This document shows positions 1 through 64,000 of a DNA stretch of 64,000 nt, in pieces. Below the pieces are notes generated by a model. The model was not told where the DNA came from. It made no database searches and was given only the letters and a program-made list of their open reading frames with translations. The stretch's first letter is position 1, and the number at the start of each line of letters is the position of its first letter. The translations under genes were made by a program, and so were the position numbers. This DNA is from Thiorhodococcus drewsii AZ1 (GTDB taxonomy: Bacteria > Pseudomonadota > Gammaproteobacteria > Chromatiales > Chromatiaceae). The stretch spans positions 62,001-126,000 of the forward strand of contig NZ_AFWT01000008.1 of assembly GCF_000224065.1 (NCBI RefSeq). Reading direction: 5' to 3'.

Positions 1-2
1 AC

Positions 3-2966
3 AACCTGGCCTCCTGGCGCATGGTGACGCCGGACGCGGACTGGCTGGAGGTCGAGCGGCTCGATCACAACCTCGGCAAAATCCATGACCAGGAGCTGGT
101 GCGCTTCCGGGTGACGCGTTATGCCCTCGACGGCAAGACGCCGCGCGGCGAGCCAGAGATCCTGGAGATGCCGGGTCAGTCCTTCCGCAAGTTCGGTCTC
201 GGCAAGGACGTGACCGACAAGTTTCTCTCGGGCCTGCCGGGCGTCCAGAAGGAGGGCTGCGACGGCATCATCACCTCGGCGCGCTTCGTGCTGCATCGCA
301 TGCCGGATCATGTCCGCACGGTGTGCCTGGAGTTCTTCGGCACCGACCTGGATCTGGCCGTGCCCGCCATCGTTGAGATTAAGGATTACATCGAATCCCA
401 GTCGGGCGTGCTGATGGCCGGTTTGGAGCATCTGGACGAGCGCTATGTGCGCGCCGTGGACTACTCGACCAAGGCGGCCCGGCACGAGCTGCCGAAGATG
501 GTCCTGATCGCCGATCTGGTGAGCGACGACGAGGCCGCGCTGGTCAAGGTCGCCGAACAGGTCGTGCGTTTGGCCCAGGCACGCGACGGCGAGGGCTTCA
601 TTGCCGTGAGCCCCGAGGCGCGCAAACGTTTCTGGCTCGATCGCGCCCGCACGGCCGCGATCTCGCGTCACACCAACGCCTTCAAGATCAACGAGGACGT
701 GGTCATCCCGCTCGATCGGCTGTCCGACTACAGTCGGGGCATCGAGCGTATCAACATCGAGCTGTCGATCCGCAACAAGGACGCCATCATGGCGGCCGTG
801 CTCGACTACCTAGCCTCGGACATGCCGGAAGCGCGCTGCGAGGGCGATTACGAGGAATCGGACGAGGGCCGTGCCATCCTCAACGCCAAGCGCGATGCGG
901 CCCGCGATTCCATCGTCGGGGTGCGTACGCGCTGGCAGGCGATCCTGGAGCGTCTCGACCAGCCAGCCGCCGAGAACCTGGATCTGCTGGAAGATGCCGA
1001 ACGGGCGCTGATCCGCGAGGGCGATAGTCTGGCCTCCATGATGCTGCGTCGCGACCTGCGTCAGGCGCTCAAGGGTGAGATCGCCGACCGCCTCGACGAG
1101 ATCTTCTCGGGTCAGGAGTTCGCTCGCGTACGCGAGCGGCTGCGTGAGATCCACAAGCGCGTCAAGGACTCGCGTCTGTTCGTTGCCTTGCACATGCACG
1201 CCGGCGACGGCAACGTGCATACCAACATCCCGGTGCACTCCTCGGATTACGCGATGCTGCACGAGGCCGATCAGGTCGTCGCGCGCATCATGAAGCTGGC
1301 GACCGGACTGGGTGGCGTCATCTCGGGCGAGCACGGCATCGGCATCACCAAGCTGCAGTTCCTGGAACAGGAGAAGCTGGACGCCTTCGTCGCCTACAAG
1401 CAGAAGGTCGATCCCAAGGCGCTCTTCAATCGCGGCAAGCTGATGCCCGGTTCCGGGTTGGACGGGGCCTACACCCCCTCGCTGCGCTTGGTGCAGCAGG
1501 AGGCCATCATCCTGGAGGAGACCGAACTCGGTGCCCTCAACGATGACATCAAACACTGCTTGCGCTGCGGCAAGTGCAAGCCTAAGTGCATGACGCATGT
1601 ACCGCGCGCGAACCTGCTCTATTCGCCGCGCAACAAGATTCTCGGCACCGGGCTCATGATCGAGGCATTCCTCTACGAGGAGCAGACTCGGCGCGGCCTC
1701 TCGCTCAGACACGTCGCCGCGATGAACGACGTCGCGGACCATTGCACCGTGTGCCATAAGTGTCTGACCCCATGCCCGGTCGATATCGATTTCGGCGATG
1801 TGACCATCCGGCTGCGCCGCATCCTGGTTGCGCGTGGTCAGAAACGCTTCAGTCCGGGCGCCTGGGCGGCTATGCAGTTTCTCAACGTCACGGACCCTAC
1901 AGCCGTGCGCTGGCTGCGCATGGGGCTGGCCAAATGGGGCTTCGCTGCGCTCAATGTCGCCCATCGTGGCGCCAAGCTGTTGCGTCTGACCCGCAAGCGT
2001 ACCCAGCGTCCCGGCAGTACCACGGGGCGTCCGGCCATGACTGATTTGGCGGTGGATATGGTCAGTCGGTCGATCCGCGTCGATCTACCGCGTCGGACCT
2101 TCCGTCAGGTGCTGAATCTGGAAGACAAGACCCAGGTCGCCATCCTGCGCGATCCCCAGGTCGCCGATGATGGCGAGGCGGTCTTCTATTTCCCCGGTTG
2201 CGGGTCCGAGCGGCTCTATTCGGACATCGGTTTGGCGACTCTCGCCATGCTGTGGAACCAGGGTGCCCAGACCGTGCTTCCGCCCGGTTACCTCTGTTGC
2301 GGCTATCCGCAAAACTCGGCCGGGCAGGAGGCGCGTGGTCGTCAGATCACCATGGAAAATCGGGTGCTCTTCCACCGCGTCGCCAACACCCTGAACTATC
2401 TGGATATCCGCACCGTGCTGGTGTCCTGCGGCACCTGTATGGATCAGCTGCTCAAGTACGAATTCGAGCGTATCTTCCCCGGTTGCCGGCTTCTGGACAT
2501 CCATGAATGGTTGATGGAGCAGGGGGTCAGTCTCGATGGTGTGTCCGGGGTCCAGTATCTCTACCATGATCCCTGCCATACCCCGATGAAGACCTATGCG
2601 CCGACCAAGGTGGCGACCAGTCTGATCGGTCAGAAAGTCGATCTCTCCGACCGTTGCTGCGGAGAGGCGGGTACCTTGGGGGCCTCGCGTCCGGACATCG
2701 CCAATCAGGTGCGTTTCCGTAAGCAGGAAGAGCTGACCGGCGGGATTCGTGCCCTGACCGGACGGGATCAGGTGATCGATGGCGAGGTCAAGCTCCTGAC
2801 CGCTTGTCCCGCCTGCCAGCAGGGTCTAAGCAAATATCAGGACGATACCGGGCTCAAGACCGACTATATCGTCGTCGAATTGGCCAACCGCATGCTCGGT
2901 GAGGGCTGGCGCCAGCATTTCCTCGATGAGGCTGCATCGAAAGGGATCGAACGGGTTCTGTTGTAG
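3..2966 (+). CDS. FAD-linked oxidoreductase / Fe-S / CCG-domain protein, 5' truncated
   Basis: The frame is open to the left edge, so the true start and the N-terminal FAD-binding part lie outside the window; the first Met at 21 is internal. The visible part holds a FAD-linked oxidase C-terminal domain with the HAGDGNVH motif (about residue 391 counting from that Met) and SGEHGIG. Two ferredoxin-type 4Fe-4S motifs follow (CxxCxxCxxxC near residues 513 and 575). Two cysteine-rich CCG modules end the protein ([19 protein letters not shown], then [19 protein letters not shown]). This is the layout of fused GlcD/GlcF or D-lactate dehydrogenase-like enzymes, which pass electrons from a hydroxy acid to the respiratory chain. 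The substrate cannot be told from sequence. No partner gene follows it. Confidence 0.85.
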
Positions 2967-3254
2967 ACGCCATCATCCAGGCTGTCGTTGCGCTCCATCT
3001 GGATCGTCGAGGCGTTGTCCTTGATCCGGGTGGAGCAGCGCTGAATGTTGGACTGGTGTCGAGTTGGCCCTTTTGGGCGATCTGCGGACGTCCTGCGGGG
3101 TAGACGAGCGTTACCGGACGCTGGTCGAGACGAGGGAGTGAGAGCAAGCGCCTCGTCCGGCATGTGTGCTACCGGTACGAAGCGTTCGGGGCTGTGATGG
3201 CGCGTCGATAACGCGCATTGCTTCGTGCCATAAACGGCGCGAAAAGAAGTGGGA
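2967..3254. other. Intergenic stretch without recognised gene
   Basis: Between the oxidoreductase stop and the end of the small leftward ORF. Several overlapping frames are open on the minus strand, but none has a good ribosome binding site or a family resemblance I recognise. It may be decayed coding sequence. No hairpin with a T run was found after the oxidoreductase gene. Confidence 0.4.
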
Positions 3255-3449
3255 TCAGATCTTGCTGTGCTCCTTTTCGATTTCCCAATTGCATTGTTCG
3301 ATGAGGTTTTCCAGCGGTTTGTCGAGATGGGATTCCTCTTCGGGTTCGAAAGGTGCCCCCTTGTTCCAACACCGTGCCGCATCATCTGCGGTGATGGGAA
3401 ATCCCTGCCGGCAAAGTTCCCAGATCGCTTGTAACTGTTTGACGCTCAT
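3255..3449 (-). CDS. Small hypothetical protein (64 aa)
   Basis: Begins MSVKQLQAIW and is rich in Glu and other charged residues, with two Cys and several Trp. The start at 3449 is preceded by AAGGGGGG eight bases upstream, a good ribosome binding site, which is why it is preferred over the longer frame starting at 3635. No signal peptide or membrane segment. I do not recognise a family. It stands alone between the oxidoreductase and oxyR in a region less GC-rich than its surroundings, so it may be a recent or orphan gene. Confidence 0.45.
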   Translation of the reverse strand: MSVKQLQAIWELCRQGFPITADDAARCWNKGAPFEPEEESHLDKPLENLIEQCNWEIEKEHSKI

Positions 3450-3774
3450 GATGGCCCCCCTTGGGTCGATCGACTTCGAGGCGAGCGGTTCGGTCGGTGA
3501 CCGGTGAATCCGCTCGATACTCGATGGGAGGAATTGGGCGAACGTCTCTCTTTGGCAACAGTCAATAATTAGAGACATTTTACCCGATCCCCAGTACATA
3601 CTAGCCGATTCCTTCTCGCTCGTGATGACGAGCAAGAAATAAATGGCTCATTTTTGTCACACAGCCGTCATTTTGGCTCTGAGGCCGAGGATGGTGGCAT
3701 GTGGTGATATTTTCAGTATGCGTGAAGGGTGTTTGCGCGAAGTGTGAGCAAGATCTCGGCTTTGCGCAGGGGCG
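3450..3774. other. AT-richer intergenic region
   Basis: A relatively AT-rich spacer between the small ORF and the oxyR stop. It carries short inverted repeats (GTCTCT at 3544 with AGAGAC at 3571; GCTCGT at 3618 with ACGAGC at 3628). The promoter of the small ORF should lie here. No other gene is visible. Confidence 0.35.
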
Positions 3775-4692
3775 TCAGCCAATTCGAGTCACGGTGTTCG
3801 GGAGTTGGTTGCAGACCGTTGAGGCAAATGCCTCCAATGCCTGGCGGCGTGGAAAGCTGCGCCGGTAGACGAGTGAGATACGACGGAAGGCGTCTTGGAT
3901 ATGTAGCTGGCGGGCGATGATTCCCGTGTCGGTCATCCAGCCGCCGCGGATCGCCAGGGCCGGTACCAGGGTGCAGCCGAAGCCGGCGCCGACCAGCTGT
4001 AGCAGGGTCTCCAGACTCGATGCGCGCAGGTCCGCCATTTCGCCGTGGACCGGGCGCACGGCCAGGCGGCAGACCTCCATGACCTGATGCGCCAGACAGT
4101 GGCCGTCGGCGAGCAGGAGGAGTTCCAGCTCCTCCAGGTCCTGGGACGTGATCTCGTCCTTGTCGTTGAGCGGGTGTCCCGCCGGATGGGCGAGCCAGAA
4201 GGGCTCGTCGAACAGGGGAATGCTGTCGAAGTCGGACTCGTCCACCGGCGTGGCGAGGAGTGCGGCGTCGATTTCGTGGCGCGCGAGTCGGCCCAGCAGG
4301 CTGTCGGTAATCTCCTCCGACAAAATCAGCTTGAGCTTTGGAAAGGTGCGTTTCAATGGCACCAGAACGAGCGGCATCAGGTAGGGGCTGATCGTCGGGA
4401 TGGCGCCGACGCGCAGGGGGCCGGCCATGGGGTCTTGGTGCGCGCGCGCGACCTGTTCGATGGTTTCGGCCTGCTCCAGCGCGAGTCGGGCGTGCGACAG
4501 GATGACCTCGCCGACCGGCGTGATCTCGACCGACCGATTGGTGCGTTCGAAGATGACGATGTCCAGCTCGTCTTCAAGCTTCTTGATCTGTCCGCTCAGG
4601 GTCGGTTGGCTGACGAAGCAGCGCTCCGCAGCACGTCCGAAGTGGCGCGTTTCGGCAACGGCGAGGATATATTTGAGGTCACGTAGATTCAC
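3775..4692 (-). CDS. oxyR: Hydrogen peroxide-sensing LysR-type regulator OxyR
   Basis: LysR-type activator with an N-terminal winged helix (VNLRDLKYILAV, SQPTLSGQIKKLE) and a substrate-binding-like sensor domain. The peroxide-reactive site is visible as DGHCLAHQVMEVC. The frame is open to an ATG at 4746, but I chose the GTG at 4692. It gives 305 residues, the length of E. coli OxyR, and places the two cysteines exactly at 199 and 208, the redox pair of that protein. In the family, oxidation to a disulfide switches on catalase, peroxiredoxin and related genes. None of the usual targets is adjacent. Confidence 0.9.
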   Translation of the reverse strand: MNLRDLKYILAVAETRHFGRAAERCFVSQPTLSGQIKKLEDELDIVIFERTNRSVEITPVGEVILSHARLALEQAETIEQVARAHQDPMAGPLRVGAIPTISPYLMPLVLVPLKRTFPKLKLILSEEITDSLLGRLARHEIDAALLATPVDESDFDSIPLFDEPFWLAHPAGHPLNDKDEITSQDLEELELLLLADGHCLAHQVMEVCRLAVRPVHGEMADLRASSLETLLQLVGAGFGCTLVPALAIRGGWMTDTGIIARQLHIQDAFRRISLVYRRSFPRRQALEAFASTVCNQLPNTVTRIG

Positions 4693-5070
4693 GTGCGCAT
4701 GATAACGGAAATCGGCGCCCGCGCGCTCCTTCATCCGTGTCGGCATCCTCTATGACTCGGCTGAAGACTGCATAACCTCGGGCGATCGGGGGCATGCCTC
4801 TTGTCGAGGGTGACAGCGACTCTCTGAGCTGGCCCGACGAGGTGCGCCATGCATTGATCGGCTGGTCCAGGGGCTGTAGGAAAACCCGGGTTTGACGCGC
4901 GGAGGGATGGGACGCCCGTCGGTATTCTGTCTGGCGCGGCCATCGTCTGAGATACCCTGAGCGGACGTCTGTTTCCACCCGATTTCTGAGGCATGCCGGC
5001 GACTTGATACCCTTGATGCGGCGCCCCAATTTCCCATGTCATTAGACAGGAATTATTTGGAGATACGACT
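4693..5070. other. oxyR-clpB divergent intergenic region
   Basis: A 378-base divergent spacer. The right end holds the clpB heat-shock-type promoter and ribosome binding site. The left part should contain the oxyR promoter, but no convincing -10/-35 pair or OxyR tetrad was found by eye. Overlapping minus-strand frames here look non-coding. Confidence 0.4.
5003..5032 (+). promoter_or_regulatory. Sigma-32 (heat shock)-type promoter for clpB
   Basis: CTTGAT at 5003-5008, a 15-base spacer, then CCCCAATTT at 5024-5032. This closely follows the RpoH consensus (CTTGAA, 13-17 bases, CCCCAT-T). The clpB start lies about 40 bases downstream. Confidence 0.75.
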
Positions 5071-7668
<2,598 letters not shown>

Positions 7669-7673
7669 TTCAT

Positions 7674-7752
7674 AGCTTCCAGCTTCCAGCCTTCAGCGAC
7701 CAGCGGATAATCGCGCTTTCGAAAGCTGTAAGCTGCCCGCTGGAGGCTGGCT
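7674..7752. repeat. Heptad-periodic inverted repeat (copy 1)
   Basis: The left arm is five consecutive 7-mers beginning AGC (AGCTTCC, AGCTTCC, AGCCTTC, AGCGACC, AGCGGAT; 7674-7708). The right arm from about 7723 reads as 7-mers beginning GCT (GCTGTAA, GCTGCCC, GCTGGAG, GCTGGCT). The arms can pair imperfectly. It lies just after clpB and has the same design as the larger copy at 9210-9332. Confidence 0.6.
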
Positions 7753-7783
7753 GCTTTACTTAAATGAGGCATGGCATACCACT

Positions 7784-8761
7784 ATGAGTCAGGCATTGCA
7801 GACCACGGTCGCGCGTCAGCGCATCGAGCTTCAGGGGCGTCTTGCCGGATTGCTGGACCGCCTGGTCGTCGATTGTCGTGCATGCTGGCCCGAACGCGCG
7901 GCATTGGAGGCGCTGTTGAAGGAGGCGTTGCCGGTTCTGCCGTCCTGCAAGTATCTCTACGTGCTCGACGCCGAGGCTCGCCAGTTGACCGCCAACCTCT
8001 CGCCCCAGGGGCTGTTGCCCGAGCATTTCGGCCGGGACCGTAGCGAGCGGCCCTATCTGGCCGAGGCGCTGGCCGGCGCGCGTTTTTCCTTGTCGCCGGC
8101 CTATCTCAGCCGCAATGCCCGCCGTCCCTCGCTGACGGCGGTCCAGCGCATCGAGACGGACGCGGGCGAACTGCTCGGCTTCCTCGGCGCCGATTTCGAT
8201 CTGCGTGAGCTGCCATTGACCCGCGAGCTCTATCAACAGCCGGGGCAATGGGTCCAGCTCAAGGGGGATCCGGCGATTCGGGGTGGTCTCTTCCAGCAGG
8301 AGCGGATCGAGAGCCTCATGGACAGCCGCATCGAAGAGGTCTTGGATCTGCTGATCGAACTGATCGCCGCGCACGGCGTCTTCCACGGCAAGCTGCATTT
8401 CTCCAGCTCGCGGGCGACGCTTTGGATGATCGACGATCCCTTCCGTTACCGCATCCTCGACTACGAGGATCTGGCCGATCCGGGAACCTGCCTCGCCTAT
8501 CCTCGGCGCGACTACCCGCAGGATGCGGCCATCCCGGTCGAGCGCCTTGCCGAGGTCTTCCGCGCCTTCCGCGATCTGCGCTTCATGGATGAGACCATCT
8601 ATCTGCGCTCCGGATCGCTCAACATCTTCAACGGCATGGTCGGTCTCAATTTCTCCTGCGACGGCTCGCACTACATGCCCTGGGATGAGTTTCTCGACAA
8701 GAGCCTGTCCTTCTGGCTCGGAACCGGTGAAGCCTGTGCCGCCGTGAAGCCACCCTGTTGA
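7784..8761 (+). CDS. PDC (Cache-like) sensor domain protein
   Basis: A 325-residue protein with no clear transmembrane segment or output domain. The first half (about residues 30-165: YLYVLDAEARQLTANL, then RPYLAEALAG, then LGFLGADFDL) has the layout of a PDC/Cache ligand-binding fold as found in chemoreceptors. A second alpha/beta stretch follows. It may be a stand-alone soluble sensor; the ligand is unknown. The start is tentative because the nearest purine-rich tract (GAGG near 7764) is far upstream. Assignment is from pattern resemblance only. Confidence 0.55.
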   Translation: MSQALQTTVARQRIELQGRLAGLLDRLVVDCRACWPERAALEALLKEALPVLPSCKYLYVLDAEARQLTANLSPQGLLPEHFGRDRSERPYLAEALAGARFSLSPAYLSRNARRPSLTAVQRIETDAGELLGFLGADFDLRELPLTRELYQQPGQWVQLKGDPAIRGGLFQQERIESLMDSRIEEVLDLLIELIAAHGVFHGKLHFSSSRATLWMIDDPFRYRILDYEDLADPGTCLAYPRRDYPQDAAIPVERLAEVFRAFRDLRFMDETIYLRSGSLNIFNGMVGLNFSCDGSHYMPWDEFLDKSLSFWLGTGEACAAVKPPC

Positions 8762-8880
8762 TAACGCGTCCGGCACCGCCGGATTGGCCGCTGATCTGGC
8801 GCAGGTCGACGCCGAGCGTGAACGGGTGGAAAAAGAGGCGGACCTTCCTGACGTTGGACGATCTCAAAGAGGACGATCAT

Positions 8881-9204
8881 ATGAAGCGGATGTCGGCACT
8901 AGCAGTGGGTCTGTTCATGGTCAGCGGTTCGGGGTGGGCCGCTATGTATAAATGCGACGATCCCGCAACGGGAAGGCCGATCTATTCGCAGACCCCATGC
9001 GCCCCGGACGCACAGGTCATGGAACTCAAGATCCATCGTCCGACCCCTGAGCAGGTTCGCCAGCACGAGGCTCAGGTCGAGTCAGAGCGCAGGCTCATCG
9101 AGGAGAGCCGCGCGCGCCGTAAGGCATCGCAGGAGCCGTCCCAGTCGCAGACACCGCGTGATACCCCTCCGCCGCCACAGCCTGGCAAGCCGGCCGAGTC
9201 ATGA
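8881..9204 (+). CDS. Secreted DUF4124 domain protein
   Basis: A 107-residue protein. A signal peptide (MKRMSALAVGLFMVSGSGWA) is followed by the short DUF4124 module (MYKCDDPATGRPIYSQTPC), a small beta structure with two Cys common in gammaproteobacterial periplasmic proteins. The tail is highly charged, helical and then Pro-rich (PPPPQPGKP). The frame is open upstream to 8758, but the ATG at 8881 has an AGAGG ribosome binding site and starts the signal peptide. Exact function unknown. Confidence 0.75.
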   Translation: MKRMSALAVGLFMVSGSGWAAMYKCDDPATGRPIYSQTPCAPDAQVMELKIHRPTPEQVRQHEAQVESERRLIEESRARRKASQEPSQSQTPRDTPPPPQPGKPAES

Positions 9205-9209
9205 TGTTC

Positions 9210-9332
9210 AGCCGCCAGCCGCCAGCCGCTATCCTTATGCTGGTAGCTGGTAGCTGGTAGCTGGTAGCTGGTAGCTGGTAGCTGGTAGCTGGTAGCTGGT
9301 AGCTGGTAGCTGGTAGCTGGTAGCTGGTAGCT
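9210..9332. repeat. Heptanucleotide tandem array with inverted arm (copy 2)
   Basis: Thirteen perfect head-to-tail copies of TGGTAGC occupy 9241-9331. They are preceded by three degenerate heptads on the opposite sense (AGCCGCC, AGCCGCC, AGCCGCT; 9210-9230) across a 10-base spacer. The last array base is the first base of the nucleoside transporter stop codon (CTA on the plus strand, 9331-9333). Perfect identity of the units suggests recent slippage expansion. It sits between convergent genes. Confidence 0.95.
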
Positions 9333-10581
9333 ACAGCAGCATCCCCACGACAGCGCCCGTCATCAGGGTGGCCAGGGTTCCTGCGACGATGGATTTCATG
9401 CCCATGGACACGATCTCTCCGCGTCGTTCGGGGGCCATGGCGCCCAGTCCGCCGATCATGATTCCCAAGCTGCCCAGGTTGGCGAAACCGCATAGGGCGT
9501 AGGTCATGATGAGTCGGCTGCGCTCGCTCAATGCCTCTGCGGGCAGCTTGGCCAGATCCAGATAGGCGACCAGTTCGTTGAGGACGGTCTTGATCCCCAT
9601 GAGCGAGCCGGCGGTCGGTGCTTCGGACCAGGGGATACCGATGAGCCAAACGATGGGTGCCATGATCCAGCCGAGGATACGCTGGGCCGAGAGCGGTTCT
9701 CCCGAAACCTCGGGCAGCCATCCGAGCAACTGGTTGACCAGGCTGACCAGCGCGACCATGACGATGAGCATGGCGATGATGTTGAGCCAGAGCGGGATGG
9801 CGTCGAGCGTGCCTCGGGTGATGGCGTCCATGCTGCTGTGGTCCTGATTGGGGATGTCCTGCGGGATGTCCTCGATGTCCGTGCGCTGTTCCGGGACCAT
9901 GACACCGGCGATCATGAGCGCGGCCGGTGCGCTGATGAGCGAAGCGACGAGGATGTGTCCCATGGCGTCCGGGATGACCGGACCGATGATGCCGGCGTAG
10001 AGCATCATCATGGTGCCGGCAATGGTCGCCATGCCGCAGGTCATGAGTCCGAACAAGGCCGAGCGTGACATGGCGCTCAGGTAGGGGCGGATGAGCAATG
10101 GCGCCTCGGTCATGCCGACGAAGACGTTCGCTGCGGCCCCGAGCCCCAGCGGGCCGCCCGTGCCCATGATGCGGCGCAGGATCCAGGCGAATCCGCGGAC
10201 CAGTTTCGGCATGATTCCCCAGTAGAAGAAGAGCGCAGACAGTGCGCTGATCACCAGGATCAGGGGCAATGCCTGAAAGGCGAGAACGAAGCTGTTCTGC
10301 GGGAATTCGGTCGTGAAGGGTGCCGATCCGCCGCCCAGATAGCCGAAGACCAGTTGGGTGCCCGCCTGCGTGGCCTGCTGCACGGCGAGGACGATCTGGT
10401 TGAGCGCCAGGAAGAGTTCCTTGGCGTGGGGCAGTTTGAAAAAGAGCAGGGCGAAACCGAACTGTAGCGCCAGTCCTGAGAGGATCAGTCGCGGGCTGAC
10501 CTGGCGTCGGTCCTCGCTGAGCAACCAGGCGAACAGGGTCAATAGCGCGAGGCCGAGCATCGGTTGCAGAAGGCTCGTCAT
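9331..10581 (-). CDS. CNT-family concentrative nucleoside transporter
   Basis: Inner-membrane carrier of 416 residues that should import nucleosides with protons or sodium. Family features visible: N-terminal hydrophobic helices, the NVFVGMTEAPLLIRPYL segment, the second signature CGFANLGSLGIMIGG near the C-terminus, and about 8-10 membrane segments in all. It lies 42 bases after hslO on the same strand and is probably the last gene of a four-gene leftward operon. The stop codon is at the very edge of the heptamer array, so array growth could affect the 3' end of its mRNA but not the protein. Substrate preference cannot be read from sequence. Confidence 0.92.
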   Translation of the reverse strand: MTSLLQPMLGLALLTLFAWLLSEDRRQVSPRLILSGLALQFGFALLFFKLPHAKELFLALNQIVLAVQQATQAGTQLVFGYLGGGSAPFTTEFPQNSFVLAFQALPLILVISALSALFFYWGIMPKLVRGFAWILRRIMGTGGPLGLGAAANVFVGMTEAPLLIRPYLSAMSRSALFGLMTCGMATIAGTMMMLYAGIIGPVIPDAMGHILVASLISAPAALMIAGVMVPEQRTDIEDIPQDIPNQDHSSMDAITRGTLDAIPLWLNIIAMLIVMVALVSLVNQLLGWLPEVSGEPLSAQRILGWIMAPIVWLIGIPWSEAPTAGSLMGIKTVLNELVAYLDLAKLPAEALSERSRLIMTYALCGFANLGSLGIMIGGLGAMAPERRGEIVSMGMKSIVAGTLATLMTGAVVGMLL

Positions 10582-10623
10582 GGGGTGCGATTCTCGTCGA
10601 GGGCGCCCTGAGTGGGCAGGGCT

Positions 10624-11496
10624 TCAGTGTTGCGAGGTGGGTGTCTCGTGACGCGTGTGCTCGGCGAACAGCTGGCGCGTATCGACCGGATCGAAGCGGT
10701 ATTCGCGGTTGCAGAACTCGCAGGTGACCTGGATGGAGCCCTGTTCGGCCAGAATGGAATCCACCTCGTTTTCGCCGAGCAGTTTCACGGTGTTCTCGAT
10801 CCGGGTGCGTGAGCAGCTACAGCGGAATGCCATGGGCTCTGGATCGAACAGTCGGACCGATTCTTCGTGGAAGAGGCGGTGTAACAGCTGGTCGCTCGGC
10901 AGCTCGACGAGCTCTTCCGGTGTGATGGTGGCGGCAAGCATGCAGATGCGCTCCCAGTCCTCGTCGATCGTTTCCGATCCAGGCATGCGCTGCAACAAGA
11001 GTCCGGCCGCGCGGTCGGCAGAGGCGGCGAGCCACAGTCGTGTGGGCAGCTGTTCGGATTGTCCGAAATAGCTTTCGATCGCCTCGGAGAGTTGTTGTCC
11101 TTCCAGCGGGACGACGCCCTGGTAAGGCTCACCGTCTTCATGCTCCACAGTCAGCACCAGGCGTCCCTCGCCGAAGCAGGCGTCGAGGCCCTGTTCCGTC
11201 GGCACCTCGCCGCTCCAGCGGGCCAGTCCTCGGATGGTGTGCTCATGCGTCGCCTGAGCGACCAGTGTGCGGATCGGGCCGGAGCCCTGGGCCTGGAGGA
11301 TGAGCGAACCGTCGAACTTGATGGTCGCGCTCAGGAGTGAGACGGCTGCGAGCGCTTCGCCAAGCGGGTTGCGCACGGTTTCGGGGTATTCGTGGGCGGA
11401 GAGGACCGCCTGCCAGCTGGCGTCCAGATGGACGATGTTGCCGCGGATACCCGCATGCTCGAAGAGAAAACGCGAAAGAGTGTCGGAATCGTTCAT
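10624..11496 (-). CDS. hslO: Redox-regulated chaperone Hsp33
   Basis: A 290-residue holdase activated by oxidation and heat in the cytoplasm (E. coli 292). The C-terminal zinc centre is present as CSC, then CEFC about 30 residues later, the four Cys that release zinc and form disulfides under oxidative stress. The N-terminal part (DTLSRFLFEHAGIRGNIVHLD) is typical. The frame runs up to 11550, but the Met at 11496 (MNDSDTLSRF) matches the family start; the ribosome binding site is weak. Cotranscription with the phosphoesterase (60 bases) and the transporter is likely. Confidence 0.95.
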   Translation of the reverse strand: MNDSDTLSRFLFEHAGIRGNIVHLDASWQAVLSAHEYPETVRNPLGEALAAVSLLSATIKFDGSLILQAQGSGPIRTLVAQATHEHTIRGLARWSGEVPTEQGLDACFGEGRLVLTVEHEDGEPYQGVVPLEGQQLSEAIESYFGQSEQLPTRLWLAASADRAAGLLLQRMPGSETIDEDWERICMLAATITPEELVELPSDQLLHRLFHEESVRLFDPEPMAFRCSCSRTRIENTVKLLGENEVDSILAEQGSIQVTCEFCNREYRFDPVDTRQLFAEHTRHETPTSQH

Positions 11497-11556
11497 TGAT
11501 GGTGTCGTTGAGATTGTCGCGGTGCTGAATTCAGCACGATCGTGATACATAGAGAT

Positions 11557-12393
11557 TCAGTCGAGCGTTGCGAGGAAGGCGTCCACGGCGGGCTGCAGTG
11601 GACGCTCGCCGCGCAGTACGGCCGGTTCGAAATCGCGTCGCCAGAGCGGCATTAGGAGACGTGCCCGGCGCCACTCCTCGTAGAGAATGCGCACCAGCGG
11701 TCCGCCCTGATCGATGAATCCGGAGTCGTGGAAGTCGCGGTCCGCATGCGCGCGATCGTAGTCGAATCGGATGATGTCCCAGTGCCAGCGCCCATGGTGC
11801 CATTCCAGTTGCGCGTAGCTGCCACGCGGATCGCCGTCGAAGGGCGAGCCGGCGGATCCGACGTTGAGGATGGGAACGCCGTCGAGTGCGCGTTGCAGTG
11901 GGCGATGGGTGTGCGCCGTTACGAAGAGCGCGATGTCCTCGGGCAAGGCATCCACCAATTCCGCGTCGGGGATGCTCGCCGTGATGCCCTGGCGGTTGCT
12001 GGTCATGGTGCCATGGGTGACGTGGACCCAGTGCGTCTCTCCCTCACCGGGGAAACACAGATGGTCCGGCCAGTCGATCAGCGCATCCATTCGCGGTTGG
12101 ACCTGGGCCAGGGTCCAGTCGGCGAAGCGGCGCAACTCCTCTTCGAGCGCGTCTTTCGGTGCCTCGCGGGCGCAGCGCATGATCCAGGTTTCGTGGTTGC
12201 CATTCACCGGGAGCCATCCGGATTCGCGGCGCAGCCGGTCGAAGAGTTCCAGGCAGGCGAGGCTGCTGGGGCCTCGGTTGATGAGGTCGCCGTCCATGAC
12301 GACCAGGTCCGGATGCCAGGCTTCGATGGCCTCGACGACCGTTTGCATGGCCGGCAGATTGCCTTGGACGTCGGAAAAGATGGCGACCTTCAT
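11557..12393 (-). CDS. Calcineurin-like metallophosphoesterase
   Basis: A 278-residue cytoplasmic protein with the ordered metal-binding motifs of the family: SDVQGN, GDLINRGP, GNHE, THGT and TAHTHRP. The first motif has Gln where many members have His (DxH to DxQ). The family includes YfcE-type phosphodiesterases and diadenosine tetraphosphatases; the substrate here is unknown. It is 71 bases after the thiamine-binding-type gene and 60 before hslO, consistent with an operon. Confidence 0.8.
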   Translation of the reverse strand: MKVAIFSDVQGNLPAMQTVVEAIEAWHPDLVVMDGDLINRGPSSLACLELFDRLRRESGWLPVNGNHETWIMRCAREAPKDALEEELRRFADWTLAQVQPRMDALIDWPDHLCFPGEGETHWVHVTHGTMTSNRQGITASIPDAELVDALPEDIALFVTAHTHRPLQRALDGVPILNVGSAGSPFDGDPRGSYAQLEWHHGRWHWDIIRFDYDRAHADRDFHDSGFIDQGGPLVRILYEEWRRARLLMPLWRRDFEPAVLRGERPLQPAVDAFLATLD

Positions 12394-12464
12394 TGGTGTC
12401 GGCTCGTCTCGGTTGAGGATGTTGCGCGGACACGATACTCAAAGCCGGCCGCGAGGAAAACCAC

Positions 12465-12797
12465 TCAGGATACGAGCGGAGCGGCTGAGTCGACATCTCC
12501 GATGTGCGCTCGGATGGAGTCTATTTTACCCGTCAGTCGTCCAAGAGGCCCTTCGCGGATATCGAACTTGGAGACCACGTAGATTCGCTTGCAGCCGAAT
12601 TCGTCGAGAAGGCATTGGGCGCGGTTGATGATGTCGAGCGCCTCTGGCAGGGTGTCGGTTTCGATTTGGGTGCCCATGGGCGAGAGTTGGTAGGTGTGTC
12701 CGCTGTCGCGGATCATGCCGATGACGGGTGCGACGAAGCGACTAACGCTGACTCCTTGGTCCATTGGGAAGATGGTGAGATCGAGGATGACGGACAT
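12465..12797 (-). CDS. MTH1187/YkoF-type thiamine-binding family protein
   Basis: A 110-residue single-domain protein beginning MSVILDLTIFPM, with the ferredoxin-like beta-alpha-beta pattern and the SPMGTQIE segment seen in the MTH1187 (formerly DUF77) family. Some members bind thiamine or its hydroxymethylpyrimidine part. The cellular role is not established for this type. It appears to be first in the leftward group that continues with the phosphoesterase, hslO and the nucleoside transporter. Confidence 0.8.
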   Translation of the reverse strand: MSVILDLTIFPMDQGVSVSRFVAPVIGMIRDSGHTYQLSPMGTQIETDTLPEALDIINRAQCLLDEFGCKRIYVVSKFDIREGPLGRLTGKIDSIRAHIGDVDSAAPLVS

Positions 12798-12937
12798 ACT
12801 GGTTGCCTTCTTGGGTTTGGTTCGCCGTTTGCTCGGAGGAGACTGGGATTGCCGCCTTCGGGTCCAGGGCCGTAGACTGGGAGCTTGATCATTGCCATTC
12901 GAGACCCGGCGCGAGCCTAGGATCCAAATCGACCAAG

Positions 12938-13399
12938 ATGACTCCAGAACATGACACCTCCGAACCGGACTGGGATACCCCGCTATCGCTGACGATTACG
13001 CCGGCCTTGCTGATTCATGCACTGATGGGCACGGCGAGCGCGGTCCATACGGGGTGGAGTAGTTGTGTCGATGATACCTTGATGCTGTCGAATCTGGTTT
13101 CCATGGATGATGCCAACGGGACCTACGTTCGTCTTGTCGAGCAGGAATTCGTCGAGGAAAACCAGCCGGAGACCCTGTGGCACGACTGGACGTTGGAGAT
13201 TCGCATCGGTGCCATCCTCACGACCGGCCACTGGCAGTTCCAGTCGACGGCTCACCCCTCCGAATGGGAATGGAATGCGCGCGAGGCGACTCGTGCCTTC
13301 GAGCGTGCCTGCGTCTTGATCGGCCGGCGTGTTCGTCCAACGGTTGCCGTCGAGGAGCCGGTGCCGATGGACCCCATACCGCGTGCAAGCCGGCATTGA
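12938..13399 (+). CDS. Hypothetical protein (153 aa)
   Basis: Frame begins MTPEHDTSEP and ends near PIPRASRH. No signal peptide or membrane helix. The middle contains LVEQEFVEENQPETLWHDW and WQFQSTAHPSEWEWN, so it is Trp- and acid-rich. An upstream in-frame Met at 12803 is possible but overlaps the promoter region of the divergent gene. No clear ribosome binding site. I do not recognise a family. Its codon use resembles the neighbours, which supports a real gene. Confidence 0.55.
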   Translation: MTPEHDTSEPDWDTPLSLTITPALLIHALMGTASAVHTGWSSCVDDTLMLSNLVSMDDANGTYVRLVEQEFVEENQPETLWHDWTLEIRIGAILTTGHWQFQSTAHPSEWEWNAREATRAFERACVLIGRRVRPTVAVEEPVPMDPIPRASRH

Positions 13400-13498
13400 T
13401 GCCCATGGCGGCCTCGTTCACACGTCTTTGTAGCTTCGCCCCGGTCCGTCCGTCTGGCGAACCATCGCGGCAGGACGCTGCTCCCACCGGAGAAACCC

Positions 13499-13771
13499 AT
13501 GAAGGTCACCGTCGATTTCGATATTACCCCGGAAGAGGTGCGCAAGCTCTTTGGTTTGCCTGATGTCGAGGCGTTTCAACGTCAGCTCATGGACGATATT
13601 CGCGACCGCATGGCTGCGGGCGCCGAGGGCTACGATCCCCTCAAGCTTTTCCAGCCCTATCTTGCCGGCACCATGGCCTCCTGGGACATGTTCCAGAAGA
13701 TGCTCGGCAATGTCACCACCATGGCGGCCTCCGGCTCCGCAAGCGCGGATGGGGATCGTGGAAAGAAATGA
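13499..13771 (+). CDS. DUF6489-type small protein (90 aa)
   Basis: Begins MKVTVDFDITPEEVRKLFGLPDV; this start with a TPEE.R..LGLPD segment is characteristic of DUF6489 family proteins. The rest is helical (QRQLMDDIRDRMAAG) with a Ser/Ala/Gly-rich tail. GGAG lies about ten bases before the ATG. Function of the family is unknown to me. Same strand as the preceding hypothetical, about 100 bases away, so they may share a transcript. Confidence 0.65.
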   Translation: MKVTVDFDITPEEVRKLFGLPDVEAFQRQLMDDIRDRMAAGAEGYDPLKLFQPYLAGTMASWDMFQKMLGNVTTMAASGSASADGDRGKK

Positions 13772-13926
13772 GTCTTCGTCGGGATCCTGATGGTCCAGGC
13801 TGGTTGCGCGGGGGCATTCGGCGTTTTGGCGTCGATGTTGCCCTCCTGGATCGCGATCGGAATCTCGGGTCGCTCCCGGTGACGCTTCCGGTTGTTCGTC
13901 GATGACCTTTTCTCTGCAGATGGCCG

Positions 13927-16464
13927 ATGTCCCAAGGTAAGCGATTAGAACGGCAATCGAATAATCGAATCTACGGACAGGATTTTGCGATCGAGCTAGT
14001 TCGGCAGCTGGTGATTCCCACCTTCGTCCTCGACGCAGGCTGCCGGGTCATCGTCTGGAACCGGGCCTGCGAGCGTCTCACGGGAATGGCGGCGATCGAG
14101 GTCATCGGGACCCGTGAGCATTGGCGGGCCTTCTATGAAGAGCCGCGTCCCTGCTTGGCCGATCTGGTCGTTCAGGATCGCGGGGGGGAGTTGCCCTGCT
14201 TCTATTCGATGCATGACGTCCGATTCGAATCGGCGTCCGACCTGCATGCGGAGAACTGGTGTCGCATGCCGCTGTTGGGGGCCGAGCGCTATCTGGCACT
14301 GGACGCCAGTCCGATCTGCGACGCGGACGGTCACCTGATCGGCGTCGTCGAGACCCTGCGCGACATGACGGAGCGTAAGCGGGCCGAGTCCAAGCTGCAG
14401 CTGATCGCAAGCGTTTTCGATCACTCCCAGGAAGGCATCCTGATCACGGATCCCAATGGTCGGATTCTGGATGTCAATGCGGCATTCACTCAGGTGACCG
14501 GCTATTCGCGCGATGACGTGCTTGGCCAGACACCGGCGTTGCTCAAGTCGGGTCTCCAGGAATCGGCCTTCTACAAAGAGATGTGGCGCGGGCTCGAAAA
14601 AACGGGCCAGTGGCAGGGCGAGATTTGGAATCGGAAAAAATCGGGCGAGGTCTATCCCGAAATCCTGCACATCAATGCGGTGAGCGGAAACGACGGGGCG
14701 GTCACGCATTACATCGGGATGTTCACCGATATCACCGACCTCAAGAGTACCCAGCAACGTCTCGTCAGCCTCGCCTATTACGATGCCTTGACCGACTTGC
14801 CCAACCGTGTCCTCTTGGCCCAGCGCCTGCATCAGGCGATGTCGCGGGCTAAGAGCCGCGAACGGTTGGTGGCCATCTGTTTCCTTGATCTCGACGACTT
14901 CAAGGTTATCAACGATCGCCATGGGCACGAGGTCGGCAACCGTTTCCTGGTCGAAATAGCCAATCGTCTGCTCGCTTCGCTGCGCAATAGCGACACGGTG
15001 GCGAGACTGGGCGGGGACGAGTTCGTGCTTCTGGTCACCGAGTTGGTCAGCGCCGAGCAGCTCGAAGGAATCCTGGCCAAGATCTTCGAGGTGGTGGCTG
15101 CACCGTTTCGTATCGGCGACATCGACATCGCGGTGTCGGCCAGTATTGGCGTGACCCTCTATCCGCTGGACGACAGCGATCCCGACACCCTGCTGCGACA
15201 TGCCGATCATTCCATGTATCAGGCCAAGCAGCTGGGGCGCAACCGCTATCACCTCTACGACCTGGATGCCGCCAAGGATTTACAGACGCGTCACCGCGAG
15301 TTGGAGCGTATCCGCCGGGCATTGCAGCATGGCGAGTTTCGCGTCTATTACCAGCCCAAGGTGAATATGCGTAGCGGTCAGGTCGTCGGGCTGGAGGCGC
15401 TGATTCGCTGGCAGCATCCGGAAAAGGGCCTGCTCAGTCCCTTGTCCTTTCTTCCGCAGATCGAGCAGACTCCGCTGATCATCGATGTCGGCGAATGGGT
15501 ACTGCATGAAGTGTTGGCCCAGATGGGGCAATGGTTGCAGGAGGGGTATCGTCTGTCGGTCAGTGTCAACATTGCGGCGCGCCATTTCCAGCATATCGAT
15601 TTCGTGTTTCGACTGGAGGCGATACTCTCCGAGCATCCCGATGTGTCTCCGCATCTGTTGGAGCTTGAGATCCTGGAGAGTGCGGCCCTGGATGATGTGG
15701 TGTTGATGCGCGAGGTGATGGCGGCCTGTCAGGGAATCGGGGTTTCTTTCGCCCTGGACGATTTCGGGACCGGCTACTCGTCGCTTTCCTATCTCAAGCA
15801 GCTGCCTGCGGAAACCATCAAGATCGACAAATCGTTCGTGCATGACATGCTGGACGATCAGGAAGACCTGGCTATCATCGAGGGCGTGATCGGACTCGCC
15901 AGGGTCTTCCGCAAACAGGTGATCGCAGAGGGCGTGGAGACGCCGGAGCATGGTCTGCTGCTGATGCGTTACGGCTGCGACTGCGCCCAGGGGTACGGCA
16001 TCGGTCGTCCGATGCCGGCCGGGTCGATCTCTCACTGGATCTCCGATTTTCAGCCAGACTGGAAGTGGCCGCTGTGGGCCGACGATTGCTGGGACTGGAA
16101 CGACATGCCGTTGTTGCTGGCCACCCATGATTACGAGAAATGGGTCGAGCATTTGCAGGCGTGCGTGACTGGGAGGGTGCGGGACGATCCGCTATTCGAA
16201 CTTTCGGATCTGCATGTCTGTCGTCTGAGCCAATGGTATGCCGGCGGCAGTCGGGAACGGTACGGTAATCTGCGCGAGTATGTCGATCTGGAGGCGATTC
16301 ACGCCCGCATGCATCATCTCGGTTCCAAGGTCATCGCGATGCATAGGAGCGGACGCCAGGTTGTCGCCGCCAGGCTCTGGGAGGAAATGAGCGCGTTCAA
16401 GGACCCATTCATCGAGAAGCTCGTCGAGTTGCAAAGGCGCGTAGCGCGTGTGCGGGTATCCTGA
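13927..16464 (+). CDS. PAS-PAS-GGDEF-EAL-CZB c-di-GMP signalling protein
   Basis: An 845-residue soluble protein. In order: PAS (about 20-155), PAS (about 160-285, with SGEVYPEILHINAV and FTDITDLK), GGDEF (RLGGDEF intact), EAL (GLEALIRW and DDFGTGYSSL intact), then a C-terminal region (about 720-840) with HDYEKWVEHL, HVCRLSQWY and HARMHHLG. That last region has the His/Cys spacing of a CZB zinc-binding domain. It could both make and break c-di-GMP, with PAS input (redox, oxygen or small ligand) and perhaps zinc or hypochlorite-type input through CZB. No membrane segment. Monocistronic or with the following DUF1566 gene (82 bases). Confidence 0.9.
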   Translation: MSQGKRLERQSNNRIYGQDFAIELVRQLVIPTFVLDAGCRVIVWNRACERLTGMAAIEVIGTREHWRAFYEEPRPCLADLVVQDRGGELPCFYSMHDVRFESASDLHAENWCRMPLLGAERYLALDASPICDADGHLIGVVETLRDMTERKRAESKLQLIASVFDHSQEGILITDPNGRILDVNAAFTQVTGYSRDDVLGQTPALLKSGLQESAFYKEMWRGLEKTGQWQGEIWNRKKSGEVYPEILHINAVSGNDGAVTHYIGMFTDITDLKSTQQRLVSLAYYDALTDLPNRVLLAQRLHQAMSRAKSRERLVAICFLDLDDFKVINDRHGHEVGNRFLVEIANRLLASLRNSDTVARLGGDEFVLLVTELVSAEQLEGILAKIFEVVAAPFRIGDIDIAVSASIGVTLYPLDDSDPDTLLRHADHSMYQAKQLGRNRYHLYDLDAAKDLQTRHRELERIRRALQHGEFRVYYQPKVNMRSGQVVGLEALIRWQHPEKGLLSPLSFLPQIEQTPLIIDVGEWVLHEVLAQMGQWLQEGYRLSVSVNIAARHFQHIDFVFRLEAILSEHPDVSPHLLELEILESAALDDVVLMREVMAACQGIGVSFALDDFGTGYSSLSYLKQLPAETIKIDKSFVHDMLDDQEDLAIIEGVIGLARVFRKQVIAEGVETPEHGLLLMRYGCDCAQGYGIGRPMPAGSISHWISDFQPDWKWPLWADDCWDWNDMPLLLATHDYEKWVEHLQACVTGRVRDDPLFELSDLHVCRLSQWYAGGSRERYGNLREYVDLEAIHARMHHLGSKVIAMHRSGRQVVAARLWEEMSAFKDPFIEKLVELQRRVARVRVS

Positions 16465-16546
16465 TGTCGTTGCGCGCTCCTGCGGATTGTCTCGCCGCGT
16501 TGCCATCCTCGGATCGAGTTTCAGCACCTTGGGGAGAGCCGCATCC

Positions 16547-17164
16547 ATGAAGCTATCGAGTCCTCTACTGCTGGTCGGGCTCTTGCCTGTCCTCTCCCCG
16601 GCGCTGGCGCAGGATTGTGTCGAGAATGGCGTACCGATTCCGGCGGCCCACTTCATTCAGGTTCAGAACGGCACGATCATCGATCGCGCGACCAATCTGA
16701 TGTGGAAACAGTGCAGCGAAGGTGCGACTGGGGTCGGATGTGCCGCCGGGCAGCCGGAACGGCTCAAATGGAAGGCGGCGATGGGGCGGGCGAGGGATTC
16801 CCGTTTTGCGGGCTATGCCGACTGGCGTCTTCCAAATCGGCGCGAACTCAAGACCCTGATGCAGAATCGCTGCTATGGGCTGCGTATCGACGGCGTCATT
16901 TTTCCCAATACACCGGCGGCCCGCTTCTGGACCTCGACGCCGGCGGCCTACTATCCCGGTAGCGCCTGGACGCTCGATTTTGCTGATTCCAGCATCGGCT
17001 ACGGGACCCGGAGCGACAGAGCTTACGTGCGGCTGGTTCGGGATAGCGAGGCCTGTTCTCCAGTGATTCCCGGCACCTGTCTTCCTCACGAAGACCGGCT
17101 GTACGAACCGCATGGTTCGGTCGAAGAATTGGATCCGAGCCAGGAGATTCCCCAGGATCCGTAA
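16547..17164 (+). CDS. Secreted DUF1566 (Lcl C-terminal) domain protein
   Basis: A 205-residue protein. Signal peptide MKLSSPLLLVGLLPVLSPALA, then a DUF1566 domain recognisable from DRATNLMWKQCSEG, GYADWRLPNRRELKTLM, and the closing YVRLVRD. This domain occurs in many secreted or surface proteins, often with adhesin-like roles; the precise role is unknown. GGGGAGA about ten bases before the ATG supports the start. The stop codon TAA is inside the loop of a perfect hairpin. Confidence 0.8.
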   Translation: MKLSSPLLLVGLLPVLSPALAQDCVENGVPIPAAHFIQVQNGTIIDRATNLMWKQCSEGATGVGCAAGQPERLKWKAAMGRARDSRFAGYADWRLPNRRELKTLMQNRCYGLRIDGVIFPNTPAARFWTSTPAAYYPGSAWTLDFADSSIGYGTRSDRAYVRLVRDSEACSPVIPGTCLPHEDRLYEPHGSVEELDPSQEIPQDP

Positions 17165-17175
17165 GGATCCTGGGG
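17150..17175. terminator. Perfect hairpin enclosing the DUF1566 stop codon
   Basis: CCCCAGGATCC (17150-17160), loop GTAA, GGATCCTGGGG (17165-17175): an 11-bp perfect stem with a 4-base loop. The loop contains the TAA stop. It lies 5 bases from the stop of convergent purN. No T run follows on either strand, so it may be a Rho-dependent or processing signal rather than a classical intrinsic terminator. Confidence 0.6.
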
Positions 17176-17180
17176 CGATG

Positions 17181-17864
17181 TCAGTCGAGGGGGGCGTTCT
17201 CGGAAACGCGTTCGTCGATCAGGTACGGCGATTCGAGCCGCGTTCCATCGAGATAGGGCACCCCGTCCGCACCCAGCTGCAGCCGCCCCTGGGCGAACCA
17301 GTCTGCGGCCATGGGATAGATGATGTGCTCGTGTGCCAGGACCCGCGCGGCCAGCGTTTCGGCAGTGTCGCCAGGCAGTACCGACACCTTGGCTTGGGTG
17401 ACGAGCGGTCCGCCATCGAGTTCTGCCGTCACGAAATGCACGCTGGCGCCATGCTCGGATTCTCCCGCATCCAGTGCCCGCTGGTGTGTGTGCAGGCCAC
17501 GGAATTTGGGAAGCAGCGAAGGGTGGATGTTGAGCATCCGGCCCTGATAGTGGGCGACGAATTCCGGTGTGAGGATGCGCATGAATCCAGCCAGGATGAC
17601 CAGACCGGGCGCGTAGCCGTCGATCAGTTGGCGCAGATCGGCATCGTAGCTCTCGCGGTCGGGGTAGCCGGAATGACTCAGCACCTCGGCCGGGATGGCG
17701 TGCCGACGCGCCCGCTCCAGTCCGAAGGCATCGGCCCGATTGCTGATGACGGCGGCGATCCGAAAGGGCGCCCCTCGGTGTTGGGCGTCGATCATCGCCT
17801 GTAGGTTGCTTCCGCTGCCCGAGATGAGCACGACGACCGCGAGCGGTCCCTGCTGATCAGGCAT
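17181..17864 (-). CDS. purN: Phosphoribosylglycinamide formyltransferase
   Basis: A 227-residue enzyme of purine synthesis that transfers formyl from 10-formyl-THF to GAR. Visible motifs: [14 protein letters not shown] (phosphate loop), [12 protein letters not shown] with the catalytic Asn/His, and [15 protein letters not shown] with the Asp. It starts at ATG 17864, overlapping the end of purM by 8 bases, so the two are translated together. About 15 residues longer at the C-terminus than the E. coli enzyme (212). Confidence 0.96.
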
Positions 17865-18930
17865 CGGACGAACCGCCCTGATAGACGACCTCGGGCGCAC
17901 CCTCGGTCTCCTCGATCTGTCCGATCGTCCAGGCATCTTCGCCTGCCGCGCGGAGTCGTTCGAGCGTCGGCTCCGCGTCCTCGGCGGCGACACAGACCAC
18001 CATGCCCACGCCGCAGTTAAAGGTGCGGAGCATCTCGGCGTCGGTGATACCGCCCGCGTCTTGCAGCCAATCGAAGACGGCCGGGCGGCGCCAGGAATCG
18101 AGATCGATGCGGGCGCGGGTTCCTCCAGCCAGCACGCGGGGCAGATTCTCGGTGAGGCCTCCACCCGTGATGTGGGCAAGCGCGCGCACTCGGATCGCGC
18201 GGGTCAGAGGCAGCAGCGAGCGCACGTAGATGCGCGTGGGCGCGAGCAGCCGATCGGCGAGCGACGCGCCGTCCAGGTCGATGCTCAGATCCGTGCCACT
18301 CACCTCGATGACCTTGCGGATCAGCGAATACCCGTTCGAGTGTGGCCCGGAGGAGGCCAGTCCGATCAGGACATCGCCGACCCGGACGCGGTCGGGCTGG
18401 ATGAGCTCGGATTTTTCGGCGATCCCGACGCAGAAGCCGGCCAGATCGTAGTCGCCTTTGCTGTACATTCCGGGCATTTCTGCGGTTTCGCCGCCGGTGA
18501 GGGCGCAGCCGGCCAGTTCGCAGCCCTTGGCGATCCCGGAGACGACGGAACTGGCGACATCGACATCGAGGTGCGCCGTCGCGTAGTAATCGAGGAAGAA
18601 CAGGGGTTCGGCGCCGCTGACCAGGATGTCGTTCACGCACATCGCGACCAGATCGATCCCGATGGTGTCATGACGGTTCAGCTCGATCGCGAGACGCAGT
18701 TTCGTGCCAACCCCGTCGGTTCCGGAGACGAGGACCGGCTGACGATAACGATCCAGCGGGATCTCGAAGAGCGCGCCGAAACCGCCCAGTCCGGTGAGCA
18801 CCCCGGGCCGCATGGTCGCTGCGGCCAACGGTTTGATGCGCTCGACGAGTTCGGCACCGGCATCGATATCGACGCCGGCATCACGGTAGTTGAGAGAGGC
18901 GGTTGTTGGCTGTTGCGAATCCTGCGGCAC
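17857..18930 (-). CDS. purM: Phosphoribosylformylglycinamidine cyclo-ligase (AIR synthetase)
   Basis: A 357-residue enzyme that closes the imidazole ring (FGAM to AIR) with ATP. Family motifs: [14 protein letters not shown] near the N-terminus, [34 protein letters not shown], and [15 protein letters not shown]. Coupled to purN downstream and divergent from the CDP-alcohol phosphatidyltransferase gene. This purM/purN arrangement beside pgsA-like and hda genes is common in gammaproteobacteria. Confidence 0.97.
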
Positions 18931-19091
18931 GCGAGGGCTCCGATATTGGGTGGATATAGGGTGCGATCTATCAAGTCGATCGGGGACCGATTCGGTTCAA
19001 TAGATCGATTGTATAACGAGCCTTGGACAGCCGGCATGCGTCAGGCTAGCATCTGGCGATTAGAAAGCGGTTAAGCGCCAGAGATACTGTC

Positions 19092-19649
19092 GTGCAGCTC
19101 AGGGATATTCCAAATATAATCAGCGTCTTGAGACTGATCGCCGTGATCCCGGTGGTCTATCTTCTGTTGGTGAACGCGTTCGGTTGGGCGTTGCTTCTGT
19201 TCATCGTGGCCGGCATATCCGATGGGCTCGACGGTTTTCTCGCCAAGCATTACGGCTGGCAGAGCCGTTTGGGCGGCATGCTGGATCCGCTTGCGGACAA
19301 GACACTGCTCGTCTGCTGTTTTCTGGTCCTGGGTGCGCTCGGTCTCATTCCGCTGTGGCTGGTTTTGGCCGTCATCTTCCGTGATCTGATGATCGTCGGC
19401 GGTGCCGTGCTCTATAACTATCGGGTGGCCGAGGTCGAGGCCGCGCCCATCCCCGTCAGCAAGCTCAACACGCTCCTGCAGATCCTGTTGCTGGTTGCCG
19501 TCATCACCAATGCCGGGATCCGTCCGTTGCCGGATTGGCTCCTCGCGGGCCTTATCTGGGGCTGTTTGGTCACCGTCGTCATCAGCGGGGCGCAATACGT
19601 CTGGATTTGGGGGCGTAAGGCGATCGCTCAGGGTTGGAAGGACGACTAG
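19092..19649 (+). CDS. CDP-alcohol phosphatidyltransferase (PgsA-like)
   Basis: A 185-residue integral membrane enzyme. The family active site is present: SDGLDGFLAKHYGWQSRLGG then MLDPLADK (D-x2-DG-x2-A, G-x3-D-x3-D), with Lys in place of the usual Arg in the first part. About five to six hydrophobic segments. It begins at a GTG with MQLRDIPNIIS, the typical PNxxS start. Related enzymes make phosphatidylglycerol phosphate or other phospholipids; the substrate is not certain because a housekeeping pgsA may lie elsewhere. Convergent with hda. Confidence 0.88.
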   Translation: MQLRDIPNIISVLRLIAVIPVVYLLLVNAFGWALLLFIVAGISDGLDGFLAKHYGWQSRLGGMLDPLADKTLLVCCFLVLGALGLIPLWLVLAVIFRDLMIVGGAVLYNYRVAEVEAAPIPVSKLNTLLQILLLVAVITNAGIRPLPDWLLAGLIWGCLVTVVISGAQYVWIWGRKAIAQGWKDD

Positions 19650-19730
19650 AGCAGGCGCGTCCAACTGCATCCTAGCCTTGTTCGTCCTGTCAAAATCAGG
19701 GATCGCGGGTCCGAGACTGCCCTGAAGCGC

Positions 19731-20489
19731 TCACCCCTCTTCTTTCGAGTCGTCTTCCATGGCGCGGCGCACGAGCGGGATCGTCGGCTGGCGCTGCTCG
19801 CGTAGACTGAAGCTGTCGAGGCGCGCGATCAGCGTCACGAGCGACGCAGGGTCTCGCGCACTGTTGTTCATGATGAAGCGCACCACGTCGGGACTCAGAC
19901 GCATCCCGCAATGCTCGGCGGATCGGATCAGCAATTCCTCGCACTGACGGTCGTTCAGCGGGGCGAGACAGTATCTCGGTCCCCATTGGAGCCGTGAACT
20001 CAGGTCCGCCAGTTCGAGGGAAAGGTTGTCCGGGGCCGTGCGCGCGGCCACCAGAAGCCGATGTCCCTGGGCGCGGATCTGGTTGAAGAAGTCGAGTAGC
20101 GAGCGTTCCCAGTCCGCCTTCCCGGAGATGGCCTCGATATCGTCGATGGCGACCAGATCCGAGTGTTCCAGGTTTTCCAAGATCCCAGGACCCAATCCCT
20201 CCGTTCCCAACGGAACGAAATTGGCCTTGAGTCCGCGCTGCGCGGCATCCAGGCAGGCGGCCTGCAGCAGATGGGTCTTGCCGGTTCCCTGATTGCCGAA
20301 GAGGAACAGGAAGGGTTCCCCCGTTCCGGCCGCCATGGCGGCGATATTATCCACCGCCTCGGCGTTCGGGCCTGGAAGGTACTCGGCGAGCGTCGGCTCG
20401 CGCCTGAGTTCGATCGGCAGGTGCAGTTGTTGGTTGGAGGTGTTCACGCCGATGGCGACCGCTTGAGCGAGCTGTGTTGCGTTGGACAT
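19731..20489 (-). CDS. hda: DnaA regulatory inactivator Hda
   Basis: A 252-residue AAA+ protein homologous to DnaA domain III. It binds the sliding clamp and stimulates hydrolysis of DnaA-bound ATP after initiation. The clamp-binding motif QLHLP is at residues 21-25. Walker A is GNQGTGKTHL and Walker B region VAIDDIEAIS; sensor II lies in the C-terminal lid. It is about 20 residues longer than E. coli Hda, mainly at the N-terminus. Its ATG immediately follows the stop of the WrbA-type gene (TGAATG), so translation is probably coupled. Confidence 0.95.
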   Translation of the reverse strand: MSNATQLAQAVAIGVNTSNQQLHLPIELRREPTLAEYLPGPNAEAVDNIAAMAAGTGEPFLFLFGNQGTGKTHLLQAACLDAAQRGLKANFVPLGTEGLGPGILENLEHSDLVAIDDIEAISGKADWERSLLDFFNQIRAQGHRLLVAARTAPDNLSLELADLSSRLQWGPRYCLAPLNDRQCEELLIRSAEHCGMRLSPDVVRFIMNNSARDPASLVTLIARLDSFSLREQRQPTIPLVRRAMEDDSKEEG

Positions 20490-21137
<648 letters not shown>

Positions 21138-21333
21138 CTAGCTGGATTCGAGGTTGCGAAATCCAACCGACAGTCTATCAGTGTGCGAGTGATTCGTATC
21201 CCCCGAATCTGGTGCTCGAGGGTCGGGCGCGAATGCGTTGATCGACTTGACGGAAGCAGCGAGAATCATGCGAACGCCGCGACTGTGGCGTTCGTTCGGA
21301 CAAACGACGATAAAAACGATGGAGGATGAATCA

Positions 21334-21876
21334 ATGGTCAATCGACTCGATTTCGAGATTTCGCGCTGGGTTGCGGCGATCGCCGTGGCGCTGGTCCTGG
21401 TCGCTGGAGCCTCGGCGGCAACCCGCGATCCAGGTCAATATTTCTTCGACACCACCTTCGGCGATCTCCCGGAGGAGTTGAGCACGGCGAAGGCGGAGGG
21501 CAAGCAGGGCATTCTGATCATGTTCGAGATGGATGAATGCCCCTTCTGCCATCGGATGAAAAACACCGTGTTGAACCAGTCCGAGGTTCAGGAGTATTTC
21601 AAGGAGCATTTCCTCATCTTTCCCCTGGACGTCGAGGGCGATGTCGAGGTGACCGACTTCAACGGTTCTTCGATGTCTGAGAAGGATCTGGCGCTCAAAT
21701 CCTATCGCGTTCGAGCGACTCCGGTTTTTGCCTTCTTCGACCTCGACGGCAAGCTCATCACCAAATACATCGGAGCGACGCGAGATCCCGCCGAGTTCAT
21801 GCTGTTGGGTCAGTATGTCGTCGATGGACACTACAAGGAGATGAGCTTCCAGAAGTACAAGCGCGAGCATCAGTAG
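21334..21876 (+). CDS. Periplasmic thioredoxin-like protein (SoxW-like)
   Basis: A 180-residue protein with an N-terminal hydrophobic segment (WVAAIAVALVLVAGASA) that looks like a signal peptide, followed by a thioredoxin fold. The redox site is CPFC in FEMDECPFCHRMKNTVL; the cis-Pro region is RATPVFAFFD. This arrangement resembles SoxW and related periplasmic thioredoxins, which keep sulfur-oxidation or other exported proteins reduced; SoxW identity is inferred, as no sox genes are present here. GGAGGA lies seven bases before the ATG. Confidence 0.8.
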   Translation: MVNRLDFEISRWVAAIAVALVLVAGASAATRDPGQYFFDTTFGDLPEELSTAKAEGKQGILIMFEMDECPFCHRMKNTVLNQSEVQEYFKEHFLIFPLDVEGDVEVTDFNGSSMSEKDLALKSYRVRATPVFAFFDLDGKLITKYIGATRDPAEFMLLGQYVVDGHYKEMSFQKYKREHQ

Positions 21877-21958
21877 ATGGACGTGGAATATGGCGCGGCT
21901 CGTTGCTGTAGGGCGTCGGGCGGCGCGGCCTGGGATACTGGATCGCGAGGACTGAACG

Positions 21959-22249
21959 ATGGATGACCAATCGAGTGAGCAGAAGGTTTGCTATCGCTGC
22001 CTCGTCGGCGGGCGGGTGCAGGGCGTTTTTTTTCGCGGCGCCACGCGAGAGCAGGCGATGCGTCTCGGCGTGACCGGGTATGCGCGCAACCTGCCCGATG
22101 GACGGGTCGAGGTCATGGTATGCGGTGACGCGGTCGCCGTGTCCCATTTGCGAGATTGGCTGCGAATCGGCTCGGCCCATGCCGAGGTCACCGGGGTGGC
22201 GTGCGAGACGCTGGATTATCAGCCGCACGCCAGTTTTCTGATCGACTAA
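21959..22249 (+). CDS. acyP: Acylphosphatase
   Basis: A 96-residue enzyme hydrolysing acyl phosphates. The active-site signature GRVQGVFFRGATREQA contains the catalytic Arg, and VTGYARNLPDGRVEVMVCGD contains the catalytic Asn. Length fits the family (about 90-100). It follows the thioredoxin gene by 82 bases and may be cotranscribed. Confidence 0.95.
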   Translation: MDDQSSEQKVCYRCLVGGRVQGVFFRGATREQAMRLGVTGYARNLPDGRVEVMVCGDAVAVSHLRDWLRIGSAHAEVTGVACETLDYQPHASFLID

Positions 22250-22406
22250 GACGTTTGCCGGAAAAGCGCCTACCAGATGGCGCCGGATCGCGGTTCGCCT
22301 TCAAGGCGTGCCGACAGGCGCATAGTCAAGCGATGTGACTGTCGGTGCGACACGGAAGGCGGGCCGCGAGACCCGTCAGGTGGTATGAGATTGTGACAGA
22401 AATCGC
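22250..22406. other. Spacer between convergent acyP and cpdA
   Basis: A 157-base convergent spacer. No strong hairpin with a T run is visible and no gene was found. Confidence 0.4.
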
Positions 22407-23276
22407 CTAATAGCCTTGTGCCTGATAGATCGGTAGTTCCTCGTAACTGTCGAGCCTCTGGACCTCTGTCTCAAGCCGCCCATCCGCATGGAGGGAGAGC
22501 GTGCGGTAGCCCGGTGGTGTTGAGTCGAGCGCGAAGCACTGGTTTCGCGGTAAGAACTGGATGCAGGTCGAGGGCGTTCCTAGGATCTGATATCCCTGGC
22601 GATAGCTGGAGAACTCCTGGTGGATATGACCGAAGATGATGCCCTTGACCTGCGGATTGCGGTCGCAGGTCGCGATGAGTGAATCGCCGTTGTCGATACC
22701 GATGCCATCCATCCAATCGCTCTGGACCGGGATCGGGTGGTGGTGCATGAACAGCAAGGTCGGCGCCCGGTCGTCGGCCAGAAGATCCTCCAGTTGTGCG
22801 ATCTGCTCCGGTTTCAGGTGACCTCCGTCGCTGTCGCAGCGGCTGGAATTGAGGAAGACCAAATTCCAGCCCTCCAGGCGGCGCAGCGCGAATGGGCCGA
22901 CCGCCGCCGCTCCGAGATGCTCGTCCATCAGTCGCTGCTGGTCGTGGTTGCCCGGTGTGCAGAAATAGGGCAGGCCGGTGCTGTTCAGCATGTCGTGCAG
23001 ATAACGGTAGCCGGCGGTCGATTCGTCATGAACCAGATCTCCGGTGAGCACCAGCGCCTGTGCGCCCGATGAGCGTTCAAGCGCCATCTCCAAGACAGAT
23101 TCGAAGCTCCTGCGGGTCGTGATGCCGAGCAGACGGCCTTGCGGGGCGGCGAATAGATGCGGATCGGTGAGCTGAATGAGTTTCAATGGATCTGTCGTAT
23201 GGTTGCGTTTCCCAGAGTCCTGATGCAGCCAAAGTGGATGGCCAAGGTGACGGGTTGAGGACGTGTTTGCCGACAT
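22407..23276 (-). CDS. cpdA: 3',5'-cyclic-AMP phosphodiesterase CpdA-type
   Basis: A 289-residue class III phosphodiesterase. Metal-binding motifs in order: LTDPHLF, GDLVHD, GNHDQ, MHHHPIPV and GHIHQEF. E. coli CpdA is 275 residues. The family hydrolyses cAMP and so tunes CRP regulation; specificity here is inferred. I place the start at the Met at 23276 (MSANTSSTRH); an upstream Met at 23315 is in frame, and neither has a strong ribosome binding site. A few N-terminal residues precede the usual LIQLTDPH start. Confidence 0.85.
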   Translation of the reverse strand: MSANTSSTRHLGHPLWLHQDSGKRNHTTDPLKLIQLTDPHLFAAPQGRLLGITTRRSFESVLEMALERSSGAQALVLTGDLVHDESTAGYRYLHDMLNSTGLPYFCTPGNHDQQRLMDEHLGAAAVGPFALRRLEGWNLVFLNSSRCDSDGGHLKPEQIAQLEDLLADDRAPTLLFMHHHPIPVQSDWMDGIGIDNGDSLIATCDRNPQVKGIIFGHIHQEFSSYRQGYQILGTPSTCIQFLPRNQCFALDSTPPGYRTLSLHADGRLETEVQRLDSYEELPIYQAQGY

Positions 23277-23367
23277 ATGATATCCAGTGTTTTTTGTCCG
23301 AATCCGCGATTTCAAGGGAAATCCGCGATCGCATGCAGTTTTACCAGCCGCAGTCCTCGTCAGTCGG

Positions 23368-23428
23368 GAACCTGTTCACGTGCGCTGCAACCGCGTGCGG
23401 AACGCGCTTGTCGTTTGCGAACCAGTTC
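23368..23428. promoter_or_regulatory. Twin GAACCnGTTC palindromes between cpdA and rubrerythrin
   Basis: GAACCTGTTC at 23368-23377 and GAACCAGTTC at 23419-23428, both followed by CA(C/T)... as GTTCACGTGC and GTTCACATGC. Centres are 51 bases apart, close to five helical turns. They lie in the divergent cpdA/rubrerythrin spacer, upstream of rubrerythrin. They look like paired operator sites of an unidentified dimeric regulator. Confidence 0.4.
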
Positions 23429-23564
23429 ACATGCTCTGTGTTTTTCCTCGCTCTATGAGGAGGGTCCGTGGAAAACTCGATGTTTGCGCGCGCTGCTCGG
23501 TCGAGAGTCATCCGTCCAGCCAACCCGTTACAACCCAATCGTCGTCGATCATGAGGAGAGCACA

Positions 23565-23984
23565 ATGGAACTCAAGGGCAGCAAGACCGAGCAGAGTTTG
23601 AAACAGGCCTTTGCGCACGAATCTCAGGCGAATCGGCGCTATCTCTATTTCGCGGCCAAGGCGGACATTGAGGGATATAGCGACGTCGCTGCGGTTTTCC
23701 GCTCGACTGCCGAGGGCGAAACGGGTCACGCTCACGGCCATCTGGAATATCTGGAGGCGATCGGCGATCCGACGACCGGCCTGCCGATCGGCGCAACCGA
23801 GGCGAACCTGAGGGCGTCCATCGCCGGAGAGACTCATGAGTACAGCGATATGTATCCGGGCATGGCCAAGACGGCGCGCGAGGAGGGTTTCGATGAGATC
23901 GCCGACTGGTTCGAGACGCTCGCCAAGGCGGAGCGCTCTCATGCCAATCGGTTTCAGAAGGTATTGGACAATTTGGACGCCTGA
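23565..23984 (+). CDS. Rubrerythrin (ferritin-like, no rubredoxin domain)
   Basis: A 139-residue di-iron protein. The ligands sit in two helical pairs: [13 protein letters not shown] and [14 protein letters not shown] in the first half, [16 protein letters not shown] and [14 protein letters not shown] in the second. The C-terminal rubredoxin domain of classical rubrerythrins is absent, so electrons must come from a separate donor. Members act as peroxide reductases in anaerobic or microaerobic bacteria. GAGGAG lies before the ATG. It is followed by a strong terminator. Confidence 0.92.
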
Positions 23985-24007
23985 ACATCCTTGGCTCAGA
24001 GTCGACG

Positions 24008-24035
24008 AAAAAAGGGGCGCCAAGCGCCCCTTTTT
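24008..24035. terminator. Bidirectional intrinsic terminator
   Basis: A run of six A, stem GGGGCGC (24014-24020), loop CAA, GCGCCCC (24024-24030), then TTTTT. It can terminate rubrerythrin transcription rightward and mltD transcription leftward. Confidence 0.92.
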
Positions 24036-24102
24036 CATTCCGTCTCTCCATCCGAAGAGACAGCGCCCAGTCAATGCGGTTGGCGTTCCCAGGGCCGCTG
24101 GG

Positions 24103-25593
24103 TCAGATGCCGACGAGCAGGCGCTGACCGACCTGAATATGGTTGTCGTTCGGTCGCATCTTGTTGAGCTTGCGCAGTTTAGCGACCGAAATGCCATTTT
24201 GGAGTGCAACCCGGTAGAGGGTTTCCTTAGGTTTTACGGTGTGGTAACGAACCTTTGCGGTCTTCGAGTGGCGCTTGGTGGAGGTCCGGGCGGTTTTGGC
24301 ATCGGATTTCCGTGCGACCTTGGCGAGCGCCTTGCGCGAGACGGTGGATTGAGTCCGTTTAGGCTCGGCGCGTGCGATCATGGTCGGGACCGGAGGGGGC
24401 GGTGTGGAGACGCGCTTCTTCGAGCCATGCGGCAGCCAGACGGTGGTTCCGACCGGAATGTTTCGAGCCCCGTTGCGCAGCGCGTTGCGCCAGTGCAGGT
24501 TGAGGTCGGCGAGAACGCGCGGAGACGTTCCGTAATGTCGGGCGATATGATCCGCCGGCATGCTCGATGCCAGGATGAGGCGATCATGTGGCCAGGGGGA
24601 TTCATAGTGTATCCCTTCGGAAAAATATCGCTTTGGATGCGATGCAACCTCACGGGCGGCAACGAACTCGGAGTAGAAGTTGCGCGAGGCGAAACCGAAA
24701 TACCGCCCCTTGTAGCTGCTCACGATCCGGCCGATATCGTTTCCGAACTGGGATTTTGCCTTGGCCATACCGCCTTGGCCGTGGTTGTAGGAGGTGATGG
24801 CGAGCGGCCAGCTACCGAGCTTGTCGTAGGCCTGTGCGAGGTAACGGGCGGCACCGTCTGCGGCCAGGATGGGATCGTAGCGTTCGTCCACCGAGTTGTT
24901 CACGGTCATGTACAGACGGCCGGTGGAGGGCATGAACTGCCAGACTCCACCCGCGCCGACGGAGGATCTCGCGTTGGTCTGAAAGGAGGACTCCACGTGG
25001 GGCAGATAGGCCAGATCCTCAGGGACGCCGTGACTGCGCATGATTTCGCGGAAGATGGAGTCGTAGCGCCCGCTGATCTCCAGACCGCGCTTGAAGCGCT
25101 CGCGCAGACCGCGTTGAGAGCGAATGCGATCGGAGGCTCCATAGATATTGCTGAGTCCGCCGGATTGCTCGAATTTGGCGACCAGATCCTTATCCGCCGA
25201 GGTCGGTTTCTGACCGGAGCGCAAACGTTGTTCGAGGGATCTTACGCGGTCCGTGTAATAGTGGGTTCGGGTTTCCAGCCAGGCCTTTTGGGTGGCGCTA
25301 TAACCGGCCTGGACCGGACCGGGAAGCCTGACGACCTCGTACACGACGCCTAGATGGTCGCTGTCGTGAATGGCGACGTCGGAGCGGCTCCAGATGCCAT
25401 AGACATGACGCCAAAAATCCACGTTGTCCTGAATCTCATCCGGCACGGGGAAGGTGCTCGCGTTGCCGTAATCGATGTGCTTGTGGGTGAGTTGACGCTC
25501 TCCGCCAGTCCCAGCGCATCCGGCCAGAAATAACATGGCGAGCAGGGCGAGCATTCCCGCTGATGTGCGAAGGTGGGTGAGGTCAGGTCGCAT
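24103..25593 (-). CDS. mltD: Membrane-bound lytic murein transglycosylase D
   Basis: A 496-residue lipoprotein. Lipobox LAGC after MLALLAMLF gives anchoring to the outer membrane. The SLT domain (about 170-300) contains the catalytic Glu in LPHVESSFQ and GVWQFMPSTGRLY, NSVDERYDP, and SYNHGQGG. A basic, Ala/Lys/Thr-rich linker precedes one C-terminal LysM domain (VRYHTVKPKETLYRVALQNG) that binds glycan. It cleaves peptidoglycan to 1,6-anhydromuropeptides. Start at 25593 was chosen because it begins the lipoprotein signal; the upstream in-frame extension overlaps maf. E. coli MltD has two LysM repeats, this one a single one. Confidence 0.93.
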   Translation of the reverse strand: MRPDLTHLRTSAGMLALLAMLFLAGCAGTGGERQLTHKHIDYGNASTFPVPDEIQDNVDFWRHVYGIWSRSDVAIHDSDHLGVVYEVVRLPGPVQAGYSATQKAWLETRTHYYTDRVRSLEQRLRSGQKPTSADKDLVAKFEQSGGLSNIYGASDRIRSQRGLRERFKRGLEISGRYDSIFREIMRSHGVPEDLAYLPHVESSFQTNARSSVGAGGVWQFMPSTGRLYMTVNNSVDERYDPILAADGAARYLAQAYDKLGSWPLAITSYNHGQGGMAKAKSQFGNDIGRIVSSYKGRYFGFASRNFYSEFVAAREVASHPKRYFSEGIHYESPWPHDRLILASSMPADHIARHYGTSPRVLADLNLHWRNALRNGARNIPVGTTVWLPHGSKKRVSTPPPPVPTMIARAEPKRTQSTVSRKALAKVARKSDAKTARTSTKRHSKTAKVRYHTVKPKETLYRVALQNGISVAKLRKLNKMRPNDNHIQVGQRLLVGI

Positions 25594-25727
25594 TGTTTGA
25601 AAATCCCCCTGGAAAATCGAGGCCCTATGCGGGGTCTCTCGTGTATAGCATGAAGTTTGGACTAGGGTTTGAGGTCTTTCAATGGGCAAATTCCCTAGTG
25701 ACGGGGACGGTGCCGCGAGGCCGACGT

Positions 25728-26321
25728 TCAATCGCCGAGGGGATGGATGCCTGCTGCTTCGAGGAGGGGGATGAGACGGATGAGCGGGAGTCCGACGAGC
25801 GTGTTCGGATCCTCGCCCTCCAGCCGTTCGAACAAGGCGATGCCGAGGCCCTCGGACTTGAAGCTCCCCGCGCAGTCATAGGGTTGTTCGCGGTCGAGAT
25901 AGCCTTCGATCCGACGGCGTGAGAGCGCACGGAAATGAACGTGAAAGGGTTCCACCAGGGTGTGCGCTTGGCCTGTTCGGGCATCGAGTAGACAGAGACC
26001 CGTCTGGAAGAGGACACAACGCCCCGATGCCCGCTCCAACTGGGCGATGGCTCTGGTGCGATCTCCCGGTTTGCCGAGAATCTCTTCATCGATACAGGCA
26101 ACCTGATCGGAGCCGATGATGAGCGCGTTCGGATGGCGTTCGGCCACGGCCCGCGCCTTGGCCTCGGCCAACCGCAGAACCAGCACCTGTGGCGGTTCGT
26201 TCGGCCGTCGACTTTCGTCGATTCGGGGCGAGTCCGTCAGGAAGTCCAGCCCGAGCTTTTCGAGCAAGGCGCGACGGTAGGGCGAGGTGGATGCAAGGAC
26301 GAGCGGGAGGGACGATGACAA
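25728..26321 (-). CDS. Maf/YceF-type nucleoside triphosphate pyrophosphatase
   Basis: A 197-residue enzyme beginning LVLASTSPYRRALLEKLGL, the Maf signature. GSDQVACIDEEILGKP holds the catalytic Asp, and YDCAGSFKSEGLGIALFE with DPNTLVGLPLI is of the YceF subgroup. E. coli YceF hydrolyses 7-methyl-GTP, removing modified nucleotides. Upstream of mltD on the same strand. Confidence 0.93.
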   Translation of the reverse strand: MSSSLPLVLASTSPYRRALLEKLGLDFLTDSPRIDESRRPNEPPQVLVLRLAEAKARAVAERHPNALIIGSDQVACIDEEILGKPGDRTRAIAQLERASGRCVLFQTGLCLLDARTGQAHTLVEPFHVHFRALSRRRIEGYLDREQPYDCAGSFKSEGLGIALFERLEGEDPNTLVGLPLIRLIPLLEAAGIHPLGD

Positions 26322-26425
26322 ACGGATCGACTCCTGGTGTCTGGCTGATCTATTAGGAACGGTCTCCTTCGCTGTGCGAAGGGCGTCTGGTTTCAGTGTG
26401 CGAAAAGCACGATGAAATGCCGATT

Positions 26426-28504
26426 TCAGGCTGGTCTGGCCTCCAGAACGACGACGCTAAAGGGACCGAGCTGAAGTCGGTCTTCTGCTATCGGGCGTTG
26501 GTCGGCGGGCTCCACGGCGGGTCTTTCGGACGAGGTGTCGAGTGCGAGTCCCCATTGCAGTCCGGCGATCGGCGGTAAGGCAAATGCGATGGGTTCGGAT
26601 CCCATGTTCAGCATCACATGGAGTGGCTGTTCGTCGTCGACGGATCCTTCCAGCGTGAAGGCCAGTTGACGGCTTGTGGCATCTGTCCAGTTCGGTTGTT
26701 CGAGATCCACGCCGTGCCAGATGATGTCCGGCCGGCTGTGGCCGTAATCCGGTTTGCCCCTGAGAAAGCGGTCGCGCGTCAGCGTGGGATGGCGCCGACG
26801 CAGGGCGATCATGGAGCGGACGAACTCGAGCATTTCGCTGTTCGTATCGACCAGGTCCCAATCCGACCAGGACAGTTCGTTGTTCTGGCAGTAGGTATTG
26901 TTGTTTCCGGACTTGGAGCGAAAGACCTCGTCGCCCGAGAGCAGCATGGGCACGCCCTGGCTCAGCATCAGGATGCTGATGAAGTTGCGCGCCTGGCGAC
27001 GGCGTAGCGCCTGGATTTCGGGGTCGTCCGTAGGGCCCTCGATACCGCAGTTCCAGCTCAGATTGTGGTCGTGGCCGTCGCGATTGTCCTCGCCATTGGC
27101 CTCGTTGTGCTTGGCGTTGTAGCTGACCAGGTCGCAGAGTGTGAAGCCGTCGTGACAGGTGATGAAGTTGATCGAGTTCATGGGCAGGCGTCCGCGCCCC
27201 TCGTACATATCGCTCGACCCGGACATGCGGGTGGCGACCTCGGGCACCATGCCGGCATCCCCGCGCACGAAGCTGCGGATGACGTCACGGTAACGACCGT
27301 TCCATTCCGCCCAGCGATAGCCCGGGAAGTCCCCCACCTGGTAGAGACCGGCCGCGTCCCAGGCCTCGGCGATGATGTGTGCGCGGTTCAGGGAGGGCGA
27401 GAGCTCGATCGCCCAGAGTACCGGTGCATGGTGATGCGGATTGCCGTCCTCGCCTCGGGCGAGCGCGCTCGCCAGGTCGAAGCGGAAGCCGTCCACATGC
27501 ATATGGCGCACCCAATAGAGCAGCGCGTCGATCAGGAATCGCGTCACCATGGGGTGGTTGCAGTTCATGGTGTTGCCGCAACCCGTGTAATCCCGGTAGA
27601 GGCTGCGGTCTTCGAAATCGAGGTGATAGAAAATCTCGTTGCCGAATGCCTTGAAGCTGATGACGGGGCCGTTTTTGCCGCCCTCGGCCGTGTGATTGAA
27701 GACAACGTCGAGGATGACGCCGATCCCCGCGCGGTGGAACGCCTTGACCATGTCGCGGAACTCGTCGCGCGCGTTGATGGCGGTCACCGCGAAACCAGGG
27801 TGCGGGGCGAAAAAGCTGTGGGTGCTGTATCCCCAGTAGTTTTCCATCCCCATCTTGGCGGTCTGTGGTGGAACGTCTTGGGGATCGAAGGCCATGACCG
27901 GCATCAGCTCCACATGGGTGATGCCAAGGTCCTGCAGATAGGGAATTTTCTCGGTGACGCCCTCGAAGGTCCCCGGATGGACGACGCCGGAGGACGGATG
28001 GCGGGTGAAGCCGCCGACATGCATCTCGTAGATGATGGCGTTGTTCAGCGACACGTAGAGTGGCTGGTCTTCCTCCCAGTCATAGTCGTCGCGGATCACC
28101 TGGGCGCGCATCGCCTTGGCGACATTGTTGCCTGGGCGGCATGCGGTCGCACGGTCCCAGAGACGGTCGCTGATCGTCGTAGCCCAGGGGTCGAGGAGCG
28201 CCTTCTCCGAGTCGAGACGAGAGCCGGTCTCGCTGGTGTCGCCCGGTCCCGTGGCGCGCCAGTTGTAGTAAGTGCCGTCGGGTAGATTTTCGACGAAGAT
28301 GTGCCAGAAAAAGAAGGTGCGGTTGATGCGTGGATTGAGGTGGAGGACCTCGTAAGGTTCCTTACTGGTCTCGCGCTCGAACAGCAGCAGGGACATGCGC
28401 TCCGCGTAACGCGAAAAGACGCAGAAATTCACGCCGTCATTCGAGACGGTTGCGCCGGCCGTATCCCAGCTGCCTGGTCTGACGCGATATCTAGGTGATC
28501 TCAT
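26426..28504 (-). CDS. glgX: Glycogen debranching enzyme GlgX
   Basis: A 692-residue GH13 isoamylase-type enzyme that removes alpha-1,6 branches from phosphorylase-limited glycogen. N-terminal CBM48 (GATVSNDGVNFCVFSRYAERM), then the catalytic barrel with VVFNHTAEG (region I), DGFRFDLAS with the nucleophile Asp, AEAWDAAG with the acid Glu, and NFITCHDGFTL with the transition-state Asp. No other glycogen genes are adjacent. A start at 28504 gives MRSPRYRVRPG, typical for the family. Confidence 0.96.
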   Translation of the reverse strand: MRSPRYRVRPGSWDTAGATVSNDGVNFCVFSRYAERMSLLLFERETSKEPYEVLHLNPRINRTFFFWHIFVENLPDGTYYNWRATGPGDTSETGSRLDSEKALLDPWATTISDRLWDRATACRPGNNVAKAMRAQVIRDDYDWEEDQPLYVSLNNAIIYEMHVGGFTRHPSSGVVHPGTFEGVTEKIPYLQDLGITHVELMPVMAFDPQDVPPQTAKMGMENYWGYSTHSFFAPHPGFAVTAINARDEFRDMVKAFHRAGIGVILDVVFNHTAEGGKNGPVISFKAFGNEIFYHLDFEDRSLYRDYTGCGNTMNCNHPMVTRFLIDALLYWVRHMHVDGFRFDLASALARGEDGNPHHHAPVLWAIELSPSLNRAHIIAEAWDAAGLYQVGDFPGYRWAEWNGRYRDVIRSFVRGDAGMVPEVATRMSGSSDMYEGRGRLPMNSINFITCHDGFTLCDLVSYNAKHNEANGEDNRDGHDHNLSWNCGIEGPTDDPEIQALRRRQARNFISILMLSQGVPMLLSGDEVFRSKSGNNNTYCQNNELSWSDWDLVDTNSEMLEFVRSMIALRRRHPTLTRDRFLRGKPDYGHSRPDIIWHGVDLEQPNWTDATSRQLAFTLEGSVDDEQPLHVMLNMGSEPIAFALPPIAGLQWGLALDTSSERPAVEPADQRPIAEDRLQLGPFSVVVLEARPA

Positions 28505-28696
28505 TGGACGATCTCCAGCGGGTTCTCATCGACCTGACATCAGGGGCCACTGTCCGGTCGACAAGGATAGGAAGGCGTTGTTTTGTAACGCCATGTCTCA
28601 ATCCTGCCAATTCACGCTCGAGGCCAACGTGTCACTGGCAGGGATGTCTGCCGCCATCCGCCACGGCGGAGGCGGCGACACAGCGTCAGCCTTGGC

Positions 28697-28789
28697 TCAT
28701 TTGAGCATCCCTGGGACGAGGAGATAGCCGATGATGGTTCCGACGATGGTGCCAAGCATGGCGCCCAAGAGAATCCCATACCATTTCAC
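28697..28789 (-). CDS. 30-residue glycine-zipper membrane peptide
   Basis: Starts at GTG 28789 with GAGAGGGG seven bases upstream, an excellent ribosome binding site. The peptide is VKWYGILLGAMLGTIVGTII followed by GYLLVPGMLK: one hydrophobic helix with Gly at positions 5, 9, 13, 17 and 21, a run of GxxxG spacing. It resembles small integral membrane peptides that self-associate or modulate a larger membrane complex. No homologue is known to me. Lies alone upstream of glgX on the same strand (192 bases away). Confidence 0.55.
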   Translation of the reverse strand: MKWYGILLGAMLGTIVGTIIGYLLVPGMLK

Positions 28790-29007
28790 GAGGTCACCCC
28801 TCTCGCTTCGATCCAAGCATCGGCTATTGTGATCCGCATCTGTGTTGATAGACAAGTCGCACGAATCTCTTTGGGAGCCAAATTGCGACACGCGTTCCGC
28901 CCGTTTTCGGGGTTTTCTCTCGTTGGCCCGCGCTGTTAGAGTGATCGGTCCGGTCGCTCGACCGGTTGCCGTTTGTCACCAAACCTGAATACAAGGCGAC
29001 CCGATCC

Positions 29008-29403
29008 ATGAACGCACCACTGTCTCAATTTGACATCTCCAACCTCTTCGGTCTGCCGGCCTCCGAGCGTTACACCTATTTTCTCACCGAGGTCGCTCAA
29101 GCGGGAAAGGTTTGGACGCTGTGCGGTGACGGAGGATTCGTCGCCTTCTGCGACGAGGAGGGGCACGACTGCTTTCCTTTCTGGCCGGCTCCGGAGCTTG
29201 CCCGGGCGCTCGCGGATGCGGATTGGTCCGATTGCAAGCCCGAGCCGCTCGAACTCGACGTTTTCATGAACCGTTGGCTCAAGGGTATGGCCAAGGATGA
29301 TCGTCAGGTCTCCGTCTTTCCTGCGCCGGACGGAACGGGGATTGTCATGGATCCCTTGGCACTGCTCCAAGACCTCGAAGAGGAGCTGAGTCAGCCGGAC
29401 TGA
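29008..29403 (+). CDS. DUF2750 family protein
   Basis: A 131-residue cytoplasmic protein with the DUF2750 pattern: LPASERYTYFLTEVAQAGKVWTL, EEGHDCFPFWPAPELAR, and FMNRWLKGM followed by DRQVSVFPAPDGTGIVM. Function of the family is unknown. The ATG at 29008 is preceded by AAGGCGA. Convergent with the LysR-type regulator gene. Confidence 0.8.
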   Translation: MNAPLSQFDISNLFGLPASERYTYFLTEVAQAGKVWTLCGDGGFVAFCDEEGHDCFPFWPAPELARALADADWSDCKPEPLELDVFMNRWLKGMAKDDRQVSVFPAPDGTGIVMDPLALLQDLEEELSQPD

Positions 29404-29496
29404 GGCCGCGAGCTGCCCCCGGATGCCGTCGAGTGGGCGGGTGATCGAGGCGTTGGCGTTGAATGCATCCTGGTTTTCGCCGCGCTTCATCCCGGG

Positions 29497-30423
29497 CTAT
29501 GGGGTTGTGGGGATGCCGGTCGGATCGATGGCTCGATGTGCCTGATCCGTCAATAGGCCTCCCAGGGCTCGGGTCGCGGGTCCCGCTCCGATCGGATCCG
29601 CATAGACCAGATAGAGTGTCTCGTGACGTTCGCCGCCTTGCGCCAAGGGGAGGGCGACCAGCGTTCCCTGTTTCAATTCCTCTTGGATGTGCGTGCGTGG
29701 GATCCAGGCGAAACCGATGCCGCGCTTGAGAATGGCGATGGCCGTGAGCAGGTGGGAGACGGTCCAGCGCTCCTCGGCGCCGAGCCAACCGCTGTCGACC
29801 TGACGGAAGCGCCCGGTATCCCGAATCACCAGTTGGCGGTGGGCCCGCAGGTCTTCAAGCGTCAGGGGACGACTCGATCGGCTCAGAGGGTGGTCCGGGT
29901 GTGCGACGGCGAGGAAGGTCGCCTGAGTCAGCGGGGTGCCGAGGAATCCGGGTGGAACCAACCCAGTGACCGCGAGATCCGCCCGCTGCGACAACAGCGC
30001 CTCGTTGGTTCCGGATAGCACCGTCTCCATCAGTTGAACCCGTGTCTGGGGCGCCTCTGCGCTGAAGGCGGCCAGCGCGCACAGCAAGGGTTCCGGCGGC
30101 ATGGCGATGTCGACCGCCACACGCACCTCCGCTTCCCAGCCCTGAGCAAGCGTCTCGGCGAGCTGCTCCAGACGACGCGCCTCCTCGAGCATGAATCGAG
30201 CGCGCTGCAGCAGGACCTGTCCCTGTGCGGTCAAAACCGTCCGCCGTCCCTGGGCGGAGAGGATGGAGACGGGAAGTTGTTCCTGCAAACGCTTGAGGCT
30301 GTAACTCACCGAGGATTGGCTGCGTCGCAAGGCATCGGCCGCCGCCTCGAATCCACCCCGATCGATGACGGCCTGGAGCGTCGCCCATTGCTCCAGTGTC
30401 GTTTTAGGTGCCTGGTTCTCCAT
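29497..30423 (-). CDS. LysR-type regulator divergent from azoR
   Basis: A 308-residue regulator. Winged helix at residues 8-67 (LEQWATLQAVIDRGGFEAAADALRRS, SSVSYSLKRLQEQL) followed by an effector-binding domain. The first in-frame Met at 30423 gives the standard length. Divergent from azoR-pirin, with a candidate ATC-N9-GAT operator directly upstream of its start, so it likely controls that pair and itself. The effector cannot be deduced. Confidence 0.88.
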   Translation of the reverse strand: MENQAPKTTLEQWATLQAVIDRGGFEAAADALRRSQSSVSYSLKRLQEQLPVSILSAQGRRTVLTAQGQVLLQRARFMLEEARRLEQLAETLAQGWEAEVRVAVDIAMPPEPLLCALAAFSAEAPQTRVQLMETVLSGTNEALLSQRADLAVTGLVPPGFLGTPLTQATFLAVAHPDHPLSRSSRPLTLEDLRAHRQLVIRDTGRFRQVDSGWLGAEERWTVSHLLTAIAILKRGIGFAWIPRTHIQEELKQGTLVALPLAQGGERHETLYLVYADPIGAGPATRALGGLLTDQAHRAIDPTGIPTTP

Positions 30424-30427
30424 GATT

Positions 30428-30444
30428 CATCGAATTATTTGATG
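30428..30444. promoter_or_regulatory. LysR-type operator candidate
   Basis: CATC-N9-GATG with an AT-rich centre (GAATTATTT), which contains the ATC-N9-GAT form of the LysR-family T-N11-A box. It lies 5 bases upstream of the regulator start and about 100 bases upstream of azoR. TTGATG at 30439 and TAGAAT at 30460 could form an azoR promoter, with a short 15-base spacer. Confidence 0.45.
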
Positions 30445-30540
30445 GGAAAGCGCCGAAATTAGAATAAATAAACCGATCAGTCGATCCCATCTTCTTCCTC
30501 GAATCGTTCGAAACCCTTCAATACCTTCGAGGACGTCAAC

Positions 30541-31146
30541 ATGAAACGCATCCTGCACATCGACAGCAGTCTCTTCTCCGGCGACGGTGTCTCTTCGACC
30601 CTGGCGGGCGACTATGTTTCGCGTCTGTTGGAACGCGACCCGCAGTGGCAGGTCACCCATCGAGATTTGGGGCGTGACCCCATCGCGCACCTGGATGCAA
30701 CGCGTCTGACGGCGATCATGACGCCCGAGGCCGATCGCTCGGCAGAGCAGCGGACGATCGCCGAGGAGGCGGACACCCTGATCCGCGAGGTCCAAGAGGC
30801 CGATCTGCTGGTCCTGGGCGTCCCCATGTACAATTTCGCGATTCCGAGCGTGCTCAAATCCTGGTTCGATCATATCGCCCGGGCCGGCGTGACCTTTCGC
30901 TATACCGCCGAGGGATCCGTCGGGCTGCTCGAAGGCAAGCGGGCGGTGGTGCTCGCCAGTCGCGGGGGCCTGCATCTGGGGCAGCCCACCGATACCCAGA
31001 CCGACTACCTGGCCACGATGCTGGGATTCCTCGGGATCGACGATGTCGAGTTCGTCTATGCCGAGGGGCTCAATCTGGGAGACGATGCGCGAGAGCAGGC
31101 CCTGGCTTCCGCCAAAGACGAGATCAATCAGCTGTTGGCTGCCTAA
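30541..31146 (+). CDS. azoR: FMN-dependent NADH:quinone/azo oxidoreductase AzoR
   Basis: A 201-residue flavodoxin-like enzyme. MKRILHIDSSLFSGDGVSSTLAGD is the FMN-binding start; LVLGVPMYNFAIPSVLKSWFDHIARAGVTFRY is the family signature. Homologues reduce azo dyes and quinones with NADH and protect against electrophiles. First of a two-gene unit with the pirin (11 bases apart) and divergent from a LysR regulator. Confidence 0.94.
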   Translation: MKRILHIDSSLFSGDGVSSTLAGDYVSRLLERDPQWQVTHRDLGRDPIAHLDATRLTAIMTPEADRSAEQRTIAEEADTLIREVQEADLLVLGVPMYNFAIPSVLKSWFDHIARAGVTFRYTAEGSVGLLEGKRAVVLASRGGLHLGQPTDTQTDYLATMLGFLGIDDVEFVYAEGLNLGDDAREQALASAKDEINQLLAA

Positions 31147-31157
31147 GGAGAGACATC

Positions 31158-32009
31158 ATGAACAGACGCTCGATCGAGCGCATTTTGACGGCGGTTCCGG
31201 CCTCCGACGGCGGCGGAGTCAGCCTCTATCGCATCCTGGGTCCGGACGGGATGCGTGGTCTGGATCCGTTTCTGATGCTGGACGATTTCGGCTCGGACAG
31301 CGCCGAGGACTATATCGCCGGCTTTCCGCCGCATCCGCATCGTGGCTTCGAGACCGTCACCTACATGCTGCAAGGACACATGCTCCATGAGGATCACCTG
31401 GGCAATCGCGGTGTTCTCGCCTCGGGCGGGGTGCAGTGGATGACGGCCGGTCGTGGCGTCATCCATTCCGAGATGCCGCAACAGGATTCTGGGTCCATGC
31501 ACGGTTTCCAGCTCTGGCTCAACCTGCCTGCGTCCGAGAAGATGAAGGATCCGGCCTACCGCAACCTTCCGGCCGAAGAGATCCCCGAGGCCATCCTGGA
31601 CGATGGCATCCAGGTCAAGGTCGTCGCCGGTGACTTCGCGCAGGGTGACGCACATCTGGCGGGTCCGGCCCAGGGAATCGCGACCGATCCGCTCTATCTG
31701 GATCTGAGCCTACCGGCTGACGCGCGTCTGGAGCTTCCGATCCAGTCTGGCCATCGTGCCCTGGTCTATCTGATCGAGGGTGAGATCCTGTTGGATGACC
31801 GGAATCTCGTTCGGCGTCAGATGGCGGTCTTCGACATGGACGGCGAGTGCATCGCCTTATCGGGCGGTCCGGGTGGTGCACGAGCACTGGTGCTCGCCGC
31901 ACGTCCATTGGGTGAGCCGATCGTCCATCATGGCCCCTTTGTGATGAATACGCGCGATCAGATCCGGCAGGCGATCCGGGACTACGAGTCCGGTCGACTG
32001 ACCGGTTGA
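31158..32009 (+). CDS. Pirin family protein (bicupin)
   Basis: A 283-residue bicupin. The metal ligands of the N-terminal cupin are visible in GFPPHPHRGFETVTYMLQG and HEDHLGN (His, His, His, then Glu region), and MTAGRGVIHSEMP is typical. Some pirins act as quercetin dioxygenases or metal-dependent regulators. AAGGAGAG precedes the ATG. Cotranscribed with azoR, which supports a quinone or electrophile response role. Confidence 0.92.
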   Translation: MNRRSIERILTAVPASDGGGVSLYRILGPDGMRGLDPFLMLDDFGSDSAEDYIAGFPPHPHRGFETVTYMLQGHMLHEDHLGNRGVLASGGVQWMTAGRGVIHSEMPQQDSGSMHGFQLWLNLPASEKMKDPAYRNLPAEEIPEAILDDGIQVKVVAGDFAQGDAHLAGPAQGIATDPLYLDLSLPADARLELPIQSGHRALVYLIEGEILLDDRNLVRRQMAVFDMDGECIALSGGPGGARALVLAARPLGEPIVHHGPFVMNTRDQIRQAIRDYESGRLTG

Positions 32010-32052
32010 CGGCGTTCGCTCGAACCCCATCGGGCACCGGGCCACCGAGCGT

Positions 32053-34005
32053 TTATGCGGTATCGGTGGCCAAGTGCCGATGGTTTACCCCCTTGGAGTC
32101 CGAGTCGATCGATTTCTCTGGGGCCGTCTCATGCCACGTCGAGTCGGGCAACGTGTTTGTCCGACCTTGCCGATGTTGTCTCAGGGTCAGCCCGGAAGCG
32201 CTCCGTTTCGCCTGACTCTTCATGGTCGCGATGATGCGTCCCAACTCGTCGCCGCTCCCGTAGTCGTCTCCGGGCTGGATCTCCAGAATGGCACCGCTGC
32301 AGCGGATCAGCGGAATCTGACGCTTCTGACCGAAACGGTCGCGTGCGTTCAGATGGCCCTGGGCGCGGTCTTCGGGATCATAGAGACTTTGGACGTCCGA
32401 GCGGAATTTGGTGACCAGCCCCTGCACCTGCTCGATCACCCGATCGAGATCTGCGTTGCCGATCGCGGCGAAGAAATCGTCCCCTCCGATATGCCCGATG
32501 AACCAGCGCCCGGAGTTCAGGTGTTGGCGCATGGCCTCGGCGAACATGAGGATGACCCGATCGCCGCGTCTGAAGCCGTAGTGGTCGTTGAATGCCTTGA
32601 AATTGTCGAAATCCAGATAGACCAGGTGCCATGTCTCGGAGCGCACCGATAGCGTCCGCGACAGATACTCGTGGATCGTGTTGTTTCCGGGGAGCTTGGT
32701 CAGCGGGTTCTGGTCGCGCGCGGCGGCCAGGTTTTTCTCCTCGATCAGCTGCAGTAGCGCCATCGTGCTGACGAAGCCGTGATAGCGCCCATCCAGCGTG
32801 ACGATGAGTCCGGCCGGATTGGCGCTGGCGGAGAACGCCTCCAGAAAGCGGTCGGCCGAGTCGTGGATATCGATGGTTGGGCAGGGCTTGACGAAATGCT
32901 GCAGCGTGCGACCGAAGGAGCGGTTGGCGATCAGATCCCGTCCATAGTTGGAATAGATGTATTCCTTCATGTCGGTCTCGTGGATCAGGCCGATCGGTCG
33001 GTCGGCCGAATCGAGCACTGGGATGATGTTGTGCGTCTTGTCGAGACGGAAGGCGTCGAACAGACGCGAGATGTTGTCGCTGGCGTGCAGTGGGGGGATG
33101 CGCTCCAGGCAGCGCTCGATCAGTGCCACGTCGCTCGGGGTATCGCGGCGGTTGTTCGCATGGATCTCTGCGACCCGGTCGTAACGGGTCTGCAGCGATT
33201 CGATGTGCGTCTGCGGGTGCGCGATCAGATAGCCCTGTACCAGATCGCAGCCGACTTCGCGGCAGGCCAGCAGCTCGGTCTCGGTCTCGATGCCTTCGGC
33301 GATCACCTGGATGCCCATGACGTGCGCCAATTGAACCATGTTGGTGACGAAATGACGCTTGCGATGGTCCTCGGGCATGCCGCTGATGAAGAAGCGGTCG
33401 ATTTTCAGCAGGTCCGGCGGATGCTCGTACAGCAGTCTCAACCCGGCATAGCCGGTGCCGAAATCGTCGATCGCGAAATGGAATCGGTGGTCACGGTAGG
33501 CCGAGATCGCTCGCGCGACGGCCGGGTTCGCGGTCAGATCGACGTGTTCCGACAGCTCCAGGCAGACGGTGTCCGGGGTCAAACCCTGTTGGCGTAGAAG
33601 TTCGACCATGGTCTCCGGGTCCTCCTCTTCGATGAGGTGCGGATCCAGGTTGAAGAAGAGTTTGTGGCGCGCGGATCCGGGGATTGCGATAAAGCGTTCC
33701 AATGCCAGCGCGCGCAGGGTTCTGTCGAGTTCGCGTGAGCAGCCCAGCGCCTTGGCCAGGTCGAATAGAGACAGGATAGTGGGGATGCCCAGTGTCTCCA
33801 CGCCGCGCAGGAGCGCCTCGTATCCATAGACGCTGCCCGTGTGCACGTTGACGATCGGTTGCAGTGCGTAGGTCAGATGGTCGCGTGCCTGCGCAAGCAA
33901 CGTCTGCGCGTCCTGTTTCGATCGATGATGGGTGGGATCGATCATCGCAGGCGCTGTGTCGATCTCCTGTGCTGGATCGCCGTTTGGGATGCGGTTTAGA
34001 TGCAT
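32053..34005 (-). CDS. EAL-CBS pair-GGDEF c-di-GMP protein
   Basis: A 650-residue cytoplasmic protein. Domain order: EAL (about 30-280; YGYEALLRG, DDFGTGYAGL, KIDRFFI intact), a pair of CBS domains (about 295-430), and GGDEF (about 440-600) with the signature changed to GGDDF. The EAL domain should be an active phosphodiesterase; the cyclase activity of GGDDF is doubtful. CBS domains often bind adenosine ligands. The start at 34005 (MHLNRIPNG) has GAGG six bases upstream and overlaps nothing; the stop of the chemoreceptor gene is 8 bases before it, so the two are likely co-expressed. Confidence 0.88.
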   Translation of the reverse strand: MHLNRIPNGDPAQEIDTAPAMIDPTHHRSKQDAQTLLAQARDHLTYALQPIVNVHTGSVYGYEALLRGVETLGIPTILSLFDLAKALGCSRELDRTLRALALERFIAIPGSARHKLFFNLDPHLIEEEDPETMVELLRQQGLTPDTVCLELSEHVDLTANPAVARAISAYRDHRFHFAIDDFGTGYAGLRLLYEHPPDLLKIDRFFISGMPEDHRKRHFVTNMVQLAHVMGIQVIAEGIETETELLACREVGCDLVQGYLIAHPQTHIESLQTRYDRVAEIHANNRRDTPSDVALIERCLERIPPLHASDNISRLFDAFRLDKTHNIIPVLDSADRPIGLIHETDMKEYIYSNYGRDLIANRSFGRTLQHFVKPCPTIDIHDSADRFLEAFSASANPAGLIVTLDGRYHGFVSTMALLQLIEEKNLAAARDQNPLTKLPGNNTIHEYLSRTLSVRSETWHLVYLDFDNFKAFNDHYGFRRGDRVILMFAEAMRQHLNSGRWFIGHIGGDDFFAAIGNADLDRVIEQVQGLVTKFRSDVQSLYDPEDRAQGHLNARDRFGQKRQIPLIRCSGAILEIQPGDDYGSGDELGRIIATMKSQAKRSASGLTLRQHRQGRTNTLPDSTWHETAPEKSIDSDSKGVNHRHLATDTA

Positions 34006-34012
34006 GACAACC

Positions 34013-35884
34013 TCAATGGATGCGGAAGGCGGCGACATGCTCCGAGAGCCGGCTGGAAAGCTGCTGAAGTTGGGCGCTCTGGGCGAATCCGGAGTCGGCT
34101 GCGCCTGAGTTCTCGGCGGCGAGTTGGGAGATCTGGTCGATGGCGCGCGCGATCTCGTCCGCCATGCGGCTTTGCTCCTCGGCCGCGTCGGCGATGCGGC
34201 GAGTCATTTCGGTCAGGCTGTTGATCGATTCGCCGAAGGCATCCAGGTTGCCCATCGCCTGGCCGTAACGGTCGAGGCTCTGCTTGGCGCGATCGCGGTT
34301 GGCGTGGATAACGCCGACGGCGTCGGTCGAGCGGTTCTGCAGGGATGCGATCAGGGACTCGATATCCTGGATCGAGTGCTGTGTGCGCATCGCCAGTTGG
34401 CGCACCTCGTCCGCGACGACGGCAAATCCTCGACCGTGCTCTCCCGCGCGGGCCGCCTCGATCGAGGCGTTCAATGCCAGGAGGTTGGTCTGACTTGCGA
34501 TGGCGCGAATGACTTCCAGCACGCTGCCAACCGCATTGCTCTGATCCGCCAGGCCGATGACGACCTCGGCGGCCTGATCGATCTCGGTCGCCAGCGTGTC
34601 GATCAGCGCCGAGGTTTCCTCTAGGATCTGGCGGCTGTCGAGGATGCGCTGATGGGCATCGGCGGTCGTTCCGACGGCATGGGTCGTGTGGTTGGCCACG
34701 TCTTGAGCGGAGCTGGCAAGCAGGCTGACGGCCGCGTTGACATGATGCGTTTCCGCCTTGTGCCGATCAAACTGGATCTTGCTTGTCTCCGCACGCTGGG
34801 CCATGTGACTCGCCGAGTCCTGCAAGTTCCCGCTCGCCTCGCGCAGATGGGTCACGATATCCCGGATGTGTTCGACCATGGTCTGCATGGCGCGCATGAG
34901 TTCGCCGACCTCGTCGTGGCGGTTGCTGGCGAATGCGACGTTCAGATCGCCGTCGGCCAGTTTGGATACCATGCCGATCGCCTGGTCGAGCGGACGGGTC
35001 GCCCGACGCATGTACCAGTAAAGCGCAAGCGTGGCCAGGATCAGGGTCAGAGCGATGCTGGAATAGGCGATCGTCTCGAAGTGGCTCTGAGCGGCGTAAC
35101 CCGCCGAGAAGTCGCTCAGACTGACGAGACGCGCCACAGGGTTTCCGTCGATTCCTTGGACGTCGATTCGGGTGGCGTTGAAGACGCCCTGATCCAGGTT
35201 GGCCGTGCGCCGTCCCTGCTCGCCGAGCCGGCTCAAGGCGTCACCCTTCAGTTGATCGAAGAGCGTGGCATTGGTGTCGCCGAGACGCGCTCCATCGAGA
35301 CCGATCAGCGCCGACTCGGTCTCGTCCCACTCCTTGACGCGGTCGAGCAGTGGGGCGATGGGCTGCTCTAGGACCAGCGTGCCGATCTGTGCGTGCCGAA
35401 CGTTCAATGGCGCGGTCAGCAGCGCGATCGGCGTTCCGTCGGTGTCGCGACCGATGCCCCGATGGCGCTCGCCATCGTCGGCGGTCTTTGCCGCCAGGGC
35501 GACGGCGTCCTGAGAGACGCGCGCCGGGTCTCCGCAACAGAGAACGGCGTTCTCCGTATCGAAGAGATGGACATGTTCGAAATAGCCTTGCCCCCCAACC
35601 AGGTTTTCGAGCGAGGCGACAGCCTCCTTCAGCGCCGTGGCGTCCTTCTGCTTGATGGCCTGTCGGAGATAGAAATCGTCCTCGAAGCTCTTGGCGCCCA
35701 CAGCCATGTGGGTGAAAAGGCGCTCGCTGACCTGGCGCCAGATGAGTTGTTTGGCGTCAGCCATCTCCGTGGCGACCCGGCTCTGTAGACGCTGGTCATT
35801 GAGGTGCGAGACGAGGATCAGCAGTGCCGCCACGACGAGGGTGACGGAGATGGCTGCGAGAGTGACGCTGGTACGGATACGCAT
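34013..35884 (-). CDS. Methyl-accepting chemotaxis protein
   Basis: A 623-residue transducer. TM1 (about 8-26), a periplasmic sensor domain (about 27-270), TM2 (about 275-293), HAMP (about 295-347), and a cytoplasmic MA domain. The hairpin tip is [39 protein letters not shown] (key residues seen at about 470-510). The sensory domain contains a CC pair in VLCCGDPAR; the ligand is unknown. Next to a c-di-GMP protein on the same strand. Confidence 0.93.
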
Positions 35885-35894
35885 GAGGTTCGGT

Positions 35895-36620
35895 CTAAAG
35901 GTTCCTGCAGCGGGCGACGTTGGGTCCGCCAGCTGCGTCTGGTTGGGATCCGTTCAATAGGTAGCGCGGGTCCTCCGCGTTCTGCAGTAGATTCGCCAGG
36001 CGCGTTTGCATTCTCGGGATGTCCAGGAACGCCCGGAAGCTCCGTTTGCGGAATCCCTTCACCAATGACGAGGGGTCGAAATAGTCCTTGGCGTTTTGCT
36101 CGGTCAGGATGAATGGGGGTTTGCCGCCACGCAGCAGTACATGGTTCATGAGGAGCGTTCCGGTGCGGTGATTGCCCTCGAAGAAGAGTTGAGGCTCGGA
36201 CAGAATCTGGATGTAGACGCCTGCCGCGCGCCGCCAGATCGAGGGTTCGGGGTGGTCCGCGAGATAGTTCATCAGCGAACGCACGCCCCCGGGATTGCTG
36301 TCGTCGTAGAAACGCCGTTCGGTCTCGCTGAAGTGCGGTTTGCAGCTCTGGGACTCGGTGTCCGTGCTTCCGCACAGCACCAGGCAATTGAGCTGGAGCA
36401 GAAGCGCCGAGTTGCCGATCGCGAACAGATCGATGTCGGCCTCCTGGAGCCGGTCCAGGAAGGCATAACCGGCGATCAGGTTGTTCAGAACCTCTTCGCC
36501 GAGCGGATCGCGGCGACTGGTCAAGTCCGCATTGATGTGGGCGAAATCGCGTTGAACCTTCCGCAGTGCGGCCTCTATCGCGCTCAGATCGAGACGCAGC
36601 GTGGATTGGATCCGTTCCAA
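35895..36620 (-). CDS. Fic-like protein with altered active-site motif
   Basis: A 241-residue soluble protein. The canonical Fic motif HxFx(D/E)GNGRxxR appears as [11 protein letters not shown] at residues 144-154: the catalytic His is replaced by Gln and GNG by GNH. The surrounding helical pattern ([37 protein letters not shown]) fits a Fic fold. Canonical enzymes AMPylate target hydroxyls; this one may be inactive, use different chemistry or be regulatory. It lies just after pstB and ends 11 bases upstream of the chemoreceptor start (35884), so they may be cotranscribed. Confidence 0.6.
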
Positions 36621-36694
36621 GCGGGTTCGGCTCCGATGTGCTCGATTCGCGTCATGCCGATTCGAGTCATACTAGGTCTGTTGTTCTATAAGGT

Positions 36695-36725
36695 GCCGGA
36701 GGCGTTCACCTGGAATGCCTCCGGC
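36695..36725. terminator. Hairpin downstream of pstB
   Basis: GCCGGAGGC (36695-36703) and GCCTCCGGC (36717-36725), a perfect 9-bp stem with a 13-base loop, about 60 bases beyond the pstB stop. No strong T run follows. Probably the end of the pst transcript or an mRNA-stabilising stem. Confidence 0.55.
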
Positions 36726-36782
36726 TGCCCGTATCCTCTGCGCTCCCGTTGGGCGCGGGCATTCGGCACATGGGGCTCGCTG

Positions 36783-37607
36783 TCAGCTGAATTCGCCGGA
36801 GATGTATTCCTTGGTCAGCTGCTCGCGCGGATCTTCGAAGATCTGGCGCGTGGGGCCCATCTCGACCAGATAGCCGGTGCGACCGCCCTGCGAGATATCG
36901 ACCGAGAAGAAGGCCGTCGTGTCGGCCACGCGGGTCGCCTGCTGCATGTTGTGGGTAACCATGGCGAGCGTGTAGTGCTCCTTGAGCTCCAGCATCAGCT
37001 CCTCGACCTGGCGGGTCGCGATCGGATCCAGAGCGGAGCAGGGCTCGTCCATCAGCAGCACATCGGGTTCGGTGGCGATGGCGCGCGCGATACAGAGTCG
37101 CTGCTGTTGACCGCCGGAGAGCGAGAGACCGCTGTTCTTGAGCTTGTCCTTGACCTCGTTCCACAGCGCGGCGCTGCGTAGTGCCTTCTCCACCCGCTCC
37201 TCGACGTCCCCTTTGAAGCGATTCAGACGCAGTCCGAAGGCGACGTTGTCGTAGATGCTCATCGAGAAGGGATTGGGCTGCTGGAACACCATGCCGATGT
37301 AGCGGCGCACTACCACAGGGTCGACCTTCTTGGCGTAGATGTCCTGACCGTGATACATGACGTTGCCTTCGAACCGGAAGACCTGAATCAGGTCGTTCAT
37401 GCGGTTGAGGCTGCGCAGCACGGTGGATTTTCCGCAGCCCGATGGGCCGATGAAACCGGTGATCTTGTGCTTTTCGATGGGGACGATGCTGTCGCGCACT
37501 GCGAGAAAGTCACCGTAGAAGATCTTGTCGACCTTGCAATCGATCACGACGTCTCCGCTCGCCTGGAAAGGCTCGGCGACGAACAACGCCTCAGCTGTTG
37601 CGTTCAT
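36783..37607 (-). CDS. pstB: Phosphate ABC transporter ATPase PstB
   Basis: A 274-residue ATPase. Walker [10 protein letters not shown], signature LSGGQQQR, Walker [13 protein letters not shown], and QQPNPF (Q loop). It binds the PstA/PstC membrane pair. Last of pstSCAB; no phoU or phoBR is present in the window. The N-terminal 20 residues are longer than in E. coli. Confidence 0.97.
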
Positions 37608-37632
37608 GTCTTAAATACCTATGTTGCGAGCT

Positions 37633-38538
37633 TCAGTACTTCGATCGGCCGAGGATGCGTGCCAGGATATTGAACATCAGCACGATCAGAACCAGGGCCA
37701 GGGAGGCGGTCCAGGCCAGTTCGATCTGGTTCTGGAACGGCATTCCCGAGAAGTTGTAGATGAGGATCGAGAGCGAGGCGGTTGGCTCGTTCAGCTCCGA
37801 GATGTAGTAATTGCTGAAGAGCGCGGTGAAGAGCAGTGGCGCCGATTCGCCCGCCGCCCCGGCGATGGCCAGCATGACGCCGGTGAGGATCCCCGTCAGC
37901 CCTGTCGGTAGCACCACCTTGAGGATGACCTGGGTCCGGGTGCAGCCCATGCCGTAAGCGGCGTCCTTCATGCGTTGCGGAACTTGAGACATGGCCTCTT
38001 CGGCGGCCAGCAGTACGGTGGGGAGCATGAGCACCGCCAGTGCGATACCGCCCGCCATGGCCGAGTAGCCGAAGTGGATGACGATGACCGCATAGACGAA
38101 GACGCCTGCGAGAATGGACGGGAAACCGGTCAGGACCTTGGCCAGAAAACGGGCATTGGTCGAGATTCGGCTGCTCGGTTCGAGTACGCCGAGATAGATG
38201 GCTGCGAGGATGCCGATCGGGATGCTGATGAGGGCGCCGATGCCCACCATGACCAGGGTACCGACGAGTGCCGGCCCGATGCCGCCACCCATTTCGAAGC
38301 CCGCCGGAGGCAGTCCGGTCAGCACCTCGCCGATCGAGGAACTGAAGAGCCGGCTGCCGCCCTTGAATATCAGCATGTAGATGACGGAGAGCAGCGGGAT
38401 GGCTGCGAGTCCGGCGGCGATCCAGGTAAGCCAGGTCAGGAGACCACTCTTGAGGGCCCGGATCTCGAAAGTTTGGTGTTCGAGCCGAGGTAGGCGAGGG
38501 GGCTCGATCGCGCGGGTCGTGAGGTCGATATCGCTCAT
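37633..38538 (-). CDS. pstA: Phosphate ABC transporter permease PstA
   Basis: A 301-residue inner membrane permease with about six membrane segments. The BPD transport motif is in AAYGMGCTRTQVILKVVLPTGLTGILTGVMLA. Overlaps the end of pstC by 4 bases (ATGA type), indicating coupled translation. pstB follows after 25 bases. Confidence 0.96.
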   Translation of the reverse strand: MSDIDLTTRAIEPPRLPRLEHQTFEIRALKSGLLTWLTWIAAGLAAIPLLSVIYMLIFKGGSRLFSSSIGEVLTGLPPAGFEMGGGIGPALVGTLVMVGIGALISIPIGILAAIYLGVLEPSSRISTNARFLAKVLTGFPSILAGVFVYAVIVIHFGYSAMAGGIALAVLMLPTVLLAAEEAMSQVPQRMKDAAYGMGCTRTQVILKVVLPTGLTGILTGVMLAIAGAAGESAPLLFTALFSNYYISELNEPTASLSILIYNFSGMPFQNQIELAWTASLALVLIVLMFNILARILGRSKY

Positions 38539-39509
38539 TTCTTGCCCTCGAACTTACGCAGGGTGTATTGCTGAATGCCCAGTCCGAGCACGTTGACCAG
38601 GAAGGTGATCGCCAGCAGGACCATGGCGGCGTACATGAGTGCATGCACCTCGACCTGTCCGGCCTCGGGGAAGTTGGAGGCCAGGAGCGAGGCGAGCGTG
38701 TTGGCCGGCGAGAAGAGCGAGAGGCTGATCTGGTTGGCGTTGCCGATCAGCATGGCCAGTGCCATGGTCTCTCCCAGTGCGCGGCCGAAGCCCAGAACCA
38801 GGGCGGCCAGCAGGCCGGAGGAGGCGGTCGGCAGCATAACCTTGAGAATGGCCTCCCAGCGCGTCGTCCCCATGCCGTAGGCCGCTTCTTTGACCTTGTA
38901 GGGGATGCGGCGCAGTGCATCCACCGAGATAGCGGCGACCGTGGGCAGGATCATGATGGCCAGGACCAGGGCGGCTGGCGCCATTCCGGGGCCGGAGAGA
39001 TCGCTGCCGAACAGCGGGATCCAGCCGAACTCGTCATGAAGCCATTCGGCGCCCGGCTTGAGCAGCGGGATGAGGACGTAGATGCCCCAGAGACCGAAGA
39101 CGACCGAGGGGATGGCCGCGAGCATTTCGATCAGGGTGCGGAAGATCGTCGCGAGCCGGTGATTGATGAAGTCCTGGGTCAGGAAGATGGCGATGGCGAT
39201 CCCGAAGACTCCGCCCAGCAACAGAGCGAGCAGCGAGCTGTAGAGTGTGCCCCAGATCTCGGGCAGGACCCCGAAGGTTCCCTTGTTGACATCCCATTCG
39301 GTACCGGTGATGAATCCCAGCCCATAGTCGCCGATGGCAGGCATGGCCTTTCCGGCGACCTCCCATAGGATGTAAGCGGTCAGGATGATGATGACGGACG
39401 CGGCGCTCAGCGCGATGGCGCGGAAGATCCGGTCGCTGGCGTATTCGAGTGCGCTCGGCGGCCCGGAGATGGGACTCGCGGACTGGGCGTGTGGAAACGG
39501 ATTGGCCAT
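38535..39509 (-). CDS. pstC: Phosphate ABC transporter permease PstC
   Basis: A 324-residue permease partner of PstA. Six predicted membrane segments; the EAA-type loop is in AAYGMGTTRWEAILKVMLPTASSGL. Frame is open to 39611 but I chose the Met at 39509 (MANPFPHAQS), giving the family length (E. coli 319). An AAGAGAAC element lies just upstream. Separated from pstS by a hairpin and a short direct repeat. Confidence 0.95.
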   Translation of the reverse strand: MANPFPHAQSASPISGPPSALEYASDRIFRAIALSAASVIIILTAYILWEVAGKAMPAIGDYGLGFITGTEWDVNKGTFGVLPEIWGTLYSSLLALLLGGVFGIAIAIFLTQDFINHRLATIFRTLIEMLAAIPSVVFGLWGIYVLIPLLKPGAEWLHDEFGWIPLFGSDLSGPGMAPAALVLAIMILPTVAAISVDALRRIPYKVKEAAYGMGTTRWEAILKVMLPTASSGLLAALVLGFGRALGETMALAMLIGNANQISLSLFSPANTLASLLASNFPEAGQVEVHALMYAAMVLLAITFLVNVLGLGIQQYTLRKFEGKK

Positions 39510-39583
39510 GGCGTTCTCTTGAGAGTGCGGAAACGGCTGACGGTGGCGTTCGGTTCCGAGCCCAGCTGCCACCAGGCGCGGAC

Positions 39584-39609
39584 GAATCCCAGGCGGCTGC
39601 CTGGGATTC
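39584..39609. repeat. Hairpin between pstS and pstC
   Basis: GAATCCCAGGC (39584-39594), loop GGCT, GCCTGGGATTC (39599-39609): a perfect 11-bp stem. It lies 35 bases after the pstS stop. Likely reduces read-through or protects pstS mRNA so that the binding protein is made in excess over the membrane parts, as is usual in Pst systems. Confidence 0.7.
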
Positions 39610-39625
39610 ATTCCTCGCCTAAATC

Positions 39626-39655
39626 ATCAGCGGATGAACAAAATCAGCGGATGAA
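39626..39655. repeat. Direct repeat duplicating the pstS 3' end
   Basis: ATCAGCGGATGAA occurs at 39626-39638 and 39643-39655, 17 bases apart. The second copy contains the last codons and stop of pstS (FIR-stop on the minus strand), the first copy lies just after it. A small tandem duplication of the gene end. Confidence 0.75.
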
Positions 39656-40702
39656 TTCAACCGTGGAGAGGACACGCTCCTGAACGCTCTTGGGGAGCGG
39701 GATGTAGCCCATGGAATCGGCGATCTTCTGGCCCTTCTTTACGCCGTATTCGACCATCTCACGCAGCGCGGCGGCCTTTTCGTCGTCCTGGTCCTTGTAA
39801 AAGAGCATCCAGGTGAAGGTCGCGATCGGATAGGCGTCCTCGCCGGCCGGATCCCAAACCCAGGCGATCAGGTTCGGCACGTCGCTGTTGGGCAGGGTGC
39901 CCTCGGGGAACTCGGCGGAGGCCAGCGCGGCTGCGCCAGACTCGGGACCGGCGGCGATGAACTTGCCGGACTTGTTTTCGAGCTTGGCGACCTGCTTCCA
40001 GCCGGTCAGCTTGGCGTAACCGTACTCGACGTAGCCGATGGAGCCCTCGTTCTGCTGCACCTGAGCCGTGACGCCATCGTTTTTGGGCGCGGCGATGAAC
40101 TTGCCGGTATTGGGCCAGTTCGGGGCCTTGCCCTGACCGACGGTTTCCTTGAAGGTTTCGTTGATAGCCGAGAGATGTCCGGTGAAGACGAAGGAGGTCC
40201 CCGAGGAGTCGGAGCGGGTCACGACGGTGATCGGCTCGTCCGGGAGATCGACGCCCGGATTGGCCTCGGCGATGGCGGGATCGTTCCACTGGGTGATCTT
40301 GCCGGAGAAGATCGCCGGATAGACGTCACGGGGCAGATTGAGCTCCTTGACGCCCTTGAGGTTGTAGATGATGACGACCTCGCCAGCGGTCATGGGCAGC
40401 AGCACGACGCCCTGCTTGACCTGGGCCATGTCCTTGTCGTTCATGGCGGCGTCGGAGGCGGCGAAATCGACGGTGCCGTTGATCAGATCCTGAATGCCGG
40501 CACCGCTACCCTTGGACTGATAGTCGATACGGATGTCCTCGTGCTCGGCGCTGAAGTCCTTGAACCACTTTGAGTAGATGGGGAAGGGGAAGCTCGCGCC
40601 AGAACCGTTCAGCTTGACCTCGGCGTGGGCGGCGACGGAAACGGCGCAAAGGGAGACCAGCCCGGCGGCGAGCGCCGACTTGATATAGGAAGGTGTTTTC
40701 AT
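39644..40702 (-). CDS. pstS: Periplasmic phosphate-binding protein PstS
   Basis: A 352-residue protein. Signal peptide ending SVAAHA, then EVKLNGSGASFPFPIYSKW (phosphate-binding loop with Ser), DFAASDAAMND and RSDSSGTSFVFTGHL, which supply phosphate ligands. It delivers phosphate to PstCAB. First gene of the operon, with Pho-box-like repeats upstream and a hairpin downstream. E. coli PstS is 346 residues including its signal peptide. Confidence 0.97.
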   Translation of the reverse strand: MKTPSYIKSALAAGLVSLCAVSVAAHAEVKLNGSGASFPFPIYSKWFKDFSAEHEDIRIDYQSKGSGAGIQDLINGTVDFAASDAAMNDKDMAQVKQGVVLLPMTAGEVVIIYNLKGVKELNLPRDVYPAIFSGKITQWNDPAIAEANPGVDLPDEPITVVTRSDSSGTSFVFTGHLSAINETFKETVGQGKAPNWPNTGKFIAAPKNDGVTAQVQQNEGSIGYVEYGYAKLTGWKQVAKLENKSGKFIAAGPESGAAALASAEFPEGTLPNSDVPNLIAWVWDPAGEDAYPIATFTWMLFYKDQDDEKAAALREMVEYGVKKGQKIADSMGYIPLPKSVQERVLSTVEFIR

Positions 40703-40787
40703 GACAGAACCCCAGGGGATGATTGACGGCCGGGGCGAATGCCCAATCGGCCTGCGTGGAAAGCCGCTTAATTTTCCCGCTGGACTG

Positions 40788-40825
40788 CGAACGCTATGAT
40801 GACGTTTTCAAGAACGTTTGATGAC
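40788..40825 (-). promoter_or_regulatory. Pho-box-like direct repeats upstream of pstS
   Basis: On the minus strand GTCATCAAACGTTC and GTCATCATAGCGTTC occur 22 bases apart, giving half-sites GTCAT, GTTCT, GTCAT, GTTCG at about 11-base spacing. This is the geometry of PhoB sites (tandem 7-mers near CTGTCAT every 11 bases). They lie 85-125 bases upstream of pstS. Confidence 0.55.
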
Positions 40826-40869
40826 GGCGAGGGCCTCTGGCCATCAAAATCTTGGGGGTGCTGCATGGA

Positions 40870-41148
40870 TCAGGCGATCAGATCCTCAAGATGACCTGTG
40901 TCCGTGTCGCCGCGTTTCGACTTGCCGTGATTGGATTCGATCAGACGACGGAAACGCTCTGGATCCTCGTTCAGCATGTGCACATAGTCCTCGACCAGAC
41001 TCTGCCAGCCGCGTCGGTCGTGCTCCTTGAGTTCGAGCAGGGCGATCATGAGGAGTTTGGAGGCCGCCCGGACCTCCCTGTCCTTGCCTTCTCCGTACCA
41101 GGCGACCAGTTCCTCGTAAAGCGCTTCGACCTTTTCGAGCGGTGTCAT
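40870..41148 (-). CDS. Hypothetical protein (92 aa)
   Basis: Begins MTPLEKVEALYEELVAWYGEG; entirely helical and charged, with EVRAASKLLMIALLELKEHDRRG in the middle. The Met at 41148 has AGAGG six bases upstream, better than the Met at 41178. Not recognised. It lies upstream of pstS on the same strand, with the Pho-box-like repeats between them. Confidence 0.55.
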   Translation of the reverse strand: MTPLEKVEALYEELVAWYGEGKDREVRAASKLLMIALLELKEHDRRGWQSLVEDYVHMLNEDPERFRRLIESNHGKSKRGDTDTGHLEDLIA

Positions 41149-41368
41149 GATGGCCTCTTGGGCCTGCTGGGCAGGCAATGATGAATGGGCTGATTCGCTC
41201 GGGCAGCCGCCGTCGTTCCGATCGGTGCGGGATCAGAGGAGAGACTCCAACCTGTTGAGCGATTCCCGTCCCGAGCCGACATATCCTAGTGCCGGATTGT
41301 TGCTCTCGGATGACGTTCGTCGACGCCCTGTCTGCGGGCGCTAGGCTTGCCCGCAGACACGCGCGCGA

Positions 41369-42133
41369 TCAGGGGTAATCTTGGCGGGTGGGGCGAACCA
41401 CGATGTCGCTGATATGGACATGCGGCGGCTGGGTGACGATGTGATGGATGGCGTTGGCGATGTCCTCGCCGAACAGTAAGGGACCGAACTTCTCGTCGAA
41501 TTCACGCACCAGATCGTCGCTGTATCCCGCCACCGCTTGGAATCCGCTGACCACGATCCCCGGTTCGACCAGCGAGACGCGTACCCCCTTGGGGCCGATC
41601 TCGCGTCTCAGCCCCTCGACCAGTGCATGGACGGCGAATTTGGTAGAGCCATAGACGGCGCTGAAGGGTGAAATGTGGCGTCCGACGACCGAGCCGATGA
41701 CCACGATGTCGGCGGCTTTCTTGGGATAGGTGTCCTGCTGGGCGGCGACCATGTGTCGTCCTGCGGCCTGCATCAGACGCATTGCACCGCCGATGTTGAT
41801 ACGCATGACCTCCTCGAAGGCGTCTGCGTCGGCACTGGTCACCGCACCGCCCAGACCGCGTCCGGCATTGACCACGACGATGTCGGCTGGGCTTCCGAAT
41901 TGGTTCTCGGCGGTCTCCAGCATCTGTTGGATCACGTCGGCCTCACTGGCATCGCCCGCGACGCCGACGAAGGATGCGCCGAGTTCGCTCTCCAGGGCGC
42001 TCAACTTGTCGGCGGTGCGACCGTTTCCGACCACTGCGAAGCCGGCGGTGACGAAGGTTCGAGCCGTCGCCTCGCCGATCCCGGAAGTGGCGCCGGTAAC
42101 GATGGCGATACGTTTAGGGTGTGATGACATCAT
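41369..42133 (-). CDS. Short-chain dehydrogenase/reductase
   Basis: A 254-residue SDR. Cofactor loop TGATSGIGEA, NAGRG, catalytic Ser in VIGSVVGRHIS and YGSTK with Tyr and Lys. A Gly/Arg pair (GNGRTADKL) after beta-2 suggests NADP preference. The start has GGGAG five bases upstream (ATG at 42133, with an alternative at 42130). The substrate is unknown. Confidence 0.9.
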   Translation of the reverse strand: MMSSHPKRIAIVTGATSGIGEATARTFVTAGFAVVGNGRTADKLSALESELGASFVGVAGDASEADVIQQMLETAENQFGSPADIVVVNAGRGLGGAVTSADADAFEEVMRINIGGAMRLMQAAGRHMVAAQQDTYPKKAADIVVIGSVVGRHISPFSAVYGSTKFAVHALVEGLRREIGPKGVRVSLVEPGIVVSGFQAVAGYSDDLVREFDEKFGPLLFGEDIANAIHHIVTQPPHVHISDIVVRPTRQDYP

Positions 42134-42262
42134 TGCTGCTCCCATGGTTTGGAGGGTCGGAGTGACGTGGTCTTCGTGCCCACGGACATCCCGTTTAAGA
42201 GCGCATTTTCTCAACGAGGTTCATTGATCCCTTAGTCCCGTGCCGTTGCCGGTCGAGCGTCT

Positions 42263-45200
42263 TCAGAAAGCGAAATCGACGCCCGAAGTAAATCCGACAT
42301 TGGAGTAGTCGTCGCCAGCGCTGACATATAGAGCGGCTTTGACCATCGCGTTTTTGGTCAGTTTGTAGGAGAGACCCGCCGTCATTCTGGCCTCTGGGCC
42401 ATCCGCCGAGCGACCCTCCAAGGTGCCGTGGCTACCGTCATCGTACGCGTAGGCGATGTCGGAGTTGTCGAGATCCAGGTGTTGGAACAGATCCAGGCTG
42501 AGCGAGGGTGCCACTCGCTTGAGCGTGGGTGTAACAGACGCCGTTGCGCCGATGCCGAGGCGCAGCCGCTCGTAATGGCGTCCGCCAAACCGTGCCGGAA
42601 TGCCGAGTTCGCTGGCCTCGGTGAACGCGGACTCGCTGCCGCGCATGTAGGTCAGATTGGCGAGCCAGTTCCAGTTCCAGCCCCGCACGACCGTGGTGCG
42701 CGAGACTTCCATTCCCAGGATCCAACGCTCGTGATCGGTGTCTCCTGTTGCCATCGCGCTTCCCAGATCTCGCTGATAGTCGATATCGCCGAAACCGTAG
42801 GCAATGCCCAGACCGAGGTCGACGAGATCCAGATCCAGCTTGGCCGTGATGCCGATCATGGAGGTGTCGAGCTTTTGCTCCCGGTGCGTGTCGTCGATTT
42901 TGGCCTTTTCGGAGGTTTTGGCCAGAGAGATCGCCCAGACTCCACGCTCTCCGAGCGGGCCGCTGAGGCCGGCCAACATGCCGCCGATCCGGATGTCATA
43001 GCCGGATACGCCATCCGCGTCGTCGAATGAGAACTCGTCTCCGAGCGCGGAGACGACGAATCCGGACAGCTGTTTCTGTTGCTTGGCGGAGGTAGTTCGT
43101 GCGAACGTCAAGACGCTATCCATGACGGCAAGCGAGCTTCGATACGCCGTTTCGGCGGTCCCGTCGAAGATGGCAGGGCTGGTGCTCGTCAGCGTCACCG
43201 CGCTGGATGAACTCAGCACATCCAGCGCGGTGCGGCTGGAAGCGGCGCTCATCCCGTCGGGATCTTCAACCCTGGCGAAGCGACCGCTAACACCGTTGGC
43301 TGCCGTGAGGATCGGCAACTGCACGTCTCCCTTGAGCGCGCTTCCCTTCAATCGCAGCGTTCCATTGCCGAGGATCGCCACTCCTGTGTCCGCGACCGCG
43401 TAGTTCTCGACGGTTGCGGTTTGCTCGACGACCGACAAGAGGTCCGCTCGGCTCGAAGCACCATCGACATCGATCTCTAGGACCCCATCGGCGGCCTCGT
43501 AGCGCGTGACGGTCAGCGTCCCAAGCGTGTCGCGGTCACCAGGAGTCATGGTGCCGGAACCGGAGACGAGCCCGTTGATGCGTCCGTTGCCGGACAGACG
43601 CGAGGCCGCTCCTGTGGAGACATCTCCCGTGAGGATCCCGTTGACGGTGAGTCGGTCGGATCCCCGGGTGATGTCGATACCGCCGCTCACGCTGCCCGTG
43701 GGGCCTATGTCGATCGTATCGTTCGATGGGGCGCTGGCGTCGATTGCGATCGTATTGGCTCCGATGGTCTCGATCTTGCCATCGACCTGTACGCTGTTTT
43801 CGGTGCCTTCGAGCCGGATCAGGGTCAGATCGTTGCCATAACCTTTCAGAATCCCTTGATCTTCGATCCTGATCGAGCCATTGGTCATGCGTGTGGCGGT
43901 CGTGTCTTGGCCGTAGAAGACATAGGTGGGCACGGGCGCGTCGAAGCCGATTTCAGGGCTCACCCAGCGGTATCCCGAAGGTTGGACCGTGAAAGCAGTC
44001 GTCATGTTGCGCTGTTGATCCGCAACCGTGGTGCCCCGACAGAGGGTGCCGCTGTCCGAGGTCGAGCAACCGTTCGGATCCCTCACAAAGGCATCGAAAA
44101 TGGCGACCGTCTCCTGCAGATCGTAAAAATAGTCGTTGATGTCGGCTGGCGTGAACTGGCGGTTGCCAGGAAAGCTCAGGAAGGTATTGAGATCCGATAC
44201 GATGAAGAGATCGTCCGCCGTGGTGTCGGGGTCGCCGGGGAAATGGAACATCAGGGTCTGATAGCCGCTCAGCTCGCCACCGTGACCCAGCATGAAGACG
44301 CCGGTCTCGGTACTGTGCTGGCCATAGATCGCAAAGCCGTAGCCGCCTTCGATGATGCCGACCTCGCCATTCATGATGTTTGTGTTCTTTAGTCGCTCTG
44401 CAAAGACTGCCGGGGCCAGGGTGCCATTGCGGTTCGTTGTCAGCTCGATGAGCCAATCCAGTTGGTCATGAACATTCGAGATCATGGCGCCGGCCGAGTT
44501 GGGCACCGAGGGGGTCGTGAAGGTGAAGTCCGTCAGCGCGCCGTATGTATTCCATGTCCCGTTCGTATGCTGGTCGGATCCCCACTCGGTGCCGGTGGGA
44601 TACAGCGTATTGGTCAGACCCAGCGGCTCGATCACACGCTCGGTGATCAGTTCGCGGATGGTTCTGCAGTTTCCTGTCTCGCAGCTGGCCGCCTCGGCGA
44701 TAATGCCTGCCAGCGTGAAATTGGTATTGGAGTACTCAAAGGTTCCTTGATCTCCTGGTGTCATCGTCGATCCTTCGGCGAGAGCTGCAGCGATCAATTG
44801 GGCGCGCGCCAAGTCGTAGTCGCCATTCTTGGCATTCCATGTATCCAGAATGGTTGCGCCTGGGTGGTTCGGGTCCTCGCCTGACAGATATTCCGCGATT
44901 CCGCTGCGCATCGAGATGAGGTCGCGAACGGTGAAGGTCTCGCGCTGCTGCTGGCTCATGACGCTTAGGGCCTGTGTCGCGGCGGGTTGGCGCACGTACC
45001 ATTCCTGTAGCGTATCGTCCAGGCCAATCACACCCTCTCCGACGAATTGGAGCACCACGGTCCCGGTATAGGTCTTGGTCTGACTACCGATGTGAAAGCG
45101 GTCGTCGACCGTCAAGGCCCGTCCGCCCTGGGACGCCGTAGCCGGGCCTGTCGTCCCTGTCGCATGGGTCCAGCGGCCTCCGTTTCCGAACTCCATCCCA

Positions 45201-45358
45201 GAGACCACCCCGTAGAAACCATGCTGTCCGACCAGCGCGTCTTGGGTGATGTCCAGGTAGCGGGAGAGCGCTTCGACGTCCTGGGCTTCAGCTCCGCCGC
45301 ACATCGCCAGTGTCAAGGCTGTCGCGAGTGCTTTGCGTGTGTCATGAGTGCCGTTCAT
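42263..45358 (-). CDS. Autotransporter with beta-lactamase-fold serine hydrolase passenger
   Basis: A 1031-residue secreted protein. Signal peptide (about 1-25, ALATALTLAMCGGAEA), then a passenger of the class C beta-lactamase / D-Ala-D-Ala carboxypeptidase family: SQTK at 92-95, YSN at 209-211, HGG at 359-361. A repetitive beta-rich stalk (about 500-740; NSVQVDGKIETIGANTIAID, GSVSGGIDITRGSDRLTVNG) leads to a C-terminal autotransporter barrel (about 765-1031) ending in Phe. It should display or release an esterase, peptidase or lactamase at the cell surface. Base composition seems somewhat lower in GC than neighbours. Upstream of it on the same strand is another beta-barrel protein. Confidence 0.85.
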   Translation of the reverse strand: MNGTHDTRKALATALTLAMCGGAEAQDVEALSRYLDITQDALVGQHGFYGVVSGMEFGNGGRWTHATGTTGPATASQGGRALTVDDRFHIGSQTKTYTGTVVLQFVGEGVIGLDDTLQEWYVRQPAATQALSVMSQQQRETFTVRDLISMRSGIAEYLSGEDPNHPGATILDTWNAKNGDYDLARAQLIAAALAEGSTMTPGDQGTFEYSNTNFTLAGIIAEAASCETGNCRTIRELITERVIEPLGLTNTLYPTGTEWGSDQHTNGTWNTYGALTDFTFTTPSVPNSAGAMISNVHDQLDWLIELTTNRNGTLAPAVFAERLKNTNIMNGEVGIIEGGYGFAIYGQHSTETGVFMLGHGGELSGYQTLMFHFPGDPDTTADDLFIVSDLNTFLSFPGNRQFTPADINDYFYDLQETVAIFDAFVRDPNGCSTSDSGTLCRGTTVADQQRNMTTAFTVQPSGYRWVSPEIGFDAPVPTYVFYGQDTTATRMTNGSIRIEDQGILKGYGNDLTLIRLEGTENSVQVDGKIETIGANTIAIDASAPSNDTIDIGPTGSVSGGIDITRGSDRLTVNGILTGDVSTGAASRLSGNGRINGLVSGSGTMTPGDRDTLGTLTVTRYEAADGVLEIDVDGASSRADLLSVVEQTATVENYAVADTGVAILGNGTLRLKGSALKGDVQLPILTAANGVSGRFARVEDPDGMSAASSRTALDVLSSSSAVTLTSTSPAIFDGTAETAYRSSLAVMDSVLTFARTTSAKQQKQLSGFVVSALGDEFSFDDADGVSGYDIRIGGMLAGLSGPLGERGVWAISLAKTSEKAKIDDTHREQKLDTSMIGITAKLDLDLVDLGLGIAYGFGDIDYQRDLGSAMATGDTDHERWILGMEVSRTTVVRGWNWNWLANLTYMRGSESAFTEASELGIPARFGGRHYERLRLGIGATASVTPTLKRVAPSLSLDLFQHLDLDNSDIAYAYDDGSHGTLEGRSADGPEARMTAGLSYKLTKNAMVKAALYVSAGDDYSNVGFTSGVDFAF

Positions 45359-45418
45359 CGTGAATGTACTCTCTCGCAGTGGTGGAAATTAGCCATCGGA
45401 TGTGAGTTCTACGAATCG

Positions 45419-46513
45419 TCAACCATATTTGGGCAAGCGCAATGGAATGATGAGGTCGAATGAGAGGTAGCCTTCGGGCCTTCCGGCGGTTGCGACAATG
45501 GATAGCCCGGTCTGCAGCTTGAATCCGTCGTGCCAGTCATAGTCAATGCCAACCGATATCAACGATGTGTTGCTGCTTTGTGATAGCCGGCGATAGGCAT
45601 AGGTCAGTGAGAAGGTGAGTCGTTTGTACTGGTAGGCGGTATTCAGCTCGGTGTATTGGGCGCTTTGGTTCATTCCTTGATAGCCGTCGAAGGCGGCGAC
45701 CTCGGCATAGAGCGACCAAGCGTCGCCGATTTGCCGTAATAGGCTGGCGACGCCTCCGATTTCATCATCTTCGGATGTGCTCACACCCGGAAGATAGCGT
45801 GCGCCTAGTGAAAGGCGTCCCTTGTGAATCGTATGAGCCCACTCCAGCGCAACATTGTTCAGGTGGCCAGAGGGATAAGAGCCGACGGCATCGAAGGAGA
45901 CATTCTTGCCCAGCTTGCAGACTGCATCGGCGGGCAAGACAGTGTCTGCGGACGAGAACAGAGAGACGGTCAATGAACCGTTTTCGGTCTTGTGCGCTAG
46001 GGAGGCGCCAAGGCACTCGGTGAGTTCATAGTCTTCGGCGAGGTAGGCGGCCGCGACCCCCTTCGCCAGGGACCAGCTGTTTCCGAAGACGGGTGCGAAT
46101 TTACCGATGCGTAACCTGTTGTCAGCTCGATCGAATTCGGCGTAGACCTGGTAAACGACATGGCTCGGCGCGCCGAACTGAGCGCCACTGGAAGACTCGG
46201 TGTAGTCGATCTCGTTTCCGTAGAGCCCATAGAGCTGCGTGCGGTTGGAAAAATACCACTGGCCTAGAATGAACAGTTCGATATCGCCGTCGTTCGTGGC
46301 CGCCTGATTGAGGGCTAAATCGAGCTCGGTCTCAACGGATACCGCCCAATCGAAGCCATGCCGCTCCTGTGCGTCTTTGGCATAGACTCCCGAAGGTGAC
46401 GCGAGCGTGAGTAACGCGAGAATGGCGGGTCGTGCCGCGTCGTGAAGATGGTTGGGGCGCTTCCTGTCGCGAGGCGCTGTCCAGGATGCGCTCAGAGGCT
46501 GATCGACAGTCAT
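45419..46513 (-). CDS. Outer-membrane beta-barrel protein (364 aa), unknown function
   Basis: A hydrophobic segment (PAILALLTLASPSGVYA) after a charged N-terminus looks like a signal peptide. The rest alternates aromatic-rich amphipathic strands (TQLYGLYGNEIDYTES, HVVYQVYAEFDRADN, YQYKRLTFSLTYAYRRL) as in porin-like barrels. Internal periodicity suggests about 14-18 strands. No family recognised. Located 60 bases upstream of the autotransporter gene on the same strand, so the two are probably cotranscribed. Less GC-rich than neighbours, which suggests acquisition as a unit. Confidence 0.65.
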   Translation of the reverse strand: MTVDQPLSASWTAPRDRKRPNHLHDAARPAILALLTLASPSGVYAKDAQERHGFDWAVSVETELDLALNQAATNDGDIELFILGQWYFSNRTQLYGLYGNEIDYTESSSGAQFGAPSHVVYQVYAEFDRADNRLRIGKFAPVFGNSWSLAKGVAAAYLAEDYELTECLGASLAHKTENGSLTVSLFSSADTVLPADAVCKLGKNVSFDAVGSYPSGHLNNVALEWAHTIHKGRLSLGARYLPGVSTSEDDEIGGVASLLRQIGDAWSLYAEVAAFDGYQGMNQSAQYTELNTAYQYKRLTFSLTYAYRRLSQSSNTSLISVGIDYDWHDGFKLQTGLSIVATAGRPEGYLSFDLIIPLRLPKYG

Positions 46514-46860
46514 CGCAGCGACATCCGGTGATATTGACAGGGGTACGACCTTCTCTTGTGGAGAGGACCAAATGCCCGATGGGGCAGTGGTCTCAGCCGT
46601 AATGCGGGGTGCTGCCCGTTTTTAAAGGTCGGTCAATCGAAGCCAGTCTCGGACGATTTCGTTCACGTCACGTTGACTGTAGATCACGCCGGCAATCGCT
46701 GCCAGCCGGGGACGTGGTGAGGTGCCGTCCCCTGGGTTCGCTGCACTGTACCCGGGCTATGTCTGTCGCCCGGATGGAGCGGGAGCGCAATCCGGGGATG
46801 TCGTTGAGGTGGGGTGGTCGCCTGGGTTTCGCTGTGCTCCACCCAGGCGACGGACGGGCG
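46514..46860. repeat. Intergenic region with REP-like palindromes
   Basis: A 347-base spacer with no gene. From about 46729 it holds imperfect palindromes of the kind widely dispersed between proteobacterial genes (CCCCTGGGTTCGCTGCACTG, CCCGGGCTATG, then GCCCGGATGGAG and CAATCCGGGG). A perfect inverted repeat TCGCCTGGGT (46818-46827) / ACCCAGGCGA (46841-46850) is 10 bases before the stop of the next gene and may act as its terminator. Confidence 0.6.
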
Positions 46861-48045
46861 TCAGGCTGTGAGGATGCGTTTGGCCTCGTTGACCTTGGCG
46901 GCGAGGTAGTCCGAGCCGCCGCGGTCCGGGTGGATCCGCTGGATGAGTCGACGGTGCGCGGTCTGGATCTCTTCCGGTCCGGCGTCGCGCTCGATGCCGA
47001 GGATGGCGCGTGCCTCGCTCTCGGTCATGGGGGCCGACCCCGGCTGTGGCGCGGCCTCGGGGCGGTGACGCGGCGGTGGTTCTTCCACCTGGTGTCCGCG
47101 CGCGCGGGTCAGGTAGACCTCCAGCGCCTCGGCCGATTCGGCGTCCGTTCGATAGCAGGTGGCCAGGAGGTCCAGTAGCTGCTCGGTCGGGATCTGTTCG
47201 AGCGATTGTCCGCGCAGTGGGCCGAGCAGGATCTCGCCGCTCATGGCGCCCGAGAGATGGTCGATGACCAGCAGCACGTAGCGGGTTGCGACCCGTGACT
47301 GGTTGGGATCCTGGTAGTTGCTGGCGCTCCGGAATTCACGTACCCACATGGCCGTGGCTCCGGCGACCGCGCTCGGCATCATGATGAAGTTGACCACGGG
47401 GATCATCCCGAGTCCGGCGGCGGTCGCGCCGAAGCTGAGGCTCATCGTGCGGCGGCTACGGAGCTTCTGGCGCATCTCGGCGAACTTGAGTCCGTGATTG
47501 CCCATCGGGTAGTCGGAATATTCCACCGCCAGCATCCAGGCTGTATAGAGAAACCAGATCGCCGGACCCACGATCGGGACGAACAGCAGCACCAGGAAGG
47601 GGATGGCCCAGAGCAGCGCATAGAGGATCTTGCGCAGTTCGTCGAACAGGGTCGGTACCAGCTCTGCCAGCAGTCGGCGGAAATCGCCTTCCTGCTCGAT
47701 CGGGCGTCCGGTCAGCAGGAGTTCGACCTTCTCGGCCAGCAGGCTGTTGAAGGGTGAGGCGACGAGGTTGGCGACCATGCCGAAGGTGTAGAAGACCACG
47801 ACGAGTAGCAGCACGATGAAGATGGGCCAGAGGATCCAGTCCAGCCAGCCGAGCCATTCGGGGACGTGCGACTGCAGGGTCGCCATGAGTCCCTCGAACT
47901 GGGTGACACCGAAATAGATGCCGCCCGTGAAGATGAGGATGTTGATCAGCAGTGGGATGAGCACGAATCGCCTGAGACCTGGGCGTACGATGAGGCGCAT
48001 GCCCTGCAGCAGGTATCCGGCACCAGAAACGGGATTGGTGACCAT
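46861..48045 (-). CDS. CysZ-like (EI24) membrane protein fused to a J domain
   Basis: A 394-residue protein. Residues 1-242 match CysZ, the sulfate-uptake membrane protein (GMRLIVRPGLRRFVLIPLLIN, NLVASPFNSLLAEKVE, FLYTAWMLAVEYSDYPMGNH, MMPSAVAGATAMWV). After a short linker, residues 250-394 match the soluble part of a different family of membrane-linked J-domain proteins (RYVLLVIDHLSGAMSGEILLGP, then a Pro-rich linker and a C-terminal J domain with HPD at 372-374). The fusion is in frame. It may couple a transporter-like membrane domain to DnaK. A real gene is expected; the CysZ part retains all membrane segments. Confidence 0.85.
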   Translation of the reverse strand: MVTNPVSGAGYLLQGMRLIVRPGLRRFVLIPLLINILIFTGGIYFGVTQFEGLMATLQSHVPEWLGWLDWILWPIFIVLLLVVVFYTFGMVANLVASPFNSLLAEKVELLLTGRPIEQEGDFRRLLAELVPTLFDELRKILYALLWAIPFLVLLFVPIVGPAIWFLYTAWMLAVEYSDYPMGNHGLKFAEMRQKLRSRRTMSLSFGATAAGLGMIPVVNFIMMPSAVAGATAMWVREFRSASNYQDPNQSRVATRYVLLVIDHLSGAMSGEILLGPLRGQSLEQIPTEQLLDLLATCYRTDAESAEALEVYLTRARGHQVEEPPPRHRPEAAPQPGSAPMTESEARAILGIERDAGPEEIQTAHRRLIQRIHPDRGGSDYLAAKVNEAKRILTA

Positions 48046-48318
48046 AAGAAGACTCTGAATGATTGTCGATGATGACTCAGCGCGCGCTCTGCATCCGGCG
48101 GCGCGACGTTCCGGTGCGCGCTCGGTCGGGTGCCGAGCGGCGCGGGCGATAGGTTCGCGAGCGAGCTGAATCCTTCACTGATGAGGTGCGACGGGGAACG
48201 GCTGGACCCGCGTTGAATGGGGTCCAGTATACCCTTCGAATCCCGGCAAATCAGGCGCGTTCTGACACATCGGCGTGCCTGCGTCGCGCTGGAGCGACGT
48301 GGTGCGGATCGCCCGAAA
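48046..48318. other. Spacer between CysZ/J-domain gene and MenH-like gene
   Basis: A 273-base stretch with no gene. It contains an 8-bp inverted repeat CTGGACCC (48202-48209) / GGGTCCAG (48220-48227) downstream of the MenH-like stop, a possible transcript end. The CysZ/J-domain promoter should also be here. Confidence 0.45.
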
Positions 48319-49050
48319 TCAATCGGACAATAACTGGGCGAGTGCGTTCGGCGCTTCCAGGAGCGGATTGTGCCCAACGCCCTCGATCAGGTGGACCTGT
48401 GTCGCCGGGCGGCGCTCGGCGACCTGGCGTGCGATCTGGATGAACTTGCGGTCCTCGCCTCCGACGATCCAGGTCAGATCCCCAGGATAGCGATCGAGGT
48501 CGTCCCAGGTGCTGGGCATCTCGGCGAGACCGAGGCTGGCGAGACAGCGGGCCAGTCCTCCCGGGCGATGGCTGAGTCGGATCCGGCGCTGGCGTTCGAG
48601 TGTGGTCGGCGGTAGCGTCTGCTGGGTGGCGAACAGCGGTTGGCGCTCCCAGGCGCGCACGAATGCCTCGATGCCCTGGGTGTGCAGGAGCTGGATCCAA
48701 CCCAGATCGGTTGCGCGACGCTGGTGACGCAGCTCCCGATCCGTCAGTCCCGGATCTGCCGAGATGATGGTGGCGGCGCGAAAGCGCTCGGGCGCGGCCT
48801 GTAGCAATCCGAGCGCGACTCGCCCGCCCATCGAGTAGCCGATCAGTGAGTCGATGCTGGCCGGAAGCCTGGCCAGCAGCATGGCGACCTCTTCGCTGAA
48901 GGTACCGATGGGGGCGGGCTCGTGCCTATGGCCTGGCAGATCGATCGCGACCCTTGATGCGTCCTCGGGGAGGCAGGCGGCCCAGTCGGCCGCGCAGCCG
49001 GTGAATCCATGGAGCAGCAGGGTGCGCGGTGCGCTGGAGTTGGAGGTCAG
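48319..49050 (-). CDS. Alpha/beta hydrolase, MenH-like, with probable CTG start
   Basis: A 243-residue alpha/beta hydrolase. [14 protein letters not shown] supplies the oxyanion hole, [12 protein letters not shown] the nucleophile Ser, [11 protein letters not shown] the His. The same pattern occurs in MenH (SHCHC synthase), but no menaquinone genes are present, so substrate is open. No ATG or GTG upstream of residue 57 is in frame; translation from ATG 48882 would lose the oxyanion loop. A CTG at 49050 overlaps the folE2 stop as CTGA and has GAGG seven bases before it, so it is the likely start. Confidence 0.7.
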
Positions 49051-49901
49051 AGCGATGCCTCGGCCATGCGAGCCTCAGCCTGCTTGTCCCTTTCGATCAG
49101 GGCGTAGGCCGAGTGGTTATGAATGGACTCGAAGTTTTCCGCTTCCACCACATAGGAGAGGATGCGGTCGTCCTGGTTGAGCCGCTTGGCGACGTCGCGC
49201 ACCAAGTCCTCGACGAACTTTGGATTGTCGTAGGCGTGTTCGGTGACGTATTTCTCGTCCGGGCGCTTGAGCAGGCCGAAGAGTTCCGAGGATGCCTCAT
49301 GTTCGATCAGTTCGATCAGCTCCTCCAGCCACATGAGTCCCTGCATGCGCACCTGCACCGTGACGTGCGAGCGCTGGTTGTGCGCGCCGTAGGCCGAGAT
49401 CTCTTTCGAGCAGGGGCAGAGACTGGTCACGGGCACCACCACCTTGATCTCCAGTCGCGGTTCGCCGTGACGGATCTCGCCAATGAAGGTGACGTCGTAA
49501 TCGAGCAGACTCTCCACTCCGGAGACGGGCGCCTTCTTGCTGATGAAGAAGGGGAAGCGCATCTCGATGTGGCCGGCCTCGGATTCCAGCCGATGCGACA
49601 TCTCGGTGAGCATCTCCTTGAAGGACGAGACGCTGATGTCGCGCTCGTGGTTGTTCAGCACCTGCACGAAGCGGGACATGTGCGTCCCCTTGAAATCGTG
49701 CGGGAGATAGACGTTCATATTGAAGGTGGCGACCGTGTGCTGCTCGCTGCCGCCACGCTCGCGCACCCGCACGGGGTGGCGGATATCCTTGATGCCCACC
49801 TTGTCGATGGCGATGCGGCGGGTGTCGGCGCTCCCCTGAACGTCGGCAATATCGGTCGCCGCGCGCGCGGCGCAGCAATTGGGTTCGAGCGCTTGCTCCA
49901 T
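49047..49901 (-). CDS. folE2: GTP cyclohydrolase FolE2
   Basis: A 284-residue type IB GTP cyclohydrolase (GCYH-IB) making dihydroneopterin triphosphate for folate or queuosine precursors. Conserved Cys in [20 protein letters not shown], and [18 protein letters not shown]. FolE2 works with other metals when zinc is scarce. Translationally coupled to the MenH-like hydrolase. No Zur box was recognised upstream. Confidence 0.95.
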
Positions 49902-50146
49902 GGGTCAACTTCCTCGGCGGATCTGCACGGCCTGATGCCGGACGATTTGGGTTCTATTAGACCGAAAATAAAGCGAGAGTTGCTCCCGCCGGTCGTGCGA
50001 TGCGGTGTGCGTTCAGGTGGATTCGGTTCGATCCATGCTTGTTGGTCGGACTCGAAACGGACAGGCTGCAGACCTGGGTGTCCAGTGCATCCCGTCCGAA
50101 TCGCGTCCTCTGGCCTTGATGTCGATGTTCCGGTGGGTGCGGTGCC

Positions 50147-51040
50147 TCAGCTCTTGCGTCCCAGCAGACCGCCGGCGATCCAGCGTAGCGGGTCGGCCCC
50201 GGCCGGGAATATCTCGATGGCCGAGAGTGCCTCGGCGATGAGATTGGCCGCCATCTCCTTCGCCTCGGTCAATCCGACCAGGGAGGGATAGGTCGCCTTG
50301 TTGAGCGCCTGATCGCGGCCTGCGGTCTTGCCGATCTCGGCCGTGTCGCCCTCGACATCGAGTACGTCGTCCTGGATCTGGAAGGCCAGACCCAAACATT
50401 TTGCATAGCGGTCCAGGCGCTGGGAGTGATCCGGGTCGAGCGATCCGTGGGCCAGCATGCCCATCTGGACCGAGGCGCGGATCAGTGCGCCCGTCTTGTG
50501 GATATGGATGTGTTCGAGCATGGCGACGTCGAGCGGTTTGCCCTCGGCGGCCAGGTCCATCGCCTGTCCTCCGACCATGCCGCGTGCGCCGCTGGCGCGT
50601 GCGAGCGCCTCGACCATGAGGACGCGATTCTCGGCGGCGATCCCGGGGGCTTCGGACAGTGCCTGGAAGGCCAGGGTCTGGAGCGCGTCGCCGGCGAGGA
50701 TGGCGGTCGCCTCGTCGTAGGCCTTGTGGCAGGTCGGGCGACCACGGCGCAGATCGTCGTCGTCCATTGCCGGCAGATCGTCGTGGATCAGCGAATAGGC
50801 ATGGATCAGCTCCACGGCGCAGGCCGGGCGGTCGAGCAGGTCCGACTCGATGCCGAGCGCGGCGCCCGCCGCGTAGGTCAGCAGCGGACGCAGCCGCTTG
50901 CCGTTGGAGAGCGCCGAGTAGCGCATGGCCTCGTGCAGCCGCGCGGGCTCAACGCTCACCGGGGGCAGCAATTCATCGAGTGTGGTGTCGACGCGCGCTT
51001 GACAGCGCGCGCGGAAGGCGTCCAGGTTCTGATCAGTCAT
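50147..51040 (-). CDS. ispA: (2E,6E)-farnesyl diphosphate synthase
   Basis: A 297-residue polyprenyl synthase. First Asp-rich motif in LIHDDLPAMDDDDLRRGRPT, second in AFQIQDDVLDVEGD. It condenses isopentenyl diphosphate with allylic partners; in a phototroph the product also feeds carotenoid and bacteriochlorophyll tail synthesis, though that is an inference. The start at 51040 overlaps the end of xseB by 8 bases, the usual xseB-ispA coupling. Confidence 0.96.
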   Translation of the reverse strand: MTDQNLDAFRARCQARVDTTLDELLPPVSVEPARLHEAMRYSALSNGKRLRPLLTYAAGAALGIESDLLDRPACAVELIHAYSLIHDDLPAMDDDDLRRGRPTCHKAYDEATAILAGDALQTLAFQALSEAPGIAAENRVLMVEALARASGARGMVGGQAMDLAAEGKPLDVAMLEHIHIHKTGALIRASVQMGMLAHGSLDPDHSQRLDRYAKCLGLAFQIQDDVLDVEGDTAEIGKTAGRDQALNKATYPSLVGLTEAKEMAANLIAEALSAIEIFPAGADPLRWIAGGLLGRKS

Positions 51041-51275
51041 GGATGTCGAAAGGCTCTGGCTCGGCGCTGGGCCGTGCATCGGTAAGGATTCGCACCCGCT
51101 GCTCGGCCGCTTCGAGCGACTGTTGGCAGAGTCGGGTGAGACCAATCCCGCGCTCGAAGGCCGCCAGCGATTCCTCAAGGGGCATCTCGCCCTTCTCCAG
51201 TGCGTCGATGAGTCCTTCCAGTTCGGTGAGGGCTTGCTCGAAGGTCGGTTCGGGCGGATTGGTTGTTTTCTTCAT
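51033..51275 (-). CDS. xseB: Exodeoxyribonuclease VII small subunit
   Basis: An 80-residue subunit. TFEQALTELEGLIDALEKGEMPLEES and FERGIGLTRLCQQSLEAAEQRV match the family. Partner of XseA in degrading single-stranded DNA; xseA is not in the window. Start at 51275 (MKKTTNPPEP) gives family length; the in-frame Met at 51377 is in the promoter region of parE. Confidence 0.95.
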   Translation of the reverse strand: MKKTTNPPEPTFEQALTELEGLIDALEKGEMPLEESLAAFERGIGLTRLCQQSLEAAEQRVRILTDARPSAEPEPFDIHD

Positions 51276-51290
51276 GGGGTTTGAATCTGA

Positions 51291-53297
<2,007 letters not shown>

Positions 53298-53337
53298 TCC
53301 CTTCCTGGTCATCCGGTCGCGGCCCAGGGCGGGGGTG

Positions 53338-56300
53338 TTAGGCCGCGAAGGCGCAGATGAGGTTGTAGCAGACGTGAACGTCCTCGGACATGTCGAGGAA
53401 GTTCATGGTCCGTGCCCGCCAGCCCCTGTAGTCGAACCCCTGGTCGAGATGATCCATGTTGCGGAATCCCATGCTCCAGTCGCTGAAGATGCGCTTGTCG
53501 ATTCTGCCTTCGTAGAGACGGGTGACGTTTCGATGCCGAGGGTCGGCCTCGATGCGCTCCATCAGGCGCTGGATGCGTGGATAGCTGCCCTCGATCATCT
53601 GCATGAAGGAGCCGTTGAGATAGAGCAGGAATCCGGTGATGCCCTGGGCCCGGTTCGTCTCGCGCGCGAAGCCGAGCAGATCCATGAGGGCGTCCTGACT
53701 CATGGGCTGGGTCGCCAGGCTCACGTAGAGCACGGCATGGAGATCCTCGGGCATCGCTTTGCGTTCTTGCGCGTCGCTTTCGAGCAGTAAGGAAAGGAAT
53801 TCGGACGGCGGCAGGGGGCGGTGAAAGAAATAGCCCTGGACATAGTCGCATCCGATGTCGCGCAGATAGCCGTGCTGAGTTTCGTTCTCGACCCCCTCGG
53901 CGACCACCTGGAGCTGCATGGCGCGGGCCATGCTGCATACGGCCGAGACGATGGCCTTGCTGTCGTGCCGCTTGTCGAGCCCGTCGACGAATTCGCGGTC
54001 GATCTTGAGAAAGTTCACCGGCATGCGCAGCAACTGGGCCAGAGACGAATAGCCGGTGCCGAAGTCGTCCACGGCCACCCGCAGGCCCAGATCGGCTAGG
54101 CGGTGGAGCAGACGGAGATTCGAGGTGACGTCGCTCATCAGCGACGTCTCGGTCAGTTCGAGCAGGAGGCGGCTCGGGTCCGCCCCCGTGTCACGCAGGA
54201 TTTCGGAGAACGCCTCGACCACCGACTCGTCGTTGAGCTGACGTGCTGAGATGTTGACGCTGACATAGGGGGCCTGTTCGCCGAAGCGCGCGAACCAGTC
54301 GCGCTCGGCTTCGCAGGCGGCCTGGAACACCCATTTGCCGATCGGCACGATCGAGCCGCTCATCTCGGCGATGGGGATGAAGAGCGAGGGCGGGATCTCG
54401 CCTGTGGGAGGCATCCAGCGCAGCAACACCTCCGCCCCTCGGATGATCTGGCTCTCGGTGCAGAGGATGGGCTGGAACCGGATCTCCAATTCCGCGTTCT
54501 GGATTGCCTGGCGAAGTCCGTTACTGATGTCGAGCCGTTTGCGCGCCTGTTCGTGGATCTCCTCACTGAAAAAGCGCCAGCCGTCGCGTCCTTGCTCCTT
54601 GGCCGAATACATGGCCGTATCCGCGTTGCGCAGCAACTCCTCGGCGCAATGGGTGCGTCCGTGTCCAATGGCGAGTCCGATGCTCGCGGTGGCGAAGAGT
54701 TGCCGTCCCTGCAGGTCGAGCGGCTCGCGCAGCGCGTCGTTGAGCCGTTCGGCGAGGCTCACGATGGAGACGGAATCGTCGACCTGATCGCAGAGGACGA
54801 CGAATTCGTCCCCGCCGAGTCGGCCCACGGTATCTCCAGGTCGGACGTGCTCGACCAGCCGCGTGGCGATCCCTTGCAGCAACGCGTCTCCGACGCTGTG
54901 GCCGTGCGTGTCGTTGATGAGCTTGAATCCGTCGAGGTCGATGAAGAGCAGGGCGACCGCGTGGCCCTGTTTCTTCGAGCGGGCCAGGGCGTGCGCGAGA
55001 CGCTCCTGCATCAGATCGCGGTTCGGCAGCCCGGTCAGCGCGTCGTGCGAGGCGCGCCAGACCAGTTCGGTTTCGGCGGTCTTACGGTCGGTGATATCGC
55101 GCAGTGCCGCGACCAGGATTGTATCGCCGTCGGCGTCGAATCGGGAGATGGCGACCTCGACCGGAAAGAGCGAGCCGTCACCTCGATAACCGTGGACCTC
55201 GGTGCGCATGCCCATGCGTCGTTCGTTGTCGGCCTCTGCCTGGAAGCGCCGGATGTTGTCGGCGTGCCGGCGGCGCGCCTGGGGTGGAACCAGTTCGTGG
55301 ATGGAGAGCCCCAGCAGTGCGCCACCGGCGTAGCCGAACAGGTCGTTGGCCCGGTGGTTGGTCTCGATGATGGTGCCCGAGGAATCGGTGGCGATCACGG
55401 CGATGTCGGCCATGGCCAGGCACTCATAGGAGGCGATGGTCTGCTGGAGTCGGACCGCATGGGTGTCGACACAGCTCAGGATGTATCCGGGCCGCTCGGC
55501 GTGCAGATGTGGGCTGATCTCTCCGATGACCCTCAGCCGTTTGGGGGTGCCATCGGCGAGTCTGGCCGTGAGAGCGTCTTGCCATTCCGTGTGATGTTGG
55601 TGCCGAGTCATGAACTCGGCGAATGCCTCCGCTGACTGCCAGAGCGTTTCGACCGGGACGCCATGCAGTGTATGCCGTTCATCGAAGCCCCAGAGCCGCG
55701 AAGCGGCACGATTGACGAATGCGATCCTTCCATCCGCGTCGATGCCGATGACGGCGAACTCCGGCATGTTGTTCGCCCCCTGGGGCGGCGCTGTCTGGTC
55801 CTGGGCTGGGGCGAGTGGCTGTTGGTCTGTTGGCTCGGACGCGCTGGCTGGCTCTGGGATGGGGTCGAAGGATTGAATGATGCTGAAGGTGCCATCGAAC
55901 CTGCAGCGCGCCAGATGGGTGGCGAGACGGACGCGGTGGCTGACCGGGTCCATCCGCACTGGACCCTGTGGACCGTCCAGTTCGAGCCGCTCCAGCGCGC
56001 TGATGAGCGCGGAAGGCTCCAGGCTGCCGGCTTGCTCGGCGGCTCGGGCGAATCCTCTGACGCAGAGATAGGTGGACGCCCCGACTTTGGCAACGGGTGG
56101 CAGCGGGGTCTCGGTGTCCCCCAGTTGGTTGCCGAGTGCGGCCAGATAGGCCCGATTCGCCGGGTTATCCAGGCAGGTGAAATAGCTGCCGCAGGCAAAG
56201 ACGCCCTCGCGCACCTCGGGTGCGAGCCGTGCGGCGACCGATTCGTCGAGCCGGCTTGCCAGGACCGCGATACGCCGCTTCAGTCCGCGCCGGGTGAAGC

Positions 56301-56937
56301 GAGTCAGGAGCGCCGGGAGATCCTTGCGGTCGAAACAGGGCAGGAAGACATCGACGCCGGATCGCTCGACGTGATCTAGGAGCGTTTCCATCTGCACCCC
56401 ATCCAGATCCAGATGTTCGGTCGAGACCAGCTCGCCGCCGATCGCCTCCAGCGCCCGGGACGCGGCCTCCGTCGTGCCGCACGACCAGGCATCCCGGCCG
56501 CCAGCGATGAAGAATTTCGGACCGGCGATCCGGGCCATGCGCTCAAGCACGGGTGTGACGTTGTGCACGGGCAGGGGGGTGAATCGAAAGACCTCCTGCG
56601 ATGCCTCGTCGAGGGTTGCGCCATGGTCGAGCGCGATGCGTGGACGGCTCGGCGCGACCGAAGTGCTTGGGTTCCCGATCAGCGCGTCGCAGCCGAGCAC
56701 CTCGGTCAGGTGTCGGGTTGCCGCTTCAAGCCCGAGGGTCGGTGCTGCTTCGATCAGTTCGATCGGACGCCCGAGGAGACCGCCTGCGGCGTTGAGTTCG
56801 GTGCAGGCCGCCTGCGCCGAGATGCGGATTTTACCGAGCTGGCGGGCATCCACGACCTTTGCGGATGGAAGGAGACCCAGTCTGATCGGCTGTGGCGGGC
56901 CGCTTTCGATCGGACTCAGTGGTTTGCTCGATGACAC
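53338..56937 (-). CDS. Binding-protein-like/PAS/PAS/GGDEF/EAL/BLUF photosensory c-di-GMP protein
   Basis: A 1199-residue soluble protein with no signal peptide or membrane segment. Residues 15-370 resemble type I periplasmic-binding proteins of the AmiC / branched-chain amino acid family (IRLGLLPSAKV, GCDALIGNPSTSV, VFRFTPLPVHNV). Then PAS (about 395-510), PAS (about 515-640), GGDEF (RLGGDEF, about 645-810), EAL (GAEVLLRW, DDFGTGYSSL, KIDREFV, about 820-1060) and a C-terminal BLUF domain (1066-1199). The BLUF flavin residues are in place: Tyr 1071, Asn 1095, Gln 1113, Trp 1154, Met 1156. EVLLR still fits the ExLxR metal-ligand consensus, so phosphodiesterase activity is plausible. Blue light should tune c-di-GMP; the binding-protein domain may be a cytoplasmic small-molecule sensor. 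Confidence 0.88.
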   Translation of the reverse strand: MSSSKPLSPIESGPPQPIRLGLLPSAKVVDARQLGKIRISAQAACTELNAAGGLLGRPIELIEAAPTLGLEAATRHLTEVLGCDALIGNPSTSVAPSRPRIALDHGATLDEASQEVFRFTPLPVHNVTPVLERMARIAGPKFFIAGGRDAWSCGTTEAASRALEAIGGELVSTEHLDLDGVQMETLLDHVERSGVDVFLPCFDRKDLPALLTRFTRRGLKRRIAVLASRLDESVAARLAPEVREGVFACGSYFTCLDNPANRAYLAALGNQLGDTETPLPPVAKVGASTYLCVRGFARAAEQAGSLEPSALISALERLELDGPQGPVRMDPVSHRVRLATHLARCRFDGTFSIIQSFDPIPEPASASEPTDQQPLAPAQDQTAPPQGANNMPEFAVIGIDADGRIAFVNRAASRLWGFDERHTLHGVPVETLWQSAEAFAEFMTRHQHHTEWQDALTARLADGTPKRLRVIGEISPHLHAERPGYILSCVDTHAVRLQQTIASYECLAMADIAVIATDSSGTIIETNHRANDLFGYAGGALLGLSIHELVPPQARRRHADNIRRFQAEADNERRMGMRTEVHGYRGDGSLFPVEVAISRFDADGDTILVAALRDITDRKTAETELVWRASHDALTGLPNRDLMQERLAHALARSKKQGHAVALLFIDLDGFKLINDTHGHSVGDALLQGIATRLVEHVRPGDTVGRLGGDEFVVLCDQVDDSVSIVSLAERLNDALREPLDLQGRQLFATASIGLAIGHGRTHCAEELLRNADTAMYSAKEQGRDGWRFFSEEIHEQARKRLDISNGLRQAIQNAELEIRFQPILCTESQIIRGAEVLLRWMPPTGEIPPSLFIPIAEMSGSIVPIGKWVFQAACEAERDWFARFGEQAPYVSVNISARQLNDESVVEAFSEILRDTGADPSRLLLELTETSLMSDVTSNLRLLHRLADLGLRVAVDDFGTGYSSLAQLLRMPVNFLKIDREFVDGLDKRHDSKAIVSAVCSMARAMQLQVVAEGVENETQHGYLRDIGCDYVQGYFFHRPLPPSEFLSLLLESDAQERKAMPEDLHAVLYVSLATQPMSQDALMDLLGFARETNRAQGITGFLLYLNGSFMQMIEGSYPRIQRLMERIEADPRHRNVTRLYEGRIDKRIFSDWSMGFRNMDHLDQGFDYRGWRARTMNFLDMSEDVHVCYNLICAFAA

Positions 56938-56979
56938 GGTGGCAGACCTCGGGTTTGGGTTGCACGTGACGCTGGGAGG

Positions 56980-57651
56980 CTAGCGTTGATCCGAGAATCC
57001 GGTGAGTTCCCACAGCCGATCCAGCTCGTCGCGTAACGTGGCGACCTCGGCTTCCAGCGCCGCGACGCGATCCTCCGCGTGCGTCGTTCTAGACGTCTGT
57101 CGGTTCGGCGCGGGTGCGTCCTGGGCTTCCGGCTCGGGATGTCCGCACAGCAGATGGGCATAGCGCTCCTCGCGTTTTCCAGGTAGGCGGGGCAGTTCGG
57201 TGACGAGCGCACGCTCATGCCCAGACAGTCCCTGGACCGTTTTGGCGACGCCCTCCAGATCGGTGAAATCGGCCATGCGGGCGCAATTGACGCGCAGTTC
57301 GCCCAGGGTCTGCGGCCCGCGTAGCAGCAGGACGCAGAGCACGGCCTGTTCCTCGCGGCTGAGAAAATAGGTGCCGACCATCTTGTGGTCGTAACGCTCG
57401 GTCCGTCCGTTGGAGCTTTCATGGACCAGGCCCCGGTCGCGTAGCCGATTGACCGTGTTCCCGACCTCGCCCTGGGTCAGATGCATGACCGGGTGACGGG
57501 CCGTCTTCTGATTGCAGGCGCTGACGAGACCGTTGAGTGTGAGCGGGTACTGATCCGGGGTCGTACGCTGCTTCTCCATCAGACAACCGATGACACGCGC
57601 TTCGAGTGGCGTCAGCTGAGCGGTCGAGCTGGATGAGTCGTCTTGGGGCAT
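56980..57651 (-). CDS. YceH (DUF480) family protein
   Basis: A 223-residue protein with tandem winged-helix domains. LTPLEARVIGCLMEKQRTTPDQYPLTLNGLVSACNQK is the DUF480 signature; VLLLRGPQTLGELRVN and ELPRLPGKREERYAHLL follow. A C-terminal coiled coil (EDRVAALEAEVATLRDELDRL). Role unknown. Start at 57651 chosen because it precedes the conserved domain closely; the in-frame extension upstream overlaps the phosphatase gene. It ends 43 bases before the BLUF protein start. Confidence 0.88.
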   Translation of the reverse strand: MPQDDSSSSTAQLTPLEARVIGCLMEKQRTTPDQYPLTLNGLVSACNQKTARHPVMHLTQGEVGNTVNRLRDRGLVHESSNGRTERYDHKMVGTYFLSREEQAVLCVLLLRGPQTLGELRVNCARMADFTDLEGVAKTVQGLSGHERALVTELPRLPGKREERYAHLLCGHPEPEAQDAPAPNRQTSRTTHAEDRVAALEAEVATLRDELDRLWELTGFSDQR

Positions 57652-57718
57652 GGTTTCGCCTGTTCGTTGAGAGTCGATGGGGCTGGAGACGGGATCTTCA
57701 CGCGGAATGCCGGTCGAG

Positions 57719-58330
57719 TCACGGATGCTTGGACTGGTCGCATGCCTGGAACCCGCCATCGGCGTGCGGCTCGATCCAGAGACATTCGCCATTCTTGCGC
57801 TTCATATCGAGAACGGTGGTTCGTGGCAATCCCATGACCTCGCGTGTGATGACGTCCATGACCCAGCCGTGGGTGATGACCAGTATATGGGTGCCGACGT
57901 GGTCGCAAGCGATGGCGTTCAATGCATTCATTACCCTGTTTGCGAAGGGGTCGAGCGCCTCGCCGTCTTCGAAGTCGCAGCAGGGATTGCGGCGTGCGAT
58001 CTCCTCGTGCAATCCGGGATGGGTCAGCGACAGCTCCTGCTTCGGCATGCCCTGGATGTGCCCGAAATGGCGTTCCTTGAGACCCGGATAATAGTGCGGC
58101 GGACCCAGGCCCCAGGTCGCGGCGATGATCTCGGCGGTCTCGGCCGCCCGTTTCAGCGGGCTGGAGCAGATGTGCGAGAACGGGTGACGGGCGAGCTGTT
58201 GGGCGAGCTCGCGCGATTGCGCTCGTCCTCGCTCGTTGAGCGGGACGTCGGTCCAGCCTTGCAGAATGCCGGTAAGGTTCCAGTCGGTCTCGCCGTGACG
58301 GCTGATGCACAAACGTGTCGTATCGCTCAT
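57719..58330 (-). CDS. Histidine phosphatase / phosphoglycerate mutase family
   Basis: A 203-residue enzyme. LCISRHGETDWNLTGILQGWTDVPLNERG supplies the phosphohistidine RHG and conserved Arg; SSPLKRAAETAEI and VITHGWVMDV the second His. Family members dephosphorylate sugar phosphates or alpha-ribazole phosphate. Overlaps the end of tmcA by 4 bases, so it is coupled to it. Confidence 0.88.
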   Translation of the reverse strand: MSDTTRLCISRHGETDWNLTGILQGWTDVPLNERGRAQSRELAQQLARHPFSHICSSPLKRAAETAEIIAATWGLGPPHYYPGLKERHFGHIQGMPKQELSLTHPGLHEEIARRNPCCDFEDGEALDPFANRVMNALNAIACDHVGTHILVITHGWVMDVITREVMGLPRTTVLDMKRKNGECLWIEPHADGGFQACDQSKHP

Positions 58331-60492
58331 GCCGCGCCCGCCATCAGTCGTCCGACCGCGCGGCGCAGCCGGGTCAGGATCTCCTCGCGTCCGCTGGCGT
58401 CCAGGCAGCGGGCCAGGTCTCGCGCTGGGCGAAGCTGCAGACAGACGGCGACCAGGATTGCCGCCTCATCGGCGGTGACGACCCCCTGTTGCATGGCGGG
58501 TGCGAGGCGTTGCTGGGTGAGTTGGTGAAGCAGTGGCAAGCTGGCCTCCAGTGTGCGATGGCCCGCGACGAATCCTCGGAGCTCGTCGCGGCTGTCCGAA
58601 TCCAGATCCGTTGGGGCGAGATGCGGTGGCGTGTCGAGGGTGCGGATGAGCGCCGCCGCGATCGAGGGGGCCAGTCGCCGCAACGGTCCGGCGAGCAGGA
58701 CCGGAAGTCGCGCGGTCAGGCGCCCCTGGGCGCGGCGGATGAGTCGGTCGCCCCGATCGCTCGTCGCCCCGGCGACCACGACCGCATGCTCGCCGCTCGC
58801 CGCGTTGCGGCTGGTGCCGATCTGTAGCGTCGCATGGCCGCAATGGTGCCAGAAGCGCAGTAGCTCGGGGGTGGCGCCGAAGCTGGCGCCGACCAGGTCC
58901 AGATCCTCGCTCACCGCCTGCCGCTGTACCAGATGCAACAGCATGCGGCCGAGACCTCGGCGCGCGGCCGCCGGATGCACGGCGATGCGGATCACCCGCA
59001 GATAGCGCAGTTGTGGTGCATCCATCAGACCGGCATGGGCGGAGAGCGTCTGAGGCAGCAGATGGCCGCGCGGACGGCGGTGTCCCATGAAGATGGCCTC
59101 GCGTAGTGAGGCGTCCTCGAAGCCGCCTTCCTCGGCCGCGAGCAGCGTGGCGGCGACATGCCCGTCGTGACGCAGCACCAGCACCCGAACGTTGGGGCCA
59201 TCCAGGAGCATACGCAGATCCATCGGGCGGGTTTGGTAGTGGGCCAGCACCAGGAGTCCGAACAGTTCGCTGAGCGTTCTTTCGTCCTTGACGAGCGCGT
59301 CTCGGTCGAGTCGCTCGAAGCGGCAGTTCCCCGGGCTCGCCGAGGCCAGTTTGTCGTCGGGTGCCGGGGTGGCGTCGAGCAGAAGCGCGCGCAGTGTCAG
59401 GGCCTCCAGCGGATCCTCGGGTGCCCAGCGGATCGGCGTGGACAGCTCGATCGCGCGCCAGTTGGGTGTGAGATGGTCGAGCGTTGCGCGAAAACGGATC
59501 TCGAAGCCGCGTCCGGTGCCCTCGTAGCCGTGAACCGTGGTCGAGAAGACGATCCGGCGATAGTGCGCGAGCAGGGCGTCGAGCAGCGGGGTCGGAATGG
59601 CGGCCGCCTCGTCGATCAGCAGCAGATCGGCCTCGGGGCGCTCCTCGACGATGGCGTCCGGCGAGAGGAATAGAATCCGCTCCCTGGCGTTCGGTCGCTC
59701 GGTCTCCGTCAGCACGCAATCGAGATGGGCGAAGACGCTGTCGACGCTGGCGCGTTTGGGTGCGGTCAGCAGGATGCGCAGCTCCGTCTCGCACAGCAGA
59801 CGTCCGGCGGCGATGCCCAGCGCGGCGCTCTTACCGCGTCCGCGATGGGCCGTCATCACCAGCGGCCGGCGCGCGCGGCCGCGTGCGGTCTTGAGGATGG
59901 CCTCGACCGCGAGCCTTTGGTCGGCGGTGTTGGGCTGGCTGCCGGTCGTTCGGTGCTCTGCCGGAGCCGGTTGCGCGCGCGGTGTGTCGGCTGTCCATTG
60001 GGCCGGCTCGGTGTCGGATTCGCGCAGATGCAGGATGCCCTCGGCGTCCTGGAGCGTTCGGACCAAGCGGGCCAGGAAGCGTCCGCCGACCGCTTCGGCG
60101 CCGTGCGGCCAGACGGCGATGCGCTCGGCCTGGGGATCCGGCAGAGTGGGCCAGACGTCGAGCGGCGGGGCGAGCAGGATCAGCAGCCCGCCGCCGCGAA
60201 TGGCCCCGGTGGCGGCACCGAATCCGTCCGGATCGAATCCGCTGTGGGCGTCGAAGACCAGCAGGTCCAGGTCTTGGCCCAGCAGGGCGAACGCGGAGCG
60301 CATCGGGTGCACCTGGGGCGCGATGGGGCGCTCGGAGAGCCAGACGGTTTCGACTCCCACGAGTCCGTCCACCAGCTCCCGCGCCCGCTCGGCCGTCCAA
60401 TCCGCCGAGCCGCTGAGGAGCAGGGTGCGTCGTTGGTTGGCCGAACGGGCCTGTTCGATCAACGGGATGAGACGGTCCTGCCGTTCGTTCAT
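58327..60492 (-). CDS. tmcA: tRNA(Met) cytidine acetyltransferase TmcA
   Basis: A 721-residue enzyme making N4-acetylcytidine at position 34 of elongator tRNA-Met. N-terminal DUF1726-like domain, RecD-like helicase module with Walker A TAHRGRGKSAALG (about 215-227) and LLLIDEAAAIPTPLL, then a GNAT domain (RVIRIAVHPAAARRGLGRMLL) and a C-terminal tRNA-binding tail. Probably cotranscribed with the zinc-ribbon gene upstream and the phosphatase downstream. Confidence 0.95.
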   Translation of the reverse strand: MNERQDRLIPLIEQARSANQRRTLLLSGSADWTAERARELVDGLVGVETVWLSERPIAPQVHPMRSAFALLGQDLDLLVFDAHSGFDPDGFGAATGAIRGGGLLILLAPPLDVWPTLPDPQAERIAVWPHGAEAVGGRFLARLVRTLQDAEGILHLRESDTEPAQWTADTPRAQPAPAEHRTTGSQPNTADQRLAVEAILKTARGRARRPLVMTAHRGRGKSAALGIAAGRLLCETELRILLTAPKRASVDSVFAHLDCVLTETERPNARERILFLSPDAIVEERPEADLLLIDEAAAIPTPLLDALLAHYRRIVFSTTVHGYEGTGRGFEIRFRATLDHLTPNWRAIELSTPIRWAPEDPLEALTLRALLLDATPAPDDKLASASPGNCRFERLDRDALVKDERTLSELFGLLVLAHYQTRPMDLRMLLDGPNVRVLVLRHDGHVAATLLAAEEGGFEDASLREAIFMGHRRPRGHLLPQTLSAHAGLMDAPQLRYLRVIRIAVHPAAARRGLGRMLLHLVQRQAVSEDLDLVGASFGATPELLRFWHHCGHATLQIGTSRNAASGEHAVVVAGATSDRGDRLIRRAQGRLTARLPVLLAGPLRRLAPSIAAALIRTLDTPPHLAPTDLDSDSRDELRGFVAGHRTLEASLPLLHQLTQQRLAPAMQQGVVTADEAAILVAVCLQLRPARDLARCLDASGREEILTRLRRAVGRLMAGAA

Positions 60493-60498
60493 GTCGGG

Positions 60499-60795
60499 CT
60501 ATTTGAACAGATCATCGGCGGCGCTGCGTAGCTGGTCCGGGTCCGTACAGCCGTTTCCAGCGTCATTGGGCGAGGTCGGCTCGAACAGCTCGCAAAAATT
60601 CGCCCGGGTCTTGTCCAGAACCCGCTCCACCATGGGTTCACGACATGCGTTGGCCAGTCCGGGGGCGTAATGGGCGCAGTTGCGGCAGCAGCGGGTCGGT
60701 TTGTCGCATGCGCGGCAGCTTGCCTCGCGTCCGTAATCGGCGGCGGTCAGGGCGCCGCCGCAGTTCCAGCAGTGACCTAGGATGGTGTCTGGCAT
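60499..60795 (-). CDS. Small zinc-ribbon protein (98 aa)
   Basis: Begins MPDTILGHCWNCGGALTAAD; Cys pairs CWNC, CRAC and CRNC, then CRE and C in NFCELF, form a zinc-ribbon-like pattern. GGAGG lies seven bases before the ATG at 60795, which decides the start over 60810. Family not named with confidence. Six bases upstream of tmcA, so probably in the same operon. Confidence 0.65.
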   Translation of the reverse strand: MPDTILGHCWNCGGALTAADYGREASCRACDKPTRCCRNCAHYAPGLANACREPMVERVLDKTRANFCELFEPTSPNDAGNGCTDPDQLRSAADDLFK

Positions 60796-60889
60796 CGTTC
60801 GACCTCCCAATAGGATCGGTTCATGAATGTGCGCCGATCATAAGCAATCGGGAGGCGGCGGACATGGACTCCTGCCCATCGCCGTCCAT

Positions 60890-61327
60890 TCAGGACCCGC
60901 CGAGCGTGATGGCCGCGAGTACCAGATAGCGCCCGCCCTTGGCGAACGTCACCAGACAGAGCAGGCGCCAGAGCGGTTCGCGCAGGACTCCCGCGACCAG
61001 CGTGAGCGGGTCGCCCACGACCGGGGCCCAGCTCAGCAGCAGAGACCAATGGCCCGCGCGGCGATAGAAGGACTCGGCCCGTTCGAGTTGTTCAGGGCCG
61101 ATGGGGAACCAGGGGCGGTCGCGCCAACGTACCAGGGAACGCCCGAGCCACCAATTGACGACCGAGCCCAATACATTGCCGGTCGTGGCGACCGCCAGCA
61201 GGCTCCAGGAGGAATAGTCGTCGGACAGCAGCAGTCCGATCAGCAGCGCCTCGGACTGCAACGGCAATAGTGTGGCTGCGCCCAGTGCCGACAGGAACAG
61301 CGCCAGATAGCCGGACAGTTCCAGCAT
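60890..61327 (-). CDS. YqaA / DedA-like membrane protein
   Basis: A 145-residue inner-membrane protein with about four hydrophobic segments. TLLPLQSEALLIGLLL, NVLGSVVNWWLGRSLVR and SWAPVVGDPLTLVAGVLR match the YqaA group of the SNARE-associated/DedA superfamily. Role uncertain, possibly lipid or proton-related. Same strand as the tmcA group, 95 bases upstream of the zinc-ribbon gene. Confidence 0.85.
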   Translation of the reverse strand: MLELSGYLALFLSALGAATLLPLQSEALLIGLLLSDDYSSWSLLAVATTGNVLGSVVNWWLGRSLVRWRDRPWFPIGPEQLERAESFYRRAGHWSLLLSWAPVVGDPLTLVAGVLREPLWRLLCLVTFAKGGRYLVLAAITLGGS

Positions 61328-61509
61328 GAGGGAGTTCGGGCCTCAGTCGCCTTGATTCGGCGCGGTCTCTATGCGCGCACGCGGATCGACGAACGCCTGG
61401 TCGATGTTCGGTGCTTTTGACGTCCTGGAGATCTGTTGCGTGTTGGAGCGGGGTTGCGGTGGCCGCGACCCGCCTGAGGGTTTTCTCGGACGGATCGCGC
61501 GCGTGCGCC

Positions 61510-61719
61510 TTATTGGCCGTTATCCGGATTCTGCTCGTGTTTCGTCGGGGCCACAGGGATGCAGCGAATTCCGACCGCGCGGCGGACGACGCTGGTCGTC
61601 ATGGTGCCGTCTGGTTTGAGTGCGTCTTGCGGCTCCTCGGATGCCACTGGCGCTTCGTCCGGGTCGTCTCGGGGGGTGCAGCGGATACCGAACGCGTGGC
61701 GAACGATGGTGGTCTTCAT
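61510..61719 (-). CDS. Repeat-containing small protein (69 aa)
   Basis: Starts at ATG 61719, overlapping the stop of the secreted protein as ATGA, so it is translationally coupled. Sequence begins MKTTIVRHAFGIRCTP and repeats as MTTSVVRRAVGIRCIP after an acidic, Pro-rich linker. The DNA repeat extends upstream of the first ATG (LEPDFT / LKPDGT), so a unit of about 65 bases has duplicated. No signal or membrane segment. Function unknown. Confidence 0.55.
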   Translation of the reverse strand: MKTTIVRHAFGIRCTPRDDPDEAPVASEEPQDALKPDGTMTTSVVRRAVGIRCIPVAPTKHEQNPDNGQ

Positions 61720-62264
61720 GGTGAAGTCTGGCTCCAGTGAATGCCGGTTAAACCGGTCTCGACGGCTGTTCGAGCGGTCTTCCAGTCGGGTGGTTGAGTC
61801 TGCGCCGCCTTCATGGCTGCATCGATCGCTGTCCGTGACCGGTTCAGCGGCAGCCATCCGAGCCTGGTCTCGGCTCGATAGCGTTCGGAGGCGCTGGCTT
61901 GCGTTTCGAGCCGGATGGCGATCCAGCGATCCCCATCGGCCTCGCGTCCCAGCGAGGACATGGCCTCGTCTTGTTCCTCCTGGATTTCCTCATCCTCCGC
62001 CGGAAGCCCCAGTAGGGTCAAGTCGTCGCGCGCATTCTGGATCGCGACCCGCAGTAGGCCCGCCTCATGGTCGGTGATCGCCGATCGGGCCCGTTCGAGA
62101 TTGTCGTGGATGTCGGTGGCGAGCGTTTGGACCATCGGCCACTGCTGCTGGTCAGGGGGCGGCTGCACCTGACCCGATGTTGGGGACGCGGCGAAGGTGC
62201 CAGCGCAGTTGACGGCCAGGAGGGCGGTAAGGATGCACGCGAGGGGGCGGTTGAGGTCAGGCAT
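61716..62264 (-). CDS. Secreted helical protein (182 aa)
   Basis: Signal peptide MPDLNRPLACILTALLAVNCAGTFA, then a helical region (DIHDNLERARSAITDHEAGLLR, AIQNARDDLTLLGLP) that resembles YfdX-type proteins, and a segment WIAIRLETQASASERYRAETRLGWLPLNRSRTAIDAAM. The Met at 62264 starts the signal peptide. Coupled to the 69-residue gene. Function unknown; YfdX resemblance is weak. Confidence 0.6.
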   Translation of the reverse strand: MPDLNRPLACILTALLAVNCAGTFAASPTSGQVQPPPDQQQWPMVQTLATDIHDNLERARSAITDHEAGLLRVAIQNARDDLTLLGLPAEDEEIQEEQDEAMSSLGREADGDRWIAIRLETQASASERYRAETRLGWLPLNRSRTAIDAAMKAAQTQPPDWKTARTAVETGLTGIHWSQTSP

Positions 62265-62646
62265 GAGTCGAGCTCCAGGGAGGATTCCAGCCATTCTTGG
62301 GCAAATGATGGGCCAAGGCTCGAGTGTCGTGAGACCGGTGAATGCATCCTCACGAGAGGGAGGCGTCGGGTCTTTATCACCATCGTGACTGGAAACGTTG
62401 GTCCATATGCACCAAAGGCGATGCTGCCGAACTCGGCTCTCCCTCGCGCTCGGGCGCAACGCCGTGCCTGTAGTTCGGGCGACCCAGTCTGTCGGCACAA
62501 GGATGTGCCGAGATTACGCTCGTCTGGCGCTGGATGCATTGGAAGAGGATGTGGGGCGGTGCGCCGACTTGGGTGGCGCCTTGAGAGGGCGGCCCCCTGG
62601 GCCGGGCGCCGGTCCAGGGGCTGGAGTTTGCGGGCGAACCCGTCGA
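62265..62646. other. Intergenic region with GC-rich hairpin
   Basis: A 382-base spacer. At 62594-62620 CCCCTGG-g-CCGG / CCGG-t-CCAGGGG forms a strong hairpin with one mismatch, 27 bases after the DsrE-like stop on the minus strand; it is the likely transcript end. The rest should hold the promoter of the secreted protein gene; no other gene was found. Confidence 0.5.
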
Positions 62647-63120
62647 TCAGGGCTTGATGTAGGTGAATCCCATCTGCTGCAGTCGCGAGAGCTCCGCGAC
62701 ACCGCTTGGGACGATGTCTGCATCCTCCACGTCATAGAGCGCGTCTCTGGGGATGTTGCGTCCCTTCAACGTGTTGGCGCAGACCTCGAAGGCGACGCCC
62801 TGCTGTTTGAGGCCGGCGATTCGGGCCTGCATCTCAGAGGTCCCGTTGGCGACCTTCATCTTGGTCCCTTCCAGATAGTCTGGGTCCATCACCAGCGAGA
62901 CGCCGTCGCCATGCATCACGATCTTGAGTTCGATGTTGTCGGCGCCGACGGCATTGACGTGGTTCTGCACGTTGCGCAAGGCGGCGACCTGTGCTTGGGC
63001 GTCGTCGCCGTTGATGTGATAGACAACCTTTTGTTTTCCGTAGCGGTCGTTGGCCAGGAGCGGGCTGCTGAGCGTGATGGCGATCAGGATGAGGGCGAGT
63101 GTTGTGAGTGGGCGTTTCAT
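62647..63120 (-). CDS. Periplasmic DsrE family protein
   Basis: A 157-residue protein. Signal peptide (MKRPLTTLALILIAITLSSPLLA), then a DsrE/DsrF-like fold: KQKVVYHINGDDAQAQVAALRNVQNHVNAVG, ELKIVMHGDGVSLVM, and a Cys in VAFEVCANTLKGR. Cytoplasmic DsrE relatives carry sulfur; exported ones like this are common in sulfur oxidisers but are uncharacterised. GGAG lies six bases before the ATG at 63120. Confidence 0.85.
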   Translation of the reverse strand: MKRPLTTLALILIAITLSSPLLANDRYGKQKVVYHINGDDAQAQVAALRNVQNHVNAVGADNIELKIVMHGDGVSLVMDPDYLEGTKMKVANGTSEMQARIAGLKQQGVAFEVCANTLKGRNIPRDALYDVEDADIVPSGVAELSRLQQMGFTYIKP

Positions 63121-63556
63121 CATCTTCTCCAACGGTGGATCTTTATTGGTTGTCGTGGATGACGCCGACCTTGCCCGTCCGGAGCGCAGCCGACGCGGGA
63201 CCCGCGAGAGACGCCGGATCCTCCCGGAGAGACGCGCGGAGCGCGTCTTCCAGGCTCTGAACTGCTCCTTGATGTGGCGAGCCCTCGCCCGATGATTCCG
63301 CTCCCCTAGGAAGAGATTCCTGCGATGAGGCGGCGTGAAGGCGGGTGGGTGAAGGCTCTCGACGGCCCGAGTGCAGGGGCCGATCGTGGCGAGATAGGGG
63401 CGCGATCGAAGGGTCGCAATGCTGGTGTGGTCTTGGGAAGTGGCATGCTTCGTGCTTTCGTTATCCCGAATCCGAATGGTTGCGCGGCCTGTCACGGTGG
63501 CCCTGTTTCCAGTTCGGACTCGGGTTTTTCACGACATCTCGCTGGAGGTACGTACC
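63121..63556. other. Divergent intergenic region
   Basis: A 436-base spacer between the DsrE-like and DUF3096 genes. It contains a perfect hairpin GACGCGC (63231-63237) gga GCGCGTC (63241-63247). A plus-strand frame through it carries a CAACH string but lacks coding signs. No gene is supported. Confidence 0.4.
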
Positions 63557-63697
63557 ATGGGTATCATGATGATTTCCCCATTGCTTTCGCTGCTGGCCGG
63601 GGTCGCTATCCTCGTCTGGCCAAGGCTTCTCAATTACATCGTCGCCTTCTATCTCATCTTTTTCGGTCTGCTCGGCTTCGTGGCTCAGATGCAATGA
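63557..63697 (+). CDS. DUF3096 family membrane peptide (46 aa)
   Basis: MGIMMISPLLSLLAGVAILVWPRLLNYIVAFYLIFFGLLGFVAQMQ-type sequence with two hydrophobic helices separated by WPRLLNY, which is the DUF3096 pattern. GGAGG lies eight bases before the ATG. Role unknown. Followed by a hairpin at 63721. Confidence 0.8.
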   Translation: MGIMMISPLLSLLAGVAILVWPRLLNYIVAFYLIFFGLLGFVAQMQ

Positions 63698-63720
63698 GAC
63701 GCGTGCGGCATTCGTACAAC

Positions 63721-63747
63721 GGACTCGGCCCGAGTCGGGCCGAGTCC
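63721..63747. terminator. Hairpin downstream of the DUF3096 gene
   Basis: GGACTCGGCCC (63721-63731), loop GAGTC, GGGCCGAGTCC (63737-63747): a perfect 11-bp stem about 24 bases after the stop. The following T run is weak (CATTCC). Probable terminator, usable by the convergent right-edge gene as well. Confidence 0.65.
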
Positions 63748-63856
63748 ATTCCTCGAAAGACCACTGCGGATCGGTCGTCACGGCGCTGGAGCGCCGTGCG
63801 AATTGGATGGCGGGGTCATGTCTGAAAACGGGATACGAGGTCGATCGGCAATCGTC

Positions 63857-64000
63857 TAAGTTGAGCGCTTCACGCGCTTGTCGGTGATGTACACCTGCCC
63901 ATCGAGTTCTGTCGAGCGCAACGCTTCGAGTTTTTCGCCGGCGCAGAGGACGCTCAAGGATTCGCCTGTTGTCGGGTCGTAGACGATCCCATGCATCGAG
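63857..64000 (-). CDS. C-terminal fragment of an unidentified protein at the right edge
   Basis: Reading leftward the frame gives MHGIVYDPTTGESLSVLCAG, then EKLEALRSTELDGQVYITDK and RVKRST before TAG at 63857-63859. The frame is open to the window edge, so the true start may be outside. Composition looks coding. Not recognised. Confidence 0.45.

Follow-up and report, generated by a model that had tools for sequence, protein, structure and literature searches.

Which signals does a protein read when a binding-protein-like domain, two PAS domains, GGDEF, EAL and BLUF are joined in one chain, and is the binding domain still a sensor? The question is raised by a gene on the minus strand (53338..56937) of the window, the 64,000-nucleotide stretch of Thiorhodococcus drewsii AZ1 DNA analysed here. 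A preliminary description had proposed that its product integrates blue light and a small molecule in c-di-GMP control, an interpretation that our results partly support. Judging from sequence, we consider it likely that the gene encodes a light-switched phosphodiesterase of the BldP family, probably tuned by oxygen via a heme PAS domain, in which the ligand domain has eroded.

Gene and domain organization

The frame runs from a GTG start at 56937 to the end of the stop codon at 53338 and comprises 1199 codons without interruption, as had been described, which rules out a decayed frame; the plus strand at 53338-56937 holds no open frame. Stop to stop, the frame measures 1213 codons, leaving at most 14 codons ahead of the GTG, and the N-terminus is polar as judged by eye, so that no signal peptide is plausible, in agreement with the preliminary description. 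A DUF480 gene lies directly upstream on the same strand (56980..57792), 42 bases from the BldP-family gene, and our guess is that the two are co-transcribed.

From the N-terminus, the protein contains a type I binding-protein domain of the AmiC/UrtA kind (residues 17-362; 55852..56889; Pfam Peripla_BP_6 at 37-349, E 2.2e-39), a weak first PAS domain (about residues 390-470; 55528..55770) and a second, FixL/DosP-like PAS domain (about residues 505-620; 55078..55425; PAS_9 at 513-617, E 1.8e-21). The first PAS domain was matched at about 395-458, with PAS_7 at 26.9 bits versus a cut-off of 27, and at a threshold of 0.001 the PAS_9 and PAS profiles each found two stretches, in line with the two PAS domains noticed earlier. 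These are followed by GGDEF (629-785; 54583..55053; E 1.1e-47), EAL (808-1041; 53815..54516; E 5.2e-67) and BLUF (1066-1157; 53467..53742; E 3.8e-27), and by a C-terminal tail (1158-1199; 53341..53466) that is helical in part in the model. The Pfam search thus placed both the BLUF domain and the N-terminal binding-protein region where they had been expected. The host genome carries two neighbouring reaction-centre genes, which mark it as a phototroph, and the idea that BLUF stands alongside c-di-GMP enzymes in a phototroph finds support in the sequence.

A degenerate pocket in the binding-protein domain

The N-terminal domain was modelled with a pLDDT of 88.7, aided by the alignment of relatives, and has a type I binding-protein fold, with residues 91-110 among the least confident. 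PDB sequences and Foldseek agree with the earlier AmiC-type assignment in placing it as AmiC/UrtA-type. Structural comparison gave Z scores of 38.0 and 37.9 for aromatic-acid binders, 37.5 for a urea binder and 36.9 for AmiC; since these are nearly tied across ligand classes, the fold leaves the ligand unfixed.

In UrtA, urea is hydrogen-bonded by Ser122, Gln144, Tyr190 and Asn246 (PMC10392092). At these positions, mapped from the alignment with an offset of 23, Ser is found in 47, Phe in 50, Tyr in 47 and Ala in 46 of 50 relatives (16 of 17 family members and 34 of 80 wider loci, some without BLUF). Urea is an unlikely ligand for the family, as most relatives depart from UrtA at two of these four positions; most nevertheless keep a conserved pocket and so presumably bind a small molecule. 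The window protein has instead a gap, Leu, Asp and Asp, with Asp149 at the equivalent of Tyr190. The segment that corresponds to Ser122 and YEG is shorter by 9 residues in this protein; within it the placement of the gap is uncertain, an alternative setting Thr92 at the Ser122 position.

The domain has also diverged at a rate out of keeping with the rest of the protein. On one fixed tree, the tip length of the window protein was 1.745 in the binding domain versus 0.264 in GGDEF, EAL and BLUF, and its normalised tip ratio was 6.74, versus 2.45 for the next tip and a median of 1.0 (48 of 54 tips, after removal of those whose C-terminal branch did not exceed 0.03). The 54 proteins, each with all four domains, came from a set of 71 made up of 18 family members and the wider loci of more than 1050 residues, minus six duplicates. 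Pairwise rate ratios for the window protein were 1.54 to 4.16, a range that overlaps the upper extreme of the remaining pairs (maximum 2.22, 95th percentile 1.36), and codon-position composition hinted only weakly at relaxed constraint. The idea that a distant domain replaced the N-terminal one is unsupported: the matches at E 1e-40 or better across 210 genomes all belong to the same protein family, at 34-46% identity, and a search of domain order over the 210 genomes likewise gave no sign of replacement.

With the pocket residues mostly gone and the domain diverged far beyond the rest, ligand sensing is doubtful here, and the domain would most likely be a structural remnant. Of the proposed integration of light and a small molecule, the light part therefore fits the sequence, while the ligand part probably fails in this copy. 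An unlikely alternative, though one that deserves weight, is that the domain changed its specificity and kept its function, so that blue light would be integrated with a different small molecule. The long tip by itself fits adaptation or relaxation, and the fold comparison does not fix the ligand class; a changed ligand is conceivable for a domain that sits in an intact frame, is confidently predicted to fold and retains 71 of 157 conserved columns. The shortened stretch and the exchange of Tyr for Asp149 speak against such a change, as do the low model confidence at 91-110 and the distribution of losses, in that Ser and Tyr are likewise lost in the sister group (L046, L050 and L051) and a genome of the same genus (G049) lacks the gene, which looks like a trend of loss.

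Predicted light-controlled output

The eroded ligand domain stands beside output and light modules whose key residues are intact. In counts over 54 members that include the window protein, the BLUF residues Tyr1071, Ser1073, Asn1095, Gln1113 and Trp1154 were each present in 54 of 54, and Met1156 in 52. Tyr, Asn, Gln and Trp occupy the positions assigned to them before, and Met1156 is in place as well. On this sequence evidence the domain is BLUF; the VIA-align comparison of the C-terminal model, which barely probed it, listed no BLUF chain, its rows being mostly EAL structures with a span of 136-564. The seven EAL catalytic positions tested (E836, N895, E927, D957, D958, E1014 and Q1034) are present and invariant in all 54 members. 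The motif itself reads EVL, as had been seen, and varies across the members (ELL in 37, EAL in 8, ESL in 5, EVL in 3 and EML in 1) while the catalytic positions do not, which rules out a degenerate EAL domain owing to EVL.

Blue light absorbed by the flavin of the C-terminal BLUF domain would then switch the adjoining EAL domain, and c-di-GMP would fall. The GGDEF domain is also intact, with its motif at 708-712 and an RxxD I-site, RPGD, at 699-702, so that a net cyclase output is conceivable. That the protein is on balance a light-controlled diguanylate cyclase, making c-di-GMP and not breaking it down, strikes us as improbable: most relatives keep the DEF letters and 48 of 54 the RPGD I-site, but the EAL catalytic positions are the invariant ones, and Table 1 of PMC8846402 lists the Allochromatium vinosum and Magnetococcus marinus BldP proteins as BLUF proteins with FAD, phosphodiesterase activity and a positive response to blue light.

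Family membership and distribution

The domain architecture had been thought unfamiliar, and in this respect the preliminary description was mistaken. Among 210 genomes from the same taxonomic family, 20 carried genes with a matching binding domain, and all 22 genes found there have this architecture; the 22 genes are a lower bound, as first-look candidates were not all scored in every genome. A wider scan, limited to the best 80 of 158 loci retrieved by two short patterns, added 42 loci with this architecture, 7 of them duplicating genes among the 22. The other 38 loci comprised 18 that have EAL without BLUF (2 ending at a contig edge) and 20 without EAL in frame (3 ending at a contig edge). 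All of these architecture counts rely on profiles built from 18 family members.

In the 2017 work of Ryu et al., BldP is said to carry a C-terminal EAL-BLUF module in one polypeptide, and by Pfam the window protein carries such a module in one chain. Its alignment with L038, a protein assigned to A. vinosum, shows 56% identity; that genome has two BLUF genes with frames of 1150 and 261 codons, only L038 fitting EAL and BLUF. The locus that we take to be the M. marinus candidate (L186) has the order PBP-PAS-GGDEF-EAL-BLUF, and homology to both candidate proteins runs the whole length of the window protein. By sequence, the gene is thus a relative of the known blue-light-activated phosphodiesterase BldP. 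Among the titles and abstract openings listed, none describes BldP as having a heme PAS or a binding-protein domain, both of which Ryu et al. 2017 may describe. A BLUF-GGDEF/EAL protein is also known from Methylomicrobium alcaliphilum (PMC4844311). Given so widespread an architecture, a characterised family and a pocket largely gone from this copy, it is most improbable that the protein is without precedent and combines light with an amide-like ligand, even though the domain content and the pocket motif kept by most relatives would suit it.

The second PAS domain as a predicted heme sensor

The closest solved relatives of the second PAS domain are FixL and then DosP, a feature absent from the preliminary description. 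His558 (55264..55266) aligns with the heme His of FixL, is found in 54 of 54 members and lies inside a helix of the model (58-73 in model numbering). The same His was present in all 10 relatives examined among the 18 without BLUF, the 10 being those longer than 1050 residues. A His in helix F-alpha is the primary determinant of heme binding, according to PMC10468136. The PAS domain adjoining GGDEF thus probably binds heme, which would make the response oxygen-dependent. Against this, a conserved PAS Arg is shifted by one position relative to FixL and DosP, as judged by eye.

Comparison with known systems

The BldP paper by Ryu et al. (2017) reportedly described a dependence on oxygen, and if the second PAS domain is a heme sensor, it would offer a residue-level reason for it. 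Beyond the known BldP architecture, the sequences would add this FixL/DosP-like PAS domain with a conserved heme His and the eroded pocket of the window copy. As a tentative wider reading, possible if somewhat doubtful, BldP proteins may be integrators of three inputs (a small molecule, oxygen via the heme PAS and blue light) on one phosphodiesterase, with the window protein as a natural two-input version whose ligand sensor is disarmed and whose remaining modules are still constrained. Such a copy would be a natural experiment, predicting control by light and oxygen without a working ligand domain. According to the review PMC8846402, domains of the binding-protein clan often occur in GGDEF/EAL proteins, but SBP_bac_3 is the only one to have been studied in that setting. 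The same source gives BldP as the origin of the optogenetic tool EB1, uses of which appear in PMC8892541.

AmiC and UrtA resemble the window domain in fold, at about 20% identity; unlike them, the domain is fused to PAS-GGDEF-EAL-BLUF and does not keep the urea-contact residues. AmiC works in the cytoplasm, and the window gene encodes what would be a cytoplasmic c-di-GMP phosphodiesterase. In BlrP1 the BLUF domain is N-terminal to EAL, whereas in the window protein it comes after EAL, with GGDEF, PAS and the binding-protein domain ahead. What is shared with this Klebsiella protein is a BLUF domain that governs an EAL phosphodiesterase (PMC8846402). The E. coli oxygen sensor DosP shares a FixL/DosP-type PAS with a heme His and a GGDEF-EAL pair, and differs in its PAS Arg, from which that of the window protein is offset by one (by eye). 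It is not known to have a BLUF or binding-protein domain, and Foldseek aligned 678 columns at a TM of 0.39 and an rmsd of 16.1, leaving the overall arrangement unmatched. The closest likeness is to the BldP proteins from A. vinosum and M. marinus, which share the domain order with the C-terminal EAL-BLUF, the flavin-site and EAL residues and the His of the PAS domain. The degenerate pocket sets the window copy apart, and so does its first PAS, which is extra relative to the A. vinosum protein: in L038 the second-PAS stretch starts at base 5237, too close to the end of the binding domain at 5134 for another PAS to fit.

Architecture and distribution of the BldP-family gene

The uninterrupted 1199-residue frame of the preliminary description was confirmed and occupies positions 53338-56937 of the minus strand. 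Translation begins at a GTG (56937), and the space before it is too short for a signal peptide, in agreement with that description. All of the proposed domains (binding protein, PAS, GGDEF, EAL and BLUF) were assigned by Pfam, and the BLUF residues that had been named were all correct. In 146 genomes from the taxonomic family of the window, we found 17 other frames of 1101-1312 codons with 34-46% identity to the window binding domain, weaker matches being mostly shorter frames, and a separate BLUF search located this domain in the 17. Binding protein, PAS, GGDEF, EAL and BLUF were found by Pfam in 18/18 members, window included. Across 210 genomes of this taxonomic family, 22 genes with the binding domain (E 1e-40 or better) were recovered from 20 genomes. 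A wider scan of named genomes gave 166 pattern matches, 158 of which encode a binding-domain relative, and the best 80 of these 158 were retained. The claim that this architecture is not known from other proteins is contradicted, as it is carried by 22/22 family genes (the four added genes being scored by our own profiles, built from 18 family members) and by 42 of the best 80 of 158 wider-scan loci, or 35 after removing duplicates of the 22, including Gallionella, Magnetospirillum, Methylomonas and Desulfamplus. Among the same 80 loci, 18 have EAL without BLUF and 20 have no EAL within the frame (L110, L111, L116, L118, L119, L122, L144, L145 and others). Of these 20, three are truncated at a contig end and some are short, whereas the long frames presumably carry other outputs.

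The full architecture is present in both L038 and L186, which we take to be the Allochromatium vinosum DSM 180 and Magnetococcus marinus MC-1 loci, respectively. A review (PMC8846402) lists the BldP proteins of exactly A. vinosum and M. marinus as blue-light-activated BLUF phosphodiesterases. The window protein is a BldP relative and of a known kind. BldP is said to have a C-terminal EAL-BLUF module and an oxygen-dependent light activation, and the A. vinosum EAL-BLUF fragment is reportedly inactive on its own.

Divergence of the binding domain

Sequence comparison suggests that the binding domain of the window copy has eroded. It is the most distant of 54 complete members (mean of 2.14 versus a median of means of 0.84), while the GGDEF, EAL and BLUF domains rank 43rd, 36th and 42nd. 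On one fixed tree, the window tip measures 1.745 for the binding domain versus 0.264 for GGDEF+EAL+BLUF; after correction for tree length, its ratio is 6.74, against 2.45 for the next tip and a median of 1.0 (48/54 tips). Pairwise ratios point in the same direction (window median of 2.10 versus 0.74 for other pairs) but overlap with the extreme of the other pairs (maximum 2.22). Only 71 of the 157 columns conserved in 50 relatives are retained, compared with 115 in the next lowest family member and 54-58 in three transporter-type outgroup domains.

The stretch holding the equivalents of UrtA Ser122 and YEG is 9 residues shorter in the window protein; its alignment has a gap at Ser122 and changes YEG Tyr to Asp and Gly to Ala with Glu kept, although gap placement here is uncertain and an alternative puts Thr92 at the Ser position. 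The equivalent of UrtA Tyr190, in a gap-free stretch, is Asp149, with the adjoining Trp kept. These changes may instead reflect altered specificity, since a folded domain is still predicted (pLDDT 88.7), AmiC and urea binders are its top Foldseek matches, and VIA places aromatic-acid binders (Z 38.0, rmsd 3.0, 342 aligned) level with a urea binder (37.5) and AmiC (36.9). The prediction was built with the alignment of relatives and leans toward their fold. We consider the window copy to be a BldP variant whose ligand domain is probably disarmed.

Relatives and genomic context

In the C-terminal tree, the window protein clusters with L046, L050 and L051 (support 0.78), which also lack the pocket Ser and Tyr and have Ala and Gln in their place. 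Genome G121, which matches Thiorhodococcus minor, has two BldP paralogues: the parE-near copy L050, without pocket Ser and Tyr, and L037, which is not among the deviants.

The binding-domain search gave no match in the same-genus genome G049. At its corresponding locus, a gene resembling DUF480 (by eye), one encoding DUF29 and one whose product shares 95% identity with the window parE-like protein are present, with bldP absent between them. As in the window, bldP adjoins a parE-like gene in L039, L040 and L041, and it lies 1.3-1.6 kb from one in L050 and L051 (parE by eye). The gene was therefore more likely lost in G049 than gained in the window. Together with the altered pocket residues of L046, L050 and L051, its absence from G049 looks like a tendency toward loss.

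Also encoded in the window, on the minus strand at 42263-45358, is a protein of 1031 residues that joins a beta-lactamase-family serine hydrolase domain (1e-30) to an autotransporter beta-domain (4.9e-25). The genome further contains two adjacent photosynthetic reaction-centre genes and a second BLUF gene (L053 5215-5700, G000:C115), which encodes a short 161-residue protein directly 3' of two genes resembling, by eye, tldD and pmbA. Apart from the gene described here, the A. vinosum binding domain has a single match in this genome at E 0.001, a free-standing UrtA-like protein that by eye seems to carry a signal peptide (L187 3706-5058, G000:C128).

Predicted output and second PAS domain

EAL positions are invariant across 54 members, whereas the GGDEF motif varies (GGDEF 22, AGDEF 22, others 10), which together with the listing of BldP favours phosphodiesterase as the predicted output. 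GGDEF may be active or regulatory.

The nearest solved relatives of the second PAS by sequence are the heme PAS of FixL, then DosP. His558 aligns with the FixL histidine, falls within PAS helix 58-73 in the model and is kept in 54/54 members, as is its equivalent in 10/10 examined of the 18 relatives without BLUF. The corresponding His of helix F-alpha is described in PMC10468136 as the primary heme determinant. We infer that this His would mark a heme in BldP, and we regard the predicted heme PAS as the most useful lead of the analysis. By eye, the conserved Arg is shifted by one position relative to FixL/DosP, so the distal side may differ from theirs. The model of residues 495-1199 (pLDDT 86.4, pTM 0.52) follows PAS-GGDEF-EAL proteins, PA0861 and DosP among them, over the length of the chain, although its domains are arranged differently from theirs (TM 0.36-0.41).
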